Shown here: piece after piece, positions 1 to 64,000 of the stretch
Layout: each line of letters opens with the position of its first letter
Numbering within the stretch: the first letter of the stretch is position 1
NCBI GenBank assembly: GCA_003833135.1
Contig: QZLH01000002.1
Location: forward strand, 277,896-341,895
Origin: Oehlia diaphana
Lineage: Eukaryota > Glomeromycota > Glomeromycetes > Glomerales > Glomeraceae
Length of the DNA stretch: 64,000 bases
Direction of reading: 5' to 3'
The notes under the pieces: model-generated
Database searches by the model: none
Seen by the model: the letters and a program-made list of their open reading frames with translations, nothing else
What the model was told of the DNA's origin: nothing
Made by a program: the position numbers and the translations under genes

Positions 1-5
1 ATATC

Positions 6-467
6 TAGGGATGGCACGTGATTTAAAACAAGATGTTTTAAAACAATTAAAATCAGTTTTTTATTGTTTTTATTTGTTTTAAAACATTGATCGGCATGAT
101 TATTGCGTAATTCTCGTGGTAAGCACTTTGAAAAAGCTACGTAAAACACCTCGTCAAAAGTGTAGTTATTGATTTAATTAATCGATTAAAAGATCATTTG
201 ATAAAATATAAGATTTATTTAACGAATAGTAGAGGATCGCTAGTATCACTAAGCTATTACAAAAAATAAAATTCCCAACAAGGTCGGTCTGGCTATACTC
301 TAAATATATAGTATATGATAAAGTAAATTTTTATTGCAAATATGTATAACGTAGTAAAGGCTGGTAAAATGCTTAATGTTTTAAAACATGTTTAAAACAT
401 GTTTTAAACCGCAAAACATGTTTTAAAACGCCAAAATTGTTTTAAAACATGTTTTTTGCCATCCCTA
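6..467. mobile_element. hAT-type MITE (non-autonomous)
   Basis: The left end reads TAGGGATGGCA and the right end is its reverse complement TGCCATCCCTA. This is a typical hAT terminal motif. The right flank is the 8-mer aatatatc, and the five bases visible left of the element (atatc) equal its last five bases, so an 8-bp target duplication is consistent although three bases lie outside the window. The interior has several TGTTTTAAAACA-type subterminal palindromes on both sides and no transposase ORF. Confidence 0.75.
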
Positions 468-837
468 AATATATCATTCTTACTAATAGGATATCCATTT
501 ATGTGCGACTGAAGTATGAACAGATAAACAGGTCGATCTTACATGATGATAATATTCTAAATAACGCGTGTAAAAAGTAGCTAGGGATTAAAATTATCAT
601 AATTCTAAGTTCGGTATATACTCTTAGGTATTTTAGATCTTTCTCAAAATTCATATCTATGATAGATTTATGGAATTTCAGAGACTTTAATATAATTAAT
701 ATTATTAAAAAGTACATCATTTATCAAAAGACTTATATTACATATCAAATTCAATAAAACCATTATCTTCGCGTATATTAGTATGGAATGTTTGATGTGA
801 ATTGTATGACTTCATATCAGTAGATGAGAAAATTTTT

Positions 838-1040
838 ATTCTTTTTTTATCTCATCCTCTTCCCTTCCTCGTTTGCCCTTCCCTTCCCTCTTTCACCTTC
901 CTTCTCGTCTTTCCTCTCACTTTCCTCTCTCTCTCCCTACCTTCTCCTCACATCTCCTTTTCTCATACTTTTCTCTTTACATTTCTTTCCACTCTTTTCT
1001 CTCAACCTTCCTTCTCTTACTCTTTCACACCCTTTCCTTT
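838..1040 (+). repeat. polypyrimidine (CT-rich) low-complexity tract
   Basis: About 200 bases are almost wholly C and T on the plus strand (CTTCC/TCTC words). Overlapping open frames here encode only Ser/Leu/Phe/Pro low-complexity peptides and are composition artefacts. Such tracts can form triplex or H-DNA; that is inference. Confidence 0.7.
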
Positions 1041-2039
1041 TCCCACTGATCGATGTTGTTACACCTCAACGTTAGTGATCAGGTGGTAACAAGTCTCAAA
1101 AAGCCTTGGCTAAGACAGTAACAACGGAGAGAATCTGTCTTTAAATATTCAAATTTTTTTGTATGTAAGATATGGTATGCTAAGTAATTGTTGGACATAT
1201 AGACCTGAAGTTATGCTGTTACTAGCGGCAGAGAACCGGAAGCGTACCGTGGCCATTATAGATTACGAGCCGGGCAATAATTTGTGAAGGACATATTCTT
1301 GTTATTAGAAAGCATTTATGCATTTTATTACATTCTTTGCTTATATTATTCTATTGTCATATCAGTTGTATAAACATGGAAGAAAAAGATGCCCTTTGTT
1401 TATGGACAGAAAAGAATCCTTTATAGTAAAACGCTTTAATTAAAGAGTAGTTTGTACTTATTTTTGTTAAATGATCCATTTTATAAACAATCTAATTTAG
1501 ATTTGGATCCATCAGTAACATTTATTCAAGCGTATGAAGATAGTAGGACGTTTTCTCCAAATATTGATTACTGAGATATAACAGTACACGTATTTTACAT
1601 TTAATAGTTTTAAATCACAGCGTATAAAGGAGTAATTTTTTTAGTGTACGGTGTTAGTAAAGTTAAAATGTATAAATAAGAAACATTAAATAAATTTTAT
1701 TCGCTGAGACCACGGGAGAAAACTCGTATTCATTCATTGTATAAAATTTAAATTTCATTTGTTTTTTCGTTTAAAGCTTTCTTATTAATTATTAAAATGA
1801 ATATATAATCTCGATTCGTATTCAAGAATTGAACTCTCCCCGATTAATAATTATTATATGAATGCCGAAGGATTTCCATTAATAGCTAAGCTAGTATGCT
1901 CAAAACTTGTCATTAAGTGTGTTTAACTAATAAATGCCAAATTTAAAGTTGTTGAGGTTACGAATATTACTTCGTCTTTTATATACTATAGAATAGTATC
2001 TAAATCGACTACTTTATCTGCGACTACTTCATAAGTGAA

Positions 2040-2380
2040 ATTTCACGAGTTAAAACACTTTTAAATCATGACTGATTAATGACATAAGCGAAAGAGGCGT
2101 AATATTATAAAATCAAAGTGTGTAGACATGACACAAAAGATTGTCCTAGCAATTACTTTGGCAATTCGTGTTTCCCAAAATTTCTTTGCAGGTTCAACAT
2201 TTTCGAGTGATCTTATTAATATTTTAGAATTATCAACTAATTCAAATTTAAGTCAGAGTATCCTTGGCGTACTACATAAGTTATGTAATGGATGTATTTG
2301 TACCTCGAGTTCAGAAAGAAGTGCAAATACCGAGAGCCAGTTTTTATTGGCGTGTCAAATGATTATTTTTTTTCCACAGT
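2040..2380 (-). pseudogene. decayed protein-coding remnant, family not identified
   Basis: The minus strand reads as protein-like sequence (around LSVFALLSELEVQIHPL, then FWETRIAKVIARTIF) with one internal stop, and further stops follow. The amino-acid composition is that of a normal protein rather than random AT-rich translation. No start codon or intact frame exists. I do not recognise the family with certainty; a link to a lineage-specific repeat family is only a suspicion. Confidence 0.35.
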
Positions 2381-2846
2381 TGAGAATTTGATTCTTTTGA
2401 ATAAATAATCTTTGTTCTTTCATAATCTTCAAAAAAAATTGACAAATTGTACTCCCTCCTTTGCTTACTTTTCTCCACTGTTACTTTCGTAACAAAATCA
2501 TCCGTTGTATAAGCTTTCTAATTTAATTTGAACACAGAGGTATTGATGGATAATATATTATAATATAAAGTTAGAAATATGATATATTTGATATCTTTGG
2601 AAATTGAAAGGCAGTTAGAAATATTTTTGCCCGCTTTGAAATTATTCCCTATCTATAATCTAATGAAAAAAGAATATCATAAATATCATCGATTACGCAG
2701 ATCAAAAATTTGACAAATTAAACAGTAACCGCAAATTGTTAAAATAGGAAGGTTTTGAATAGAGGTTATAATCAAAATATTTTTATACCTATTTTTTAGA
2801 AACTATTTTTTATTCATTATTTAAAAATTTTATTTAAGTGGAAAAT

Positions 2847-5800
2847 TTATATTACAAGTTTTTTTAAGATTGTATCATAACTAAATGAATCATCGTCTAA
2901 TAAATTCAAAATTTCGTCATTTGGAATATATTCCTTTAATCCAGTTAAAATTGAATATAATACAAAATGATGTTTAAACTCTGTTATCGAAAATTCTCTG
3001 CTCATGTCAAGAAGTTTTGATAACCTTTTTATAATCTATAAAATAAGTACGTAAATAAAAATTATAAGAGAGAGATCCAGAATAAAATCAGAACACATAC
3101 CTGTTTTTGAACAGATTCAATTCCGTTATCTTTTGCTTCAGATGAATTCGTAAATTCTCTTAATATTAAAGATGATGATGTTTTAATCTTAACAGCATTT
3201 TGCATAACATTTTCGAATTTTTCATCCCATAATTCATAAAATTTTGATGTGCTTAAATCATTAAACTGATTTAATCCGCCCGAATATTCTTCAAAACTTA
3301 AGGTTACTAATCCATTTAATACTACCTTAACTCCATATTCTAATAATTTACCTCTAACTAATTTGTCCTTTTGTGGTATACTTGCTACGACTATCAAAAC
3401 ATCTAATATCCTTATTAACCAATCTAGCTTCACTTTTTTCTCGATTTTATTATTAGATTTATAGATATGGACATGAATAGCACGAAGAATCCACGAAAAT
3501 GATAAAGATGGTGTCATTACATCAACACTTTGTGAATCTTCTGAAATAATACCAAAGGTACTCAAGCATTTCTCTAATAATTGTGTAAAATATTTAGTTG
3601 CATCTATACGTCCTAACTCAGACATGGTACTTATAGTAAGTGCGTATTTTCCAAGTTCGTCATTATTCTTAGGTGGGGGGAGAGAGATTGTTGAAAAATC
3701 ATCGATATTGCTACAAATTTGTACTGCTAGACGAATAACATATGCTTGTGTTTTGGAAGTTGGAGATGGTATTGCATTATAAGCACTTTTTAATAAAGCA
3801 AGCAAATCTTGCTGAAGTGTTATAGCAGCAGATGATGCGTTACTCATATTTTTTGTTGTCAAATAATCATTCATCGTTGTAAGAAATTTAATTTGTAATT
3901 CCTAAAAAAATTAAATTAATGTTATTACAAAGAATACAAATTCAAAAATCATAAAGTATATTTTTACCTCCATCTTTGGATTTCCTAACTTCTCGATATT
4001 ATCAAATAAACACGTTATTATTTCATTTGTAATTTTAAATATCCTCGAATTTGGTATAAATACTTTTTTCATAATTTTTTCCATACCTCGCTTTTGAATA
4101 AGTTTTGTAATTACTTGATTACCTTTGTCAACTTTTTCAAATCCACAAAGTTCTAGAATTTTACCAAGTCCTTCACCAACAAGCAATTTTCCATATTCCA
4201 TATCATTAAATCCATCATCTTCACTCATTAGTATTTCCGGAAGACCATTCAATGCATATAAAAGAAATTCAATTAATGAAGTTGAATGATCGCAATGTCG
4301 AATAGCCAATAAAACACTTTGATAATGTAAATTATATTTTTTAAAAAACGGAGTATTAAATTTTTTAAGAGGAGGAAACCAATTAACTGAAGGTAGTACC
4401 AAGTTTACAGTTGAAAAAGATTTAATGATCAAGCTGCCAAATTCAACTGATGCTAAGGATGCAATATTTCCTTCTAAAAATAGTAATAACAAATAAGTAA
4501 GTTAAATTGAAAACTATCAAAAAAGAACGGAAAAAAAGAACATTACTCCGAGAAATTTCAACAAGTTCATCAAATAGAGCCCTTAAATAACTTGTTGACG
4601 GTAACCTTGAATAATCTTTTGCTTCCGAGCTACTTGTTTCTATAAATTCGTTTCCTATTTCCGAAATTTTCTCTATAACTTGCATTAAACAAGCCAAAAC
4701 AACTGTGGCTAGTCTTCCACCTTTTACATCAATCATAGATTGCTGACCAAGTCCAGCGATATTTTGCAAAATATCTACAACTTGTATCATCATCGTCAAG
4801 AAAGACGAATTAAGGAAAAATGAATTTGTAGTTTGTGAAAAAGAAAAAATTTTTACGCCAAATAAAGATCCTAAAGTTATAATTGCAGCATGACGTTTTG
4901 CCATATTAGCGTTTGAAGATGTTAAAACATCAATTTGTAAACGCACTTGAGAATAAAACGCAGAAAGATAACGGGATGATTCTTTTATTGAAAGAACAGA
5001 TAGTAAAATATGAGAATACACTTGCGAAAAATGGAAATAATATCCCGTCCATTCATACTAATCACAAAAATAAAGTATAATAATACATTAATTTTTTTTA
5101 AAAATATATGTACAATAAATTTCAAACCTTACCTCAGTGTCTGCAATTTTTATAGCTTTTTCAAAGATATCAATAATTTCAAAAATCTCTTTGTCGGATC
5201 CTTTGCCTATGGAAAAACCAACAAACCACGCGGAACCAGCAATTGTACTCTTGATATTTTCATCTATTGTACCCCCACTATTTACAAATTCTTTTAAATC
5301 TGATAAACATTTATGATAAATTTGTTCTGCTTTTTCTTCTTCTTCGCGATCAATATTTGATAATCCGAGTAAGACACCAAAAGCAGGATTAATTTGTGGC
5401 GTATTTGTTTGATTATAAGACAATAATGGTGAAGATAGAAAATCAGCAAGAAAAGTGATCGTTTGAGAACAAACATTAGATATCTTTATTGGAGACGACG
5501 CAAGATGAGACAAAAGAACTCCAAGAGAAAATCCTGCTCCAAATAAAGTCCATCCTGACATGGCACTTTATAAAAGATGAATTCAACATTTAGACTTCTG
5601 TTTTAGAAAATAACATTAAGATGTTTATGAAACTCACCTCTCGTCTACTTCACTTAATTTCATAACTAAATTATCAATAATTTCGCTAACTAACTTTTCA
5701 TCTGTCATAACTAAGGTAGACAAGTGGCCTAAAGCCATCATTACGCTGAATTGAACCTCGTCATTTGTTTTATCTTGATTCTGCTTAGAAACTGACGCGG

Positions 5801-8800
5801 CATCAACAAAAAAGTTGTCTAATAAATGTCGAATAATTATTGTTGCATGATGTTGTAATGACATGATATTAAATGATTTTAATGCCAAACATAATCCTAA
5901 ACACATAAATTTAAGGATAAAGTTAGATTGAGTACATAAGGATTGACTAAGATTCAACTTGCCTGTAATTGCTAAAATAGAATTCTGACAAACAGCAGGA
6001 AATCTTGCATCATTTAACCGTTTCATTATATCTTCTATTAAAGATTTAACAATGTTTTCTTCAACATCATTATCACCTTTCTTATTTGTCTTTGGTAAAA
6101 CTTCTTGTAAACCCATAACAAAAAAGTTACACCATTTAGAAACACATCCAACTCTGATTATCCAATGATCTGTTAATGTAACATCTTGAATTGCATTGGT
6201 AAGTAATTTATAAAATCTAGTAGACTTCAAATGTTTATCATTAACTTCTTCATTTATAGGAGGTCTAAAACACAACAACGAAGCAAGAGCAAATCCAACT
6301 CTTAATCCAGGATTTACTATTCCACTCTCCCAATCATCAACAATTTTTGAACCAATCAAAGTCAACCTTTGTTTTAACTCTAAGAAATCCTTACTTTCAG
6401 ATCCAGAAGAACCAGCACCACCACCGGATGCATCGACACCTTTGAACAAACTACGTTTCATATTATCTATTTCATGAGAAATAAGCTTACTCAACACAAG
6501 TATCCATTCCTCGATTTTGGCTATATCTGGATTTGCATTCGTGTTTAAGAGTTGAACCAACAATATTTTTGATCCTGGAAAATATTCGGATAAAATTTCT
6601 TTTGCTTGAAATTGAGCTATTGCTCTTAATCCATGTTTCAAGATTTGTGCATTAGACTGAATTTGGAAACGATCTAAATCGTTTATATTAGTTTCATCTT
6701 GTTCTTGATTAGAAATACTAGATAAATAATTTGGAAAAATCAACGGACATAAATATTTTGATAATATGTCATGTTTAGCTTCATTATATAAATCACTATC
6801 TACGATAAAGTCTAAATGTAAAAATTTCTTTAGTAAAATTACAAAATTTTTTAAACCTCATTTTAATAATAAGCAAGAAATACCATCTCCCATTTGTGCC
6901 ACAAGTTGATAAAAACGGCATAACCTGGCAATTAATTGCACATTTAAATTTTTGCTTTTCATCACTGAATCAGCAATATACGACATCAAAACACTCCATA
7001 CTGTAAAGAAAACATAATAAGTGCTTAATGCAAGAAAAAAACAATACTAATTAAAAATATATTACAAATTCATACTTGCTCGAGGATCTATAATTTCAGT
7101 TTCGGTAAATAAATTCAAAGATTCAATTATCAAACATAAACTATTCGGATGTAAAACTACAGATTGAAGTAGATTTGATATGAAGGGAACTAATTCTTCT
7201 GTATATTCCCTCATTTTAGTCTTGAAAATATCTCTAAAGTAATTCATTTTATTTATTTATTTTTCTTTTTTTTTAAAGAAAAAGGAAATAACAAATAGAA
7301 TATAAGAAGAATAAATTAAGTTTTACCTCATCGTAGTTAAAGCTGCTACTTCAACTTCAAATGATACACTTTCCGTATTTTCACCAACTTGAAGCTTTCT
7401 ATTTCTAACCCAATCACTCAAAATAAATCTTAATGACTTCCAACACCTTCTTTGCCTTATCCAAAGTTTATATAAAACTCTGATCCTTATAGCTTCTAAT
7501 CTTCTTGTGCTTTTATCTTGAGTAAGGCTCATTGTAAATTTCAAAACTTTCGTGGTTATAATTGGATCTTTGGGAGAAACCAATGACGGTAAAGAATGAT
7601 GTAAAATATGAAGATGAATCGAGGATGAAAGATCGTTTCTTAAAATAAAAAGTAATAATAAGAATATTGGAAACTTTTTTGATTGAGCCAATAAAGTGTT
7701 TTCGTCTATTAAAGAAACAATAGCATCTAAAGCCTGAATTCTTATATTTTCCTTATTATGAAACAAGTAGGAAATATGGAAAAGAGGGGCAAAGGGTAAT
7801 TTTGGATTATCAATTCTAAATATATCGGAAGAAATAGGAAAAATTTTTAAAAGATTATATGTCTCAGATAATATTTCCACAAGAGTTCCGGTAATAAATG
7901 TTGAAGATGACAGTTCTGAAATCTATTATAAGTTATACAAGTTATGATTAATATAAATAATTATTAAGAATAACACATTTAAAAAGATACATACCTCTTT
8001 TAAAATCTTTTGATTAGAAGTAGAAATTCTTTGAATTCTGTGTAATTTCTGCACATTTAAAAGTATTTCCATAGCAATACTCCTTGTTTTATGTTGTGTT
8101 GAATCAGCTATTACCTGAAACAAAGGTAAAATTGCTATATTAATTAATTCTGGATTTATATTTTGCTTATCTGATTCATTTATTTTCGTATCAATTATTT
8201 CTTGCATAATTTCAAGAATAATAGATTGACTTTCACATGAATTAGTATCTGATAGTAAAAAAATTAACGATGGCCATAATATTACAAAATTTGGTATTGA
8301 AATCATATCCGAAAACTTATAATGAAGTTTCAGTATCTTAAAAAGTAAATTCACATAATGACTTGTAGATAAACTGGATCTATGTAAATCACATGTTATA
8401 GAAAGAATTTGAATACTCAAAGCATTACTAAATTCTTTCAAAAAAAACGGCGAAAAACTATTTCTGATATAAGATGTTTCCATAATTTTAATAAATGATT
8501 GTATCAATAAATATATTGTACTGTTTGTAACATCATAATTAATATACGAAGTAATAGAAGAAAGTGGAATTTTTTGAATAATTGAGAGCAAATATTTCAA
8601 CGCATGTTCTCTTAATTCAATAAATTCTTTATCATCAATATTTTGATACACAATTTGAATGAGAAAATGCACCAAAGTAGACGTCCAGTATTTTTGTAGT
8701 TCAAATTTACCTTGAACTCCATCTAAAATAATGAAATCCAAAAATGGGTGAATCATGTTTAAAATATTTCGCAAGAATGCGGATCTTTTTTCTGGAGTTT

Positions 8801-9293
8801 TAGATTTAATAAATTCAAGTCTTGACATATCAAAAATTCTTTCAATTTGTGTAAGTAAAAATGACCAAGATTCGTTTGTTTTTGTTGAAATAATGAGAAT
8901 ATAAGGATGTGTCATTCCACCACGAACTCTAAATGGACATTTATATTCTAATGAAGAATCGGTTTGAGTATCCACCTGATATAATAAAATGTTGGTAATT
9001 CCTATTATGACATTATCAAGTTGAACCCCTGAGAGAGTTGACAATGAATCTGTTAACTTATTCAAGGCGTCATTCCAAGAAATAGCTCCCGATTGTACAA
9101 GCAAAGTAATATTATTGACGGCATTAGAGGATGTTATTTCAGACGGAGATATAACAAAAGACCAAAACTTTTCCAATTGCGAAGGCTCACTTGTACCCTT
9201 TGGATGAGTATCAGCTGATCCGGGGTTTACAATTATCGCCTGGATCACTTTATGAACAGACTGAATGGAAATAAACCTATGCTGCAACTCCAT
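2847..9293 (-). CDS. FOCAD: focadhesin (FOCAD)/RST1 homologue, HEAT-like repeat protein
   Basis: Ten exons, read on the minus strand: 9293-7995, 7922-7327, 7233-7076, 7000-6884, 6811-5638, 5565-5133, 5057-4547, 4473-3968, 3901-3101, 3035-2847. Together they give 5784 nt, 1927 aa, with phase kept throughout and GT-AG borders. The N-terminal third matches the focadhesin DUF3730 region (a CPFRVRGGMTHPYILI stretch aligns with the 'IRNHPHPLI' segment of animal FOCAD, followed by the WSFLLTQI helix). The rest is helical, HEAT-like, with no catalytic motif. Length fits human FOCAD (about 1800 aa) and plant RST1. Those proteins are known to bridge or stabilise the SKI complex with the cytoplasmic RNA exosome, so a role in cytoplasmic RNA decay is likely by homology. 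One ambiguity: 5962-5897 can be read as coding or as a 66-nt in-frame GC-AG intron. Confidence 0.75.
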
Positions 9294-9730
9294 TTTAAGT
9301 ATAAATTTTTTTTTTTTAAAAAAAAAAAAGAGAAACTGAATATTCTGATCTGCATGCAGTTGATCATTGGATCGTCGTTACATTGTAACACTTGTGAACA
9401 AATCATTACGTCATTAATGAAATTCTTTTTTATTAAAGTTCTTAATAAATAATATTTAATAACATCTTCATTATCCTTTCGAATTCGAAATTTACCAATT
9501 CGATCTCTAATTCAAATGGTAAAATAAATTTTAATTCCCTTTCTTCAAGTATCATACAATGGTAATTTATGTTTCCATGTACAATATTTCAAATTCTATA
9601 TTTTCATTTGTCATTCCATCTTTTTATATACATTTTTCCTACTTTGATCATCATTCCTGACTTCCACTTTGGCATATTTTGGGTTTCACTATACACATTC
9701 TCGTATCTTTCAAAAACTTCCAACATGAAT
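9294..9730. other. spacer between lipase stop and FOCAD start
   Basis: 437 bp separate the lipase stop from the FOCAD-like start; both genes run on the minus strand. A T-run followed by an A-run lies just upstream of the FOCAD start (about 9306-9330). No other feature is seen. Confidence 0.5.
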
Positions 9731-12156
9731 TCAATTAGCAATATGAGGATCATTCGAAGATAATAAAAATTTATGACTATCATCTTGACCTTCATGATAC
9801 TCTTCATCAGATGTAGATGAAATATAAGAAATATTATCAGATGATGATTCCAAAGAACTACTATAGTCACTATTAGGTCCTATATCTGTAACTTTCTCAA
9901 TTTCCAAGTGTTTATCATTGTCATCACCGTTACTCGTATTATAATCTTGAAGTTCATCGATATCATTTCTTCGATCATCGCCCTTTCTCTGATTATCAAC
10001 ATCAGGATATCTTTGCCTACGTAACTCTCGTCGAAGTTCTTCACGACCTTTTTGAATTGCTCTTTCAATTCTAAGACGATTTGAAATCATACGCAATTTT
10101 GGCCAAGTTACTCGCTGACCAGATGTAATCATCGATTCAAGTCGCTCACGAGTTGGATCTTTTAAGATATAAAAGAAATCCGAAAAGCTCGAATGAGGCC
10201 ATATAGTTATGTTTCCTTCAAACTTTTGTAACCAAATGGAACTCCAATCCTGATCAGCAACTCTTGGCAAAAGTTCAAGGTCACGTATCCATTTGAGCCA
10301 TTTACTTAAGTCTAATTTCAAAAATTGTTCAATACTAGCAACCAAAAAACCACCTCGCCAACCTTTTCCACAACGATGGGTTACTGGTCTACCAACTGAG
10401 CCACGAGGAGCATAAAAGAAAAGATGAATATGTGGATTAACCTGGGAAACGATGGTGTTCTTAACATTGAAATGCATATGCAAAGATTGAACTGGGATAT
10501 CTGTACGAAGAGATCCATCCTTCCACTTGTTACCATAGTTATATGGAACAATTGAACCGTCCTTCAACTTTTGCATTAATACAACAGGATTTAATATACC
10601 AGGCACGGCAGCACTAGCGATAACTAACATATTAAGATCTTTTTAATATAAAACTTTAGAAATACTGAAAAAATTATTATAATTTTTTACCTGCTGACCA
10701 AATAATGCAGTCAGGTGCAGTTATATAATTCAAGACTTTTGGGGGAGAGTGTGGATCGTAGGAAATAACTGAAATATTTAAAATTCTTCCTGTTCTTTCA
10801 TATGCTTCCATGAAAGTCAAACTTCCTCTAGTAACCCACTGAAGTTTCCGAGACCAATCACATGCATCAAATCTAGCACCAGTTTTCCACCATCTTGGTA
10901 CCCAAGTAGTAATTGGATCAGAACATGCCGTTAGGCGCGTATTTAATTCAGAAGTCAATACTTGTTCCAGCTCTTCATCAGTTCTTACACAAACCAATGC
11001 AGCAATCAATCCACCTGCACTAGTTCCAGTAAATACAGTTGGTAAAAGTTTTGCATCAAAAAGAGCTTTTACAACACCTAAATGATAATATCCAAAACTA
11101 GCACCGCCGCTAAGACAGAGCGCTGTGCGTCCATAATTTTTGTAAGTATTTTTAAAGAGTTCAAGTTTATCTTTAATTGATAATAATTTAGTGTTTCTTG
11201 CAAACTTAAGAGATTCGGTTACTAAAAGGGTGCGTAAGAGATAAAGATAATATTAATTTCATGTGGAAAATTGTACTTTTACATGTAGATAACGAACCTT
11301 CATCAACATATTCCTCGATAATCTTTTTTGTTCCATAGTAAGAATGAGAATATAATCTAGTATTTTCTACCCCAGCGTAATTATTCTTGACACAATCTTG
11401 AAGTAAATTTTTCAATTTTTGTAAATTTTCGTTAGTTTCTTCTTGACGTAGAGATTTCAAATCTCGATTGACTTTTTTTAATAGGTTATAATCGTAATAT
11501 CCAAATGGAATTTCCTTTTTCCATTCATCATATTTAAAATAGGAATCTAATTGTTTTGCAGCTTCAATCCATTCCTCATAATTGTTGGTATTACGCATTA
11601 CTTCTCTTAAAATTCGACTTATTCCTCGCCTTAATTTTAAAAAGAAAAATTAGTTTTACTTGAAAGATACATACATGTTAAAATTATTATTTAATAATCA
11701 AAATTTTACCATTGATAAAAAAATTCCCAAAAATTAACGATTTGCCGAATCAAAATGTAAAACAATACTTCGAAAAGGATAATCGAGAAAACAATAAACT
11801 ATATGTAATAAAAATTTGAATTTATAAAAATGATGTTACACAACAGTGACCAGTAAATCGTCATTTGAATAACTTACTATCAAAGGATACCTAATGATAT
11901 GGTATGAATAACCCTCAAATTCGCCAGGGATTCTTTTCTTCTTTTTTACTCTTTGACGAATTGGCATAAAATCTGTTACTGCTGCAATATGTTCTGTTTG
12001 ATCTGATTCAGGATCTTCTGAAAGTGCTTTAAAGAAAGCTTTAACATGCTCTTCATTAACATATTCCAATTCAAATTCGTTTGGTATATTATTTTTTGAT
12101 CTTGTTTGAGTAGAATAACCATTTGAATTTATGTTATTTGTGCTTCTATTTGTCAT
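9731..12156 (-). CDS. patatin-type triacylglycerol lipase (TGL3/4/5, SDP1 family)
   Basis: Five exons: 12156-11878, 11798-11710, 11629-11298, 11221-10691, 10623-9731; 2124 nt, 707 aa, phases consistent. Residues 60-95 contain the family leader (DFMPIRQRVKKKKRIPGE followed by a hydrophobic stretch around RYPLIFIVFSIILFEVLFY). A DUF3336 region follows (NYEEWIEAAKQLDSY). The patatin core has the oxyanion loop LSGGASFGYYHLG, the nucleophile elbow GTSAG (Ser about 301) and the catalytic Asp in the KDGSLRTDIP segment (Asp about 446). The C-terminal 200 residues are charged and low-complexity. Known members hydrolyse triacylglycerol on lipid droplets, so this enzyme probably mobilises the host-derived lipid stores of the fungus (inference). 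The intact Ser-Asp dyad suggests it is active. Confidence 0.9.
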
Positions 12157-12566
12157 TTTTTTGATTTATTACCATATGTATTTTGGCAATTTTCATCTAT
12201 TTTATTTTATTATTATCCAAGTTTGTTTAGGGAAAGTAGGCATTTATATATATTTGTTGATAGAATTCACGATTACGTCATAGGAGAAAGGTTATTTAAC
12301 ATTTATTATATAGATCTGGCGCTAATGATATTCGGGTCTAGCACAAACGGCCTTAGCACCCACAGTGATCGTCAGAATTTGTCGAATTACGACAGATGAC
12401 ACACCTCATACGTCGGCTCAATATTTACCACACGAATTACGTATTTAATGATGTAATTTTTTATATTTATAATAGTTAAGAAAACTATTTGTAACGTAAC
12501 GAAAAGGATTGTAGAATTAAAAAAAAAATTTATTAAATAAAAAAAAAACTACCTAAAGTTATAAAT
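12157..12566. other. spacer between lipase start and DUF7918-like stop
   Basis: About 410 bp. It contains a small GC-richer patch near 12310-12420 with a short palindrome (TGTCG AATTA CGACA). It probably holds the lipase promoter; no clear TATA box or other known site is seen. Confidence 0.4.
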
Positions 12567-13950
12567 TCAAATATTTTCACATTTAATTGCAACCCATTTA
12601 CAAGATTTCTTATTTGATAAATCAATGATTTCATTGGTATTAATCGATTCTCGACGACATTTCCTTTTCCCCAAAGTGTGAATAACACCTTTGCCTTCAA
12701 TTCTTTTTCCATTCGACTTATCTTCATTTTCAACTTTTTCAACTTTGATTTCAATATCATTAATATCAGATTTTTTTCCTTGTTTTTGAAATTCGATATT
12801 AGAGGGTTCCTGCTTGAACGATGAATTAGGAACTAATGGATTATTTAAAGAATTAACCGAATTTTCGGTATATAATAAATTTATGTCAAATATTTTATCT
12901 TGAGGAGTTTGTACATCAGAATCCCGATGTTCAGTACATTTTTCCACTTTAACAGAACGAAGTTGATCTGACGGAGTTGAATTGTGATTATATTCTAAGT
13001 GAGAATTTTTTTCAGGATACCAATTTAACTTTTGATATGAAAATAAAGATTCCGGAATTATCTCGCTTAGTTTCAACCAGTAAGTAGGTCGATAGTGAAG
13101 ATGTAGGGCGGCTAAAGCTTGGCCATCCGGCTTCCAGCCAATATAAGGTTTCGTATGAGTTTGACCCATTAATGAACCAGATTTTTCAACAAAGGCAGTC
13201 GTTATATTGATTCCATGTATTGGCCCTTTATTCTCATTTAAGGGAATTTGTTGAAGAGTATAATTGGGTATTTCAGGGGATTTGAGCCCCCTTACAGCCT
13301 TGTAAAAGTAAACAGAAACGCAACCCATTCCGCCAAATTTAGAATGACTTTCAGATAAATTATTCGCTGAATTTCTCATGTCATTTCCATCGATCCATAA
13401 AGTGGGATTAAACTTTAAAAAATAACTCTTCTTGTTATCTTTATCCGTAAAGGTATCGATTCTCTCAACGGAATTAGAATCTAATAAATGTAGGATAAAG
13501 TCACTCATTCCGTCGATAAAAACGACAGCCAATATTGGATTTTGTCGTGTGGCAACACATGACCAAATCCTGATTGAAAATTGCAATCCAGATTTGGGTA
13601 CTGATACAAACCAATTATGAGTACTATGTAGATAAAATATACAAAATATAAAATTCGAGATGAGTTTACAATATATGTAAATAAATATATATTCATTATT
13701 GCATTCAAAGTGAAACATAACTACGTACCTGTAAGTTTTTTTGCCCATATCATGACGAACATATGAAGGAGTTGTCGAAACATACTATTTAAAGAGAAGT
13801 AAAAATATATTAATATATTTGAGATATATTATTAATACAGTAATAAATATAATTAATAAAAACCTCTCTACAATCTTTTATAGGGTCACTAAATTCTGAA
13901 AGTTGAGTATTATCGACAAGAATATCAAGACCATATTTAAGAAAAAACAT
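12567..13950 (-). CDS. DUF7918-like protein with SUMO-consensus-rich tail
   Basis: Three exons: 13950-13864, 13784-13729, 13623-12567; 1200 nt, 399 aa. The N-terminus (YGLDILVDNTQLSEF, then WFVSVPKSGLQFSIRIW) fits the fungal DUF7918 pattern of a beta-rich domain beginning with a 'V-V-DG--L-EY' strand and a 'CY-----G--FSI' strand. The function of that domain is unknown. The C-terminal 130 residues are polar and carry three matches to the sumoylation consensus (VKVE, FKQE, IKVE), a basic patch GKRKCRRES, and an IIDLS motif like a SUMO-interacting motif. A nuclear, SUMO-linked role is inference. A tandem repeat lies directly upstream of the start codon. Confidence 0.6.
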
Positions 13951-13956
13951 GTTAAT

Positions 13957-14040
13957 AGGAAAAGTTGAGGATAACAGGAAAAGTTGAGGTGAATAGGAAA
14001 AATTAGTGAATAGGAAAGTTAGTGAATAGGAAAAATTAAA
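13957..14040. repeat. tandem repeat in the 5' leader of the DUF7918-like gene
   Basis: Five diverged units of roughly 15-19 bp based on AGGAAAAGTTGAGG / AGGAAAAATTAGTGAAT lie immediately before the start codon. On the gene's sense strand they form pyrimidine-rich TTTTTCCTATTCAC units, so they would lie in the promoter or 5' UTR. Confidence 0.7.
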
Positions 14041-14541
14041 GTAACTTTGAGACTTTTTATAACTTTTTATAGCTTTTTGTAATGATGATGCAATTTGAAT
14101 AGAATGGAATCATAATTATATTTGAAATTCGAACGCGTAAATGTTTGTCACCATCTCATTCATCTTATTTATTTCGTCACCTGATTCTCCTGATCATCAA
14201 TAATTTTTTTCAAGAACATGAAATAATATGAGTCATAGACGTAACTGTTATCCTAATGTAATTTTTACTCATTTTGATCGTAAGTTCGATTTGATATTGC
14301 TAATTCGATGCTCATTCGTTCAATTTGACAGATGATTCCTATTTGCTAATTCATCTGGTCCAAAAATCCATAATAATTTATTTATTATTGTTAAATAAGA
14401 AATTAATAAAAAATCAATAAAATTTATTTTATTTTCATGTTAAAAAAAAGAGAAACATAAAACATCGCTTTGCAAAAAAATATATACTAATAATTAACTA
14501 GCAATTTAACTCAATCATGACGTTCCTATTTTAACAATATT
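14041..14541. other. spacer between the DUF7918-like gene and the first MYND paralogue
   Basis: About 500 bp of AT-rich DNA. It should hold the upstream part of the DUF7918-like promoter and the 3' end of the MYND gene. No other feature is recognised. Confidence 0.4.
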
Positions 14542-17500
14542 TTACATTCCACTTGAGACTTTAATACAGTCGACTTTCCTGTGTCTTTTCAGATCATTAT
14601 CTTGACAATTTTTACTACAATAATACACTGATTTACACTTTGAACATATTTTTGTAGTATACTTTCTACATCGCTTGCATATATTTACTTCATCATATTC
14701 TTTATATTCGGTTTCACTATTCCACATATTATGACATACATTTTTCTGCGTCACCTTGGATAAGGTTATCATCTCTGCGGATGAAATAATTACTCTTGAA
14801 CCTATATTAAATTCTAAAATCCAGTCTTTATGATTATCATAGAATGGAATTGGAAGATGAAACGATATCATTATTATAGGTGCCTTTATAGAACTTATGG
14901 AAACACTATCGAAGTAATAATAATTTGGCTCTTGATTATCATTGTTGCGTTTATTTTTTTGTGTTGTAAAATCACTGGTATGAGTGATAGGTTTAATTAA
15001 TCGTAGCCATATCATCTCTGTTTCTGGACATACTGTTTTTATATATTTACCGTTATACCATTCAAGAGTGTGCATTTTATCCTTAACTTTCTTTTTAGTT
15101 TCCCATTTCAAAGAGTATCTCGCAATAGGTACTTCTAAATCATTAAGTTCCTTAAGTTTTGAAACAAAGGGCAAACAAAAATGCAATGTCATAAAAGTCT
15201 TCAACTCAACAAGGTGCATTGCAAAATTTGGAATATACTTATTAAATCCCTTAGATGTAAAAAGGGATTGTAATAATCGTGCCATTATTTCTTCAGAAAA
15301 TCGAATATTCATTATTTGAAACAAATGTACAATTATATTAATACTGAGTCCATAAATACGTTTGTTATGAGCAGTACAACAAGCACTTGCAACTGATATC
15401 ACACCATTAATTAATGTATCAAGCTTTTCTTCTTTATCTTTAGCTATATCAAATTTCCATGTAATATATACAGCATAATCTTTAGAGTAAGCATTTACAA
15501 ATATAATGCCTGTTAATTTTGAAAGAGTATTTAGACTTAAACCAAGTTGTTGTTCAACAAATTCTTTCATAGAATTATTAGGCGGATTATGCAACTTTAT
15601 TAGTTGCAGAGTTAATCGAGAATTATCCTTTAATCTAGGTGCAGCTGCCAAGATTATATTCAGAAGTGATATATGATCAGCTAAATTTGAGCAGTCAATA
15701 GCGTTAAATCTCACAGATGGAGGCAATCGACAGAGTAGTGTGTCAATGATGTCTCCCAAAACTGGCATAACTTGAATTTGAACTGAAGAAGTTTTATGTA
15801 ATGATGCACGTACAGATGCAAACTTTGGTAGTAAAGTCAATAATAAATAATCGTAAAGTGTTAACGGTTGGTCATCATCATCATCATCATCTGAATCCTC
15901 ACTATTTTCAGTATTAATTCGAAATGTACGAAATATACAAGAAGTTGGGTAGACATCATATTCCATTGCGGGAACTGATAACATTGTGACATTAGGCTTA
16001 TCAAGAATATTAGAATATACATTAATGTAAGATCGAGCTTGATTACTAATTGGTAGCTGACAACAAGCGTATTCTTTAATATCTTCATCCACATAATAGC
16101 GTTCTTTAAGGTTTCTTAATATTTCAATTTCTGGTGAAAATTTTCTATCCAATGTAAAACTGAATAAATGATTGGCGTCCCAATTCAGAGCAAAAGCTGA
16201 GAGTGAATTATTTTTCCAATATTGTAATGTTTGTAATATAAAAAATTCTGTATTTGATGAATATTTAAATGAAATCCAAGAGGGAAGTCTCTTATTGGAA
16301 CTATCGTTATTGCATCTATTAGATTTTATATTTATTTTATTTTCAAGAGATTCAATTAGACTATGTATGCAACTAGTCAGATTATTATATGTATCATCGC
16401 TAATAACTTTTTCAGCCCACACTGACAATATTTCCATTACACCGATAACAAAATTTTTATTCCATTGACCATATATACCCTTTTTGTTTGATGAAGATGG
16501 TGGTTTTGGGTCTGGTAATCTATTGATCATTTCAATAAGTACTAAATTACGAGTAAGCGCTGTCGGATTTAAATTATTGATTGTAAAAAGTAGATTGATA
16601 TTGTAGTTATGGCTTCCTAACATTGTAAGGTCATATACTGTTTCAACAATGTTAGATAAATCATTAATGCCACCTAAAAATATTGAAAATTTTTTGTCAA
16701 AAATAGTTGTTCCAGTTGTTGAAGTCGAGTTGATGCAGAAATTTTTTAATAGATTGAAACCATATGTATTACTAATAGCATAGAGAAGTGTCTCTTCATA
16801 AAATAAATGAATTCCTGGTCGATTAGAAGAGATGTTAAAATTAATAAAATTTTGATCATTTGATTCATCAAGATAATCAATTCCAATTTTATTATCGATC
16901 ATTTTAACTCGAGCTAGGAGGGAGATGTTTCCCCTCTTGTTAGAATGAATACTGTTATTTTTTATAACCACTCTTCCATGATAGTTTATGCCAACTTCAA
17001 TACCATATGATCTATTATTGTGAATATTATTATTTAAAATAACAGCATCTGTACCTCCTTTGATAATACATCCAGAAGTAATACCATTTGCTATTTCATT
17101 ATTTTCCATTCGCACATTAGCTCCAAAGTCTACGCTAACACCAAAAGCACCATTCTTCAAAATTCGATTCTTTTGTAACACAGCAAGTGTTTGTGAAGGT
17201 TTTGTGTAAGATTCTCTAGGGGGGGGTGGCTTAATAGGTTCACCGAAGGAATCATAAACATAGTTATGAATAAATTGATTAGCTTCTTTTGATGGTGCTG
17301 GTTCACGGTATCCATGGATCAAAATTCCTCCTTGGTTGTCGTAGATATCATTATTAATAAGAATGATTTCTTTGGCATCTAACCATGCCATAACACCTTT
17401 ATCGTTGTGATGAATTTCATTATTCTCAACATGTAAACTCGATCCATATCGTACTTCAAATGCACTCAATCCTATATTAAAAATGTTGCAATTTGTGACC

Positions 17501-18306
17501 TTTGCCTTGCTATCACTAGATATTAAAATACCACCATTGTCTCCAATCGAATTGGCAACAACACATTTGTCCATAGAAAGTGTTGTTTTTCCATAAATGC
17601 AAATGGGAGGTGCTGTACCAGAACATTTAGTAAACCAACAATTATTTACAAAAACTTGGGATGCTTCCGTTTGTAAAGAATGTCCTTCAGTACATTCGAT
17701 ATGAATATTATATAGTATAAGTCTACTATAAAAACCAAAAATTGTATGTTTTTCATAGTTTTTAATTGTCACATTACCGATTCCTATGATCACAACGCTT
17801 TTTTTAATAATAAGCAAAGTAGCTGTGTATGTACCAGGTCTAAGAATCAAAACTTTGTCTTCTAATAACCAATGGATTGATAATTCATTAACTTCTTCAT
17901 TGTAAATCTGAATCTTCTGCGGAGGCGGAAAAGGCATCTTTTCACGTTGTTGGTTAAAGAGTTTAGCATCATGATCAGTTTCTTCCAATACCGCAGCAAT
18001 TAAAATATTAGCATACGCACATATTGGATTGCCAATTGCAGCATATATCTTTGCAATCATACCGTAAGCTTCTTTATTATATATGCCATCCAAACTAATA
18101 GACATGTTGAGGTAATCCAAAGCTTTAAGTTGGTTTTCTTTTGTTTCATTACTATTTTCAATAATAGCTTTTGCGAGATTTAAATAAATTGTTGACAATT
18201 CTTTCCGTTCTTTGTATGAATGTAGCGACGCTTTAGGATGTCTGTCCCAGAAAATTTTCAATTCCTGCATATGGATTTCAAACTTAGAAATGCCATTGGA
18301 TTCCAT
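14542..18306 (-). CDS. right-handed beta-helix / DUF4470-like / MYND zinc-finger protein, copy 1
   Basis: One uninterrupted 1254-aa frame. Residues 1-130 are helical and TPR-like. About 150-500 is a parallel beta-helix of the FBXO11/NosD type, with many repeats such as NNEIHHNDKGVMAW and NNNIHNNRSYGIEVG. At about 545-610, SIFLGGINDLSNIVETV followed by NLVLIEMI resembles DUF4470, a domain usually found with MYND fingers. The C-terminus (about 1209-1247) is a MYND finger (ICKRC, CSKC, YYCSKNCQ, HRKVDC). An acidic Asp run encoded by GAT repeats lies near residue 810. The start is fixed by alignment with copy 2 (ME-S--I-KFEIHM-ELK). MYND fingers bind proline-rich partners and beta-helices bind extended ligands or peptides, so a scaffold role is possible; the function is unknown. 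The gene is inverted relative to copy 2 at 33818-38065. Confidence 0.8.
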   Translation of the reverse strand: MESNGISKFEIHMQELKIFWDRHPKASLHSYKERKELSTIYLNLAKAIIENSNETKENQLKALDYLNMSISLDGIYNKEAYGMIAKIYAAIGNPICAYANILIAAVLEETDHDAKLFNQQREKMPFPPPQKIQIYNEEVNELSIHWLLEDKVLILRPGTYTATLLIIKKSVVIIGIGNVTIKNYEKHTIFGFYSRLILYNIHIECTEGHSLQTEASQVFVNNCWFTKCSGTAPPICIYGKTTLSMDKCVVANSIGDNGGILISSDSKAKVTNCNIFNIGLSAFEVRYGSSLHVENNEIHHNDKGVMAWLDAKEIILINNDIYDNQGGILIHGYREPAPSKEANQFIHNYVYDSFGEPIKPPPPRESYTKPSQTLAVLQKNRILKNGAFGVSVDFGANVRMENNEIANGITSGCIIKGGTDAVILNNNIHNNRSYGIEVGINYHGRVVIKNNSIHSNKRGNISLLARVKMIDNKIGIDYLDESNDQNFINFNISSNRPGIHLFYEETLLYAISNTYGFNLLKNFCINSTSTTGTTIFDKKFSIFLGGINDLSNIVETVYDLTMLGSHNYNINLLFTINNLNPTALTRNLVLIEMINRLPDPKPPSSSNKKGIYGQWNKNFVIGVMEILSVWAEKVISDDTYNNLTSCIHSLIESLENKINIKSNRCNNDSSNKRLPSWISFKYSSNTEFFILQTLQYWKNNSLSAFALNWDANHLFSFTLDRKFSPEIEILRNLKERYYVDEDIKEYACCQLPISNQARSYINVYSNILDKPNVTMLSVPAMEYDVYPTSCIFRTFRINTENSEDSDDDDDDDQPLTLYDYLLLTLLPKFASVRASLHKTSSVQIQVMPVLGDIIDTLLCRLPPSVRFNAIDCSNLADHISLLNIILAAAPRLKDNSRLTLQLIKLHNPPNNSMKEFVEQQLGLSLNTLSKLTGIIFVNAYSKDYAVYITWKFDIAKDKEEKLDTLINGVISVASACCTAHNKRIYGLSINIIVHLFQIMNIRFSEEIMARLLQSLFTSKGFNKYIPNFAMHLVELKTFMTLHFCLPFVSKLKELNDLEVPIARYSLKWETKKKVKDKMHTLEWYNGKYIKTVCPETEMIWLRLIKPITHTSDFTTQKNKRNNDNQEPNYYYFDSVSISSIKAPIIMISFHLPIPFYDNHKDWILEFNIGSRVIISSAEMITLSKVTQKNVCHNMWNSETEYKEYDEVNICKRCRKYTTKICSKCKSVYYCSKNCQDNDLKRHRKVDCIKVSSGM

Positions 18307-18860
18307 ATCAAAGAATTCTTTTATTTCTATGTGAAGAGTACAGGTTAATATATAGTGAACGTTCCAAAAAAGTTTTTATAAAAGATCTAGCAATTTGATA
18401 TATGATTACAATTTGCGGCGTATTTATTAAAAAAAAACGAGCACCAAAAGGTATACATTAATTTAATGTATAATAATAAAGGGTAATTCACTTTAAAAAA
18501 AAACTACATTAATTTTCTGATCGTTATTTATATAATAGAGTTAGCGTTTTTCAAAAAAATTATGTGCATGCACTATACTAACCATATATAACATACAGTA
18601 AATAAAGACCAAATATCATTGTATTATTATGCTTCAATAATACCATAACAAAATAACAATTACTTGCAATGCATAATTTTCACATTTATTTTATGACGTT
18701 CACAGCAGCGATAATAATAACGCCAGAAAAAAGCGAATTTAACTTTAATCGCTTAGCTCAGAACTCTTTTTTTCATGGATTTTCTATAAATAAATTCTGA
18801 TAATGTACGGCTTATATAGTGGGCGTTCCCGTTTCAAAGAAATTTAATTTCGAACTATTG
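18307..18860 (-). promoter_or_regulatory. upstream region of MYND copy 1, a promoter found in several copies
   Basis: Reading toward the gene there is a core at about 18857-18812: GAAATTAAATTTC, TTTGAAAC, GGGAACGCCCAC, then TATATAAG. Two segments of plus-strand DNA at 29352-29775 and 29976-30300 match this region over several hundred bases, including TCCATGAAA/GAGTTCT and TAATTGTTA-type blocks and an AAATTGTAATCATAT block. Sharing of the core and a TATA-like box between copies suggests promoter function. Confidence 0.5.
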
Positions 18861-18979
18861 TACATTTTTTAATTCAATAATAAATCAAGATTAATCATAC
18901 ATCCGTAATGTTGTATTCAGTTTATCTCATGAAAATCAAGAATGTAGACATTGCAATGCATGATCATCATTTTTATTAA

Positions 18980-19745
18980 CTGTTTTCTTGTGGTTTCTTA
19001 TTCTCAACCTGTCTTTCAATAAACCAATAATAACCACCAACACCCGTTTTACATTTTTGTATAACTCTAAATCCTCTGAATTTGGAAACCCTGATATTGA
19101 TTTGATTTTTACTTGTACATAAAATTTTCTTTGAACTGTATAAAAAATACTACTCTGTCGCCTGTTGTAACTATAAAGGTATTCACAATCCTCAAAAGCA
19201 ACACCCTTCTTGTTAATTTATAGGGCACTTACACATTGGACACATTTTGAATGAAACCTATATTAATCGAGTATTGCTTGCTTCGAATAAGTTCTTCATG
19301 TGACTTTATTTCATAATCAACATTCCATCACTCCCAATTTCAAGTTGGGGAAGCAAATTAATTTCTTTACTAGTTATTCTCTTGACAATATGAGGTGCAG
19401 CATGAAGAATTGGTGAAATGTACTCGTTACGCATTGCCTCGTAACCATCAAAAACTAAAGTTCCCATTTGCGCAATTCTACATCATCATTAGCGAGTAGG
19501 AAAGAAGACGGAGTAAATTGAATGTCGGAAGGACTGTTACTATCAATCCTAAATCTTTTTAAGACACTGCGTAAGTCTGTTAAAGTCTTAATACGAAGAA
19601 TACGGTCTTTTCATTTTTTTCACACATTCTTTAGTAAACTTTGCGGGAACCTTCGCTGGTCCTCCTTTTCAATCCAAATATTTCTTCTGTCGCTTCGAGA
19701 AAGATGCAACCGGTTACTTCTTGCTCACAAATCAAGGTGCTCTTT
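18980..19745 (-). pseudogene. decayed Crinkler (CRN)-like protein, C-terminal part
   Basis: The minus strand carries protein-like segments in shifting frames: KECVKKMKRPYSSY, GTLVFDGYEAMRNEYISPIL, TSKEINLLPQLEIGSDG and KGVAFEDCEYLYSYN. These resemble the C-terminal nuclease-like region of the Crinkler-like proteins of Rhizophagus (DGYEA-RNEY---ILH pattern, then a DYLYG-like segment). Several stops and frameshifts separate them, and the central catalytic segment is disrupted. The family assignment is from memory and should be checked by BLASTX. Confidence 0.5.
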
Positions 19746-19971
19746 TGTAACTTGGATATTTTTTTTTAAAAAAAACAAATTCAATAAGACTAAATATCGT
19801 TGTCCGTTAGATTAGTGTTACCGTAGCGTCAAGTGATTTGACTGTCGTTATGATTGGCCCACAAATATAGGTCTCAAAAATTAGTTAGGTTGTTAGGTTA
19901 TAGATTAGCGCATATAAAAATAATTTCAAATTGTACTAACGAATAAATCCGAAATAACATAAAAAAAAAAA
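19746..19971. other. short spacer between two pseudogenes
   Basis: AT-rich; includes a T-run/A-run pair near 19759-19777. Nothing else is recognised. Confidence 0.3.
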
Positions 19972-20330
19972 AATGTTTGAATGTTTGGAGTGTAATCAAG
20001 AAAAACCGATTATAATTGATGTCGAACAAGTCGGTAATGCAAATCATTTAAACTAAGTGTTAAAATTGGTCAAGAAAATGCTCAACTATTCGCAAACGAA
20101 CATTAAATTAGAGTGGGTGGCATATGAAAGGGTATAATATATAAATTTCTTACAAAGCGCGAGTTTGGCAAAATATATGAATCAAAATGAGTGGATGGTA
20201 AAAAAAAAATGATTTGGATAAAAATCGTCCAATGAATTAGTAGCTTTAATTCAAAAATGTCAAATTAGATTTTATCAATGAGTATATCATTTAATGAAAA
20301 ATCTCGTGTATTTCCTAACTGCTAACTTTA
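19972..20330 (+). pseudogene. decayed zinc-ribbon protein kinase (N-terminal half)
   Basis: The segment starts MFECLECNQEKPIII, a Cys-x2-Cys ribbon half like that of the intact kinase at 27756-29151. It continues, through stops and frameshifts, as LEWVAYER, FLTKREFGKIYESK (glycine loop eroded), WVDGKK, NDLDKNRP and NELVALIQK. These follow the same order as EWMPHERF, YLAKGGFGEVYKAKW and NRPNEFIALK in the intact gene. The sequence ends after the N-lobe. Confidence 0.6.
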
Positions 20331-21377
20331 TATAGATATGTATTTCATAAATATACGTAACATATATACGTTACGAATTCGAAAATCATATTATGATCTT
20401 GGAAGGTTCAGAGAATGAAAATTTTATGAAGTTTCTTATCTAACAAGAATCTCAAGAAGTTAAGTTTGTCAAACTAAATTAATCTACTTTATAATATTGC
20501 ACTTAGCCTAACTCATGATAAATTTCATTAAAAGGATTTACACAAATGTACCTACTAACTTTTAAAGCATCTATATTTTCCAAATTCGAATCTTGCTTCC
20601 GTGTCTAATTATTATAATAAAACGGTACGATTTTGAGACATAACCGTAAGTTCAACGCTTATTTTTTTATTGTTAGAATGTTAGATTATACTCGCAAAGA
20701 CCAAAATGGTTCAACAATATGGAAACATGCGACAATGTAATCGTATATGCGTGGTGAAATTATGTGTTGAAAGGAATACAAAAGGCCATATTTTAATATT
20801 TGAAAGTTTTTCTTTTAAATTAATTAGGAAATTTTCCATAAAAAATAACCTAAAAGCGCGATATAAGGAATTCCACTGACTTTTTCCGTAAGCATTTCTT
20901 CGAGCAAGAGGAGTAGCTTGCCTAGCAATTTCCCGTTAAAATTACCTGAGATAGCTGGTTATCGCATTCACACAATAAGAATAAAATAAACCTTATATTT
21001 ATAAATAAAGATTATCGTATTATCCGAACGCTAATAGCAACATAACAAATTTTGAAGGTATTGATTTGTAATACTTTACGTACATGATTATCAAATTTTA
21101 CAAAAAGAATTTGTAGTATGAAGAGGATCGTAAAATGCAAATCACAAAAATTAAATATAATAGCATTAATAGCATTAATAGCATTTAGGTAGGTAAACTA
21201 TCCAACATATAAAATTTATCAATAATTATAATAATTGTCCGGAGCAAAACAAAGGACTATACTCTTTTTTTTTTTACCAATTTTTTTTTTTGGTAATACT
21301 GTACAATAATTTAATTGTTGAACTTGATAATCTATTTTACCATTTAAGGTTCGTATCACAGTTAAACGATAATGTAT
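20331..21377. other. AT-rich spacer, no gene seen
   Basis: No coding remnant is recognised. A short 9-mer repeat (AATAGCATT, about four units) lies at about 21159-21187 and an A/T homopolymer palindrome at about 21262-21293. Confidence 0.4.
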
Positions 21378-21995
21378 ATCTTCGCCATTTCCTTACGTTA
21401 ATAGGGAGCTTTCTCTTTATATATTTTGTGATATAATTAGTCTGATTAAGGTTTCTTTCTTATCTTGTATTTTCAGGTTTAATCTAACCAAAAAAGAATT
21501 TAAATAATTATGTCAGTACTCAGTATCACCTTTATTAGTACCTAATGAATATCTTTGCCATTTCTTTATATTAATAAGGGAGCCATCTTTGACGTAATCG
21601 TTACTTTGATTTATCATCTTTATCATCTTTAACACTACTCGCAAGATTAATTATTTAATTGTGAGTTCAATCTCAAACTTAATGATAGTAATAAGTTATC
21701 AGCATTAAATGATATAAATGACTACTGGTCCACTTCGCCTCCTAAAAAATATATCCATATCATCGTAAAATTGCCACGTAAGTGTCTGGAGTGTCTGATG
21801 CAGTCTGTAATTTTTCATCATAATATATTAACACGTATTCACCGGAGTTTATTTTACCAGTTGTTAGAAAATTTGATAAATCTAACCAAAAAAGAAATTA
21901 AACAGGAATTATTGTATCACATTTATTAAATAAATGATTATCTTAATTACTAAGGTTATTTTCTCTAGATAAATTTAACTAAAAAAAGAAATTAT
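21378..21995 (+). repeat. diverged direct repeats upstream of the riboswitch-controlled transporter
   Basis: A unit of about 37 bp (ATCTTCGCCATTTCCTTA, then TTAATAGGGAGC) at 21378 recurs at 21551 (ATCTTTGCCATTTCTTTA, then TTAATAAGGGAGC). A second unit (AATCTAACCAAAAAAGAA) occurs at 21481, 21879 and, more diverged, about 21971. Together they fill the 0.7 kb before the start codon. Confidence 0.6.
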
Positions 21996-22107
21996 ATAGA
22001 TAGTTAATATCCTAATGATTATCGCAACCCCAAACTATAAGTACCACCGTTTTTTTTTTATTTTTTACTTTTTTTTATTTTTATTTTCTTTTAAAATTAA
22101 TGAAATA

Positions 22108-24383
22108 ATGTTGTCAGGAGTAGTGTCAAATGTATTAATCTATATTGTATTAGCAATATTCTTAGGAATTGGAATTTACGCAGGATATAAGAAAACAAAA
22201 AATAAATCTGATTATCTTTCCTCATTGGGTACTCAAAATGCAGTCGCTCTAGGTTCTAATTGGTTTGCTTCAAGTAAGAACTTAATTATATGAAGAAAAA
22301 GATCCGTTTGAGAAAATTTTTGAGGCGGCGGGTTTGTATAACAGTGTATTTATACGCTGTACAGGTAAGGTGCTCCATCAATGAAAGTGCCAATGATTGA
22401 GACTCGTTTGATGTTATGTAATAATTCGAGGAATTCTTATTATTATGTAAATTATTCACCTTTCGTTGCTGCAAATAATGTGTATATAAATTTTCTTTTT
22501 TTTTGCATTCACAATCCAGTAATTACTCTTGAATATTTACATAATATCTTTCGATTCTCTGATAAAAATTAATAAAATTTGGATTGGTACTACGGGTGCT
22601 CAACCTTTCATGTGTTTTTAAAATAAAAACTGAAAGGTTGGGCTGAGAAAGCACCGTTAACTACCTGATCAGGGTAATACCTGCGTAGGGAAGCTGCCAC
22701 TTCAAATACTCTTTTCATTTACGTCCGGGTTTCATTATTTTATTCTTTCTTCTTAGGTATCGGTTCATCTATATTATATTCTTTTCCCGAAGTTGGTACC
22801 ATAGCAGGATTATTAGGCGTAATTATGTATGCTTTTGGAAGTATTATACCTTTATTTGTATTTGCATGGCTTGGACCTTTGATTAGGAAAAAATGTCCCG
22901 AAGGATTTACTTTGACCCAATTTGTTCTGGAAAGATTTGGACGCTTGAATCAAATTTATGTTTCTTTAATGTCAATTGCTTATATGTTTTGCTTTATGAT
23001 AAGCGAGTTATCAGCTGTTGGCAATATTTTGGCGACATTGACGGGTGTAGATAAACTTGCTCCAGTTATTTGCATCGCAATAGTTACAACTCTTTACACT
23101 GGTACTTATCAAGATTCAAAAAAAAAAAAAGTTCTTTTCTTTTACTTCATTCAAATTAAAAATTTTATTATTTTAAATAGGATATGGAGGTTTACGTGCA
23201 TCCTTGATCACGGATAATATTCAAGGATGGGCTATTATTTTACTTGTTGTATTGTCTATAATTGGATTGGCAACTTCAATAAGAATTGAGAAATCAGTTA
23301 TCGATAATTCCGATCTCTTGAAATCAAATTCTTTAGGATGGCAACTACTTTACATCATGCCCGTTGCAGTCTCATTCGCGACACTTTTCCACGAGGTATC
23401 TAATGAATATTACATACATTTTTATTAATCTCTCTCTTCTTAACCTCGGCTCTTTTCTGTTTTGTTAAGGGTTTCTGGCAACGCGCATTTTCATCAAAGA
23501 ATGATCGTGAATTGCGTCTTTCCGCAGTTTATGGTTCAATTATGTTATTTCCTGTTCTTGTATTTCTCGGTCTCACCGGAATGATAGCTGTATGGTCTGG
23601 ATTATGGCCAGGAGAGGAAAATTTAGAAGCATATTTAGCATTTTTCACTTTATTTAAAGTATTACCAGACTGGGTTAGCGGAATTACTGTAGTGTTAGCC
23701 GTTAGTATGAGTTGTGCTGCTTATGATACATTAATTAGTGCGACAACAGCTAACTTTTCAAATGATATATTTAACAATCGTCTTCCATTGAATGTTACTC
23801 GTTTTTTATCACTTATTGCTAATGTTCCAGCTGGTAAGAAGAAACCATTTTTTTTTAAAGTGATATTATTAATTGTTTTTTTAACTCAATCCGTATTTTG
23901 GTAGTTTATTGGGGACTGAAAGATTTAGACGTGTTGAGGGTTTTTCTTATTGCAGATCTCTTGGCAGCATCCACAATGCCTCCAATATTATTAGGTTTAA
24001 TAGATTCGCTATACTTTCTCAACTGGATCGACGTATTATTGGGAGGCATAGGAGGTTTATTTGGTGTCTTCATCTTTGGTTCAATTTTCTATCATAATGC
24101 TAAAGACGGAATTGAATTAATCGGTCTACCTTTAGGGCTTTATATTACTGATTATAGTGTATTAGGAGCATTTATTGTTGCACCTTTATCTTCAATTTTC
24201 TTTACTTTCCTTTCTTTTGGTGTAAGATTGACTAGTGTGTGGGTATTTGCTAAAATTAGGGGAGAAAAGTTTGTGTTCCCTGAGAAGCCTGAAGTTGTTG
24301 ATACTAAGAAATATGCTGGTAATAAATTTAAGGATGATACGGAAGCTATTCAATCTTCTGACCCTGATGAAATAGAAATTTAA
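22108..24383 (+). CDS. DUR31: sodium:solute symporter (DUR3/DUR31-like), predicted thiamine transporter
   Basis: Five exons: 22108-22273, 22757-23101, 23181-23395, 23470-23833, 23905-24383; 1569 nt, 522 aa. It is a polytopic membrane protein of the SSS family. It has the N-terminal LGIGIYAGYKKTKN loop, the NWFASS...GIGSSILYSFPEVG segment of the first discontinuous helix, GGLRASLITDNIQG and HEGFWQRAF, all typical of the DUR3 group. At 522 aa it is shorter than most DUR3 proteins (about 650-700). DUR3 members move urea and polyamines; the DUR31 branch in Candida moves thiamin under a TPP riboswitch. The intron-1 aptamer here points to thiamine as substrate. The start was chosen at 22108 because the in-frame ATG at 22015 opens a T-rich leader. 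Symbol by family analogy; urea or polyamine transport cannot be excluded. Confidence 0.8.
22334..22373 (+). promoter_or_regulatory. alternative 5' splice site with adjacent hairpin in intron 1
   Basis: A near-consensus donor ACAG|GTAAGG has its GT at 22365. It competes with the coding donor TCAA|GTAAGAAC at 22274. Use of it would retain 91 nt and stop translation after six extra codons (stop at 22291-22293). CAGGTA (22362-22367) is complementary to TACCTG (22662-22667), and GGTGC (22369-22373) to GCACC (22651-22655), both inside the TPP aptamer. A hairpin (CAGTGTA / TACGCTG, loop TTTA) sits just 5' of the donor. Confidence 0.55.
22585..22699 (+). promoter_or_regulatory. TPP (thiamine pyrophosphate) riboswitch aptamer in an intron
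   Basis: All conserved parts are visible. P1: TGGTA (22585-22589) with TGCCA (22695-22699). P2: GGTGC (22595-22599) with GCACC (22651-22655). P3: a perfect 10-bp stem CAACCTTTCA (22601-22610) with TGAAAGGTTG (22631-22640), 20-nt loop. The pyrimidine-sensing core CTGAGA is at 22643-22648. P4: CTAC (22661-22664) with GTAG (22685-22688). P5: CAGG (22670-22673), loop GTAATA, CCTG (22680-22683). The pyrophosphate side has ACCTGATC and GCGTAGGGAA. It lies in the sense strand of intron 1 (22274-22756) of the transporter. Eukaryotic TPP riboswitches usually act by steering splicing. Confidence 0.96.
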
Positions 24384-24834
24384 TTTTCTTCGCGAAAAAT
24401 GTACTTTAATCAACTAAAGAATATTATATGTATTATTAATTTTATTAATTTATTATTTATTTAATTATCGAATAAAATTATCAATCGAATTATTACATCG
24501 TAATTTCGTTTTAACAATCTACAATTGACAAGTGCAAGCGTCACACAAGTATCTACATGAGTATACGTAACTTTCCGCTAACGCTAAGTTTTAATTTCGT
24601 TCCATTAAATGTTCTTTTCGTAAAAGAAATAAATTATGAAGTAAGATAATGGATAAGGTGAATCAAATATTTGTTTTTCAAAGTTTGAGAGAAAATAAAA
24701 TTTTCTAATATATAAATATTTTAGGTTCTATTTCTTGCAAATTTTTTTTTCTTTTTCTTTTTTCCTAACAAATGTTTTGAACTGTAATTCCGTTGATTCA
24801 CACTTGAATCATTTGAATAGATTTGAATGATAAG

Positions 24835-24867
<33 letters not shown>

Positions 24868-25497
24868 TTTTTTTTTAAAAAAAAATTCTTTCATATCCTA
24901 ATTGTATATATTTTATTTAAGGTCTATTCGGTGTTTATTTTGTTTTTCTTTATTCACAATTTTGCTTGAAAAGCTGCAATTGGATCGGATATATTATATC
25001 AAAATCAATGAGATCAATAAAAGCAATCTCATGTTCATAATAAAAATTAACGGAGTTGGGGGATAACTGATATAACAACCGGGCAGGAAGGACTACGTAG
25101 GAATGTGGCAAGTGATCACGTTTTACACGCTTAAATATGTCAAAGATGAATTAATCATAATAGTGAAGTATAAGCGTTTTATAATGCCCGATACGTGTTC
25201 TTAATTAATACTATAATTTTTAGGATTTGGTACTAGAATTGACTTTTAAGAAGAAATAATATTTTAGAAGTTTAATAATTTGTGAAAATTCAAAAAAATT
25301 TTATTAGGATTAAAAAAAAAACTTTTTTTTTTGATCAAAGGTTTGAAATTTAACGAAAAATCATAGTGCATCCTATAGACCTGCAAAACCAAATAATCGA
25401 TTAAACGATATATATACAGTATACATGTACAAATTAACAAATAATCTGCAATTAATTAATTATATTTTATTTGATTAGAGTTTAAAATTTTTTAATT
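24384..25497. other. intergenic spacer with 30-base A run
   Basis: 3' flanks of the convergent transporter and ELP3 genes. It contains an uninterrupted A run at 24835-24864, a T/A homopolymer palindrome just after it, and another at about 25312-25334. No gene or relic is seen. Confidence 0.6.
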
Positions 25498-27217
25498 TTA
25501 AATTAAAATTTTTGACATATAAGGACCATCTAAAGTATAACCTAATTTTTGATAATATTTTCTTACGCCAACACCACTAATAACAGCTAATTTAGAACTA
25601 CCATGTTCAAACTTAGCAATTCTTTCAGCCTCCTCCATTAATAAAGTACCATACCCTTGATGTTGAAATTTAGTAGGATCTCTATTATGCATAGGTACAA
25701 CACTACCATAAACATGTAATTCTCTAACAATAGAAGTAGGACAAGAAGTTAATTCGGGGCGAAAGGTGGTCGAAGAACATTTTCTTAATCTTAAAAGACC
25801 TATTAAAATGTCTTGTTTTGGATCTTCATATGATAAAAACGTTTCCCATCCACCATTTGCTACATAATCTCTTCTTATTAACTCAACCTCATCAGGTCTA
25901 ACTTTATTATGAATATCAACAATACCAACTTCTCTCGTTCTAACATCCCTACATTCAATACCTAAATCTTTCATTCTATTTAATGCTAATTCACGTAAAT
26001 TTCCATGTTCAACGCCGGAAGTAACTAATGGCATTGGGATGTCTCTTTGAACACGATATACTCTCGTCCATGGAGGTACCAAAGCCAATATTCTCGCCAC
26101 TAAATCAACTAATGCATTTGGAGTATAATTTTTGTATCTTCCCGTTCTCCATAATTCGTATAAACCAGTTCCGCGAATTACCAAAGTAGGGTAAATTTTC
26201 AATCCATCTGTACGAAATGCTGGATTTTCAAAATATTCTTTAAATTGTTCCAAATCACGTTCCATTCCAACATTTGGTAAATCAGGCATCATGTGAGAAA
26301 CTACTTTATATCCACAATCTTTTGCTAATTGGAATGTCTCTATAACGGCTTTAACAGTGTGACCTCTATTTGTATCTCTCGCAACATCCTCGTATACACT
26401 TTGAACTCCAATTTCCAATCTAGTACATCCATATCTCAACATTTGACTTAAATGAGGTTTAAGACAATAATCAGGACGTGTTTCAATCGTGATCCCAATA
26501 CATTTTGTCATGCTTTGCTCAGAATATCTTACAGACTCATCAACATCATTTGTTGTATGTCCCGATAATGCATTATGTAGATTAGCAATAAACCAATTTC
26601 TATAGTCTTCAGGTAATGACATAAATGTACCTCCCATTACAATATATTCAACTTTATCCACATTATGCCCGAGACTTTTTAATTGATCGACTCTTCCTCT
26701 TGCTTGTTCCAACGGATCATATCTTGCCCTTATAGCTCTCATACTAGTTGGTTCATATCCCGTATATGATTGTGTAGAATATTCAAAATCAGAATCTGGT
26801 CCTCCCGGACAATATACACAAACATTTCCTGTTACTGCAATATGTGGGCATCTATGTGGTTTACACATAACTGCTACTATCGCAATCCCTGAAGCTGTTC
26901 TAACGGGTTTCGCTTTAAGTTTAGGTAATAATGCCTGTTTATATTGTTCGGGTATAGCTGCTATAATATCAACTAATTTTGGTTGATTATTCAATTTATT
27001 CAAACGAGAATATTTAGTCTTCAATCCATTTAAGTTAATGTCTTTTGAATTCTCTTGCGCTATTATTAATTCATTAACTATTTCACTACAAGCTTTAACC
27101 ATTAATTCGGCCTACACATTATAAATAAAAAATAAGTTATTAAACTATGAATGATGAATAACGTAATAGAATGTCACTGCAAACCTGAGTTGGCCCTTTT
27201 TTGTTTTTTGTAGCCAT
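25498..27217 (-). CDS. ELP3: Elongator complex catalytic subunit Elp3
   Basis: Two exons: 27217-27185 ([11 protein letters not shown]) and 27111-25498; 1647 nt, 548 aa, close to yeast Elp3 (557 aa). The radical-SAM domain has the C-x9-C-x2-C cluster motif (Cys 99, 109, 112, in [14 protein letters not shown]) with [14 protein letters not shown] and [12 protein letters not shown] downstream. The C-terminal GNAT acetyltransferase domain has the acetyl-CoA loop [14 protein letters not shown] and the [13 protein letters not shown] segment. Elp3 makes the cm5-type modification of wobble uridine in tRNA within the Elongator complex. Start chosen because the short first exon supplies the conserved GPTQAELM leader. 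All key residues appear intact. Confidence 0.97.
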
Positions 27218-27755
27218 AATTTATTATATCGAAAATATCGAAAAGAAAAAAACTAGAAATTTTTTTTACAATACTATATTTAATGTGAAATCATGAGATA
27301 ATCATGTGCACTATAATACCCTTAACTCTAAAGAACCGGCAAAATAAAATCCGGCTAGAGGCAACGGATTAATCGTTTAAATAACGTCAAATTTTTTATG
27401 TAATTTTATTAGCACAATAATACAAGGGAAAAGGACGAATTGTGTCAATTATATTAATATTGCGTTGAAAGATTAACTAACTTATTGTTTATTGAAATAA
27501 ACCCAATAAAAGTAAAAAAAAAAAAATAGATTCTAATAATCTAATTTATAAAAATTGATTTTTTAAAAAAAATCTGAAATATTTAATAAAAAAAAAAAAA
27601 TAAAGGATATGAATTCAAAATATAAATAAATTTTATTTTTAAACCGAAGATTATATAAGGGCTATGTATATCTTCAAATTGTGAGATAATCGTCCTCCTC
27701 TCGAAAATGAAATAAATAAAATAAAATATATGTTTATTTTAAGTTATAAATTACC
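27218..27755. other. spacer between kinase stop and ELP3 start
   Basis: Holds the ELP3 promoter on its right-to-left side and the kinase 3' end. Several A runs (about 27514-27526 and 27588-27600). No other feature. Confidence 0.4.
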
Positions 27756-29151
27756 TTAAATTTTGCAACTTTCTAGGTTGTTACAATTTCTATCATTGTA
27801 TGAATCAATGCTTGTAATAATTCGAGAAGAATATGTCGAATATATAGAATATGCAGAAGATGTAGGATGTATTGAATTTTTGCCGCTTTTACAGGTACTA
27901 CTTGAAGGTATAGTCGTCTTATTTATTTTATTTTTTTTATTTACTTTATCCGCTTTTCTAATTTGTTTAATTAATTCACTCCGATTATTTGCTTTATTTT
28001 CAGATTCTTCTATCATTCCATGTAAAATGAATGAGAGTTCTCCTGCTGTTGGTCGGTTTGAAGGTTTTAGATCTATACATCTATTGAATAAATCCAAAAT
28101 TAATTGAGGTACTGCAATATTAAATTTTAAATTTATTTCCCCTCTACAAACTTCAACAATATTTGAGTTTATATCATGACCATGATACGGAGGTAATTCT
28201 GAAATTACTTCATACATAATAATTCCAAAACTATATATATCACAAGCTTTAGTATAATTTTCTCCTCGTAGAATCTCGGGGGCTATATACTGTATCACAC
28301 CATATATTTCGTTTTTTGCAGTGTTGGTATGATTTGCAGGTTTACATAATCCCATATCAGTTATACAAGTAATATCTTCGCGATCGTCGTGAATTAGTAT
28401 GTTACCACTATGTAAATCTCGATGAATAAAATTTTTATGAATTAGGCTAAGTCCAAGTGCAATATTATAAAGAAGACTAATCTTGTTTTTCCATCTTAAT
28501 TCCTTGCGATTCTTTTTAGATAAATAATTTCGTAGACTTCCATTCTCCGCATATTCCAAGACCATCATATAATTTTTTGATTCTGGATCTTGAGTTATTC
28601 CATACAACTTAATAATGTATGCTGAATCAAGTTTTCTATGACATGTAATCTATGTGTATATGTTATGTATATATATAATATATATAATATATTAAAATTA
28701 GTATAAATTGGTGTTTTAAAAAATACACGAAATTTCATTAAATGATATACTCTACCTCGTTGATAAAATCTAATTTAACATCTTTTGAATTAAATAAACT
28801 TTTCAAAGCTATGAATTCATTTGGACGATTTCTATCCCAATCTTTTCTTTCATCATTCCATTTACGTATCCATCCATCCTTCCATTTTGCTTTATAGACT
28901 TCGCCAAACCCGCCTTTTGCAAGATATTTAATATCATAAAATCTTTCATGTGGCATCCACTCTAATACTTCATAATGTGCGTTTGCGGATAACTGAGCAT
29001 TTTGAATAAATTTATCAATATCTTTATTATCGCTTGTCCAATTTTTAAAATTTTGTTCAAAATGTTTTGCATTACATATTCGACACCAATTAAAATCGGT
29101 GTTTGCTTGATTACACTTCGAACATTTTCCATATAAATCAAGTTGACTCAT
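27756..29151 (-). CDS. zinc-ribbon protein kinase of the glomeromycete TKL-like family
   Basis: Two exons: 29151-28756 and 28649-27756; 1290 nt, 429 aa. An N-terminal ribbon has C-x2-C pairs at 10/13 and 23/26. The kinase domain has a glycine loop KGGFGEVYKAKW (80-83), an insert before the ATP lysine (FIALKSL, Lys 117), the catalytic loop HRDLHSGNIL (Asp 210), then DMG in place of DFG (230-232), YIAPEIL, and the DIYSFGIIMYE helix. The C-terminal 100 residues are basic then Ser/Thr/Tyr-rich. Catalytic residues are present, so it is probably active. The kinase resembles the very large family reported from Rhizophagus; substrate unknown. A decayed relative lies at 19972-20330. Confidence 0.9.
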
Positions 29152-29351
29152 TGTATTGATTGTGAACGTTATTAAGGTATTTCGGGTTCATTCGTTAGTA
29201 AAAAGTGTAAAAATTGATTTTATTTATACATAAAACCGAAAAAGAAGATCATGCATTGCAATAAGTCATGCAGAAATGTTGGTTTATTTTCTTAATCTTC
29301 ATGAGATAATCTCCGTGATTATGCTTAAACTGTATGATTATGTAGTCAAGA

Positions 29352-29775
29352 ATTAAAATTCTTTTGAAATAGGAACGCCCACCGTATAATCTGTATTTCT
29401 TCTTTATCTATTTCTTGATATAATATAGTGGCTTTTGGTGGAAATCCATGAAAGAGTTCTAAGCGTTATCATTCTCCCTTTTATAAAAAACGTCTATGTG
29501 CATTATGCATATGCCAGTAATTGTAATGAAAATCGTATTTAGTCCTAATTCATTATGTACTGTGTTGTGTGCATGCATAATAATATGAATATTATGAAAA
29601 TTTTTGTCAGTTTAAAAATAAAAAATAACGATAAGGATCGGTCACCGAAATTTTGATAGTACTATATACGGTTTAATGGCTACTTTTTTTTTTTAAAGTA
29701 CTGTAATTTGTAATGTAATTTGCAAACATATTTTAATTGCTTAGAAAATCCTTATATAAATAATTCTCGCAATAA
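29352..29775 (+). repeat. orphan copy B of the MYND-gene upstream region
   Basis: Begins AGAATTAAAATTC, TTTTGAAATA, GGAACGCCCACCGTATAAT and continues with AAATCCATGAAAGAGTTCTAAGCG, matching the reverse complement of 18860-18350 block for block. Further shared blocks are TGCATTATGCAT, GTGCATGCA, AATAACGAT and TGTAATTTG. No reading frame of the MYND protein follows. Confidence 0.65.
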
Positions 29776-29975
29776 AGTTTGACCGGTTAAAATTTTAATA
29801 TTAGATTTCGGCAGATATGCTTGAAATCAGTATCTTAAATATAAACTAACTTGAACTTAGACAATGTAACATTATGTATCAGAAGGAAAGGCTGAAAAAA
29901 CTGAAAGTTTAAGAATTTCATTTAAAGGATAAATATATGTATATTTTTTTTTGTAAGAAAATATAGACTTCGTCC

Positions 29976-30300
29976 GGAATTAAAATTCCTTTGAGAATGT
30001 TCATCATGCAAGCTGTATAATGTCTGTATTTCTCCTACAGAAAGCATACTAACTATTGGCGTAGCATATGTACGCCAGAAATTGTTATATTTATGATATT
30101 ATGCATGTACATAATAATACATATTACGAGACTTTATTCTTTATAATATGACAAACACTTATCAAATTAACACAGTTATTTTAAGTTTAAAGAATGAATG
30201 TTATCTCACTATTCTTTGTTTTAATAAAGGTGCTGTAAATTGTAATCATATTTAGTTGCTAGAAGTCCTCCTATGAATATTTATATATAAAAAGAAAAAA
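29976..30300 (+). repeat. orphan copy C of the MYND-gene upstream region
   Basis: Begins GGAATTAAAATTCC, TTTGAGAATGTTCATC and a TGTATAATG box, then shares ATTATGCATGTACATAATA and GTAAATTGTAATCATAT with copies A and B. No MYND coding sequence follows. Confidence 0.6.
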
Positions 30301-30401
30301 TAAAATTCTTGTATTAATCTGACTAATCAACATAAAATATCTTTTTTGTGCCTAATCATGGGAGACATAAATGCTTGGATCCGTATCATCGCAAATTCAC
30401 A

Positions 30402-30460
30402 GGAATTAAATTCCGTCATTTGAAACGCTCACAATGTATTGTAAACCGTGATATATAATC
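30402..30460 (+). repeat. short partial copy D of the same core
   Basis: GGAATTAAATTCC, then TTTGAAACGCTCAC and GTAAACCGTGATA resemble the start of copies A-C. Only the core is left. Confidence 0.4.
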
Positions 30461-30539
30461 ATCTTGCCCGGTATGATATCACCTCCATTGTACGTATGGT
30501 ATGGTCGAATGGTCAGCTAACTAACCATACTTAATCAAT

Positions 30540-32160
30540 ACATACAAATGGAGATACTGCGTAAGTCTGCGTATTTCAGGTGATCGATTTCACATGACGA
30601 AGTTTATAGTCAGCTTTCAATAGATACATCCCTGGTGTGTACGTTATGAAGCACCATCTTTGCAAGTTGCATCTGTTTTTTGTTTTCTTCTGTTGGTGTG
30701 GATGGAGCTTTCGATTTGCACGATATTTTGAGTAATGTCCACTATGTGTCCTAAATCTAATAAACTAAGTAGATTTTTCATAATAGTAGAAAATTCGGTA
30801 TACCTTTTTTATGTCTTCTGGGAATTAATGAGTAATTAATGTAATATAGATGGAAATCCTGAACGTCTCCGCAATAAATATTGAGTTAATGCACATTGAT
30901 GTTTGTACAACCCAAAGAAAACACGGAAAAACTGGTGTAAACTTTTTTTACTGTTTACAACACTGAAATGGGTGAATATATTTATTGATAATTTTAGAAC
31001 ATACATAAAATACAGTAAATAGCTAACTAAGTAAGAAATCGCCAAAGAGTTAGTTTTTACCTCATCATCGCTATATCTCGATATTTCTTAGCCGAGTATG
31101 ATTAGATGAGCCAGGATGTAGACAATGCGGAAGTCTGATACAATGAGTAAATTGTTTTTAAAAATGGCAAATTTGCTATTTTGCCATTTATGAGCATAAC
31201 CGTATACCGACCATCAAACACTGTATCCAGATATATTTCTATCTGGTTTCTTGAATCGCTACCATCTTTGTGGTAGCGTTCAAAAGCTCTCAAAATATTT
31301 GCAGATCCTTTGTTATGTTGGTCGAAAGGGCTGACGGACACTTAGAGTCTTGGATAAATGTATATCCAATCATAAAATCGAACCGTGGATAATGTGAACT
31401 AAGGACTTGGCAATTTGCGGACTAGGAGCGAGTTGGTCCTTATCAAATGCTCGAACTGGATATGCATATCTGTTGTAGGGTTTCCGTCGCCTTGAATAAT
31501 ATATTACGATGGTTTAACATTTGTTGGAAGAGTACTTCCTCGAAATTATCTGGACTGAGATTTCCGTTTCTAAGAGACGTCACACTCTCATCTCTGGGTA
31601 ATGGGAAAGTCGATGCACATCAATGTGAGCATCCAATGCAGCGAGCACAGCGGTTTAAACAACACGAAAGAACCGGTATCAAGTGTTTCGAAATGATTTC
31701 TTGCAATGTTTGGAAGTTCACTATGTCGATCTTCACGGAAGCGCTCCACAAGTTCAGTTGCTGCTAATTAAATTCCTTATATATCAAAATATATGAGTTT
31801 TCGCGGAACGCAATTAGTAACTGCCTTCACCTTTGGCAATTCTTCATCTCCAAGGGTGGGGTGAAGTTTCAACAGACTATCTAAAATATCTTCTGGTAAC
31901 GGTCCAACAAATTCAATCCAATCGTTCATACCGTTTATTAGATAATTTTTCACAAACTTTGCGTGTGCTGCACCAGTCAAGACCACACGAGCTCCTAGAT
32001 TATTCTCACTCCAATATGTAAGGTTCATTAAGAATTTCAAGATATGAAGCCGAAGAAGTGCAGGAATAGTTTTATAGCTAAATAGTACATGGTGTTCATC
32101 AACTACCATAAGTGTTTGCGGGAGAATTTGGCACGTGACTCGGGTACGAATTTAGCATAT
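30540..32160 (-). pseudogene. decayed Crinkler (CRN)-like protein, NTPase and middle region
   Basis: Minus-strand frames read in order: LPQTLMVVDEHHVLFSYK (a Walker-B-like VVDEH), VVLTGAAHAKFVKNYLINGM, FVGPLPEDILDSLLKLHP and TNCVPRKL. After a stop come VERFREDRHSELPNIARN, FDQHNKGSANILRAFERY and DTVFDGRYTVMLINGKIAN, then a more eroded tail. This matches the ATPase and following region of Crinkler-like proteins in AM fungi. Stops and frameshifts are frequent and the P-loop end is missing, so it is a pseudogene. Crinklers are effector-type proteins that combine an NTPase with a nuclease domain. Confidence 0.6.
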
Positions 32161-33776
32161 CAAAGATTTATGCAAAGTACAATATGATAGAAGCAAAAAG
32201 AAAAGCAGGTGTTATATCAAATATCAAGGCTATGAGTCACGTTCTTGTTGACTAATCATCATATCATCTAAATTGGGTTAGGAAACCAAAAGCATAGTTA
32301 GTTGCATTACGAATCCAATCCTGAAATTAACGTTACCTTGCAAGAGCATTAAGAGCATTAAGAGCATTGAAGGTGTAGTTTTTATTTCTTCGTTATTTCC
32401 TATCATACGAAGTAATTAAGGCGTTCTTCTTCCGACTTGCTTAATGGGGCACCTCTGATTTTGCCACGTATTTGTTTGTTAAGAAAGTTTCTTTAATCAT
32501 TGCGAGAGAGTGATAATTTTTTTTACTATTTGAGGATAAAATGTAAAACAAAGAGATTCTGAATATTTTATAGAGAGAGCTGATGTAGTTATATATAGAA
32601 AGATATTTTCAGATACTTATTAATATGCACGTGAATCACGTACTCTCATTCCCATAACAGCCAACTTTCATCGTAAGTTTTTGATGATAAAACGCGACGC
32701 ACGACGTGTCGTTTTTATAAACATATAGTTTTATATAACATTTTCGTCGGTACAATAATACTTAAAAATTTGGCACATAAACACATTTTATTTTTTTGAT
32801 GCAAAGCAAAACTTTATTGTTTTTCAAGTGAATCAGAAATGCTAGAGAAGCGAATGAAATGTGCGATGCTATCAAGAGGGAGGATCCTAGGCTATTTAAT
32901 GCGAGTCCCAGCATCATATTATTTCTTTGCTCTCTCAGGCTTCTTGTAAATTTCTACAACTTGTTTATATCTATATCGCTAACTATAAGTCGCCCTTCTA
33001 CAAACATCAGATTTTCGAAATAATCTATCCACTCATACATACATTATTTTCGCCTATCTATATAACTTGTTTCACTCCCAGCTTAATAGACAATGAAGAT
33101 AATGAGAATTTATTATTTTCATAATTATAAATTTGTTGTTACGAACTTAATGCTGCAATCTTTATCTCCCAGATTGAAACGAACTGATGAATTCTGATGA
33201 GTCCGGATTGAATCTCAATCTACGTTACTCCCATATATAAGGCACGGAACGTATGATGAACTTTATCCACCTTACATTACTCCCCTTATATATTATAAGT
33301 AATATATAAAGAATTTATATTACCTTACGTTCCGTACTTTATACAAATCACGTTGTTTATAATTTTTTATTAAATATTTTGCACAATATTTTTATTATAG
33401 TACGTAGCACTAATCATGTAAAAGTTAATAATCGCGTAAAGCAAACGTAACGTACAATACCTACTTATTGTAAAAAATATTTCCTTATTCTTTAAAGTTT
33501 ATCACTAATATTAGAAATTGCGTCATTATTTTTTATTTTTTTTAGAATGTAGTACATATATATAAAAAGGATATTGAAATGATAAATATAAAATAATACG
33601 TTCGTTGATCCTTATTTTGATAAATTTTAAACTTTTCATCATTAATAACTGATTAATTTTATCAATCTGTGATATTGAAAATCCTGCGCCACAACAATGT
33701 ACCCAAAATAAGCCCTTTTGTGTTACAATATTTATACATTAACACCCAAAAAATTTGTGTTTTCTCAGTTAAACGT
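32161..33776. other. spacer upstream of MYND copy 2
   Basis: No intact gene. A 9-mer repeat (AAGAGCATT, three units) at about 32341-32370 and an imperfect inverted repeat at 33239-33343 are the only structures noted. Confidence 0.4.
33239..33343. repeat. imperfect inverted repeat with AT palindrome in the loop
   Basis: The left arm TAAGGCACGGAACGTATG and right arm CTTACGTTCCGTACTTTA are complementary with few mismatches (perfect core ACGGAACGTA). Between them is a second palindrome (CTTATATATTATAAG region). Possibly a small hairpin element. Confidence 0.45.
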
Positions 33777-33817
33777 TGGGTAAGAACGCCCATTATCTGT
33801 GTAAAGCATTTCTTATT
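33777..33817 (+). promoter_or_regulatory. GAACGCCCA motif before MYND copy 2
   Basis: AAGAACGCCCATTATCTGTG just before the start codon matches the GGAACGCCCAC...TATAATCTGTA core of the duplicated upstream regions. Its position so close to the ATG differs from copy 1, where the core is about 500 bp away. Confidence 0.35.
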
Positions 33818-36800
33818 ATGGAGTCTATCAATGTTCCAAATACTTTCGAAATCCATATGCTGGAATTGAAAAGGTTCCAAGAGAAACATTCTAAAGTGTT
33901 TAAAGTTAATTCTGCCGTTTCTTTTGTCCTTCCAAAGTCTTCATTCTCGCTGCTTTCATCCAAAGAACGGAAAGAATTGTCAAGAATTTATTTCAACCTC
34001 GCAAAGGCTATTATTACGGAATATTGTAGTGATTATATTCTTATTGAAGAAGAAAAACGACTTCAGGCTTTGGATTATCTTAAGACGTCTATAGACTTAG
34101 ATGTAATGTGTAACAAAGAAGCTTACAGTATTATTGCAAAGATATATGCTGCAAATGATAATCCAATCGGCGCATATGTTAATATTTTAATTGCAATGAC
34201 ATTGAAAGAAATTTCTCATGAAGATAAATTCTTTATTCAACAATGTAAGAGAATGCCTTTCCCTCCTCCAAAGGATGTCAGGCAACATAACATAGCCAAA
34301 GGTGTATCAATCGATTCATTACTCTTCAAAGATGGAATATTAATTCTCGAATCTGGTACATATAATGTTGTGGTTCCAATTGTGGGTAGAAACATTGTGA
34401 TCATAGGAATTGGTGAGGTGACGATCAAAAACCCTTATTCGCATGTGTTTTCTGGCAGTAAGAACAAAATTGTACTATATAATATTAATATCGAATGCAC
34501 TCAAGGACACTCTCTAGTCCTGGAAACGTCTCATGTTTTTATAGACAATTGTCAGTTTACCAAATGTTCTGGTTTAATGCCACCTATTTGTATTGATGGG
34601 CGTGGAGCAACACTTTTTATGAATAAATGTGTTGTTTCCAATTCAAGAAACTCTGGTGGTATTTTAGTAATTTCTGACGCCAAAGCCAAGATCACAAATT
34701 GCAACATTTATGATATCGGATTGAACGCAATTGAAGTACGATATGGATCTAGTTTATATGCTGAGAGAAATGAAATTCACCATAATAAGCAAGGTGTTTT
34801 GGTATGGTTGGACGCCAATGAAGTCACGCTTATTGATAATATTATCCGTGATAATTACGCAGAAGGAATTTATGTCAATGGCAACCGTGAACCTGCCATA
34901 TCAAAAAAACACAAAGGATTTCTACCCCCTGGCTTTCGCGAAGAAGCCGCATTTGAACCACCACCTACGTTATCTTACACAAAGCCTTCACAGACAGCTG
35001 TTATATTAAAGAAGAATCGGATCCTAAAGAGCGGATCTTTTGGTATTTCTGTAGAGCAAGGAGCTAAATTGCGGATGGAGGAAAATGAGGTAGCAGCCAG
35101 CGGTACTACTGGATGTGTTATTAAGGGAGGAGCTGATGCCTATCTCTTAGACAACAAATTTCATCATAATATGTCACATGGTATCGAAATCGGTATAAAT
35201 TATAAGGGAAAAGTAGTTGTGGAAAACAACCATATTCATTCCAATAAGAAAGGAAATTTTTCACAACCCACAGCAGATATGTTTCGTGATATTAGCATTA
35301 TGTTCGGATTAGAAACGCATCAATTGTTCACTCCAATTAAAGTGATCAATAATAAAATTGAAGATAATGACTCAAATGAACAAGAATTTGTTGATTTCAA
35401 CGTGTCTTCTAATCGTCCAGGAATGCATTTATTCTTTGAGGGAGAGCCTTTTCTCTACGCCATTGGTAATACATACGGCTTCAATCTATTGAAGGATCTT
35501 GACATCGGTGCCGCTATCTCTGATAAATCATATACGGCTACGACGGAGACTTCAGCAATAAGAACAACTCCCCAAGTTAAAAGTAAACAAGTGTCTATGT
35601 TTTTAGGTGGTATCGGTGATTTGCGTAATATTGTCGAAACTGTTCATGGTCTTATGAACTCAACAGAAGGTCAGATCGGGAATTTCAGCATTAAATTACT
35701 TTTTACAATAAATGATTTCAATCCGACAATACTTACTCGTGATTTAGTGCTTCTTGAAATGATTAGTAGGTTACCAGACCCAAAACCACAGCCTTTCATA
35801 GATATAAAAAATCTTTATAGCCAATGGAATAAAGACTTTGTCGTTGGTGTAACAGAAATTCTGTCAATATGGGGTGAAAAAATCATTAGCTCTAATTCTT
35901 ATAATAAGCTGAGCAGTTGCATACAAAGTTTAATTGAAGCTTTTGAAAATAATATAGACACTAGTAATAAAAAAAGCAAGAACATTAGCTTCAATAAGAA
36001 ACTCCCATCCTGGATTTCATTTAAATATTCATCGAGCACGGCATCTTCCGTATTACGAACGTTGCGATGCTGGAAAGAGAACAAACTTACAGCTACAGCT
36101 CTAAATTGGGATACCAAACAATCGGGATATCTGTTTGTTGGAGGTTCTTCGCCAGAAACTGAAAGATTGGAAGATCTCAAAAAATACTGTAAAGTGCACG
36201 AAGATATCGATAAATACACTTGCTGTCAATTACCGATTAGCTCTCAAGCTCAAACATGCAATAATGAACATGAAATCTTACTTCCTGGAGCCAGACGCAA
36301 TATGGTTAATGTTACGATGCTAACAGTTCCTACGATGGAATATAATGTTTTTCGAACTTCTAGTATTTTCCGCGCATTTCAAGTTGCTTGTGACATTCCG
36401 CGATCTGGTGAAAAACGTGAGGATTCGATCGAGGACCTAACGCTTTATGATCATTTATTGTTAACTTTATTACCAAAGTTAATATCTCTACGTGCATCAT
36501 TGCGTGGGACTTCTTCAGTGCGGATACAAGTTATGCCATTATTGGGAGATGTCATAGACATCTTGCTTTGTCATTTACCTTCATCTGTGAGATTCAATGC
36601 TATTGACTGTTCGAATTTGGCTGATTATGTATCTCTTCTTAGTATACTTTTGACTGCTGCACCTAGATTAAAGGATAATTCTCCGTTAACGTTGCAATTA
36701 ATGAAATTGTTACAACCACCTTCCAAACCAATGAAAGAGTTTGTTGAGGAACGACTTGGATTGAGTTTAAACATTCTTGCACGATTGACGGGTATTACAT

Positions 36801-38065
36801 TTTTAAACGCTTATTACCAAGATTACGCGGTATATGTTACATGGAATTTTGATATAACAAACAAAGTTGAAGACAAGCTTGATACATTAATGACTGATGT
36901 AATATCAGTTGCAAATATCTGTTGTACAGCTCATATAAATCGTATTAAAGGGCTCAGCGTCAATATACTCGTACGTTTATTTCAAATAATGATTTTTCGA
37001 TTTCCCGAAAAAACAATGGCACAATTGTTACGAAGTCTCTTTGCGTCTGATGGATTCAAAAAGCATATCCCGAATTTTGTAATGCATCTCGTTGAGTTAA
37101 AGACTTTTATGACATTGCATTTGTCTTGGTCAATGGTTATAAGACTCGAGGAGTTTAAAGATTTGAAAGTATCTATTGGTCGATATACTTTGAGATGGAA
37201 AACGGATAAGATAGAAAAGTCAAAAATATTTACTCTGACGAATTTGACGGGGACGTCAAAAGTGCATTCGGAAGCAGAAATATGGCTACGATTAATCAAG
37301 CCGGTTCCCGTTGGTAATGTACAGAGACGAAAAAAGGAAGGAAGTAATAGTACTGGTAACATTTCAAACGATCAGGAGCCAACTCATTATTATTTTGATA
37401 GCGTTTCTTTGAGCGCTATTGAGGCACCTCTAATTACCATCACATTCCACCTCCCGGTTTCATTTTATGACGCCCATAAAGATTGGATTTTAGAATGTAA
37501 TGTCGGCTCAGAAACGATTCTTCTAGCCTCAAAGAAGCTAAAATTATCCAATGCAACTCAGAAGAGTGTGTATCATGACACATGGGTTGATGTCTCAAGG
37601 ACTGGAGATAATAACGAAACTGAAGATTATCTAACTGAAAAAGATGACAAAGTTGCAAAGGTATGCAAGCGATGTGGAAATATTGGCACCACAAGAACTG
37701 GTGGTGGAAGATGTGTAAAGTGTAAATCTGTATTTTATTGTAGCAAAGATTGCCAAAAAGAGGATTGGAAAAGTCACAAAAAAGAATGTAACTTTGACCC
37801 AGTCATAGCCACTAAACCAACTTTATCCACGTTAACTGATGTCTCGATAACTGAAGGAAATAATAAAATTAAAGATAATAGTGAAGTCGAAGATAATGAG
37901 ACTAAAAAAAATGATGCATGCAAACGATGTGGAAAAACAAGCACCGTAGGAGCTGGTGGTGGACTATGTTCCAAGTGCAAATCAGTGTTTTATTGTAGCA
38001 GAGATTGTCAGAAGGAAGATTGGAAAAGACACAAAAAGGTGGACTGTGTTGGCCATGGACAATAA
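33818..38065 (+). CDS. right-handed beta-helix / DUF4470-like protein with two MYND fingers, copy 2
   Basis: A single exon of 1415 aa when started at 33818; an in-frame ATG 42 nt upstream exists, but copy 1 aligns from MESINVPNTFEIHMLELK. The order is the same as in copy 1: helical N-terminus, beta-helix repeats (ERNEIHHNKQGVLVW, LDNKFHHNMSHGIEIG), DUF4470-like MFLGGIGDLRNIVETV, then a long region shared with copy 1 (VRFNAIDCSNLAD, FVMHLVELKTFMTLH). The C-terminus differs: two MYND fingers at about 1282-1322 and 1367-1408 (both FYCS-DCQKEDWK), separated by an acidic linker. The second finger is probably an internal duplication. The frame is fully open, so both paralogues look functional. Function unknown; a protein-interaction scaffold is the best guess. 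Confidence 0.85.
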   Translation: MESINVPNTFEIHMLELKRFQEKHSKVFKVNSAVSFVLPKSSFSLLSSKERKELSRIYFNLAKAIITEYCSDYILIEEEKRLQALDYLKTSIDLDVMCNKEAYSIIAKIYAANDNPIGAYVNILIAMTLKEISHEDKFFIQQCKRMPFPPPKDVRQHNIAKGVSIDSLLFKDGILILESGTYNVVVPIVGRNIVIIGIGEVTIKNPYSHVFSGSKNKIVLYNINIECTQGHSLVLETSHVFIDNCQFTKCSGLMPPICIDGRGATLFMNKCVVSNSRNSGGILVISDAKAKITNCNIYDIGLNAIEVRYGSSLYAERNEIHHNKQGVLVWLDANEVTLIDNIIRDNYAEGIYVNGNREPAISKKHKGFLPPGFREEAAFEPPPTLSYTKPSQTAVILKKNRILKSGSFGISVEQGAKLRMEENEVAASGTTGCVIKGGADAYLLDNKFHHNMSHGIEIGINYKGKVVVENNHIHSNKKGNFSQPTADMFRDISIMFGLETHQLFTPIKVINNKIEDNDSNEQEFVDFNVSSNRPGMHLFFEGEPFLYAIGNTYGFNLLKDLDIGAAISDKSYTATTETSAIRTTPQVKSKQVSMFLGGIGDLRNIVETVHGLMNSTEGQIGNFSIKLLFTINDFNPTILTRDLVLLEMISRLPDPKPQPFIDIKNLYSQWNKDFVVGVTEILSIWGEKIISSNSYNKLSSCIQSLIEAFENNIDTSNKKSKNISFNKKLPSWISFKYSSSTASSVLRTLRCWKENKLTATALNWDTKQSGYLFVGGSSPETERLEDLKKYCKVHEDIDKYTCCQLPISSQAQTCNNEHEILLPGARRNMVNVTMLTVPTMEYNVFRTSSIFRAFQVACDIPRSGEKREDSIEDLTLYDHLLLTLLPKLISLRASLRGTSSVRIQVMPLLGDVIDILLCHLPSSVRFNAIDCSNLADYVSLLSILLTAAPRLKDNSPLTLQLMKLLQPPSKPMKEFVEERLGLSLNILARLTGITFLNAYYQDYAVYVTWNFDITNKVEDKLDTLMTDVISVANICCTAHINRIKGLSVNILVRLFQIMIFRFPEKTMAQLLRSLFASDGFKKHIPNFVMHLVELKTFMTLHLSWSMVIRLEEFKDLKVSIGRYTLRWKTDKIEKSKIFTLTNLTGTSKVHSEAEIWLRLIKPVPVGNVQRRKKEGSNSTGNISNDQEPTHYYFDSVSLSAIEAPLITITFHLPVSFYDAHKDWILECNVGSETILLASKKLKLSNATQKSVYHDTWVDVSRTGDNNETEDYLTEKDDKVAKVCKRCGNIGTTRTGGGRCVKCKSVFYCSKDCQKEDWKSHKKECNFDPVIATKPTLSTLTDVSITEGNNKIKDNSEVEDNETKKNDACKRCGKTSTVGAGGGLCSKCKSVFYCSRDCQKEDWKRHKKVDCVGHGQ

Positions 38066-38407
38066 GTCACCTTAAGCCTGAATGTGTGATATAATCGTAA
38101 AATGACAATATTTTACCATATTAACATTTTAATTTTGTATTTAATGATAATAAATCACAATTAAATCACTTAATATATTTACTAATAATAATCTTTAGTC
38201 AAAGTATGGGCTTTCTCTCATTTATAAATATAAGTATAAAAAATGGCGAAGTTGACACGTGTAAAGAAAAAATGAAATTACTTATTAATTTTCAACAGTA
38301 AAACTCGCCTTAATCTAGTGCAATTTATTAATTCCCGCATTACTTGCTTATTCGTAGAAAAACCCGCTCAAAATATTGATTAAATTTCTCGAGTCTACAA
38401 GATTTGA

Positions 38408-38972
38408 AGTAGGGATTGGAATCGATTATCGAATCTTTCTATGACCAGCCGAAGTCAGATCGTAAAAACTGGGGTAAAATCGACTTTTACTATATCCTAT
38501 TTGAAGATACTAGCTATAAAAATTTTATGCGCTAATATTGGTGGGATTACTTGATAAGATTATAAAAAAAGAAATATGATTGCTTAAGTATATCGGAAGT
38601 GGTTTAATGAATATTGTTTGGTTTGAGTTTCATTTTCTCTTATAATAATATTAGTAAATCTCGTTTATAATAATCTTTTAGCCGAGTTTAATTAATGAAG
38701 TGAAACAATTCAACTTGTCTATAATGAGAAACCAATATTTTTAGTTGTTAGGAACCGGGTTCAAAACCGGTTCGGTTCTAAAGTAGTTTGAAGCAATTGC
38801 ACATTTTGGAGATCATTTTTTCTTTATTGACAATTAATTAAATTTATTTGGTATCAATTTTTAGGTAAAGTTACTTATTAGAGTTACTTATTAGAGTAGA
38901 GTAATTCGACTCAACTGTAATAATTTCAAAAATTGTTCAAATCAAATCGCTTCCGAACTACTTAACATCCCT
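38408..38972. mobile_element. possible decayed hAT-like element(s)
   Basis: TAGGGATTGGAATCGATTATCGA at the left and the inverted CATCCCTA end (reverse complement TAGGGATGTTAAGTAGTTCGG) at the right look like hAT termini. A GAACCGGGTTCAAAACCGGTTCGGTTC palindrome-rich patch lies between. The two ends are only partly alike beyond TAGGGAT and no 8-bp duplication is visible, so they may belong to different elements. Confidence 0.3.
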
Positions 38973-39736
38973 ACCTAACTTATCTTCAGAAATAAAGTTC
39001 ATACTGAATATGCGACAAATTGTCCTTTTTTTAAAAAAATATAATACTTATTTAATGTTGGTTTGCTATTTGATGACTTGATAGCTGTTTTTACTTACTG
39101 TAATGTATGACAGCACAAATGTAAATTCCTAATATATTCAAGTTTTAATAATACATTTTAATCTCCCACCTATACGGCAATTAGTTTGAAAACTAAAATA
39201 ATAGTGATCATATAGCAAAGGAACAATGCGAAAGAAACTTTTAGATTTGGGTTGAACATCATTGTAAACTGATGAATATATTCATTTCCCGTTTACTTAA
39301 TAATTAAGAAATATTAAGCAACTTAATCACCATAAGGAATTATTACACTTACTACTTGACGCAAATTCCTGAAGTTTCTATAATATGTTTATCAGATGTA
39401 AGTCTTAATTAAACAATTTTGAGATTCTCCAACGTCCAAGAAATATGTTTTGATATACATATATACATGTAAAAGGTATTCAGTCGCAGAAGGATGAAAC
39501 TAATATTAATCAAATTACCTCGATGATATATGGAAGATCAGTAAAGATAAAAAAAGAAAATCGATGAAGTCTAACGATTATTAAGCTCTTAATATTGAAC
39601 TAAAATTTATAAACTCAATTGATATAAAATTCAATTTCCATAATGAATTTGAAGAATGTGTTTCCATCTATCTTATTTATAATTATATAAATTAATTTAC
39701 CTGAAAATATAAGCCATACCCTCAGCAAAGCTTGAT

Positions 39737-39797
39737 GTTTCGTAGCCCGAAACGAGGTTTTGCAGGCGCAACATAAGAGGAATGTTGTATAAACCTC
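39737..39797 (+). other. two consecutive stable hairpins, candidate structured RNA
   Basis: Stem 1: GTTTCG (39737-39742) with CGAAAC (39748-39753). It is followed at once by stem 2: GAGGTTT (39754-39760) with AAACCTC (39791-39797), whose loop contains a third stem CAACAT (39769-39774) with ATGTTG (39782-39787). All are perfect and the patch is richer in GC than its surroundings. No known RNA family is recognised. Confidence 0.35.
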
Positions 39798-40050
39798 GAC
39801 ATGAACTATATGAGATAGTTATCCGTTAACACTCTCTAATATAAAAATATTAAGGTATAAGCATAGTAATTTAAATTAAATACCAAGGAAATTCCATAAT
39901 AAATAATAACCAGAAAAATATAAACTTATAATCGCCGAATTGCACAAGATCTCAATAGCGAAAGTCATCATTTTTTTTTAATTAACCTAGCTGAGAATAT
40001 CATGACTAACTTTAAATAATAATTTTGATCTAATAAGTGTAGCCTAAATA

Positions 40051-40222
40051 CAGTAAACTCTCTCTAAATGCACTCTCACTAAGCGCACGTATTATATGTT
40101 TTTTCTCTAAATGCACTCTCTTAGTCCCAAGTATAAGAGATCATATAAATTTTCCTTCTCTAAATGCACGTTTTTTCAAATTTTCATTATGGACCAAAGG
40201 GGGTGCACTTAGAGAATGATTG
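40051..40222. mobile_element. pogo/Tc1-like MITE with TA duplication
   Basis: Starts CAGTAAACTCTCTCTAAATGCAC and ends with the inverted sequence GTGCACTTAGAGAATGATTG, flanked on both sides by TA (40049-40050, 40223-40224). Inside are three direct copies of CTCTAAATGCAC (about 40061, 40107, 40152), likely subterminal binding sites. 172 bp, no coding capacity. Confidence 0.65.
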
Positions 40223-41237
40223 TAACTTGTTTTAATACAATATAATTGTGTTTAATAAATTGTTAAATCTTATTAAAGTATATTTTACCTTTGAAAATTT
40301 TCCATAATAAAGCAACTGCTATTAGGTAATCATCAATTACTAAAAAAAATTAAACGAGACATAATACTGACATAATAGAAGAAAATAAAAATAAGTATTA
40401 GTCGATCAGATGTTTAAGCAGAAGCAATAACAAATAATTTTTCCTTAAAAAAAAAATATTACCTATCCAGGCATTATGAAAATATAAATCCAGCTTTCCG
40501 TAATTCATTTTTTCTATATCTAAATTAATTCCAAGAAAAAAATATCTTATAAATTTATATCTGCAAATAAAAAATTTATCAATTTGCCTATTCGGAAAGA
40601 TTTTGTTAAAAACGCGAACTTTTCAATTATCATATGTACTAACCTTGAATTGTTAAATTAAAATTACTGGTAAGTCACAAAAAACAAATTAACCAAGAAG
40701 AGATACAAAGCTGTTTGATGTGCATGGACTAAATTTAATAAATTTTATGTTACACCAATGCGACTTGGAAAAAAAATGCGTATTTGCAGAATATACAGAA
40801 TCCAACCATACGTTCGAGAACCATTTCATTAAATTACTCAGACAAATCGGACAAATTAATTAATAAATTCGGTTTTGGTCTTAAACCGTGACTTCGGTAT
40901 GTCGCGTAATTCGTGCAATCTGCAAATCTTCACTTTAAAAATGCAACCAATAAAATCATGAATATGTTGTGGAATTATTTTGTGTAATTCGATTAAATCA
41001 TCACTGATCGATCATTTGTACTTTCTTTTTTGGGTAACATGGCTTTTACCAATTTCTTACGTTCTCTCATAAACATAAAAGCCACTTTTTTTAGCCTTTC
41101 TCGTTACTTTTTTTTTCTCATAACTTTATTTCATTCATTTATTTGTTGTAGTATTTTTTTTTTATCTTATATAAACGCTTTTAATATATTGTTATTATTA
41201 TTATAAAAATAGTTTTAATTTAACTAAATATTAAAAA

Positions 41238-42779
41238 ATGCCAGCACCTTTACCGACAGATTGTCTTAATGGAATATTTAAATGTTTGTTGGACGACTTA
41301 AATTACACAAGTTCACTTCATTCTTGCCTATTAGTAAATAAATTATGGTGTGAGACAGTCATTCCGCTCATATGGAATAATCCATGGCAATGTGCAAAAC
41401 TTATTTTAAGTAATAAAGATTGGCCACCTCTTGTAAGAACACTTTTATCTTGTTTACCTGAAGACTCAAAAGAAATATTGAGAAATAATGGAATAGATTT
41501 ATTATTACGGACAACATCACAGAAACCTCCTTTATTCGATTACGTGGGATATTGTCAACATTTATCACCTACCGTGATGGATAAACTTAAATCCGTTACA
41601 GTTGATGAAGATAATAAAAATAATGTAAATAGTGAATACAAAGCATATCGTGAACATCTGGTAGAACAGGAATTTTACAAATTATTTATGACGAAATGTT
41701 CTCTTAAACATCTCGTTTTACCAAAGATTCCTTTATCTTATTTTCCTGGAGCAAATCATTGTTTAGAATATCTTAGAGATCTCAAATGTTATACTGAAAG
41801 ATCACCAGAATTATTTTATGGATTAGCTCATATAAGTAGAAACCTACATCGATTGACAATTTATCCTTGTGATGAAGATAATGATGGTTTAATCACCCTA
41901 ATAAAATTACAAAAAGGTTTAAAAACTCTTGTGTTAGTGTCAAGTGAAGATTATGTTAGTATTTGTCCAGAAATAGGCCAAGCATTAGCCACTCAAATGC
42001 ATTCTTTATCTTTTCTTAAAATACGACAAAGTTTATGTATTCCTCCACAAACAATTTCTTCTTTCATCAATTTAAGAATTTTGCAATTGGATATAACAAC
42101 GGAAGTTTCAAATATGGAATCATTAGCTTATGTTACTTTACCTAAACTTGAAATTTTAGATATTTTTTGTGATGAAAATGCTCCATTTAATACTTATTCG
42201 AGTTTAATTTCAAATTCGATTTCTTCAAATTCCTCTTATTTAAAAAGAATTTATTGGCATAAAATTAATCCACCCACGTGTGCTGAAGAAATTGGAAAAT
42301 ATATTCAAATATTGTTACCAGCTTCTTCTACGTTGAGGTTCTTGACGGTTTGGTGGTCAGAAGAACTCTTCACTTTATTGAATTTATGTGATCAATTAGA
42401 AACAATTAAATTTTGTAATCACAAAGATTTAAGAGGGAATATAGATTACTTAAGTAATAATTTAATAGAGAGTGAAAATTGTTTACAAGGAAAATTAATT
42501 TTTGAATTATTGAAGATATTATCACTAGAAAATTTATGTATAATATGTTTACAAGGAGGATGGGCTTTTACCTCAGAAGAATTGAAAGAATTTTTGGAAT
42601 TTTGGAAAGAACAACGAAAAAATACTTTATCATTATATATATTAACTTTTGAAAGTCAATCTAAGAATGAGCCGGAAGGAATTATAAGAGAATATATGAA
42701 TGATGGTATTTTAAAAGATTTTGGGGATAGAGATAGTTTAGAGAATTTTTATTCTATGGAGATTAATATGAATATATGA
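41238..42779 (+). CDS. F-box protein with LRR-like C-terminal region
   Basis: Single exon, 513 aa. The F-box occupies about residues 3-50 (LPTDCLNGIFKCLLDD, then SCLLVNKLWCETVIPLIWNNPW), which would bind SKP1 in an SCF ubiquitin ligase. The remainder is Leu/Ile-rich with repeated 'L--L-I' strands (FINLRILQLDI, LPKLEILDIF, ASSTLRFLTVWW), as in the LRR-like substrate-binding parts of the F-box proteins that are greatly expanded in AM fungi. Target unknown. A relative with the same layout lies at 50128-51702. Confidence 0.85.
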   Translation: MPAPLPTDCLNGIFKCLLDDLNYTSSLHSCLLVNKLWCETVIPLIWNNPWQCAKLILSNKDWPPLVRTLLSCLPEDSKEILRNNGIDLLLRTTSQKPPLFDYVGYCQHLSPTVMDKLKSVTVDEDNKNNVNSEYKAYREHLVEQEFYKLFMTKCSLKHLVLPKIPLSYFPGANHCLEYLRDLKCYTERSPELFYGLAHISRNLHRLTIYPCDEDNDGLITLIKLQKGLKTLVLVSSEDYVSICPEIGQALATQMHSLSFLKIRQSLCIPPQTISSFINLRILQLDITTEVSNMESLAYVTLPKLEILDIFCDENAPFNTYSSLISNSISSNSSYLKRIYWHKINPPTCAEEIGKYIQILLPASSTLRFLTVWWSEELFTLLNLCDQLETIKFCNHKDLRGNIDYLSNNLIESENCLQGKLIFELLKILSLENLCIICLQGGWAFTSEELKEFLEFWKEQRKNTLSLYILTFESQSKNEPEGIIREYMNDGILKDFGDRDSLENFYSMEINMNI

Positions 42780-43992
42780 AATGTCAAGATTTATTATGTA
42801 TTATTTTTGTAGTTTTAAATATTATAAAAACATTATATAGACATTGATACAAACACTGCTTTAATCTTTAACATATTTGATAACCAAATTTTGGGAAAGA
42901 ACTATGATCTATTATTTAACAATTTATACATTTGTAATTTTACATCAAGAAATTATTATCCTCACATTTTCATTATTTATGAATAAAACAAAAAAAAAAG
43001 AGTAAGATAAAGAGAAATATGAATACTAAAAATTATAAGAATACAGTATCCTATTGCTATTTAAAGTTTTGATTCATAACTAAATTTAACTAGTGACATG
43101 AATGATTTAAAGATTAGAAAGTTATTAATATAATAATTTGTTTTTTCGAATTTTTTTTAGGAATAACTTTTAAGTAAATCACAACAGGGAAGTTTTTAAT
43201 GAGTTTTCTTAAATAATGGATTTATTTTGAAATCCTTAATTAATGTTAACTTTATTGTTTCTTTTTATTTTTGATATACTGTTAAATTTAAAATAGTCAA
43301 ACAACCAATATTTGAATTTTTATTATATTTTCAAATAATTTATATACTAGCAATCCATATTTATAAGTTATAATAGAAATACAAAGTTAAATTATTGCCA
43401 AACATATAAAATATATATCAGTTAAGCTAGATTTTAAATATTGATAAGCAACTTTTATAAGATATATCAAATAAATTATATAAATCATAATAAGTCTAAG
43501 CCTGATAATGTTAGAAATCCTGCAAAAAAACTTGTAAAACTTTGACCCAAGCCTACTGAAGTCAAAGTTCCAAGTATGGTTCAAATTTGAGGTATACAAT
43601 ACATATGGAAGTAAACTTCCATACTTGATTATTTGCGGCGTTTTACGGTATACGGCTTATTATTTATTATTTGAGCTTCGCCACCGCAAATGGACTGTAA
43701 TCAATTACCGATGGCTTGCTTCTGTCATCAGAATTAGTAAAGAATTCGAGCCTTTATTAATTCGAATTCATTTGTTCAATTCCTATAATATTTATTATCT
43801 AGGAACTTTCTTTCCGTTCATTTTTAAAAAAATTTTTTTATAGTTTTTTCGTAATAGGTAATAGTTTTTATGGTTTATATGATTAGTATCTCAAAAAAAA
43901 ATGATTACTATTTCAGAGAACTATTTGACAATAAATTTACCGCTATTGTTCTCAGCCCAGTTTTCAGCCCTGGGTGTAGAAAATTTATTTTC
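42780..43992. other. spacer upstream of Argonaute
   Basis: AT-rich, no gene seen. The right end forms the Argonaute promoter, with a GC-richer patch and an imperfect inverted repeat (TTTGCGGCG...CGCCACCGCAAA) at about 43633-43690. Confidence 0.45.
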
Positions 43993-44000
43993 TATAAAAG
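43993..44000 (+). promoter_or_regulatory. TATA box of the Argonaute gene
   Basis: TATAAAAG lies 39 bp before the start codon, followed by a GC-rich initiator-like stretch. This is a clear TATA box by sequence and position, implying a very short 5' UTR. Confidence 0.5.
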
Positions 44001-44038
44001 CGCCCGCTTCTCATTAATTCAACACATTAATTTAAATC

Positions 44039-46678
44039 ATGTCACAAACAAAAATCAACATCAAAAACGAATCTTCCGTCCCTATTCTTAAACGGGATGG
44101 ATTTGGAACAAAAGGACGAGTCGTTACAGTGAAGGCCAATAGCTTCGAAGTGACAAAAATCTCAAAATATGACGAATTCCTTAAGTATACTCTTGAGATC
44201 AAACCAATCGATGCTGAAAAGAATATTGAAGCTGACATCAAACGTGAAAGATCAGATTATGGAAAGAGTATTAGACGCAGGATTCTTAAAGAACTTAGCC
44301 TTAAAAAGGGAGAATGGTTCCAAAATGTTGTTGTTGCATATGATGGTGGTACTACTCTTTTCACAACTGACCGTCTAGGATTCGACAAAGAGACCGAAAC
44401 GAAACCAGTTGTTATAGAAATTATTATTCTTAAAGACATTCATAATATTAATGGCAAGTGCACTCAATACAGTGTACAGATTAGCCGAACAGATACTGTC
44501 ATCAAGTTAACACAGTTAGAGAAGTATATTAGTGGAGAAGAGTTTGAGTGGGATTTTTTCAGCGACGATTCCCTTGACGTCCTCAACGCTCTGATCCATC
44601 AAAGAGCGGCAGAAAAGTTCATTAAATCCGGTAAAAGTTCAATTTACAATAAGGGAAACAAGACAAAAATTACTGGTGGTATTGAGTTGTGGTCTGGATG
44701 GTTCTCGACCGTGAGACCAGGTCAAGAAAGCTTGTTCGTTAATGTGAACCCTACATTTACCACTTTTTATCAGCCATTGAGACTAGATGAATTTCTTCTC
44801 CAATATCTTTATCCAAAATATCAAAACCTTCCTGACGAATTTAGTGATTATCAGCTGAAAGACATTAACGAAATACTCAAAGGCCTGCTTGTTTGTCCTC
44901 TACACCTGGAATCTGTACATACTGAGAGACGCATTAAAAAGCTCCTACCTGCTACCAAAGTAGCACATTTCGAATATAAACCAATGACAGATTCGGAAGA
45001 AACATTTCCGCTTGAAAAGTACTTCGAGAACAAATATCAACTCCGAGAGACAAAAAAGCTCTTTGTCGAAATAATGAGTGAAGAGGGTACGCATATCGCC
45101 TGGCCAATTGAGTTTTGCCAAATTACTGAGGGGCAGCGTTACAAAACCAACAAGTTGACCGGAAAACAGCGAGCAGAAATCATTTCGGCTGCTAAGATGA
45201 AACCTTACGAGCATGAAAAAGAAACAATCAAAGGCGCCCAAGAAATCTTACAGCTTCATAAAAACCCAACTGGGGTTGGTATGGAAGTTGCGTCTCATTT
45301 AGCCGAAGTCGATGCACATGTGCTTGAATCTACAGCTGTTGAATATGCAGAAAACGTTACAATTCCCGCAAATAATGGAAAATGGAATCTCAAAAACGTG
45401 AAGTTTGTTAAAAGTGGGGAAACACTCGCCTTCTGGCAGGTTGTTGTCTTTGAACAACAAGAAAAACGGATATCCGAGGAGGATGTTTACAGTTTTATTG
45501 AAAAACTTATAACACAATGCAAAATACAAGGGATGAATATTACAAAAAATATTCCACATATCCAATATGTCCAATATCATAAAGATGATTTAGATAAGGT
45601 CATTAAATCAACTTATGAAGATGCAAAAAAAACACTCAACAGACCACCACAAATGATGCTCTTTATTATTCCTGGAGATAAGATCCAAAGTACCAACACC
45701 AAACTTTACGAAACTATCAAGCGCGTTATGGATATTGAGATTGGCTGTCTCACTCAATGTGTAAGCGTAAATTCCAACTATAAGAAACTTTTTAATAATT
45801 TGCAATACTGTGCCAACCTCACCATGAAGATGAACCTTAAGCTTGGTGGTGTAAATTCGGTTCTGCCCGAAAAAAAAATTGGTCTTCCCAGTGGTGAAGA
45901 TGTCCTCTTACTTGGTGCTGATGTAACTCACCCTAAAGACAAAAATGGTTGTTCAATTTGTTCTGTTGTCGGCTCACTAGATAATCGAGCCACTCGTTTC
46001 ATTACAAAATATCAAGTTCAAGAGCGCTCCGGCAGGGAGGAGATTATTAATATTGACAAAATGATAAAGGAAGTGTTGGAAGACTATTGCAACTACAAGA
46101 AGAATGAAAAAGGAAATATCAAAAATACAATGGCGTCGCATCTTCCACCATGTATTATTATGTACCGTGATGGTGTTAGTGAATCCCAGTTTGAACGAGT
46201 ACTCAAATGGGAACTTCTCAAGATTAAAGAAGCATGTGCCGAGTTCCAAGCAGGCTATCAACCAAAGATCACTTTCGCAGTCGTTGGCAAACGTCACCAT
46301 ACGAGACTGTTTCCTGGAAGTCCTAAGGAGGCTGATAAAAATGGCAATTGTCTTGTTGGAACAGTTGTTGACAGAAGGATCACTCATCCCACACTTAATG
46401 ACTTTTACCTCCAGTCACACTATACACATCAAGGAATGGCACGTCCTTCTCATTACACCATTCTTTATGACGATATCAAATTAACAACGGATGAGTTTCA
46501 ATGTTTGAGCAATGCATTATGCTATAACTTTCAGCGCACCACATCTAGTGTAAGCATTCCGTCACCCACATATTATGCACATCTGACTTGTGCCCGAGCG
46601 AGAATGTATTTGAATGATGACATGAAATTGCCAAAAGTACACCCAAATCTCGAAAAATACCCTATGTATTTTATGTAA
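44039..46678 (+). CDS. AGO: Argonaute protein (slicer-type, intronless)
   Basis: Single exon, 879 aa, a usual eukaryotic Argonaute length. Order: ArgoN region (FGTKGRVVTVKANSFEV), L1 (GGIELWSGWFSTVRPGQ), PAZ (about 240-360), MID (about 430-590), PIWI (about 590-860). The catalytic tetrad D-E-D-H is complete: Asp 628 (LLGADVTHP), Glu 668 (GREEII), Asp 711 (MYRDGVSESQF) and His 848 (SPTYYAHLTCARAR). It should therefore be able to cut target RNA guided by small RNAs. The 2.6-kb frame has no intron and is less AT-rich than neighbouring genes, and it has its own TATA box. AM fungi are reported to have many AGO copies; the lack of introns suggests a recently amplified, perhaps retrocopied member (inference). 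Confidence 0.95.
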   Translation: MSQTKINIKNESSVPILKRDGFGTKGRVVTVKANSFEVTKISKYDEFLKYTLEIKPIDAEKNIEADIKRERSDYGKSIRRRILKELSLKKGEWFQNVVVAYDGGTTLFTTDRLGFDKETETKPVVIEIIILKDIHNINGKCTQYSVQISRTDTVIKLTQLEKYISGEEFEWDFFSDDSLDVLNALIHQRAAEKFIKSGKSSIYNKGNKTKITGGIELWSGWFSTVRPGQESLFVNVNPTFTTFYQPLRLDEFLLQYLYPKYQNLPDEFSDYQLKDINEILKGLLVCPLHLESVHTERRIKKLLPATKVAHFEYKPMTDSEETFPLEKYFENKYQLRETKKLFVEIMSEEGTHIAWPIEFCQITEGQRYKTNKLTGKQRAEIISAAKMKPYEHEKETIKGAQEILQLHKNPTGVGMEVASHLAEVDAHVLESTAVEYAENVTIPANNGKWNLKNVKFVKSGETLAFWQVVVFEQQEKRISEEDVYSFIEKLITQCKIQGMNITKNIPHIQYVQYHKDDLDKVIKSTYEDAKKTLNRPPQMMLFIIPGDKIQSTNTKLYETIKRVMDIEIGCLTQCVSVNSNYKKLFNNLQYCANLTMKMNLKLGGVNSVLPEKKIGLPSGEDVLLLGADVTHPKDKNGCSICSVVGSLDNRATRFITKYQVQERSGREEIINIDKMIKEVLEDYCNYKKNEKGNIKNTMASHLPPCIIMYRDGVSESQFERVLKWELLKIKEACAEFQAGYQPKITFAVVGKRHHTRLFPGSPKEADKNGNCLVGTVVDRRITHPTLNDFYLQSHYTHQGMARPSHYTILYDDIKLTTDEFQCLSNALCYNFQRTTSSVSIPSPTYYAHLTCARARMYLNDDMKLPKVHPNLEKYPMYFM

Positions 46679-46882
46679 AAAGTAACGCATGGATCATGTT
46701 GACCTTTCAAAAATTTTTAGTTATAGATATTAGATTTCGTCATTTACTTTTGTTAAATAATATTTTGGTAACTTCATAATATGGAAATGAACAGAAATTT
46801 GCTAAAATTGTGAAAATAATAAAATTTATGTAATTTAAGTTGTATTTAACAATCATTAAATTTGCAAACTTCTTACTTTATA

Positions 46883-47041
46883 TGGCTGGCCCTTTGCAAT
46901 AGAAAGGGAGGAAACTTCCAGAAAAAACTGAATTTACTTTGTATGCTAAAAGAATATGAATTTTAGGCTGGAAAAAACATTCAACGTTAACCTAGAAGTT
47001 TCCCTGATAATTTCCTCTTTCTATTGCAAAGGACCCAACTA
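46883..47041. mobile_element. MITE with 31-bp terminal inverted repeats
   Basis: The left end TGGCTGGCCCTTTGCAATAG and the reverse complement of the right end TAGTTGGGTCCTTTGCAATAG agree over about 31 bp, continuing AAAG-AGGAAA. TA dinucleotides flank both ends. 159 bp, no ORF. Confidence 0.6.
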
Positions 47042-47149
47042 TAATACAATAAATAGAAATTAAGCATTAGTTTAAAAAATTAATGAACTTCAATAACTCA
47101 TTACCTTAATATTAGTAATTATGCTAAATAAATAAGGTATGATCGACAG

Positions 47150-47400
47150 TAGTTGATGTGGGCATTATCTATTTGGATTGGACATTGCTATCATAATTAG
47201 GAATCTTATACTAGGACCCCCGAGCTATACATAGAAAGGTCGGGTCCTGGTTATTTGCAATCATGTAGATCAATTCCATTTGTGGATAATGCCGACCAGC
47301 ATTCATAGTGCTGGCCCTGAAGAAATGCGTAAAGCTAATAGTAAATGTGTGCCGATCTCCCCTGACCTATATATATAACTCGGGGTCCTCTTATTATATT
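47150..47400. repeat. nested inverted repeats, probably one or two MITEs
   Basis: Outer pair: AGGACCCCCGAGCTATACAT (from about 47212) with the inverted ATATATAACTCGGGGTCCT ending near 47390, and GGTCGGG/CCCTGACC next to them. Overlapping pair: GTGGGCATTATCTATTTGGA (about 47158) with TCCATTTGTGGATAATGCC (about 47276). A small hairpin CCAGCA/TGCTGG sits inside. Lies between Argonaute and RFT1. Confidence 0.5.
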
Positions 47401-47608
47401 CTCTCATAAAAGTTTTGTTGGCCCATAGTCATAGTAACCGAATTATCATAGAATTTAAGGAGTTAACAAGAGAATATTTTTTATCGTAATCAATATTATA
47501 AAATTCCAATTTATTCAATTTATTACACTTTAATTATTTAAATACAAGTTTATAATAATAATTTTTACATTATTAAGCATCAGAATATTAAATTATCTTA
47601 TTCATAAA

Positions 47609-49701
47609 TTATTCTCGCTTATTTTGTGCCTTGTTACCACGAATAAGTTTCATAGAATCTCTTATAAATTCTTTTTCTTGCAAATACCTAAGTATAAATA
47701 ATAATTGGTTAATGAATTTACGAAAAAAAAAATCCCAAAAAAATATAGAAAAGGGTAATGATTACGTTATTCCTGCGACAATAATAGCACAAACACCACC
47801 AACAGCAACATGTTTAATCTTCGCATCCAAAGTTTCCCAACCAATCAATTGATTAGAAAAATAAGTTATAATCCATGCTAAACTAAAAGATAGTAACACT
47901 AAATAATTAGGTAATAAATTGGATAAAGATAACATTCTTTTCAATTCATTCGTTTCCTGTCTACCATCACGGTGATTTAAAAAATAAGATCTAATAAAAT
48001 TCCAGCTCCATAAAATTCGTGTTGATAAATTAACTACATTGGCTGCAACTAATCCAATAGCACCAGCGGATAACCCTTTCATAAATATTACACCAGCTCC
48101 AACAAAACCTGCTGAAAAAGCAATTAACCAATAATTTAATTTACTTAAAGTTTTTTCTGACGCAACCGCTGCTACAAATGCTTCAGTAACACCATTAATT
48201 CCCATTACTGGAACATATATACAATAAACTGATAATACAAGTGGTGCGGGTGTTTGAGACCATACAGAACCTACAAGTAAATCAATCAAAGTTCCGGTAT
48301 AATTAGTTGCGAATCCAATAAAAAGAAGTCCAAGTAAAATATGAAATTTAATTAAAGTTGTTAGAACTTGTAAAGATGTTATTAATGCTCTACAAGTTTC
48401 TCCTTCTGGTTCTTTTTGTTTATCATTAACGTCACTATGAGTATCAACACGCGTTAAAAGTTTGGAAAATAATGTACGAGTCGTTTCTTCCAATGGTTGA
48501 AACAATATTCGCACAATCAGTGATCCTAAAAAAACAAAATGACATGAATATCTTAGAAAGAAATGATAAATCTTAGAATCGGATCGTTTAACCTACCGTA
48601 ATTAAAAACAAATGCATATATTCCTTGATCAACTGGCTCACTTAATAATGCTATTAACATTTTATCACCTTCTGTCAAGACATGTTTTAACAAAGATTGC
48701 TTTGTAAATGTTTTGGCTAAGTTAAACAAATGTTCGTCAAACCAGAATACCTTTTGTCTATACATAAAGATAAAGCTCAATCAATAAAAACATATGTACT
48801 AAAGTTTCTTTATAAAGAATTTAATAATCAATTACCTTTCATCTTGTAATTTTCGTGGTTTCAATAATTGAATATCCCAATTTGATATGAAATATCCGAT
48901 GTAACCTACTATCAAAACTAAAGAAAAAGCAACCTGTGCAACTGCAAATGCTAAAATTCCATAAGCATTTTCACCCTTTTCACCATTTTTTGGAGCACCT
49001 ATGACTGTCATTGCGAATGTAATAAAACAACGAAGAAATACCCCAATTATCTCACAACGCACTCTAAGAGTGAATAATAAATTGTTCAAGGCAGCAACGT
49101 AAAGTGGCTCAATAATTAATTCAATAAATGCTGCTAAACCATATAGTATTACCGAAATAACATAATACGGTGCAGATAATGATTCCTCTGTTGCGTAAAA
49201 GATATAAAATGTGCAGGCAAGAAATGTTGTAATTATCCCGATTGGAATTGGAACGTAAGATAAATTTGTTATTTTTTGGACGGATCCAACAGACGAATTG
49301 GCAAATATTATCGGACCTTTCGAATTTTCTTGTGATTTCTCAGATGATTTTCCATCAGAATCAAATACAATAGTATCACCACTACCTCTCAATAAAGCAC
49401 ACCGAAATCCTTCGCGAGATAAAAACAAGATTGTTGCCAATAACAATTCTAATTGCACTGATGCAATTCCAAATGTTGCAGGATCTGTGTAACGTAAAAC
49501 AACTTGATGCAAAACAAAAGTAGTCAATCTGCTAATAAGTTGTAACATAACAAGTGAAGAAGCTCCAGCTACAGATGATGATAAAATTTGGGATACATCC
49601 TTTTGCGACGGTGTAGTTAATTCAGAATGAGTTTCATTTTCAATTATTTTACTTTTCTCCTTCGAAATTTCTTTGATATTTTTACGCTTTATAGTTGACA
49701 T
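47609..49701 (-). CDS. RFT1: Rft1, ER dolichol-oligosaccharide (Man5) translocation protein
   Basis: Four exons: 49701-48836, 48757-48597, 48525-47766, 47687-47609; 1866 nt, 621 aa. A MOP/MATE-like polytopic membrane protein with the Rft1 hallmarks: FVLHQVVLRYTDPATFGIASVQLELLLATILFLSREGFRCALLR near the N-terminus, FTKQSLLKHVLTEGDKMLI in the middle and SEPVDQGIYAFVFNYGSLIVRILFQPLEE after it, with a YCIYVPVMGINGVTEAF segment later. Rft1 is needed for Man5GlcNAc2-dolichol use in N-glycosylation at the ER; whether it flips the lipid itself is debated. Slightly longer than usual (about 540-575 aa) owing to N-terminal and loop extensions. Confidence 0.95.
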
Positions 49702-50127
49702 TTTAATTTTTGTAAGTGCTTTAAAGTTTAAATTAAAAGTTTTAGAGGTTTAAATAATTTTTTTTTCGTGCATTAAAATTACGGGTACTTTGCATACTAT
49801 AAGTAACACGATCGCTTGCTTGTAACACAAACGATTTTCATAACTGATTGTTCAAAATTTATCCAAATTGGGTAAAATTATATCATCTATTGCTTGTTTC
49901 TTACATATCTTACATATTTATACTCGTTTTCCGCGTGTTAAAAATGCACAATTCACTTGAAAGAAAAAAAAAAAATTTTTTTTTTTTTAAAATTGTAAGA
50001 AAAAAAGAGATATCAAAAATTTTGCGATAATATAAAATTTTAAATATTATAAAATATTTTCTCTATTTATTTATTTTTCATATTAAAAAAAAAAGATCCT
50101 GATATACAGAACTTTTAATCCGAAGAA
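49702..50127. other. divergent promoter between RFT1 and an F-box gene
   Basis: 426 bp shared by two head-to-head genes. Contains an A-run/T-run palindrome at about 49963-49988. No defined site recognised. Confidence 0.4.
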
Positions 50128-51702
50128 ATGGATTTTCCTTTACCAACTGAATGTGTAGAAGATGTGATTTCAAATCTCGAAATAAACAGAGATTTATTTT
50201 CTGCTTTGATGGTTAATAGAGAATGGTGCAAATTTGCGGTCCCTATTCTATGGAAAAATCCGTTTGATAACAATAATCGAGAAAACCATTGTAAGAAGGT
50301 TATAATGAGAACGTATTTATCATGTCTTGATCAAAGATCAAAACTATTTTTAGAATCGAATGGAGTTGACTTATCATGTACATCTTCTAGTACTGCGTTT
50401 GATTACGCATCTTACTTGAATTATCTTTCAACTACTAGTTTAAAATTTAGGATTCAACAATATATGTTTCCACAAGCAGGTTTTTGCGGATCTATGTTAA
50501 ATGAACATCAAAAAACTTCCAATCAAATTAAATTGATATTTACAATCTTATGCAAGCATTTCATTTCTCGATCTGTAGAATTAAAATATATTGAATTCAG
50601 TGATTTTGGATTCGATCCATTGAATGTTTATTCAATCCCTTTCGCAACTTTTGAAGGTGCTAATAGAAGTCTTGCAAATCTTCAAATTTTTTGTTTTCAT
50701 GGAATTCCTGGAAAATCGAATAATGCGAAAACATTTGTTTCCATGTCAAATGTTTGTAAGAATATTTCACATCTTGAAATTACTCTCTCAACACTTGACG
50801 AAGCAAAAGGTTTAGCTTCACTTATTTCTGTTCAAAATCATTTGGAACATTTCAAGCTTGTCTCAGATACTAGATTTACTCTAATTGATGATGACATCTT
50901 TGGTGCAATTTTTCGATCACTTGCGACTCAAAGTAATACTTTTCGTTCCATATTTCTTCAAAATGTATCCTTTACTAACGTTGATTTCAAAAGTCTAGCC
51001 GAATTTGGTAAATGTAAGGCATTGAGGTCCATGACATTTATTGAGTGTGAAGAAATTCAAGAAAAAACCTTTAATGCAATCAGCAATGCATTTCCTTTAT
51101 TAGAACATGTATTCTATGTTTCAGGACCATCCGAAGTTCCTTCTCAAAGTTTTTGTGAGATATTTAAAACAGCTCAATTAAATATTAAAAGTATTTCATT
51201 TGATGTTGAAGTTTTTGGATTAATTGAAACAATTACGAAATTCTGCACAAAATTGGAAGATATTTCAGTCAATTCTATTGATCCTACAGAAATCATCTTA
51301 ATTTTAAGTAATTGTAAAGAATTAAAATATATCAATTTTCGAGGGGAAGGAGGAATTGATGCAAATGATATTTTTATCGGAATGGCAAGGTCTATCTCTC
51401 CGAATTTAGAAATACTCTCGCTTAATATGTCTTTTACAAACCCTTGGATTTTTTCACCCGAGTCTTTAAAAATATTTTTAGATAGTTGTAAAAATACTCT
51501 TAAAATTTTTAAAATTTATCATTATGATGCACCTTTTAATATTCAAGATTTAGAGGATGCAAGAATAAAAACAATGAATGAAGAACATTTTAATGTAATT
51601 CGCCAAAGTGGAATTACATTTCATATGGATAGTGATATTTGGCCAAGAAATACGAATATTATTACCACAATTGATATTCCAGGTATTCATCCGATTGAAT
51701 GA
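50128..51702 (+). CDS. F-box protein with LRR-like C-terminal region
   Basis: Single exon, 524 aa. F-box at about residues 3-46 (LPTECVEDVISNLEINRDLFSALMV, then NREWCKFAVPILWKNPF). Downstream, leucine-rich strands recur (VSMSNVCKNISHLEITLS, CKALRSMTFIECEEIQ, CKELKYINFRG, SPNLEILSLNMSF), so a horseshoe-like substrate receptor for an SCF ubiquitin ligase is likely. Same architecture as the gene at 41238-42779, but the sequences are well diverged, so it is not a recent local duplicate. Confidence 0.85.
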   Translation: MDFPLPTECVEDVISNLEINRDLFSALMVNREWCKFAVPILWKNPFDNNNRENHCKKVIMRTYLSCLDQRSKLFLESNGVDLSCTSSSTAFDYASYLNYLSTTSLKFRIQQYMFPQAGFCGSMLNEHQKTSNQIKLIFTILCKHFISRSVELKYIEFSDFGFDPLNVYSIPFATFEGANRSLANLQIFCFHGIPGKSNNAKTFVSMSNVCKNISHLEITLSTLDEAKGLASLISVQNHLEHFKLVSDTRFTLIDDDIFGAIFRSLATQSNTFRSIFLQNVSFTNVDFKSLAEFGKCKALRSMTFIECEEIQEKTFNAISNAFPLLEHVFYVSGPSEVPSQSFCEIFKTAQLNIKSISFDVEVFGLIETITKFCTKLEDISVNSIDPTEIILILSNCKELKYINFRGEGGIDANDIFIGMARSISPNLEILSLNMSFTNPWIFSPESLKIFLDSCKNTLKIFKIYHYDAPFNIQDLEDARIKTMNEEHFNVIRQSGITFHMDSDIWPRNTNIITTIDIPGIHPIE

Positions 51703-52802
51703 TTTCACGATTAAATAAAAAGAAAAAAATAATAATAATAACGATTTCTTCTAATATTTGTTTATAAAGAGAATATCGAGGAAAATCAGTAAAAAGAATT
51801 TGTTAAAAATAGGTAATTATAAAATCAAAAATTTTTTTTTAAAAAAAATTTAATATTCACAAATAATTTTAATTTTAATAGTTTTACGACACAATTTTAC
51901 AGTCAAATTTATTTGTATTTCGTTGAAAGGAATTTATATATAAAATATTGTACATTTGTTTTTATTAATAAAAAATTGGTACAAAATTAAAAAATTTAAC
52001 AAGTATTATTGTATGTTTCTGTTATACATTCTTTGAGAGGATAATTAAGTCGCATGACAGATCATCATATATGACTACCAGGTTGAAAGATAAAAAAATT
52101 AATATATCTAAAATAATTTTTTAAATGATCAATTACTATTGTTAATCTTGAACTAATACTTTTTTAAAGAATTTTTAATAACTTTCAATTCCCAAAGTTA
52201 GATTTTATGCTTCGGGAATATTGAATTTTGATTTGTTCTTTGGCTATTTATATATACAGTACGTATACATATATATATATAAAAAAAAGAAACAAATATA
52301 TACTTGTTATTCCATGGGTATAATGAATAACTGAAATATTCACCGGGCCCCCGAGGGAGGAGCATCGGTGTACATATTTATTAGATATCCATGGCTCATT
52401 GTGTATGACGTATCCACCGACCTTTTTTAATACTAGTATAAGCACTTCAAATTTTTCAGTCCCTCATGTGTAACCATTTAACTTAATATTTCTTTTAAAA
52501 TAAAGTTTATCATTGTACCAGATTGTAAATCATGACTTACACAATTAATTTAACCTAATTTTGATACGGCAGAGGAAACGTTAATAATATTTTTCGAATT
52601 CTTAAATAGCTGTGAAACGATTATAGATCTATAAAGATATAAAAAAAACAGTACCTCAAGAATATATTTTCTATCAAAATATTATCTGATAATCTGATAA
52701 TCTAAATAAAGGTAGTCTAAAAATTATCAGATTTTGTGTTACCCTTTTTTATTAATTATTTATATCATTTTTTCATGCAAAATCAGCACATTTATCATTA
52801 TC
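51703..52802. other. spacer between F-box and CREG-like genes
   Basis: AT-rich. At about 52309-52395 there is an imperfect inverted repeat (CCATGGGTATAATGAATA with TATTTATTAGATATCCATGG) around a GC-rich GGGCCCCCGAGG patch that recalls the GGACCCCCGAG arm at 47.2 kb. No gene seen. Confidence 0.4.
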
Positions 52803-53812
52803 ATGGCCAATTTTCAACGATTAATTCTATTAATTTTATTTTTATGTTTAATCATTAATGATGTTAATCCATATAAATTTGTGGAAAGTGAAAAAGATGC
52901 TGCTATTATCTCAAGAAATCTTGTAAAAGAATTTGGTATTGGTACTTTGGTTACTATAATGAATCATCACGAAAAAGAGGATGTTCGAGGTATAATAAAT
53001 ATTAAATGAAAAAAAACAAGACGAAAAAAGTCTTTTTTGATATATAATGTAATTTTTAATTAAATAGGTTACCCTTTCGGATTATTTGATTATTTTACTG
53101 ATGATTGTCCTTCAACAGGAAATCCATTACTTCTTTTAAGTGACTGGCAGGTAAAAAAGTATTTATAAAAAAAAAAAATTGTCGTCCCTGTCCTGTTCCT
53201 TGTTTCGCCAAATCTGTTTAAAAGGTTTAAAAATTATATTTGTTATTTTAGAAAAATATACAAAATTCCAGAGACAATGATTGGAAAGCTTCTTTAATGA
53301 TTCGTAAACTAAGTAATAATGACACTTTTTTTCCCTTCGCTGAACCAAGGCTTAATTTATTTGGTCATTTGGAAAGAGTATCCGGGGATGAAGTATGTAT
53401 TCAATAAATATCTGACATATATATATATATATATGTTTAGAATATTTATTATTATCTTATTTTTAGGTTGCAAATGTACAAAAATGTTTTTTAGATAAGC
53501 ATCCAAGAGCGCGTGGGTGGTAAATAGATTTTTTTATTTTATCAATCATTAATTTTGCTTAATCTTTTACTTTCTCAACCTAATCAAATTATTCTTTATA
53601 GGCTTCCAGGTGGAGGACACATGTTCTATTTTTATAGATTTATTGTACATGATATTTACTTTGTTGGTGGATTTGGCAATGAACATTATATTGGTTATAT
53701 TGATAGTGAATTATATCATAAAGTTGAACCTGATGGAAGTACTTACATAAATCACAATTGTAACGAAGTTGAAGTTGATCAAGTTAGGTGGATGAATATG
53801 CAACATCCTTAG
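52803..53812 (+). CDS. CREG-like secreted protein (FMN-binding split-barrel fold)
   Basis: Five exons: 52803-52989, 53068-53150, 53252-53392, 53467-53519, 53602-53812; 675 nt, 224 aa (human CREG1 has 220). A signal peptide is clear (LILLILFLCLIINDVNP). The fold follows CREG/pyridoxamine-oxidase-like proteins: 'GTLVTIMNHHEKEDVRGYPFG' strands, the PLLLLSDWQKNIQNSRDN segment, LMIRKL, a HLERVSG strand, KCFLDKHPRARGW, then FYFYRFIVHDIYFVGGFGNEHYI. CREG proteins are secreted or lysosomal glycoproteins that have lost oxidase activity. One N-x-S/T site (NNDT) is present. Role in a fungus unknown. Confidence 0.8.
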
Positions 53813-54046
53813 TCATTGTGATAGAGTATGAGTATGACAGTTATCTGTTTATGTACAAAAGTGATTAATAACACGTGATTTAATTCTGGCCGAGAAATTT
53901 TTTACCTTTTGCCGGGATTAAAATTGAATTTTTTTTTTATGATTAATAAAATGAACTGAAAATTATTTTGTTCGAAAAGTATTTTTTTTCTTAACGAATG
54001 TTTCTTTAACATTCATATTATATTATATATATATATATATATTGTG
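53417..54046. repeat. (AT)n microsatellites around the CREG-like gene
   Basis: Two short AT runs, one in intron 3 of the CREG-like gene (about 53417-53434) and one downstream of its stop (about 54024-54042). Ordinary low-complexity repeats. Confidence 0.7.
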
Positions 54047-54214
54047 TTCCTTTTCGATTATTAAACTTATTCAATCCTTATTAATTTAAGTAAGTTTATT
54101 TTAAAATTATATACTCTTTAGACGCGATTGAAACAAATAAAATTTTGAGTTTTGACGTGTTTACTTCACATAGTTCGTTTTAATTTATTTTTTTAATAGA
54201 CTTTTTTAAAAAAA

Positions 54215-57200
54215 ATGATTGATGAAACTATCGTATACTGCTTAGAGGAAATTGCAATGGAAGGAGCAGAAGGTTCGCATTTGTATTCTTTGATTATTTT
54301 TCTTATATCTTTGTTAATTCGTATATATTCGTTAAAATTATTATACAGTACGTAATAATAAATATTTCGTGTTTATCCCTTTAAATTTCTCGACCGAAAA
54401 AAGGTTGTGAAATTGATCGTTTATGGGTATTCGTACAAGAATTTCTTAATAAACGATGCAAAGAATTCGTAACATTCGATGAACCAGAAATAATGAAACC
54501 AACAATTGACGGAGCATATAAAGAATTCTTTTGGTCACAATTCTCAACTAGTGATAATCTATCATTTTGTATACTGAAGGAAGTTACTTCGGAACAAATT
54601 CAAAAGTCTTCAATAAAAGGCAAGAAAAATACGGCCGCATCATTTAAAACAGTAAATTTCTCTTTGTTCAGTAATTCTACTATTTTATTATTTCGCTATA
54701 TAAAACTTTTGTCTTATTTATATAAATAAAATAGACTGACGAAAAAAATTATCAGACTGTCCAAATCGACAATATGTCTCTTGAAGAAATTAGAACGAAT
54801 TATGGTGACAGATTTCGGATAATGACAACTGAAAAATTTCAAAAAAAAATTTTGTTTGGAATAGTTGATGTAAGTATTTATGATCAACTCTTAATTTTTG
54901 GTTCTGAGCTAAATAAAATATATAATTAATTTAGATATCTCGGCCACTTTCAAATCAAGTTTGGAGGATATTGCAGCATATAGCAAAACATCGTTCTATA
55001 GGTGCTACCCAAGTAGATATGGCAAGACATTTTAATATCGAACCAAAATCTTTTTCCCATTATTTAAAAACACTGTGTAATCTTAAATTAATGTAAGTTA
55101 ATTAATTTATTTATATTAATATTACATTTATTAATTGTTAATAAGAATTATTTTGTTTTAGAGTAAAATTAAAAGTTACTCAAAATGGGATACAGACAAA
55201 TTTGTGCATCTTGTCTGGATGTGCTGCTCAAAATAAAGCATATTCTGGAAAATCTGTATATATACCAACGAGCAAAATCCAAGTATCACAATTAAGTGAT
55301 GACCATGATTCAGCAGATAAAATTGGTGATAATGTTTCATTCAATTCTGAATTAGTAAAAATAAGATTAACAGAGATTCTTGATCAAGCCAAGAATCAGG
55401 TTATGTCTGCAAATGATATGAGGATGGCCTTAGTAAGTTATATACATATCCTAAAAATTATTATTGTTATAAGACAGATTTAAAATATTTTTTTTTTTTT
55501 TCATCATTTCTCTTTTATATTTAGTTTGCAATATCAAATCCGACAAAGAACCAACGACGTTGGTTTAATAACAGAATTGATGAATTGACACAAAATGGGT
55601 ATATCGAAAAAGTGAATGTTCCGAAAAAATCTATGGAAGGACCAATGGAACGATGTTTTAGGCTTGCTAAGAAATACGTGAGAGGCAACAACAACAATAA
55701 TGGTAAAGAAAATTTATTAATACAATCAGATCTTGATATTCTGATATTCGAAAATACCGATATACATTAATACTCGATATAACGATAATATTTTACTTTT
55801 CCACTATACCGGAGAATATAAGATTTTCATATGAATCTCAACATATCGTTATATCGCAGTTTGATTGTAATGCTTTTCATTTTCTTATTTTATTGATATT
55901 TCTAACAGATAAGCGTAAGAACAAATCATCTACCGTAGATACGCCAGAATCTGCGATACCACACTTAGAATCAAATGAAAAGCCATTACAATCTGGCGTT
56001 TTTGTAGATTTACCTTTAGATTGTCAAGTGTATCGTCTAATCCACATGGCTGGCGAACAGGGAATAACCGCAGGAGTATGTCTTCTAAAATTAATTTATT
56101 ATATTAAATCATAATTAAAGAAATTTCTCATTTAGTTTATTATTTTGAATATAAGGAACTTCAATGTATGTTTCGTAACATAAATGACCGTGTCCTAAAC
56201 AAGTCATTAACCGGGCTTGTTATTGATTTACCTCCTGGTTTAAACCGTTTTATTATAAAGCGTGCTGTTGAGTGTAAAGGACGAGAAAGACATTATCGTT
56301 ATTTTTCTCGTGAAGGTTATATGAAATTCGCTGTAGCACATGGTTTAAATTTGGAGGATATAAATCAAATTAACTCTGATGAGGATCGTGATTCTGAATA
56401 TATACATGATCCTCAATGGGGAGTTGAATTATTGCAAGATGGCGAAGAAGAGAAGAATGATGATTTCTTACCTAGTATAAGTACTAGAGAGAGACGTAGA
56501 AAGAAAAAGAATAAAGAGAGGGGAATTATTGAACCACCTAAAATGATTACAACTGTGCCAAAGAAAAGAGGACGACCTAGAAAGTATGATTCTGAAGGAG
56601 AACTCATTAATAAAAAAGAGATTCCAAAAATAGTAGAGGAAAACTCAAATGAAATAACTGATAGTAAGAAGAAGCGTGGTCGTCCACGAAAGGCTGATAA
56701 TATGACGGGAAATAATAAACCTAGCAAGAAGATTGCAAAAGTTGATAATTCAAACTCAGCACATGAACAATCAAATACTACAAGGGTAGTTAAACCAAAA
56801 CCTAAAAAGATGTATACTAAGCGTAAAAAAGTTGATGATAAAATTATAACACATGTTAAAGTAAATATGGATATTCATGAACCTAATGAAGAATCTTCTA
56901 CGGGAATTGTTAATTTACATGAAGAAGAGAATAATACAGTAATGCAGATTGACAATCCTATTATTCCAAATGCTCATGATTCGATTACACAATCTAATGG
57001 TAATTTGAATTTACCTGATCATGAGACAGATGCTGGCATGATTATTGACATTGATCCTGAAAAAGATAATATTTTGGATGATAATAATCTAATTATGGCG
57101 ACATCTCAATATCAACAAACCACAGAATTAAATATTGGAAGTGTTGTAGAATCTTTTAATGATAATAGCCAAGAGATAGATGCTGACTTACAACCAGATG

Positions 57201-60200
57201 ATGCCTCAGTTTCAAAAATTCTTGAGATTTCAAATGAAAAAAATGTACATAATGTTAAGAAAGTACATAAAACAAAAAAGAAGATTCCCCCAGTAATTTC
57301 AATTACTGCATCATTACGAGAAAAGATTATAGAAAATCTTTTGAAAGAGCATAAAGTGTTAGAATGCGGTGCAACGCTTATTAATGCATATCAGGATAAA
57401 ATTAGAGAATATTATAATGGTATGACTTCACACACCACTTCACACACCATTGACAAAAAGACCTTGGCTCGTACTGGAAGTGTTATGGAAAGAAAGGGAT
57501 TATTAAAGCAATATAATATAATATTACCGTCATTAAATGGTAAAGATCAAAATAAACTTTTGTTCCTTAATCCTAAATTATCGCCTGAAAGTCCTGAAGT
57601 AAAAGAATATGTTACTAAACTACAAGATAAAGCTTTACTAGTTGGTAGATCTTATAAAGCAGCTAAAATTGAAGAGTTAGTCGTTGAATTAGAGCCTCTT
57701 TCAGAATTACAGAAACGTATGGCCGCTGAAGCAGCAGCCAATAATTCTGTAAATCTCCTAGCCGATAATCTTATGTCATCTGATCTAAATAATGAGAGTC
57801 AAATCAGTCAATCAAATGCTAACGAAAAAGTACCTAATGACATGTGTTGGTTACATTGTGCTCGTGAGTACGGTTGGATTAATGCTAAGATGATTAGAGC
57901 AAAAATCTTGCATCAATATTTTTTCAACAAAATTAATGATGCAGGTCCATCTGATCCTTGCATCATGAAAGAAGAAAGAATTTTTCAGACAGCAATTCTT
58001 CTCAGAGATCTTCCTCTAGATTTATATCTTAAGCTTGTTGGGCAATTTACTCCAAGTGCAAAATTAACCGATTATATAAGATCAGGACAAAACATGTCAC
58101 TTAGCGTAATTAACCTCCCAAGTGATCTTAGGTTGGAGATTTTTACTGGAAATTATAAATTCAGGCAAAATCTTAAAAAGTTAATTGACATTCTTGTGGC
58201 TTTAAAGTTAATTAAAAAACTTAAACGCGTTTTTGATGGAAGAGGAAATCCGGTTTTAAATATGAAAAAGGCGTTTGTGCCAGATGATGGCGTTGAAGAC
58301 ATTTCGACGAGAAACTATAGTTTACCTCAAAATCTTTTAGCACCTGCATATCAACTTATGTGTAATGTTCAAATGGTGGATTTTTCGTTCCCTGGACCTG
58401 ATAGACCTAATATTGGAGAATACATGCTTGATACTATTGAAAATGTTTCGGTCTATTGGAGTGACTTACAATATGTAGCTCAAAAAAAATTTTCTGAGTC
58501 AACATATAAGAGTGAAGATGATAATGCTAATTCAGATTCAGATTGTCAAGTAGACAGTGAAGATGACGATATGTCCAAACGTAGAAAGAAAGGCAAAGCC
58601 TCTTGTGTCGAAGATGATCCTCTACGATTTATAACTATTGCACGCAATTGGAACTCTGGTTTTCCGCTTAATTCTAAGCAGAAGAAGCAGCTCGAACTTT
58701 ATGTTGATCGAAGAAAATTACAGACGCCATATGAAGATGAGAACAAATGTAGACAAATTGCCCAGGAAATTGGTCTTCCGTTTCAAAAAGTTCGTGCGTA
58801 TTATAAGAAAATTGAAGATAGTTTTGAAATGAAAAATAAAGAGAATAATGTAGCCAAGCAGAAAGAAAGAAGAGGTAAAGTTGCTGAACGATCAAAAAAC
58901 TTTGCCGGGATTGTTTCATCAGCTAAAGGAGAACCTTATTTCAAAAGAAAGAAGAGAGAAAATATGGTTCATAAAGTGTTAAGAAAAACACAGAACGAAA
59001 CTGAAGTGAGCCTCAATAATAATTCTGGCCGTAAAAGTAACCGTGAAAAACTTAAACAAAAAGAATTAGAAGAACTTCATGGTATCGCCGAGGAAGAGAA
59101 CTTGCCAATTATTAATGACGAAGGTATATAATTTTTTTTTTGAATTAATAATTTTAATAATTTTTTTTCTTTTAATGTAATTCGTTAATGACTATTAGAA
59201 CGATTTGAGACTCAATATGAACAATACTCTCAGCGACAACGTCCAGTCTGGGATAAAGAGGAAGATGAATTGCTTTTTTATGCTTATATTATTATTAAAC
59301 ATCGTTCAGCTAAATATAGGTTCTTTTGGAGTCCTGTTACTAAAGTTTTGCCACATAAAACCAGAGAAATGTGTCGGCGTAGATTTAATGTTTTGATGAA
59401 AAATTCGGCCTTTCAAGCACGAGTTTCTAATTATTTGTTGTTTTGGAAAGACATCTATAATGAAGCAATAAAGAAAGGGGACCTAAATGAAGAGGAAGAA
59501 AAACAAATGAAAGACTTTGATATAATTAATCAAATGGAATACTTTAAAAAAATTGTTAAAGAAAGGCCTAAGTAAATATTAATTTTTTGCTTCATCAATT
59601 TCATTCATTTGAACAAAGTAAATAACGTACAATTATAATTTCCTTTATTGAAAAAAAAATAGTGTTACGCGCCCCAAGCCCATAATTCCTCTTCCCAAAG
59701 ATGTTAAAACATTGCAAGAGCATTTTGTTGTAACATATTCGTCACCAAATAGGCATAATCGTGACTTGTACTTTGAAGATAAACTTGGTGGATGTTCATT
59801 ACGACAAAAAATGAAAAAGTTATACGCACATTCGCTTACATACAGGATTCCATACAACAATATCGATTATGTGTTAAAGGAGATAAACAATGAAAAACAA
59901 ATTAAACTTGAATGTATTCAAGCATTGATCAAGGTTTGCATTATTATTTTCTTTCCAACATTCCAACATTCTATTATACGTATTTAATTTTTTTTTTTAT
60001 ACAATAATAGATGATTCTTATGACACCAGAAGATCAATACGATCCTACTCATGCGTTTGCCGTTCTCAATCGTTATGAACCTTATGTTAAAGAAGCAATT
60101 GATCTAGTTAAAGAAACAGGTGCCATAGTTAAAGTTAAAGGAGGAAGCGATAGGAGGATTCCTGGAAGAGGTTTTCATGTTTCTGACAAGTATATATCAT

Positions 60201-61958
60201 TTAATCGAATATTTGTATTATTATTATAATTTATATTTGATTGTATTTCAAAATTATTAGATTTCTATCAGTTATTTCGGGAAAATTGCCAGATAGGATG
60301 TTCTCACAAGCTGTTAACTTCTACAAAAAATTCAAAGAAACCATGATATTTGACCAATTTGCGAATAGTGGAGATATGGCTTGTATATTGGATTTATTAT
60401 CCGCCGGAAAAGTAACAAATGACTCAATATTAAGTGTTTATTATATCAAGCATTTTAAAGTTCGATTAATAATACTTTATATCATTATTAGGTTGCGCTA
60501 TCATTTGCTAATCCAGACGCACCTATTCTTACTAAGAATATTGTGCCAAGTCATCGTAGTAGGAAAATTGGTTAGTGATATTATAATTAATTATATTTGA
60601 TTTTATCAATAACTTGTTTTAAAATACTCATTACTTAATTTTTAACCTTTTAAGATGTTGCAAATCTCAACTTTGATGTTTCGTTGACGCCAAATATTAG
60701 CAGTTCAATTACAAATACCGAAATTGATGACAGTGAATCTAGCAAAAATAATAGCATTTATGGTCAAAAAAGAAACCGATCAGTTGATATAAACATTGTC
60801 TTTAATCAAAAGAGAAAACGTGGAGAGCATTATATAACTGAAGAAAACAACATTTCTAACGATAAAGGAAAATGCGAAAACAACACAATACAAGAAAAAA
60901 ATACCTCAGCTTTCAAAAAAGGACATTTTGACAGTAAGCAATTTTTGAACACAAGAAAAGAGGCTTCTAAAGTACTCAAATTACTACTAGAAAGTTTAGA
61001 TCAAGAATTTAAACGTGACGTTAAGGACGTTTATTATATAATCGAGAATCGCGATAAAATTGGTATATCTCTCGTTTCATTAAAGGTAATAAACAATTTT
61101 ATTAGCGGATGTAATCTTTTATATATTATTCAAGTATTCATATGATTGTTGCGTTGACCATTTTAGAAATATCCGAAATTATCGGAAGAAAATTTATTAC
61201 GTTGCATAAATATTTTGGAGACTAATCATCCAAGTTTAATAATAAAAGTTGGATATAATGCTAGTCGATATGTCTCTAGCATTTATTCGAAGGATTGGTT
61301 TGTTAATACGACTCAAACAACTGCAAATAAATTTAAAAAACAGCGAACAGAAAAAGTTGACATAGAAGAAAAGTCTTATAGTCACAATGTAGAGCTATCA
61401 GATGAATCAAAGACTGAGTCGGTTGAAACATTTGCGCCTCCCAGAATGTGGTACGACATCAATGGAAATTTTATTGAATCGGTGTTCCGAGGTTGTCTTG
61501 AAGCTGTATTGGGGTTAATCTTGCAAAATCCTGGAATATGCGAGGTATCATCCATATTTTGTAATGCTTATTTAAATTCAATACATTTATTCAATTTATT
61601 TATTAAGAATTTACTTTAATTAATTAGGCTGACATTTATCGGAAACTTTCACTAGTTATGTCACGTTGTGAAATCCAAGATGTTTTGGAAGAATTATTGG
61701 ATCGTAAAGGCATTAGAAGAAAATCATTTATCCAACCTCCAAAAGTTACTTTATTTTCGAAGCCAGCCGAATTTAAGGAATGCGGTAAGTTTAATAAATA
61801 TATTTAAGTTGATTCACATCTAATGGTAATTCAAATGTATCCCAATCCTAATTTTAATTTTGATTATAGATGTCAATTCTCTTGATTCAAACAAGATTAC
61901 ATATTATTGGGTAAACGAACATTACTACTTGAAATGCGTTCCCGAAATTATAAATTAG
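54215..61958 (+). CDS. TFC3: TFIIIC largest subunit, B-block-binding (Tfc3/GTF3C1)
   Basis: Seventeen exons: 54215-54272, 54404-54651, 54735-54869, 54935-55092, 55162-55432, 55525-55702, 55909-56075, 56156-59123, 59199-59571, 59663-59933, 60011-60189, 60261-60435, 60492-60570, 60655-61085, 61167-61544, 61628-61784, 61870-61958; 6315 nt, 2104 aa, as long as human GTF3C1. The B-block winged-helix domain is at about 147-205 ([21 protein letters not shown], then [11 protein letters not shown]). More winged helices follow ([23 protein letters not shown]; the 57.3-kb and 57.8-kb parts). Two AT hooks KKRGRPRK lie near residues 545 and 578. A SANT-like segment is near 1410 ([16 protein letters not shown]). 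TFIIIC binds the B box of tRNA genes and recruits TFIIIB and Pol III. Exon 12 uses a weak donor (AGT|GTTTAT). Confidence 0.92.
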
Positions 61959-62239
61959 TGGGTAATAGAAAATGTATAATAACTAAATGAAATCGTTAAC
62001 TATTTAATTTTTTAATAATAATATTTGTTTTTTAATAACGATAAAATGTAAATGAAACAATAAAATTATTTAAATAAATCACAACATTAAGAAGTAAATA
62101 ATCTGTTTATAGCACTAAAATCAAATGAAATTTGATCAAGTCTCTTTAGTTAAAAGTTGAAGAAAAAACTTAGTTTAAAAGCAGAAATCTAACTCATTGT
62201 TAAATTGTTGTGTAAGATAGTATCGAAGAGATTAATGCA
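61959..62239. other. 3' flank of TFC3
   Basis: AT-rich, with an AATAAA-like motif (about 62069, CAATAAAA) suitable for polyadenylation. Nothing else seen. Confidence 0.35.
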
Positions 62240-62660
62240 TCCTCGAAACATAAAGCATCGGAGACTGTTTCAGAATCCATCATGACGTCCTCTGATTTCA
62301 AGCCTATACTTACGAAACAAAACCAGATCCAGAGTTAATTGTCAAATCCGTATTAGAGCATTTCACATACTTGAAATTCCGAAATAGCTTTAAAGAGATT
62401 GATAATTATAATTTTGCATCACCTCAGCCATGGAGCTCACCATGCCCTATCTGCGATGGAGCATGGGAATTATGGATTACATGGCGAATGGTATAAAAAT
62501 GAAACGAAATATTGTCTTGCTTGCTTCACTTCAAGCAATAAATTCAAATTCGCGATTGTGGGTCATGTGAGAAATTATCACCCAGCACAGTACGATATCA
62601 CGTTTGCAAGGAAGCAACAAGCTAATTTTCATTTAGGATTTCGAAAATCACATTAGTATC
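62240..62660 (+). pseudogene. frameshifted remnant with a zinc-binding-like Cys pair
   Basis: Frames in order read TYETKPDPELIVKSVLEHFTYLKF, NYNFASPQPWSSPCPICDGAW, HGNYGLHGEWYKNETKYCLACF and TSSNKFKFAIV. The C-P-I-C pair, the 'GLHGEW' turn and the later C-x2-C resemble a small zinc-binding module (CPxC-----H--GIWG-W------Y-L-C) common in lineage-specific repeat proteins of Rhizophagus. At least one frameshift and several stops break it. Confidence 0.45.
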
Positions 62661-64000
62661 ACGGAAGGCTAGCAGTATAATGCTTCGCTCATACGAAATT
62701 TTTTTATCATTTTAGTTTTAAGTGTAGCCTGTTTTTTTTTTCTCATACAATCAATAAAGCAAAGACCAAATTTACTAGTTATGTGGTTGTGGGAAACATG
62801 TATGCTAATATTTTTTGATCAAGTTTATTGTAACAAAATCATTGTTCCAGAACCCGATAAATGCGCAGTATCATTTATTATGTCTCATGTATCACGGGAA
62901 CAAGCATCAAAATTCTTACATATTTTAACATTACATAATACATATATTAAAATAAAAATAATTTTTATGATATATTCTATTAATTATTACATTTTACTAA
63001 TTTAACATAATTTTTTTTTAATATAATATGTATGTGGTTGATCAGATTTTCGTGATGCAATCATAAATGTATAACAAAATCGATCCTGTGAATTTATATA
63101 AAAAGGTGATGTTCCAGTTAGTGAACCAAAATTACCTTCTTGACCCATGTAACCATATCATCACCCCTCTGCATAATATAAATAAATATTTTATAGCAAG
63201 GGGGTCAGTAGGACTAATCAAACTAATCTAACTATTATTTACATCGTCAATATTATTAATCAAATGAACTTGTATATTCTGCAAATTAATAACAAGGTAC
63301 GTTGGTTTTATTGCTTAGCTAGCTTCTAAAAGAACATTACCACGATGTTAATCAATTTTTCTGGCTCTACTCTATAGATGCTCAAAGTCAAAGCGGACAT
63401 ATTACCATTCCTGATCTTTAATATATTTGGGAGATCCTTAACCTATACCTCCAGGTATAGGTTATTATCCTATACCCCTTTTCCTTAAATATGATTGGTT
63501 AAAATTGAAATTATCAGCCAAAAAATTTATTGGATATTTTTTTTGTGCAATATTTGTCTTGGAAATATTTTTCATTTGCGCAAAAAAAATGCAAAACTTC
63601 AAAAAATATTTTAATTTCATATTTAATTAAATTTAATAAAAAATAAAATACAAAAATTTTTATAAAAAATCAAGAAATACTTTTATTCATTATAAATATT
63701 CAAGTTAATTGATATCAGTAGAACTACTAAACAATTTTATGAATTGACAAAATAACTAAAGACTAAAGTGCTGAAATTATGTTACAAAATAAAAAAATAT
63801 ACATGCGTTGTAACCCTTGAGATCAGGATAATCACGTGACCGGATGAATTAAGGACCGAACGGAATAAGGATAATTATTTAACCGATAAAAGAATGTTTA
63901 ACCGGAATAATTGGAGGAAATAGTATTATAGTTACACAGGATTTATTTATAATTAGTTATTTATATTTATAGTTTAGTTATTTATAGTTTAGTTATTATT
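62661..64000. other. terminal gene-free region
   Basis: A 74-codon open frame at 62781-63005 has no recognisable features. Two inverted repeats occur: GGTGATG/CATCACC (about 63106-63170) and the hairpin at 63439-63464. Otherwise AT-rich without signals. Confidence 0.4.
63439..63464. repeat. perfect 12-bp inverted repeat, 2-nt spacer
   Basis: TAACCTATACCT, CC, AGGTATAGGTTA. A third partial copy (CCTATACC) follows at 63469-63476. It could be a protein-binding palindrome or the core of a small element. Confidence 0.6.

Follow-up and report, generated by a model that had tools for sequence, protein, structure and literature searches.

The first intron of a putative DUR31/NCU01977-type SSF transporter gene from Rhizophagus very probably harbors an inherited TPP riboswitch, predicted to set the choice of 5' splice site. 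The gene lies in a window of 64,000 nucleotides (Oehlia diaphana, contig QZLH01000002.1), to which all positions below refer, and all features are on the forward (+) strand. Within intron 1, a full-length aptamer is preceded by two donors, which enclose in-frame stops, and by an element complementary to one strand of the aptamer's closing stem.

The transporter gene was modelled as five exons (22108-22273, 22757-23101, 23181-23395, 23470-23833 and 23905-24383, the last including the stop), which join into an open frame of 522 amino acids and are separated by GT-AG introns. The product belongs to the SSF family (PF00474, 64.7 bits against a cut-off of 22.8) and is 98.7% identical to R. diaphanus C1646_649619 over 522 aligned positions (515/522), so that the two differ solely by a gap of seven residues where exons 1 and 2 meet. 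These two matches bear out the original prediction of a glomeromycete transporter of the SSS family. The annotated R. diaphanus model P0001 drops seven residues, implying yet another donor; in the R. clarus protein P0003 the ends of exons 1 and 2 are joined exactly as modelled here. A protein search of the fungus's own genome returned five matches, all of them exons of this one locus, and no second copy of the transporter was seen in that search. ELP3-like and Argonaute-like frames are also found in the window.

A covariance match to RF00059 extends from 22582 to 22708, slightly wider than the 22585-22699 originally proposed, and covers positions 1-105 of the 105 in the model. Its score of 51.4 bits corresponds to an E-value of 7.7e-9 in the 1.3-kb stretch searched and, over the 108.8-Mb genome, where 49 of 1645 first-look candidates were scored, it was the sole match (E 1.5e-7). 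A scan of the whole window with RF00059 at the Rfam gathering cut-off listed nothing, because the score falls 2.9 bits short of the gathering score of 54.3, which is a listing threshold and no biological feature. The original prediction had named a score below threshold as grounds for its rejection; taken literally the score does lie below, whereas the E-value is significant and the alignment complete. The alignment contains a 31-nt insert in P3 and lacks ten P3a positions. RF00059 is described as missing or truncating fungal aptamers with a long P3, typically of more than 60 nt (PMC11683625, in excerpt); P3 spans about 40 nt here, so this bias accounts only partly for the low score.

The recognition motifs for TPP (CUGAGA; J4/5 with GCG; UAAU) are all present and in order. 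The arms of P3 (22601-22610 and 22631-22640) form the ten perfect pairs that had been noticed initially, as part of a 13-pair stack in the computed fold. CTGAGA, the pyrimidine-sensing motif, occupies 22643-22648, and the pyrophosphate-sensing half, made of P4, J4/5 and P5, occupies 22663-22692 with ACCTGATC (starting at 22663), TAAT and GCGTAGGGAA (starting at 22683), in the order originally given. The J4/5 G residues at 22667 and 22685 are 18 nt apart; the roles of the motifs and this spacing are as in PMC5882874 (in excerpt). The fold of the aptamer has a z-score of -3.89, with 1 of 200 shuffles equally good. Sequence comparison thus confirms 22582-22708 as a full-length TPP aptamer, for which binding of the ligand is predicted.

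The aptamer is carried in the sense strand of intron 1 (22274-22756; 483 nt, GTAAGA...TTCTTAG), a phase 1 intron that follows 55 full codons and the first base of codon 56; the sense strand and the break after residue 55 are as first proposed. Two donors of the form GTAAGN can be recognized ahead of the acceptor end at 22756. Use of S1 (CAA/GTAAGA, 22274-22279) yields the full-length protein, while use of S2 (CAG/GTAAGG, 22365-22370) retains the stops that lie between the donors: read past S1, the frame runs into four stops, the first being TGA at 22291-22293. In the Type II switch of NCU01977, the segment between S1 and S2 contains an element called alpha (RGCGGYRRY), which pairs with P1' at low TPP (PMC5882874, in excerpt). 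Here, 8 of the 9 positions of the published alpha consensus are matched by 22324-22332. Taken by itself the motif is weak, being near its chance frequency: allowing one mismatch, the window contains 62 matches where 53.6 are expected.

The predicted pairing of alpha with alpha' is stronger evidence than the alpha motif. In the ligand-free fold, 12 of the 13 positions of alpha (22319-22331) are paired, twice as G-U, with alpha' (22694-22706), which comprises the P1' strand and its flank and can pair either with P1 or with alpha. The duplex between the P1' region and the S1-S2 segment has an energy of -20.3 kcal/mol. Shuffling either side gave a duplex as stable in 6 of 2000 cases, and 3 of the 4248 other windows of 91 nt did as well; this test follows the published rule and is not blind, the pairing having already appeared in an earlier fold. 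The entire S1-S2 segment against the aptamer gives -48.5 (matched by 8 of 400, 8 of 400 and 1 of 598 controls). The 51-mer around S2 reaches -33.9 (matched by 9 and 10 of 1000 shuffles); in the same 51-mer test S1 shows no complementarity to the aptamer beyond that of shuffles (-14.7, matched by 647 and 637 of 1000). When 2086 windows of 51 nt were compared, the strongest pairing with the aptamer was that of the window starting at 22327, which overlaps S2 (-40.5).

The S2 region (22362-22374) is paired with the aptamer in the ligand-free fold, 22362-22367 with the P4 strand (22662-22667) and 22369-22374 with the P2 strand (22650-22655). The ligand-free and aptamer folds are mutually exclusive. 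The mean unpaired probability of S2 is 0.17 in the free RNA and, with the aptamer enforced, 0.45 or 0.70 in the two fragment lengths folded; that of S1 is nearly constant (0.32 to 0.35 and 0.32 to 0.32). This exposure of S2 speaks for the splicing switch. The ligand-free ensemble is nevertheless predicted to be favoured by 9.4-10.5 kcal/mol over the aptamer-enforced one, more than ligand binding would easily repay at equilibrium. Either co-transcriptional folding must set the balance, or the model energies are off; in the model, the gap counts against a simple equilibrium switch.

A mechanism combining these elements can be proposed. At low TPP, alpha would pair with alpha' and the P2 and P4 strands would pair over the donor at 22365, hiding S2; together the two interactions would loop S1 towards the 3' splice site, and the removal of the whole intron would give the 522-aa importer. 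At high TPP, the aptamer would reclaim these strands into P1, P2 and P4 and leave S2 free, so that the message would retain its in-frame stops or remain unspliced, probably to be lost by nonsense decay, and import would be closed. Masking of S2 alone, as in NMT1, was the narrower scheme, and was widened in view of the published alpha element.

The switch may be real and act by other means, through occlusion of the branch site or intron retention with S2 in a minor part, as proposed for some algae and observed in Ogataea DUR31 with its one donor. We consider this unlikely. TTAAC (22657) and CTGAT (22665), the branch-like motifs closest to the acceptor at distances of 96 and 88 nt, both fall within the aptamer, and none of the scanned branch motifs occurs in the 48 nt 3' of the aptamer. 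In Candida parapsilosis, moreover, the authors find little sign of regulation at the second donor and report an increase of unspliced RNA (PMC5997356, in excerpt). S2 of intron 1 is nonetheless a consensus-like donor, and an alpha element joined to a complementarity masking S2 is improbable by chance, both of which argue for splice-site choice. That the aptamer is a relic, no longer regulating after the loss of thiamine synthesis, is improbable: the contact motifs for TPP are in order, the stems and the 18-nt G-G spacing are intact, and so is the arrangement of alpha, alpha' and donors. The score slightly under the family cut-off is the point in favour of a relic. The empty default Rfam scan could also suggest a chance match, or contamination by a non-fungal locus. 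This was rejected as very unlikely given the genome-wide E-value of 1.5e-7, a gene with several introns whose product matches a protein annotated in R. diaphanus, and the ELP3-like and Argonaute-like frames in the same window.

The likely cargo is suggested by relatives of the transporter. Candida Dur31 is a thiamin transporter, deletion strains being pyrithiamine-resistant; its gene has an intronic TPP switch and its clade contains NCU01977 (PMC5997356, as excerpted). McRose and co-workers placed the fungal relatives, as SSSQ, beside the prokaryotic SSSP/ThiV proteins with TPP riboswitches (PMC4260697, in part). Bacterial loci encoding relatives were sought with a single peptide pattern, which matched 64 stretches; tblastn confirmed 36, and all 36 were scanned for RNA families. 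RF00059 exceeded the gathering score at 15 of the 36 loci (12/20 and 3/16). The aptamer ends about 12-163 nt upstream of the estimated ORF start at 14 loci and lies about 1.8 kb before the ORF at locus L019; the other 21 had no RF00059 match at the gathering threshold within the DNA examined. We strongly infer that the gene encodes a thiamine importer. AM fungi are reported to be without thiamine biosynthesis (PMC6007072, PMC12574304 and PMC11134847, each in excerpt), and family searches of limited sensitivity found no match for Thi4, NMT1/Thi5, TMP synthase or thiazole kinase in the own genome, in which the TPP-enzyme family PF02779 has 8 matches. Three models for thiamine pyrophosphokinase likewise did not find this enzyme there; one sub-threshold TPK_B1_binding match falls in an ORF that is GTPase-like by eye. 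Such absences are weak and no proof of absence, as the same kind of search with PF00474 returned one other SSF match in the genome (C47) and missed this very gene. It is plausible, as originally argued, that uptake is the only control point.

The transported compound could instead be the pyrimidine precursor HMP, or another thiamine-related molecule, since the prokaryotic relatives (ThiV/SSSP, SAR11) have been proposed as carriers of HMP or AmMP (PMC4260697, in part). We give this a small chance. HMP would be useless to a fungus that could not complete thiamine from it, and PMC12574304 reports, in the excerpted text, that its Glomeromycotina genomes yielded no thiamine-phosphate synthase; the families of TMP synthase and thiazole kinase are without match in the own genome, and the pyrithiamine resistance of the Candida DUR31 deletion (PMC5997356, as excerpted) points to thiamine itself.

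Homologues of the transporter were found among the Glomeromycotina in Rhizophagus, Funneliformis, Diversispora, Acaulospora, Ambispora, Geosiphon, Gigaspora, Dentiscutata, Cetraspora and Entrophospora, and as partial sequences in Paraglomus and Racocetra. Neither NCU01977 nor Candida DUR31 was seen by name among the protein-search matches, the solved DUR3 chains are only remotely related to the window protein (best E 9.9e-5), and viral contigs provided no relative, none of 34 pattern matches being confirmed. A tree was built from 50 hand-chosen rows, namely the window protein and 49 of 113 proteins, with partial and most unnamed proteins left out, P0051, P0056 and P0078 (without organism name) taken as prokaryotic, and NCU01977, CpDur31 and Dur3 not included; its drawn root is the midpoint. 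The 15 Glomeromycota rows, window protein included, form one clade (support 98/96), which adjoins the Dikarya and lies outside them, the fork of the two having a support of 97/94; the window protein is thereby joined with homologues from Sordariales, Xylariales and smuts. Jimgerdemannia (Endogonales, the sole Mucoromycota row), Zoopagomycota and Anaeromyces lie further out, with the prokaryotic rows as the outside, and the long branches of Pelagibacter, Anaeromyces and Smittium are unsure in place.

This topology looks like vertical descent. Recent transfer of the gene from Dikarya is held unlikely, the Glomeromycota clade standing beside and outside the Dikarya with a support of 98/96. The species tree, however, places Glomeromycota as sister to Mucoromycota and Mortierellomycota (PMC11134847, in excerpt), and the position of Jimgerdemannia outside both Glomeromycota and Dikarya leaves some room for an old exchange between the lineages.

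The gene models of relatives often break where intron 1 is found. Among 88 BLAST rows (17 glomeromycete, 30 other fungal, 6 prokaryotic and 35 unnamed), the alignment starts after residue 8 in 14 of the 30 named non-glomeromycete fungal models. Ten of these 14 (10/30), all from Dikarya, start at residues 53-57, a clustering for which a uniform null is crude, compared with 0 of 6 named prokaryotic and 8 of 35 unnamed relatives. Six of the Dikarya models begin with their own first residue at 57, and P0027, P0028, P0029 and P0032 have 32-47 unaligned residues ahead of the junction. Many of the aligned Dikarya have methionine at residue 57, which would draw gene finders to that start when exon 1 is missing. 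The glomeromycete models are also disturbed at this point: R. clarus P0002 starts at 53-57, a gap falls here in R. diaphanus P0001, and extra residues are inserted in Funneliformis P0005, Acaulospora P0007 and Geosiphon P0011, with Gigaspora P0012 among the models reading straight through. The simplest reading of this indirect evidence is that Glomeromycota and Dikarya share a hard-to-predict intron at the same place.

The original prediction had dated the link between riboswitch and DUR31 to before the split of these lineages, unless the gene was transferred. Such an age is supported by the alpha-type element, the Dikarya junction breaks and a clade beside the Dikarya; as to transfer, the tree speaks against a recent event, and the misplacement of Jimgerdemannia relative to the species tree keeps part of the reservation alive. 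A bolder proposal, to which we accord somewhat less than an even chance, is that the whole circuit of S1, alpha, S2, aptamer and acceptor, kept at a single intron position of a single transporter, is homologous in Glomeromycota and Dikarya and comes from their common ancestor. In AM fungi it would then have outlived the loss of biosynthesis as the only TPP sensor left in the genome, and would turn the import of vitamin B1 from host or soil into an RNA-gated step of the symbiosis.

Riboswitches of this class, the transporter and the mechanism of long-range pairing were known before. New are the lineage, the co-occurrence with the loss of biosynthesis that has been reported, and the depth to which the alpha circuit appears to reach. 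No report of a riboswitch in Glomeromycotina was found in the literature searched, and neither Rhizophagus nor Glomeromycota appears in the main texts of PMC5997356, PMC5882874 and PMC11683625, whose supplementary tables may list them. The difficulty of growing AM fungi without a host has been blamed in part on missing thiamine synthesis (PMC6007072 and PMC11134847, in excerpt), and one asymbiotic medium adds thiamine for that reason (PMC8755765, in excerpt). The locus names a likely vitamin B1 importer whose orthologues are labelled 'urea transporter' or 'hypothetical protein' or have only a CDS tag. An intronic switch would explain why many gene models of the family break at one junction. 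Splicing of intron 1 would offer a direct read-out of the vitamin B1 status of the fungus, and an RNA switch with a long-distance element would extend from Dikarya to Glomeromycota.

Several known systems can be compared with this intron. TPPsw-SUGAR of Mucoromycota, a related lineage, also places a TPP aptamer on a transporter gene, in the 5' UTR of sugar-transporter genes and not in an intron of an SSF gene; the other classes of transporter with TPP riboswitches are described as largely absent in most Mucoromycotina (both from the excerpted PMC11683625). The prokaryotic ThiV/SSSP proteins, named in PMC4260697 (in part), are homologous SSF proteins with a TPP aptamer, which stands ahead of the ORF without splicing, whereas here it is intronic. 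Closer is DUR31 of Candida parapsilosis, which shares two donors, an aptamer and one acceptor near the 5' end of the gene, stops in the unspliced RNA and a protein of similar length (525 aa versus 522 aa). Its intron measures 351 nt compared with 483 nt, and its second donor is non-consensus with little regulation, unlike the consensus-like S2 (PMC5997356, as excerpted). Fungal Type III switches also occupy an internal intron in which an in-frame stop separates two donors, but their published length is 200-400 nt and the excerpted account in PMC5882874 describes no alpha, whereas an alpha element is predicted within the 483 nt of intron 1. The nearest parallel is the Type II switch of NCU01977, as given in the excerpts of PMC5882874 and PMC5997356: it belongs by description to the same transporter family, has its aptamer in an intron of the coding sequence and several donors of which the first alone gives the full protein (here by sequence only), and has alpha between S1 and S2, complementary to P1'. 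In contrast to NCU01977, the complementarity to the aptamer extends here to S2 itself, and the intron is shorter than the 650-900 nt of Type II (PMC5882874, in excerpt). The switch of intron 1 would therefore work like Type II, while its length places it outside Type II in the strict sense.

A 9-bp hairpin (22341-22360; arms ACAGTGTAT and ATACGCTGT, with one G-U pair) lies immediately 5' of S2, the intron 1 donor at 22365, and from the sequence and computed fold it is a competitor of the long-range pairing of the ligand-free fold, which joins the segment between the two donors to strands of the aptamer. Because the branch-like motifs nearest to the acceptor, TTAAC and CTGAT (22657-22669), fall within the aptamer, TPP binding could block the branch site as well.

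Seven residues at the exon 1/2 junction, SNWFASS (22253-22273), are missing from the public R. diaphanus protein P0001, as if exon 1 of that model ended at a non-consensus GTTCTA donor, a reading derived from the protein. Downstream of the transporter, on the opposite strand, lies an ELP3-like frame with ELP3_N and radical SAM domains (25498-27111). Elsewhere in the window, a single 880-aa open frame (44036-46678) carries the Argonaute domains Piwi, PAZ, ArgoN, ArgoL1 and ArgoMid, and a 1277-aa frame (14542-18375) brings beta-helix repeats together with a DUF4470 domain and a MYND finger.

Profile searches of the whole genome of the source fungus returned no thiamine pyrophosphokinase match with PF04263 (E <= 0.001) or TIGR01378 (E <= 10), an absence that may merely reflect a miss by the search method; PF04265 gave a single sub-threshold match, inside a GTPase-like ORF. 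If the enzyme is truly absent, TPP itself would have to be imported by the fungus.

Protein records label orthologues of the transporter, among other names, 'urea transporter' and 'hypothetical protein'. The genome of the source fungus holds a second SSF-family match (contig C47:179618-180268), which is perhaps a true DUR3 urea transporter.
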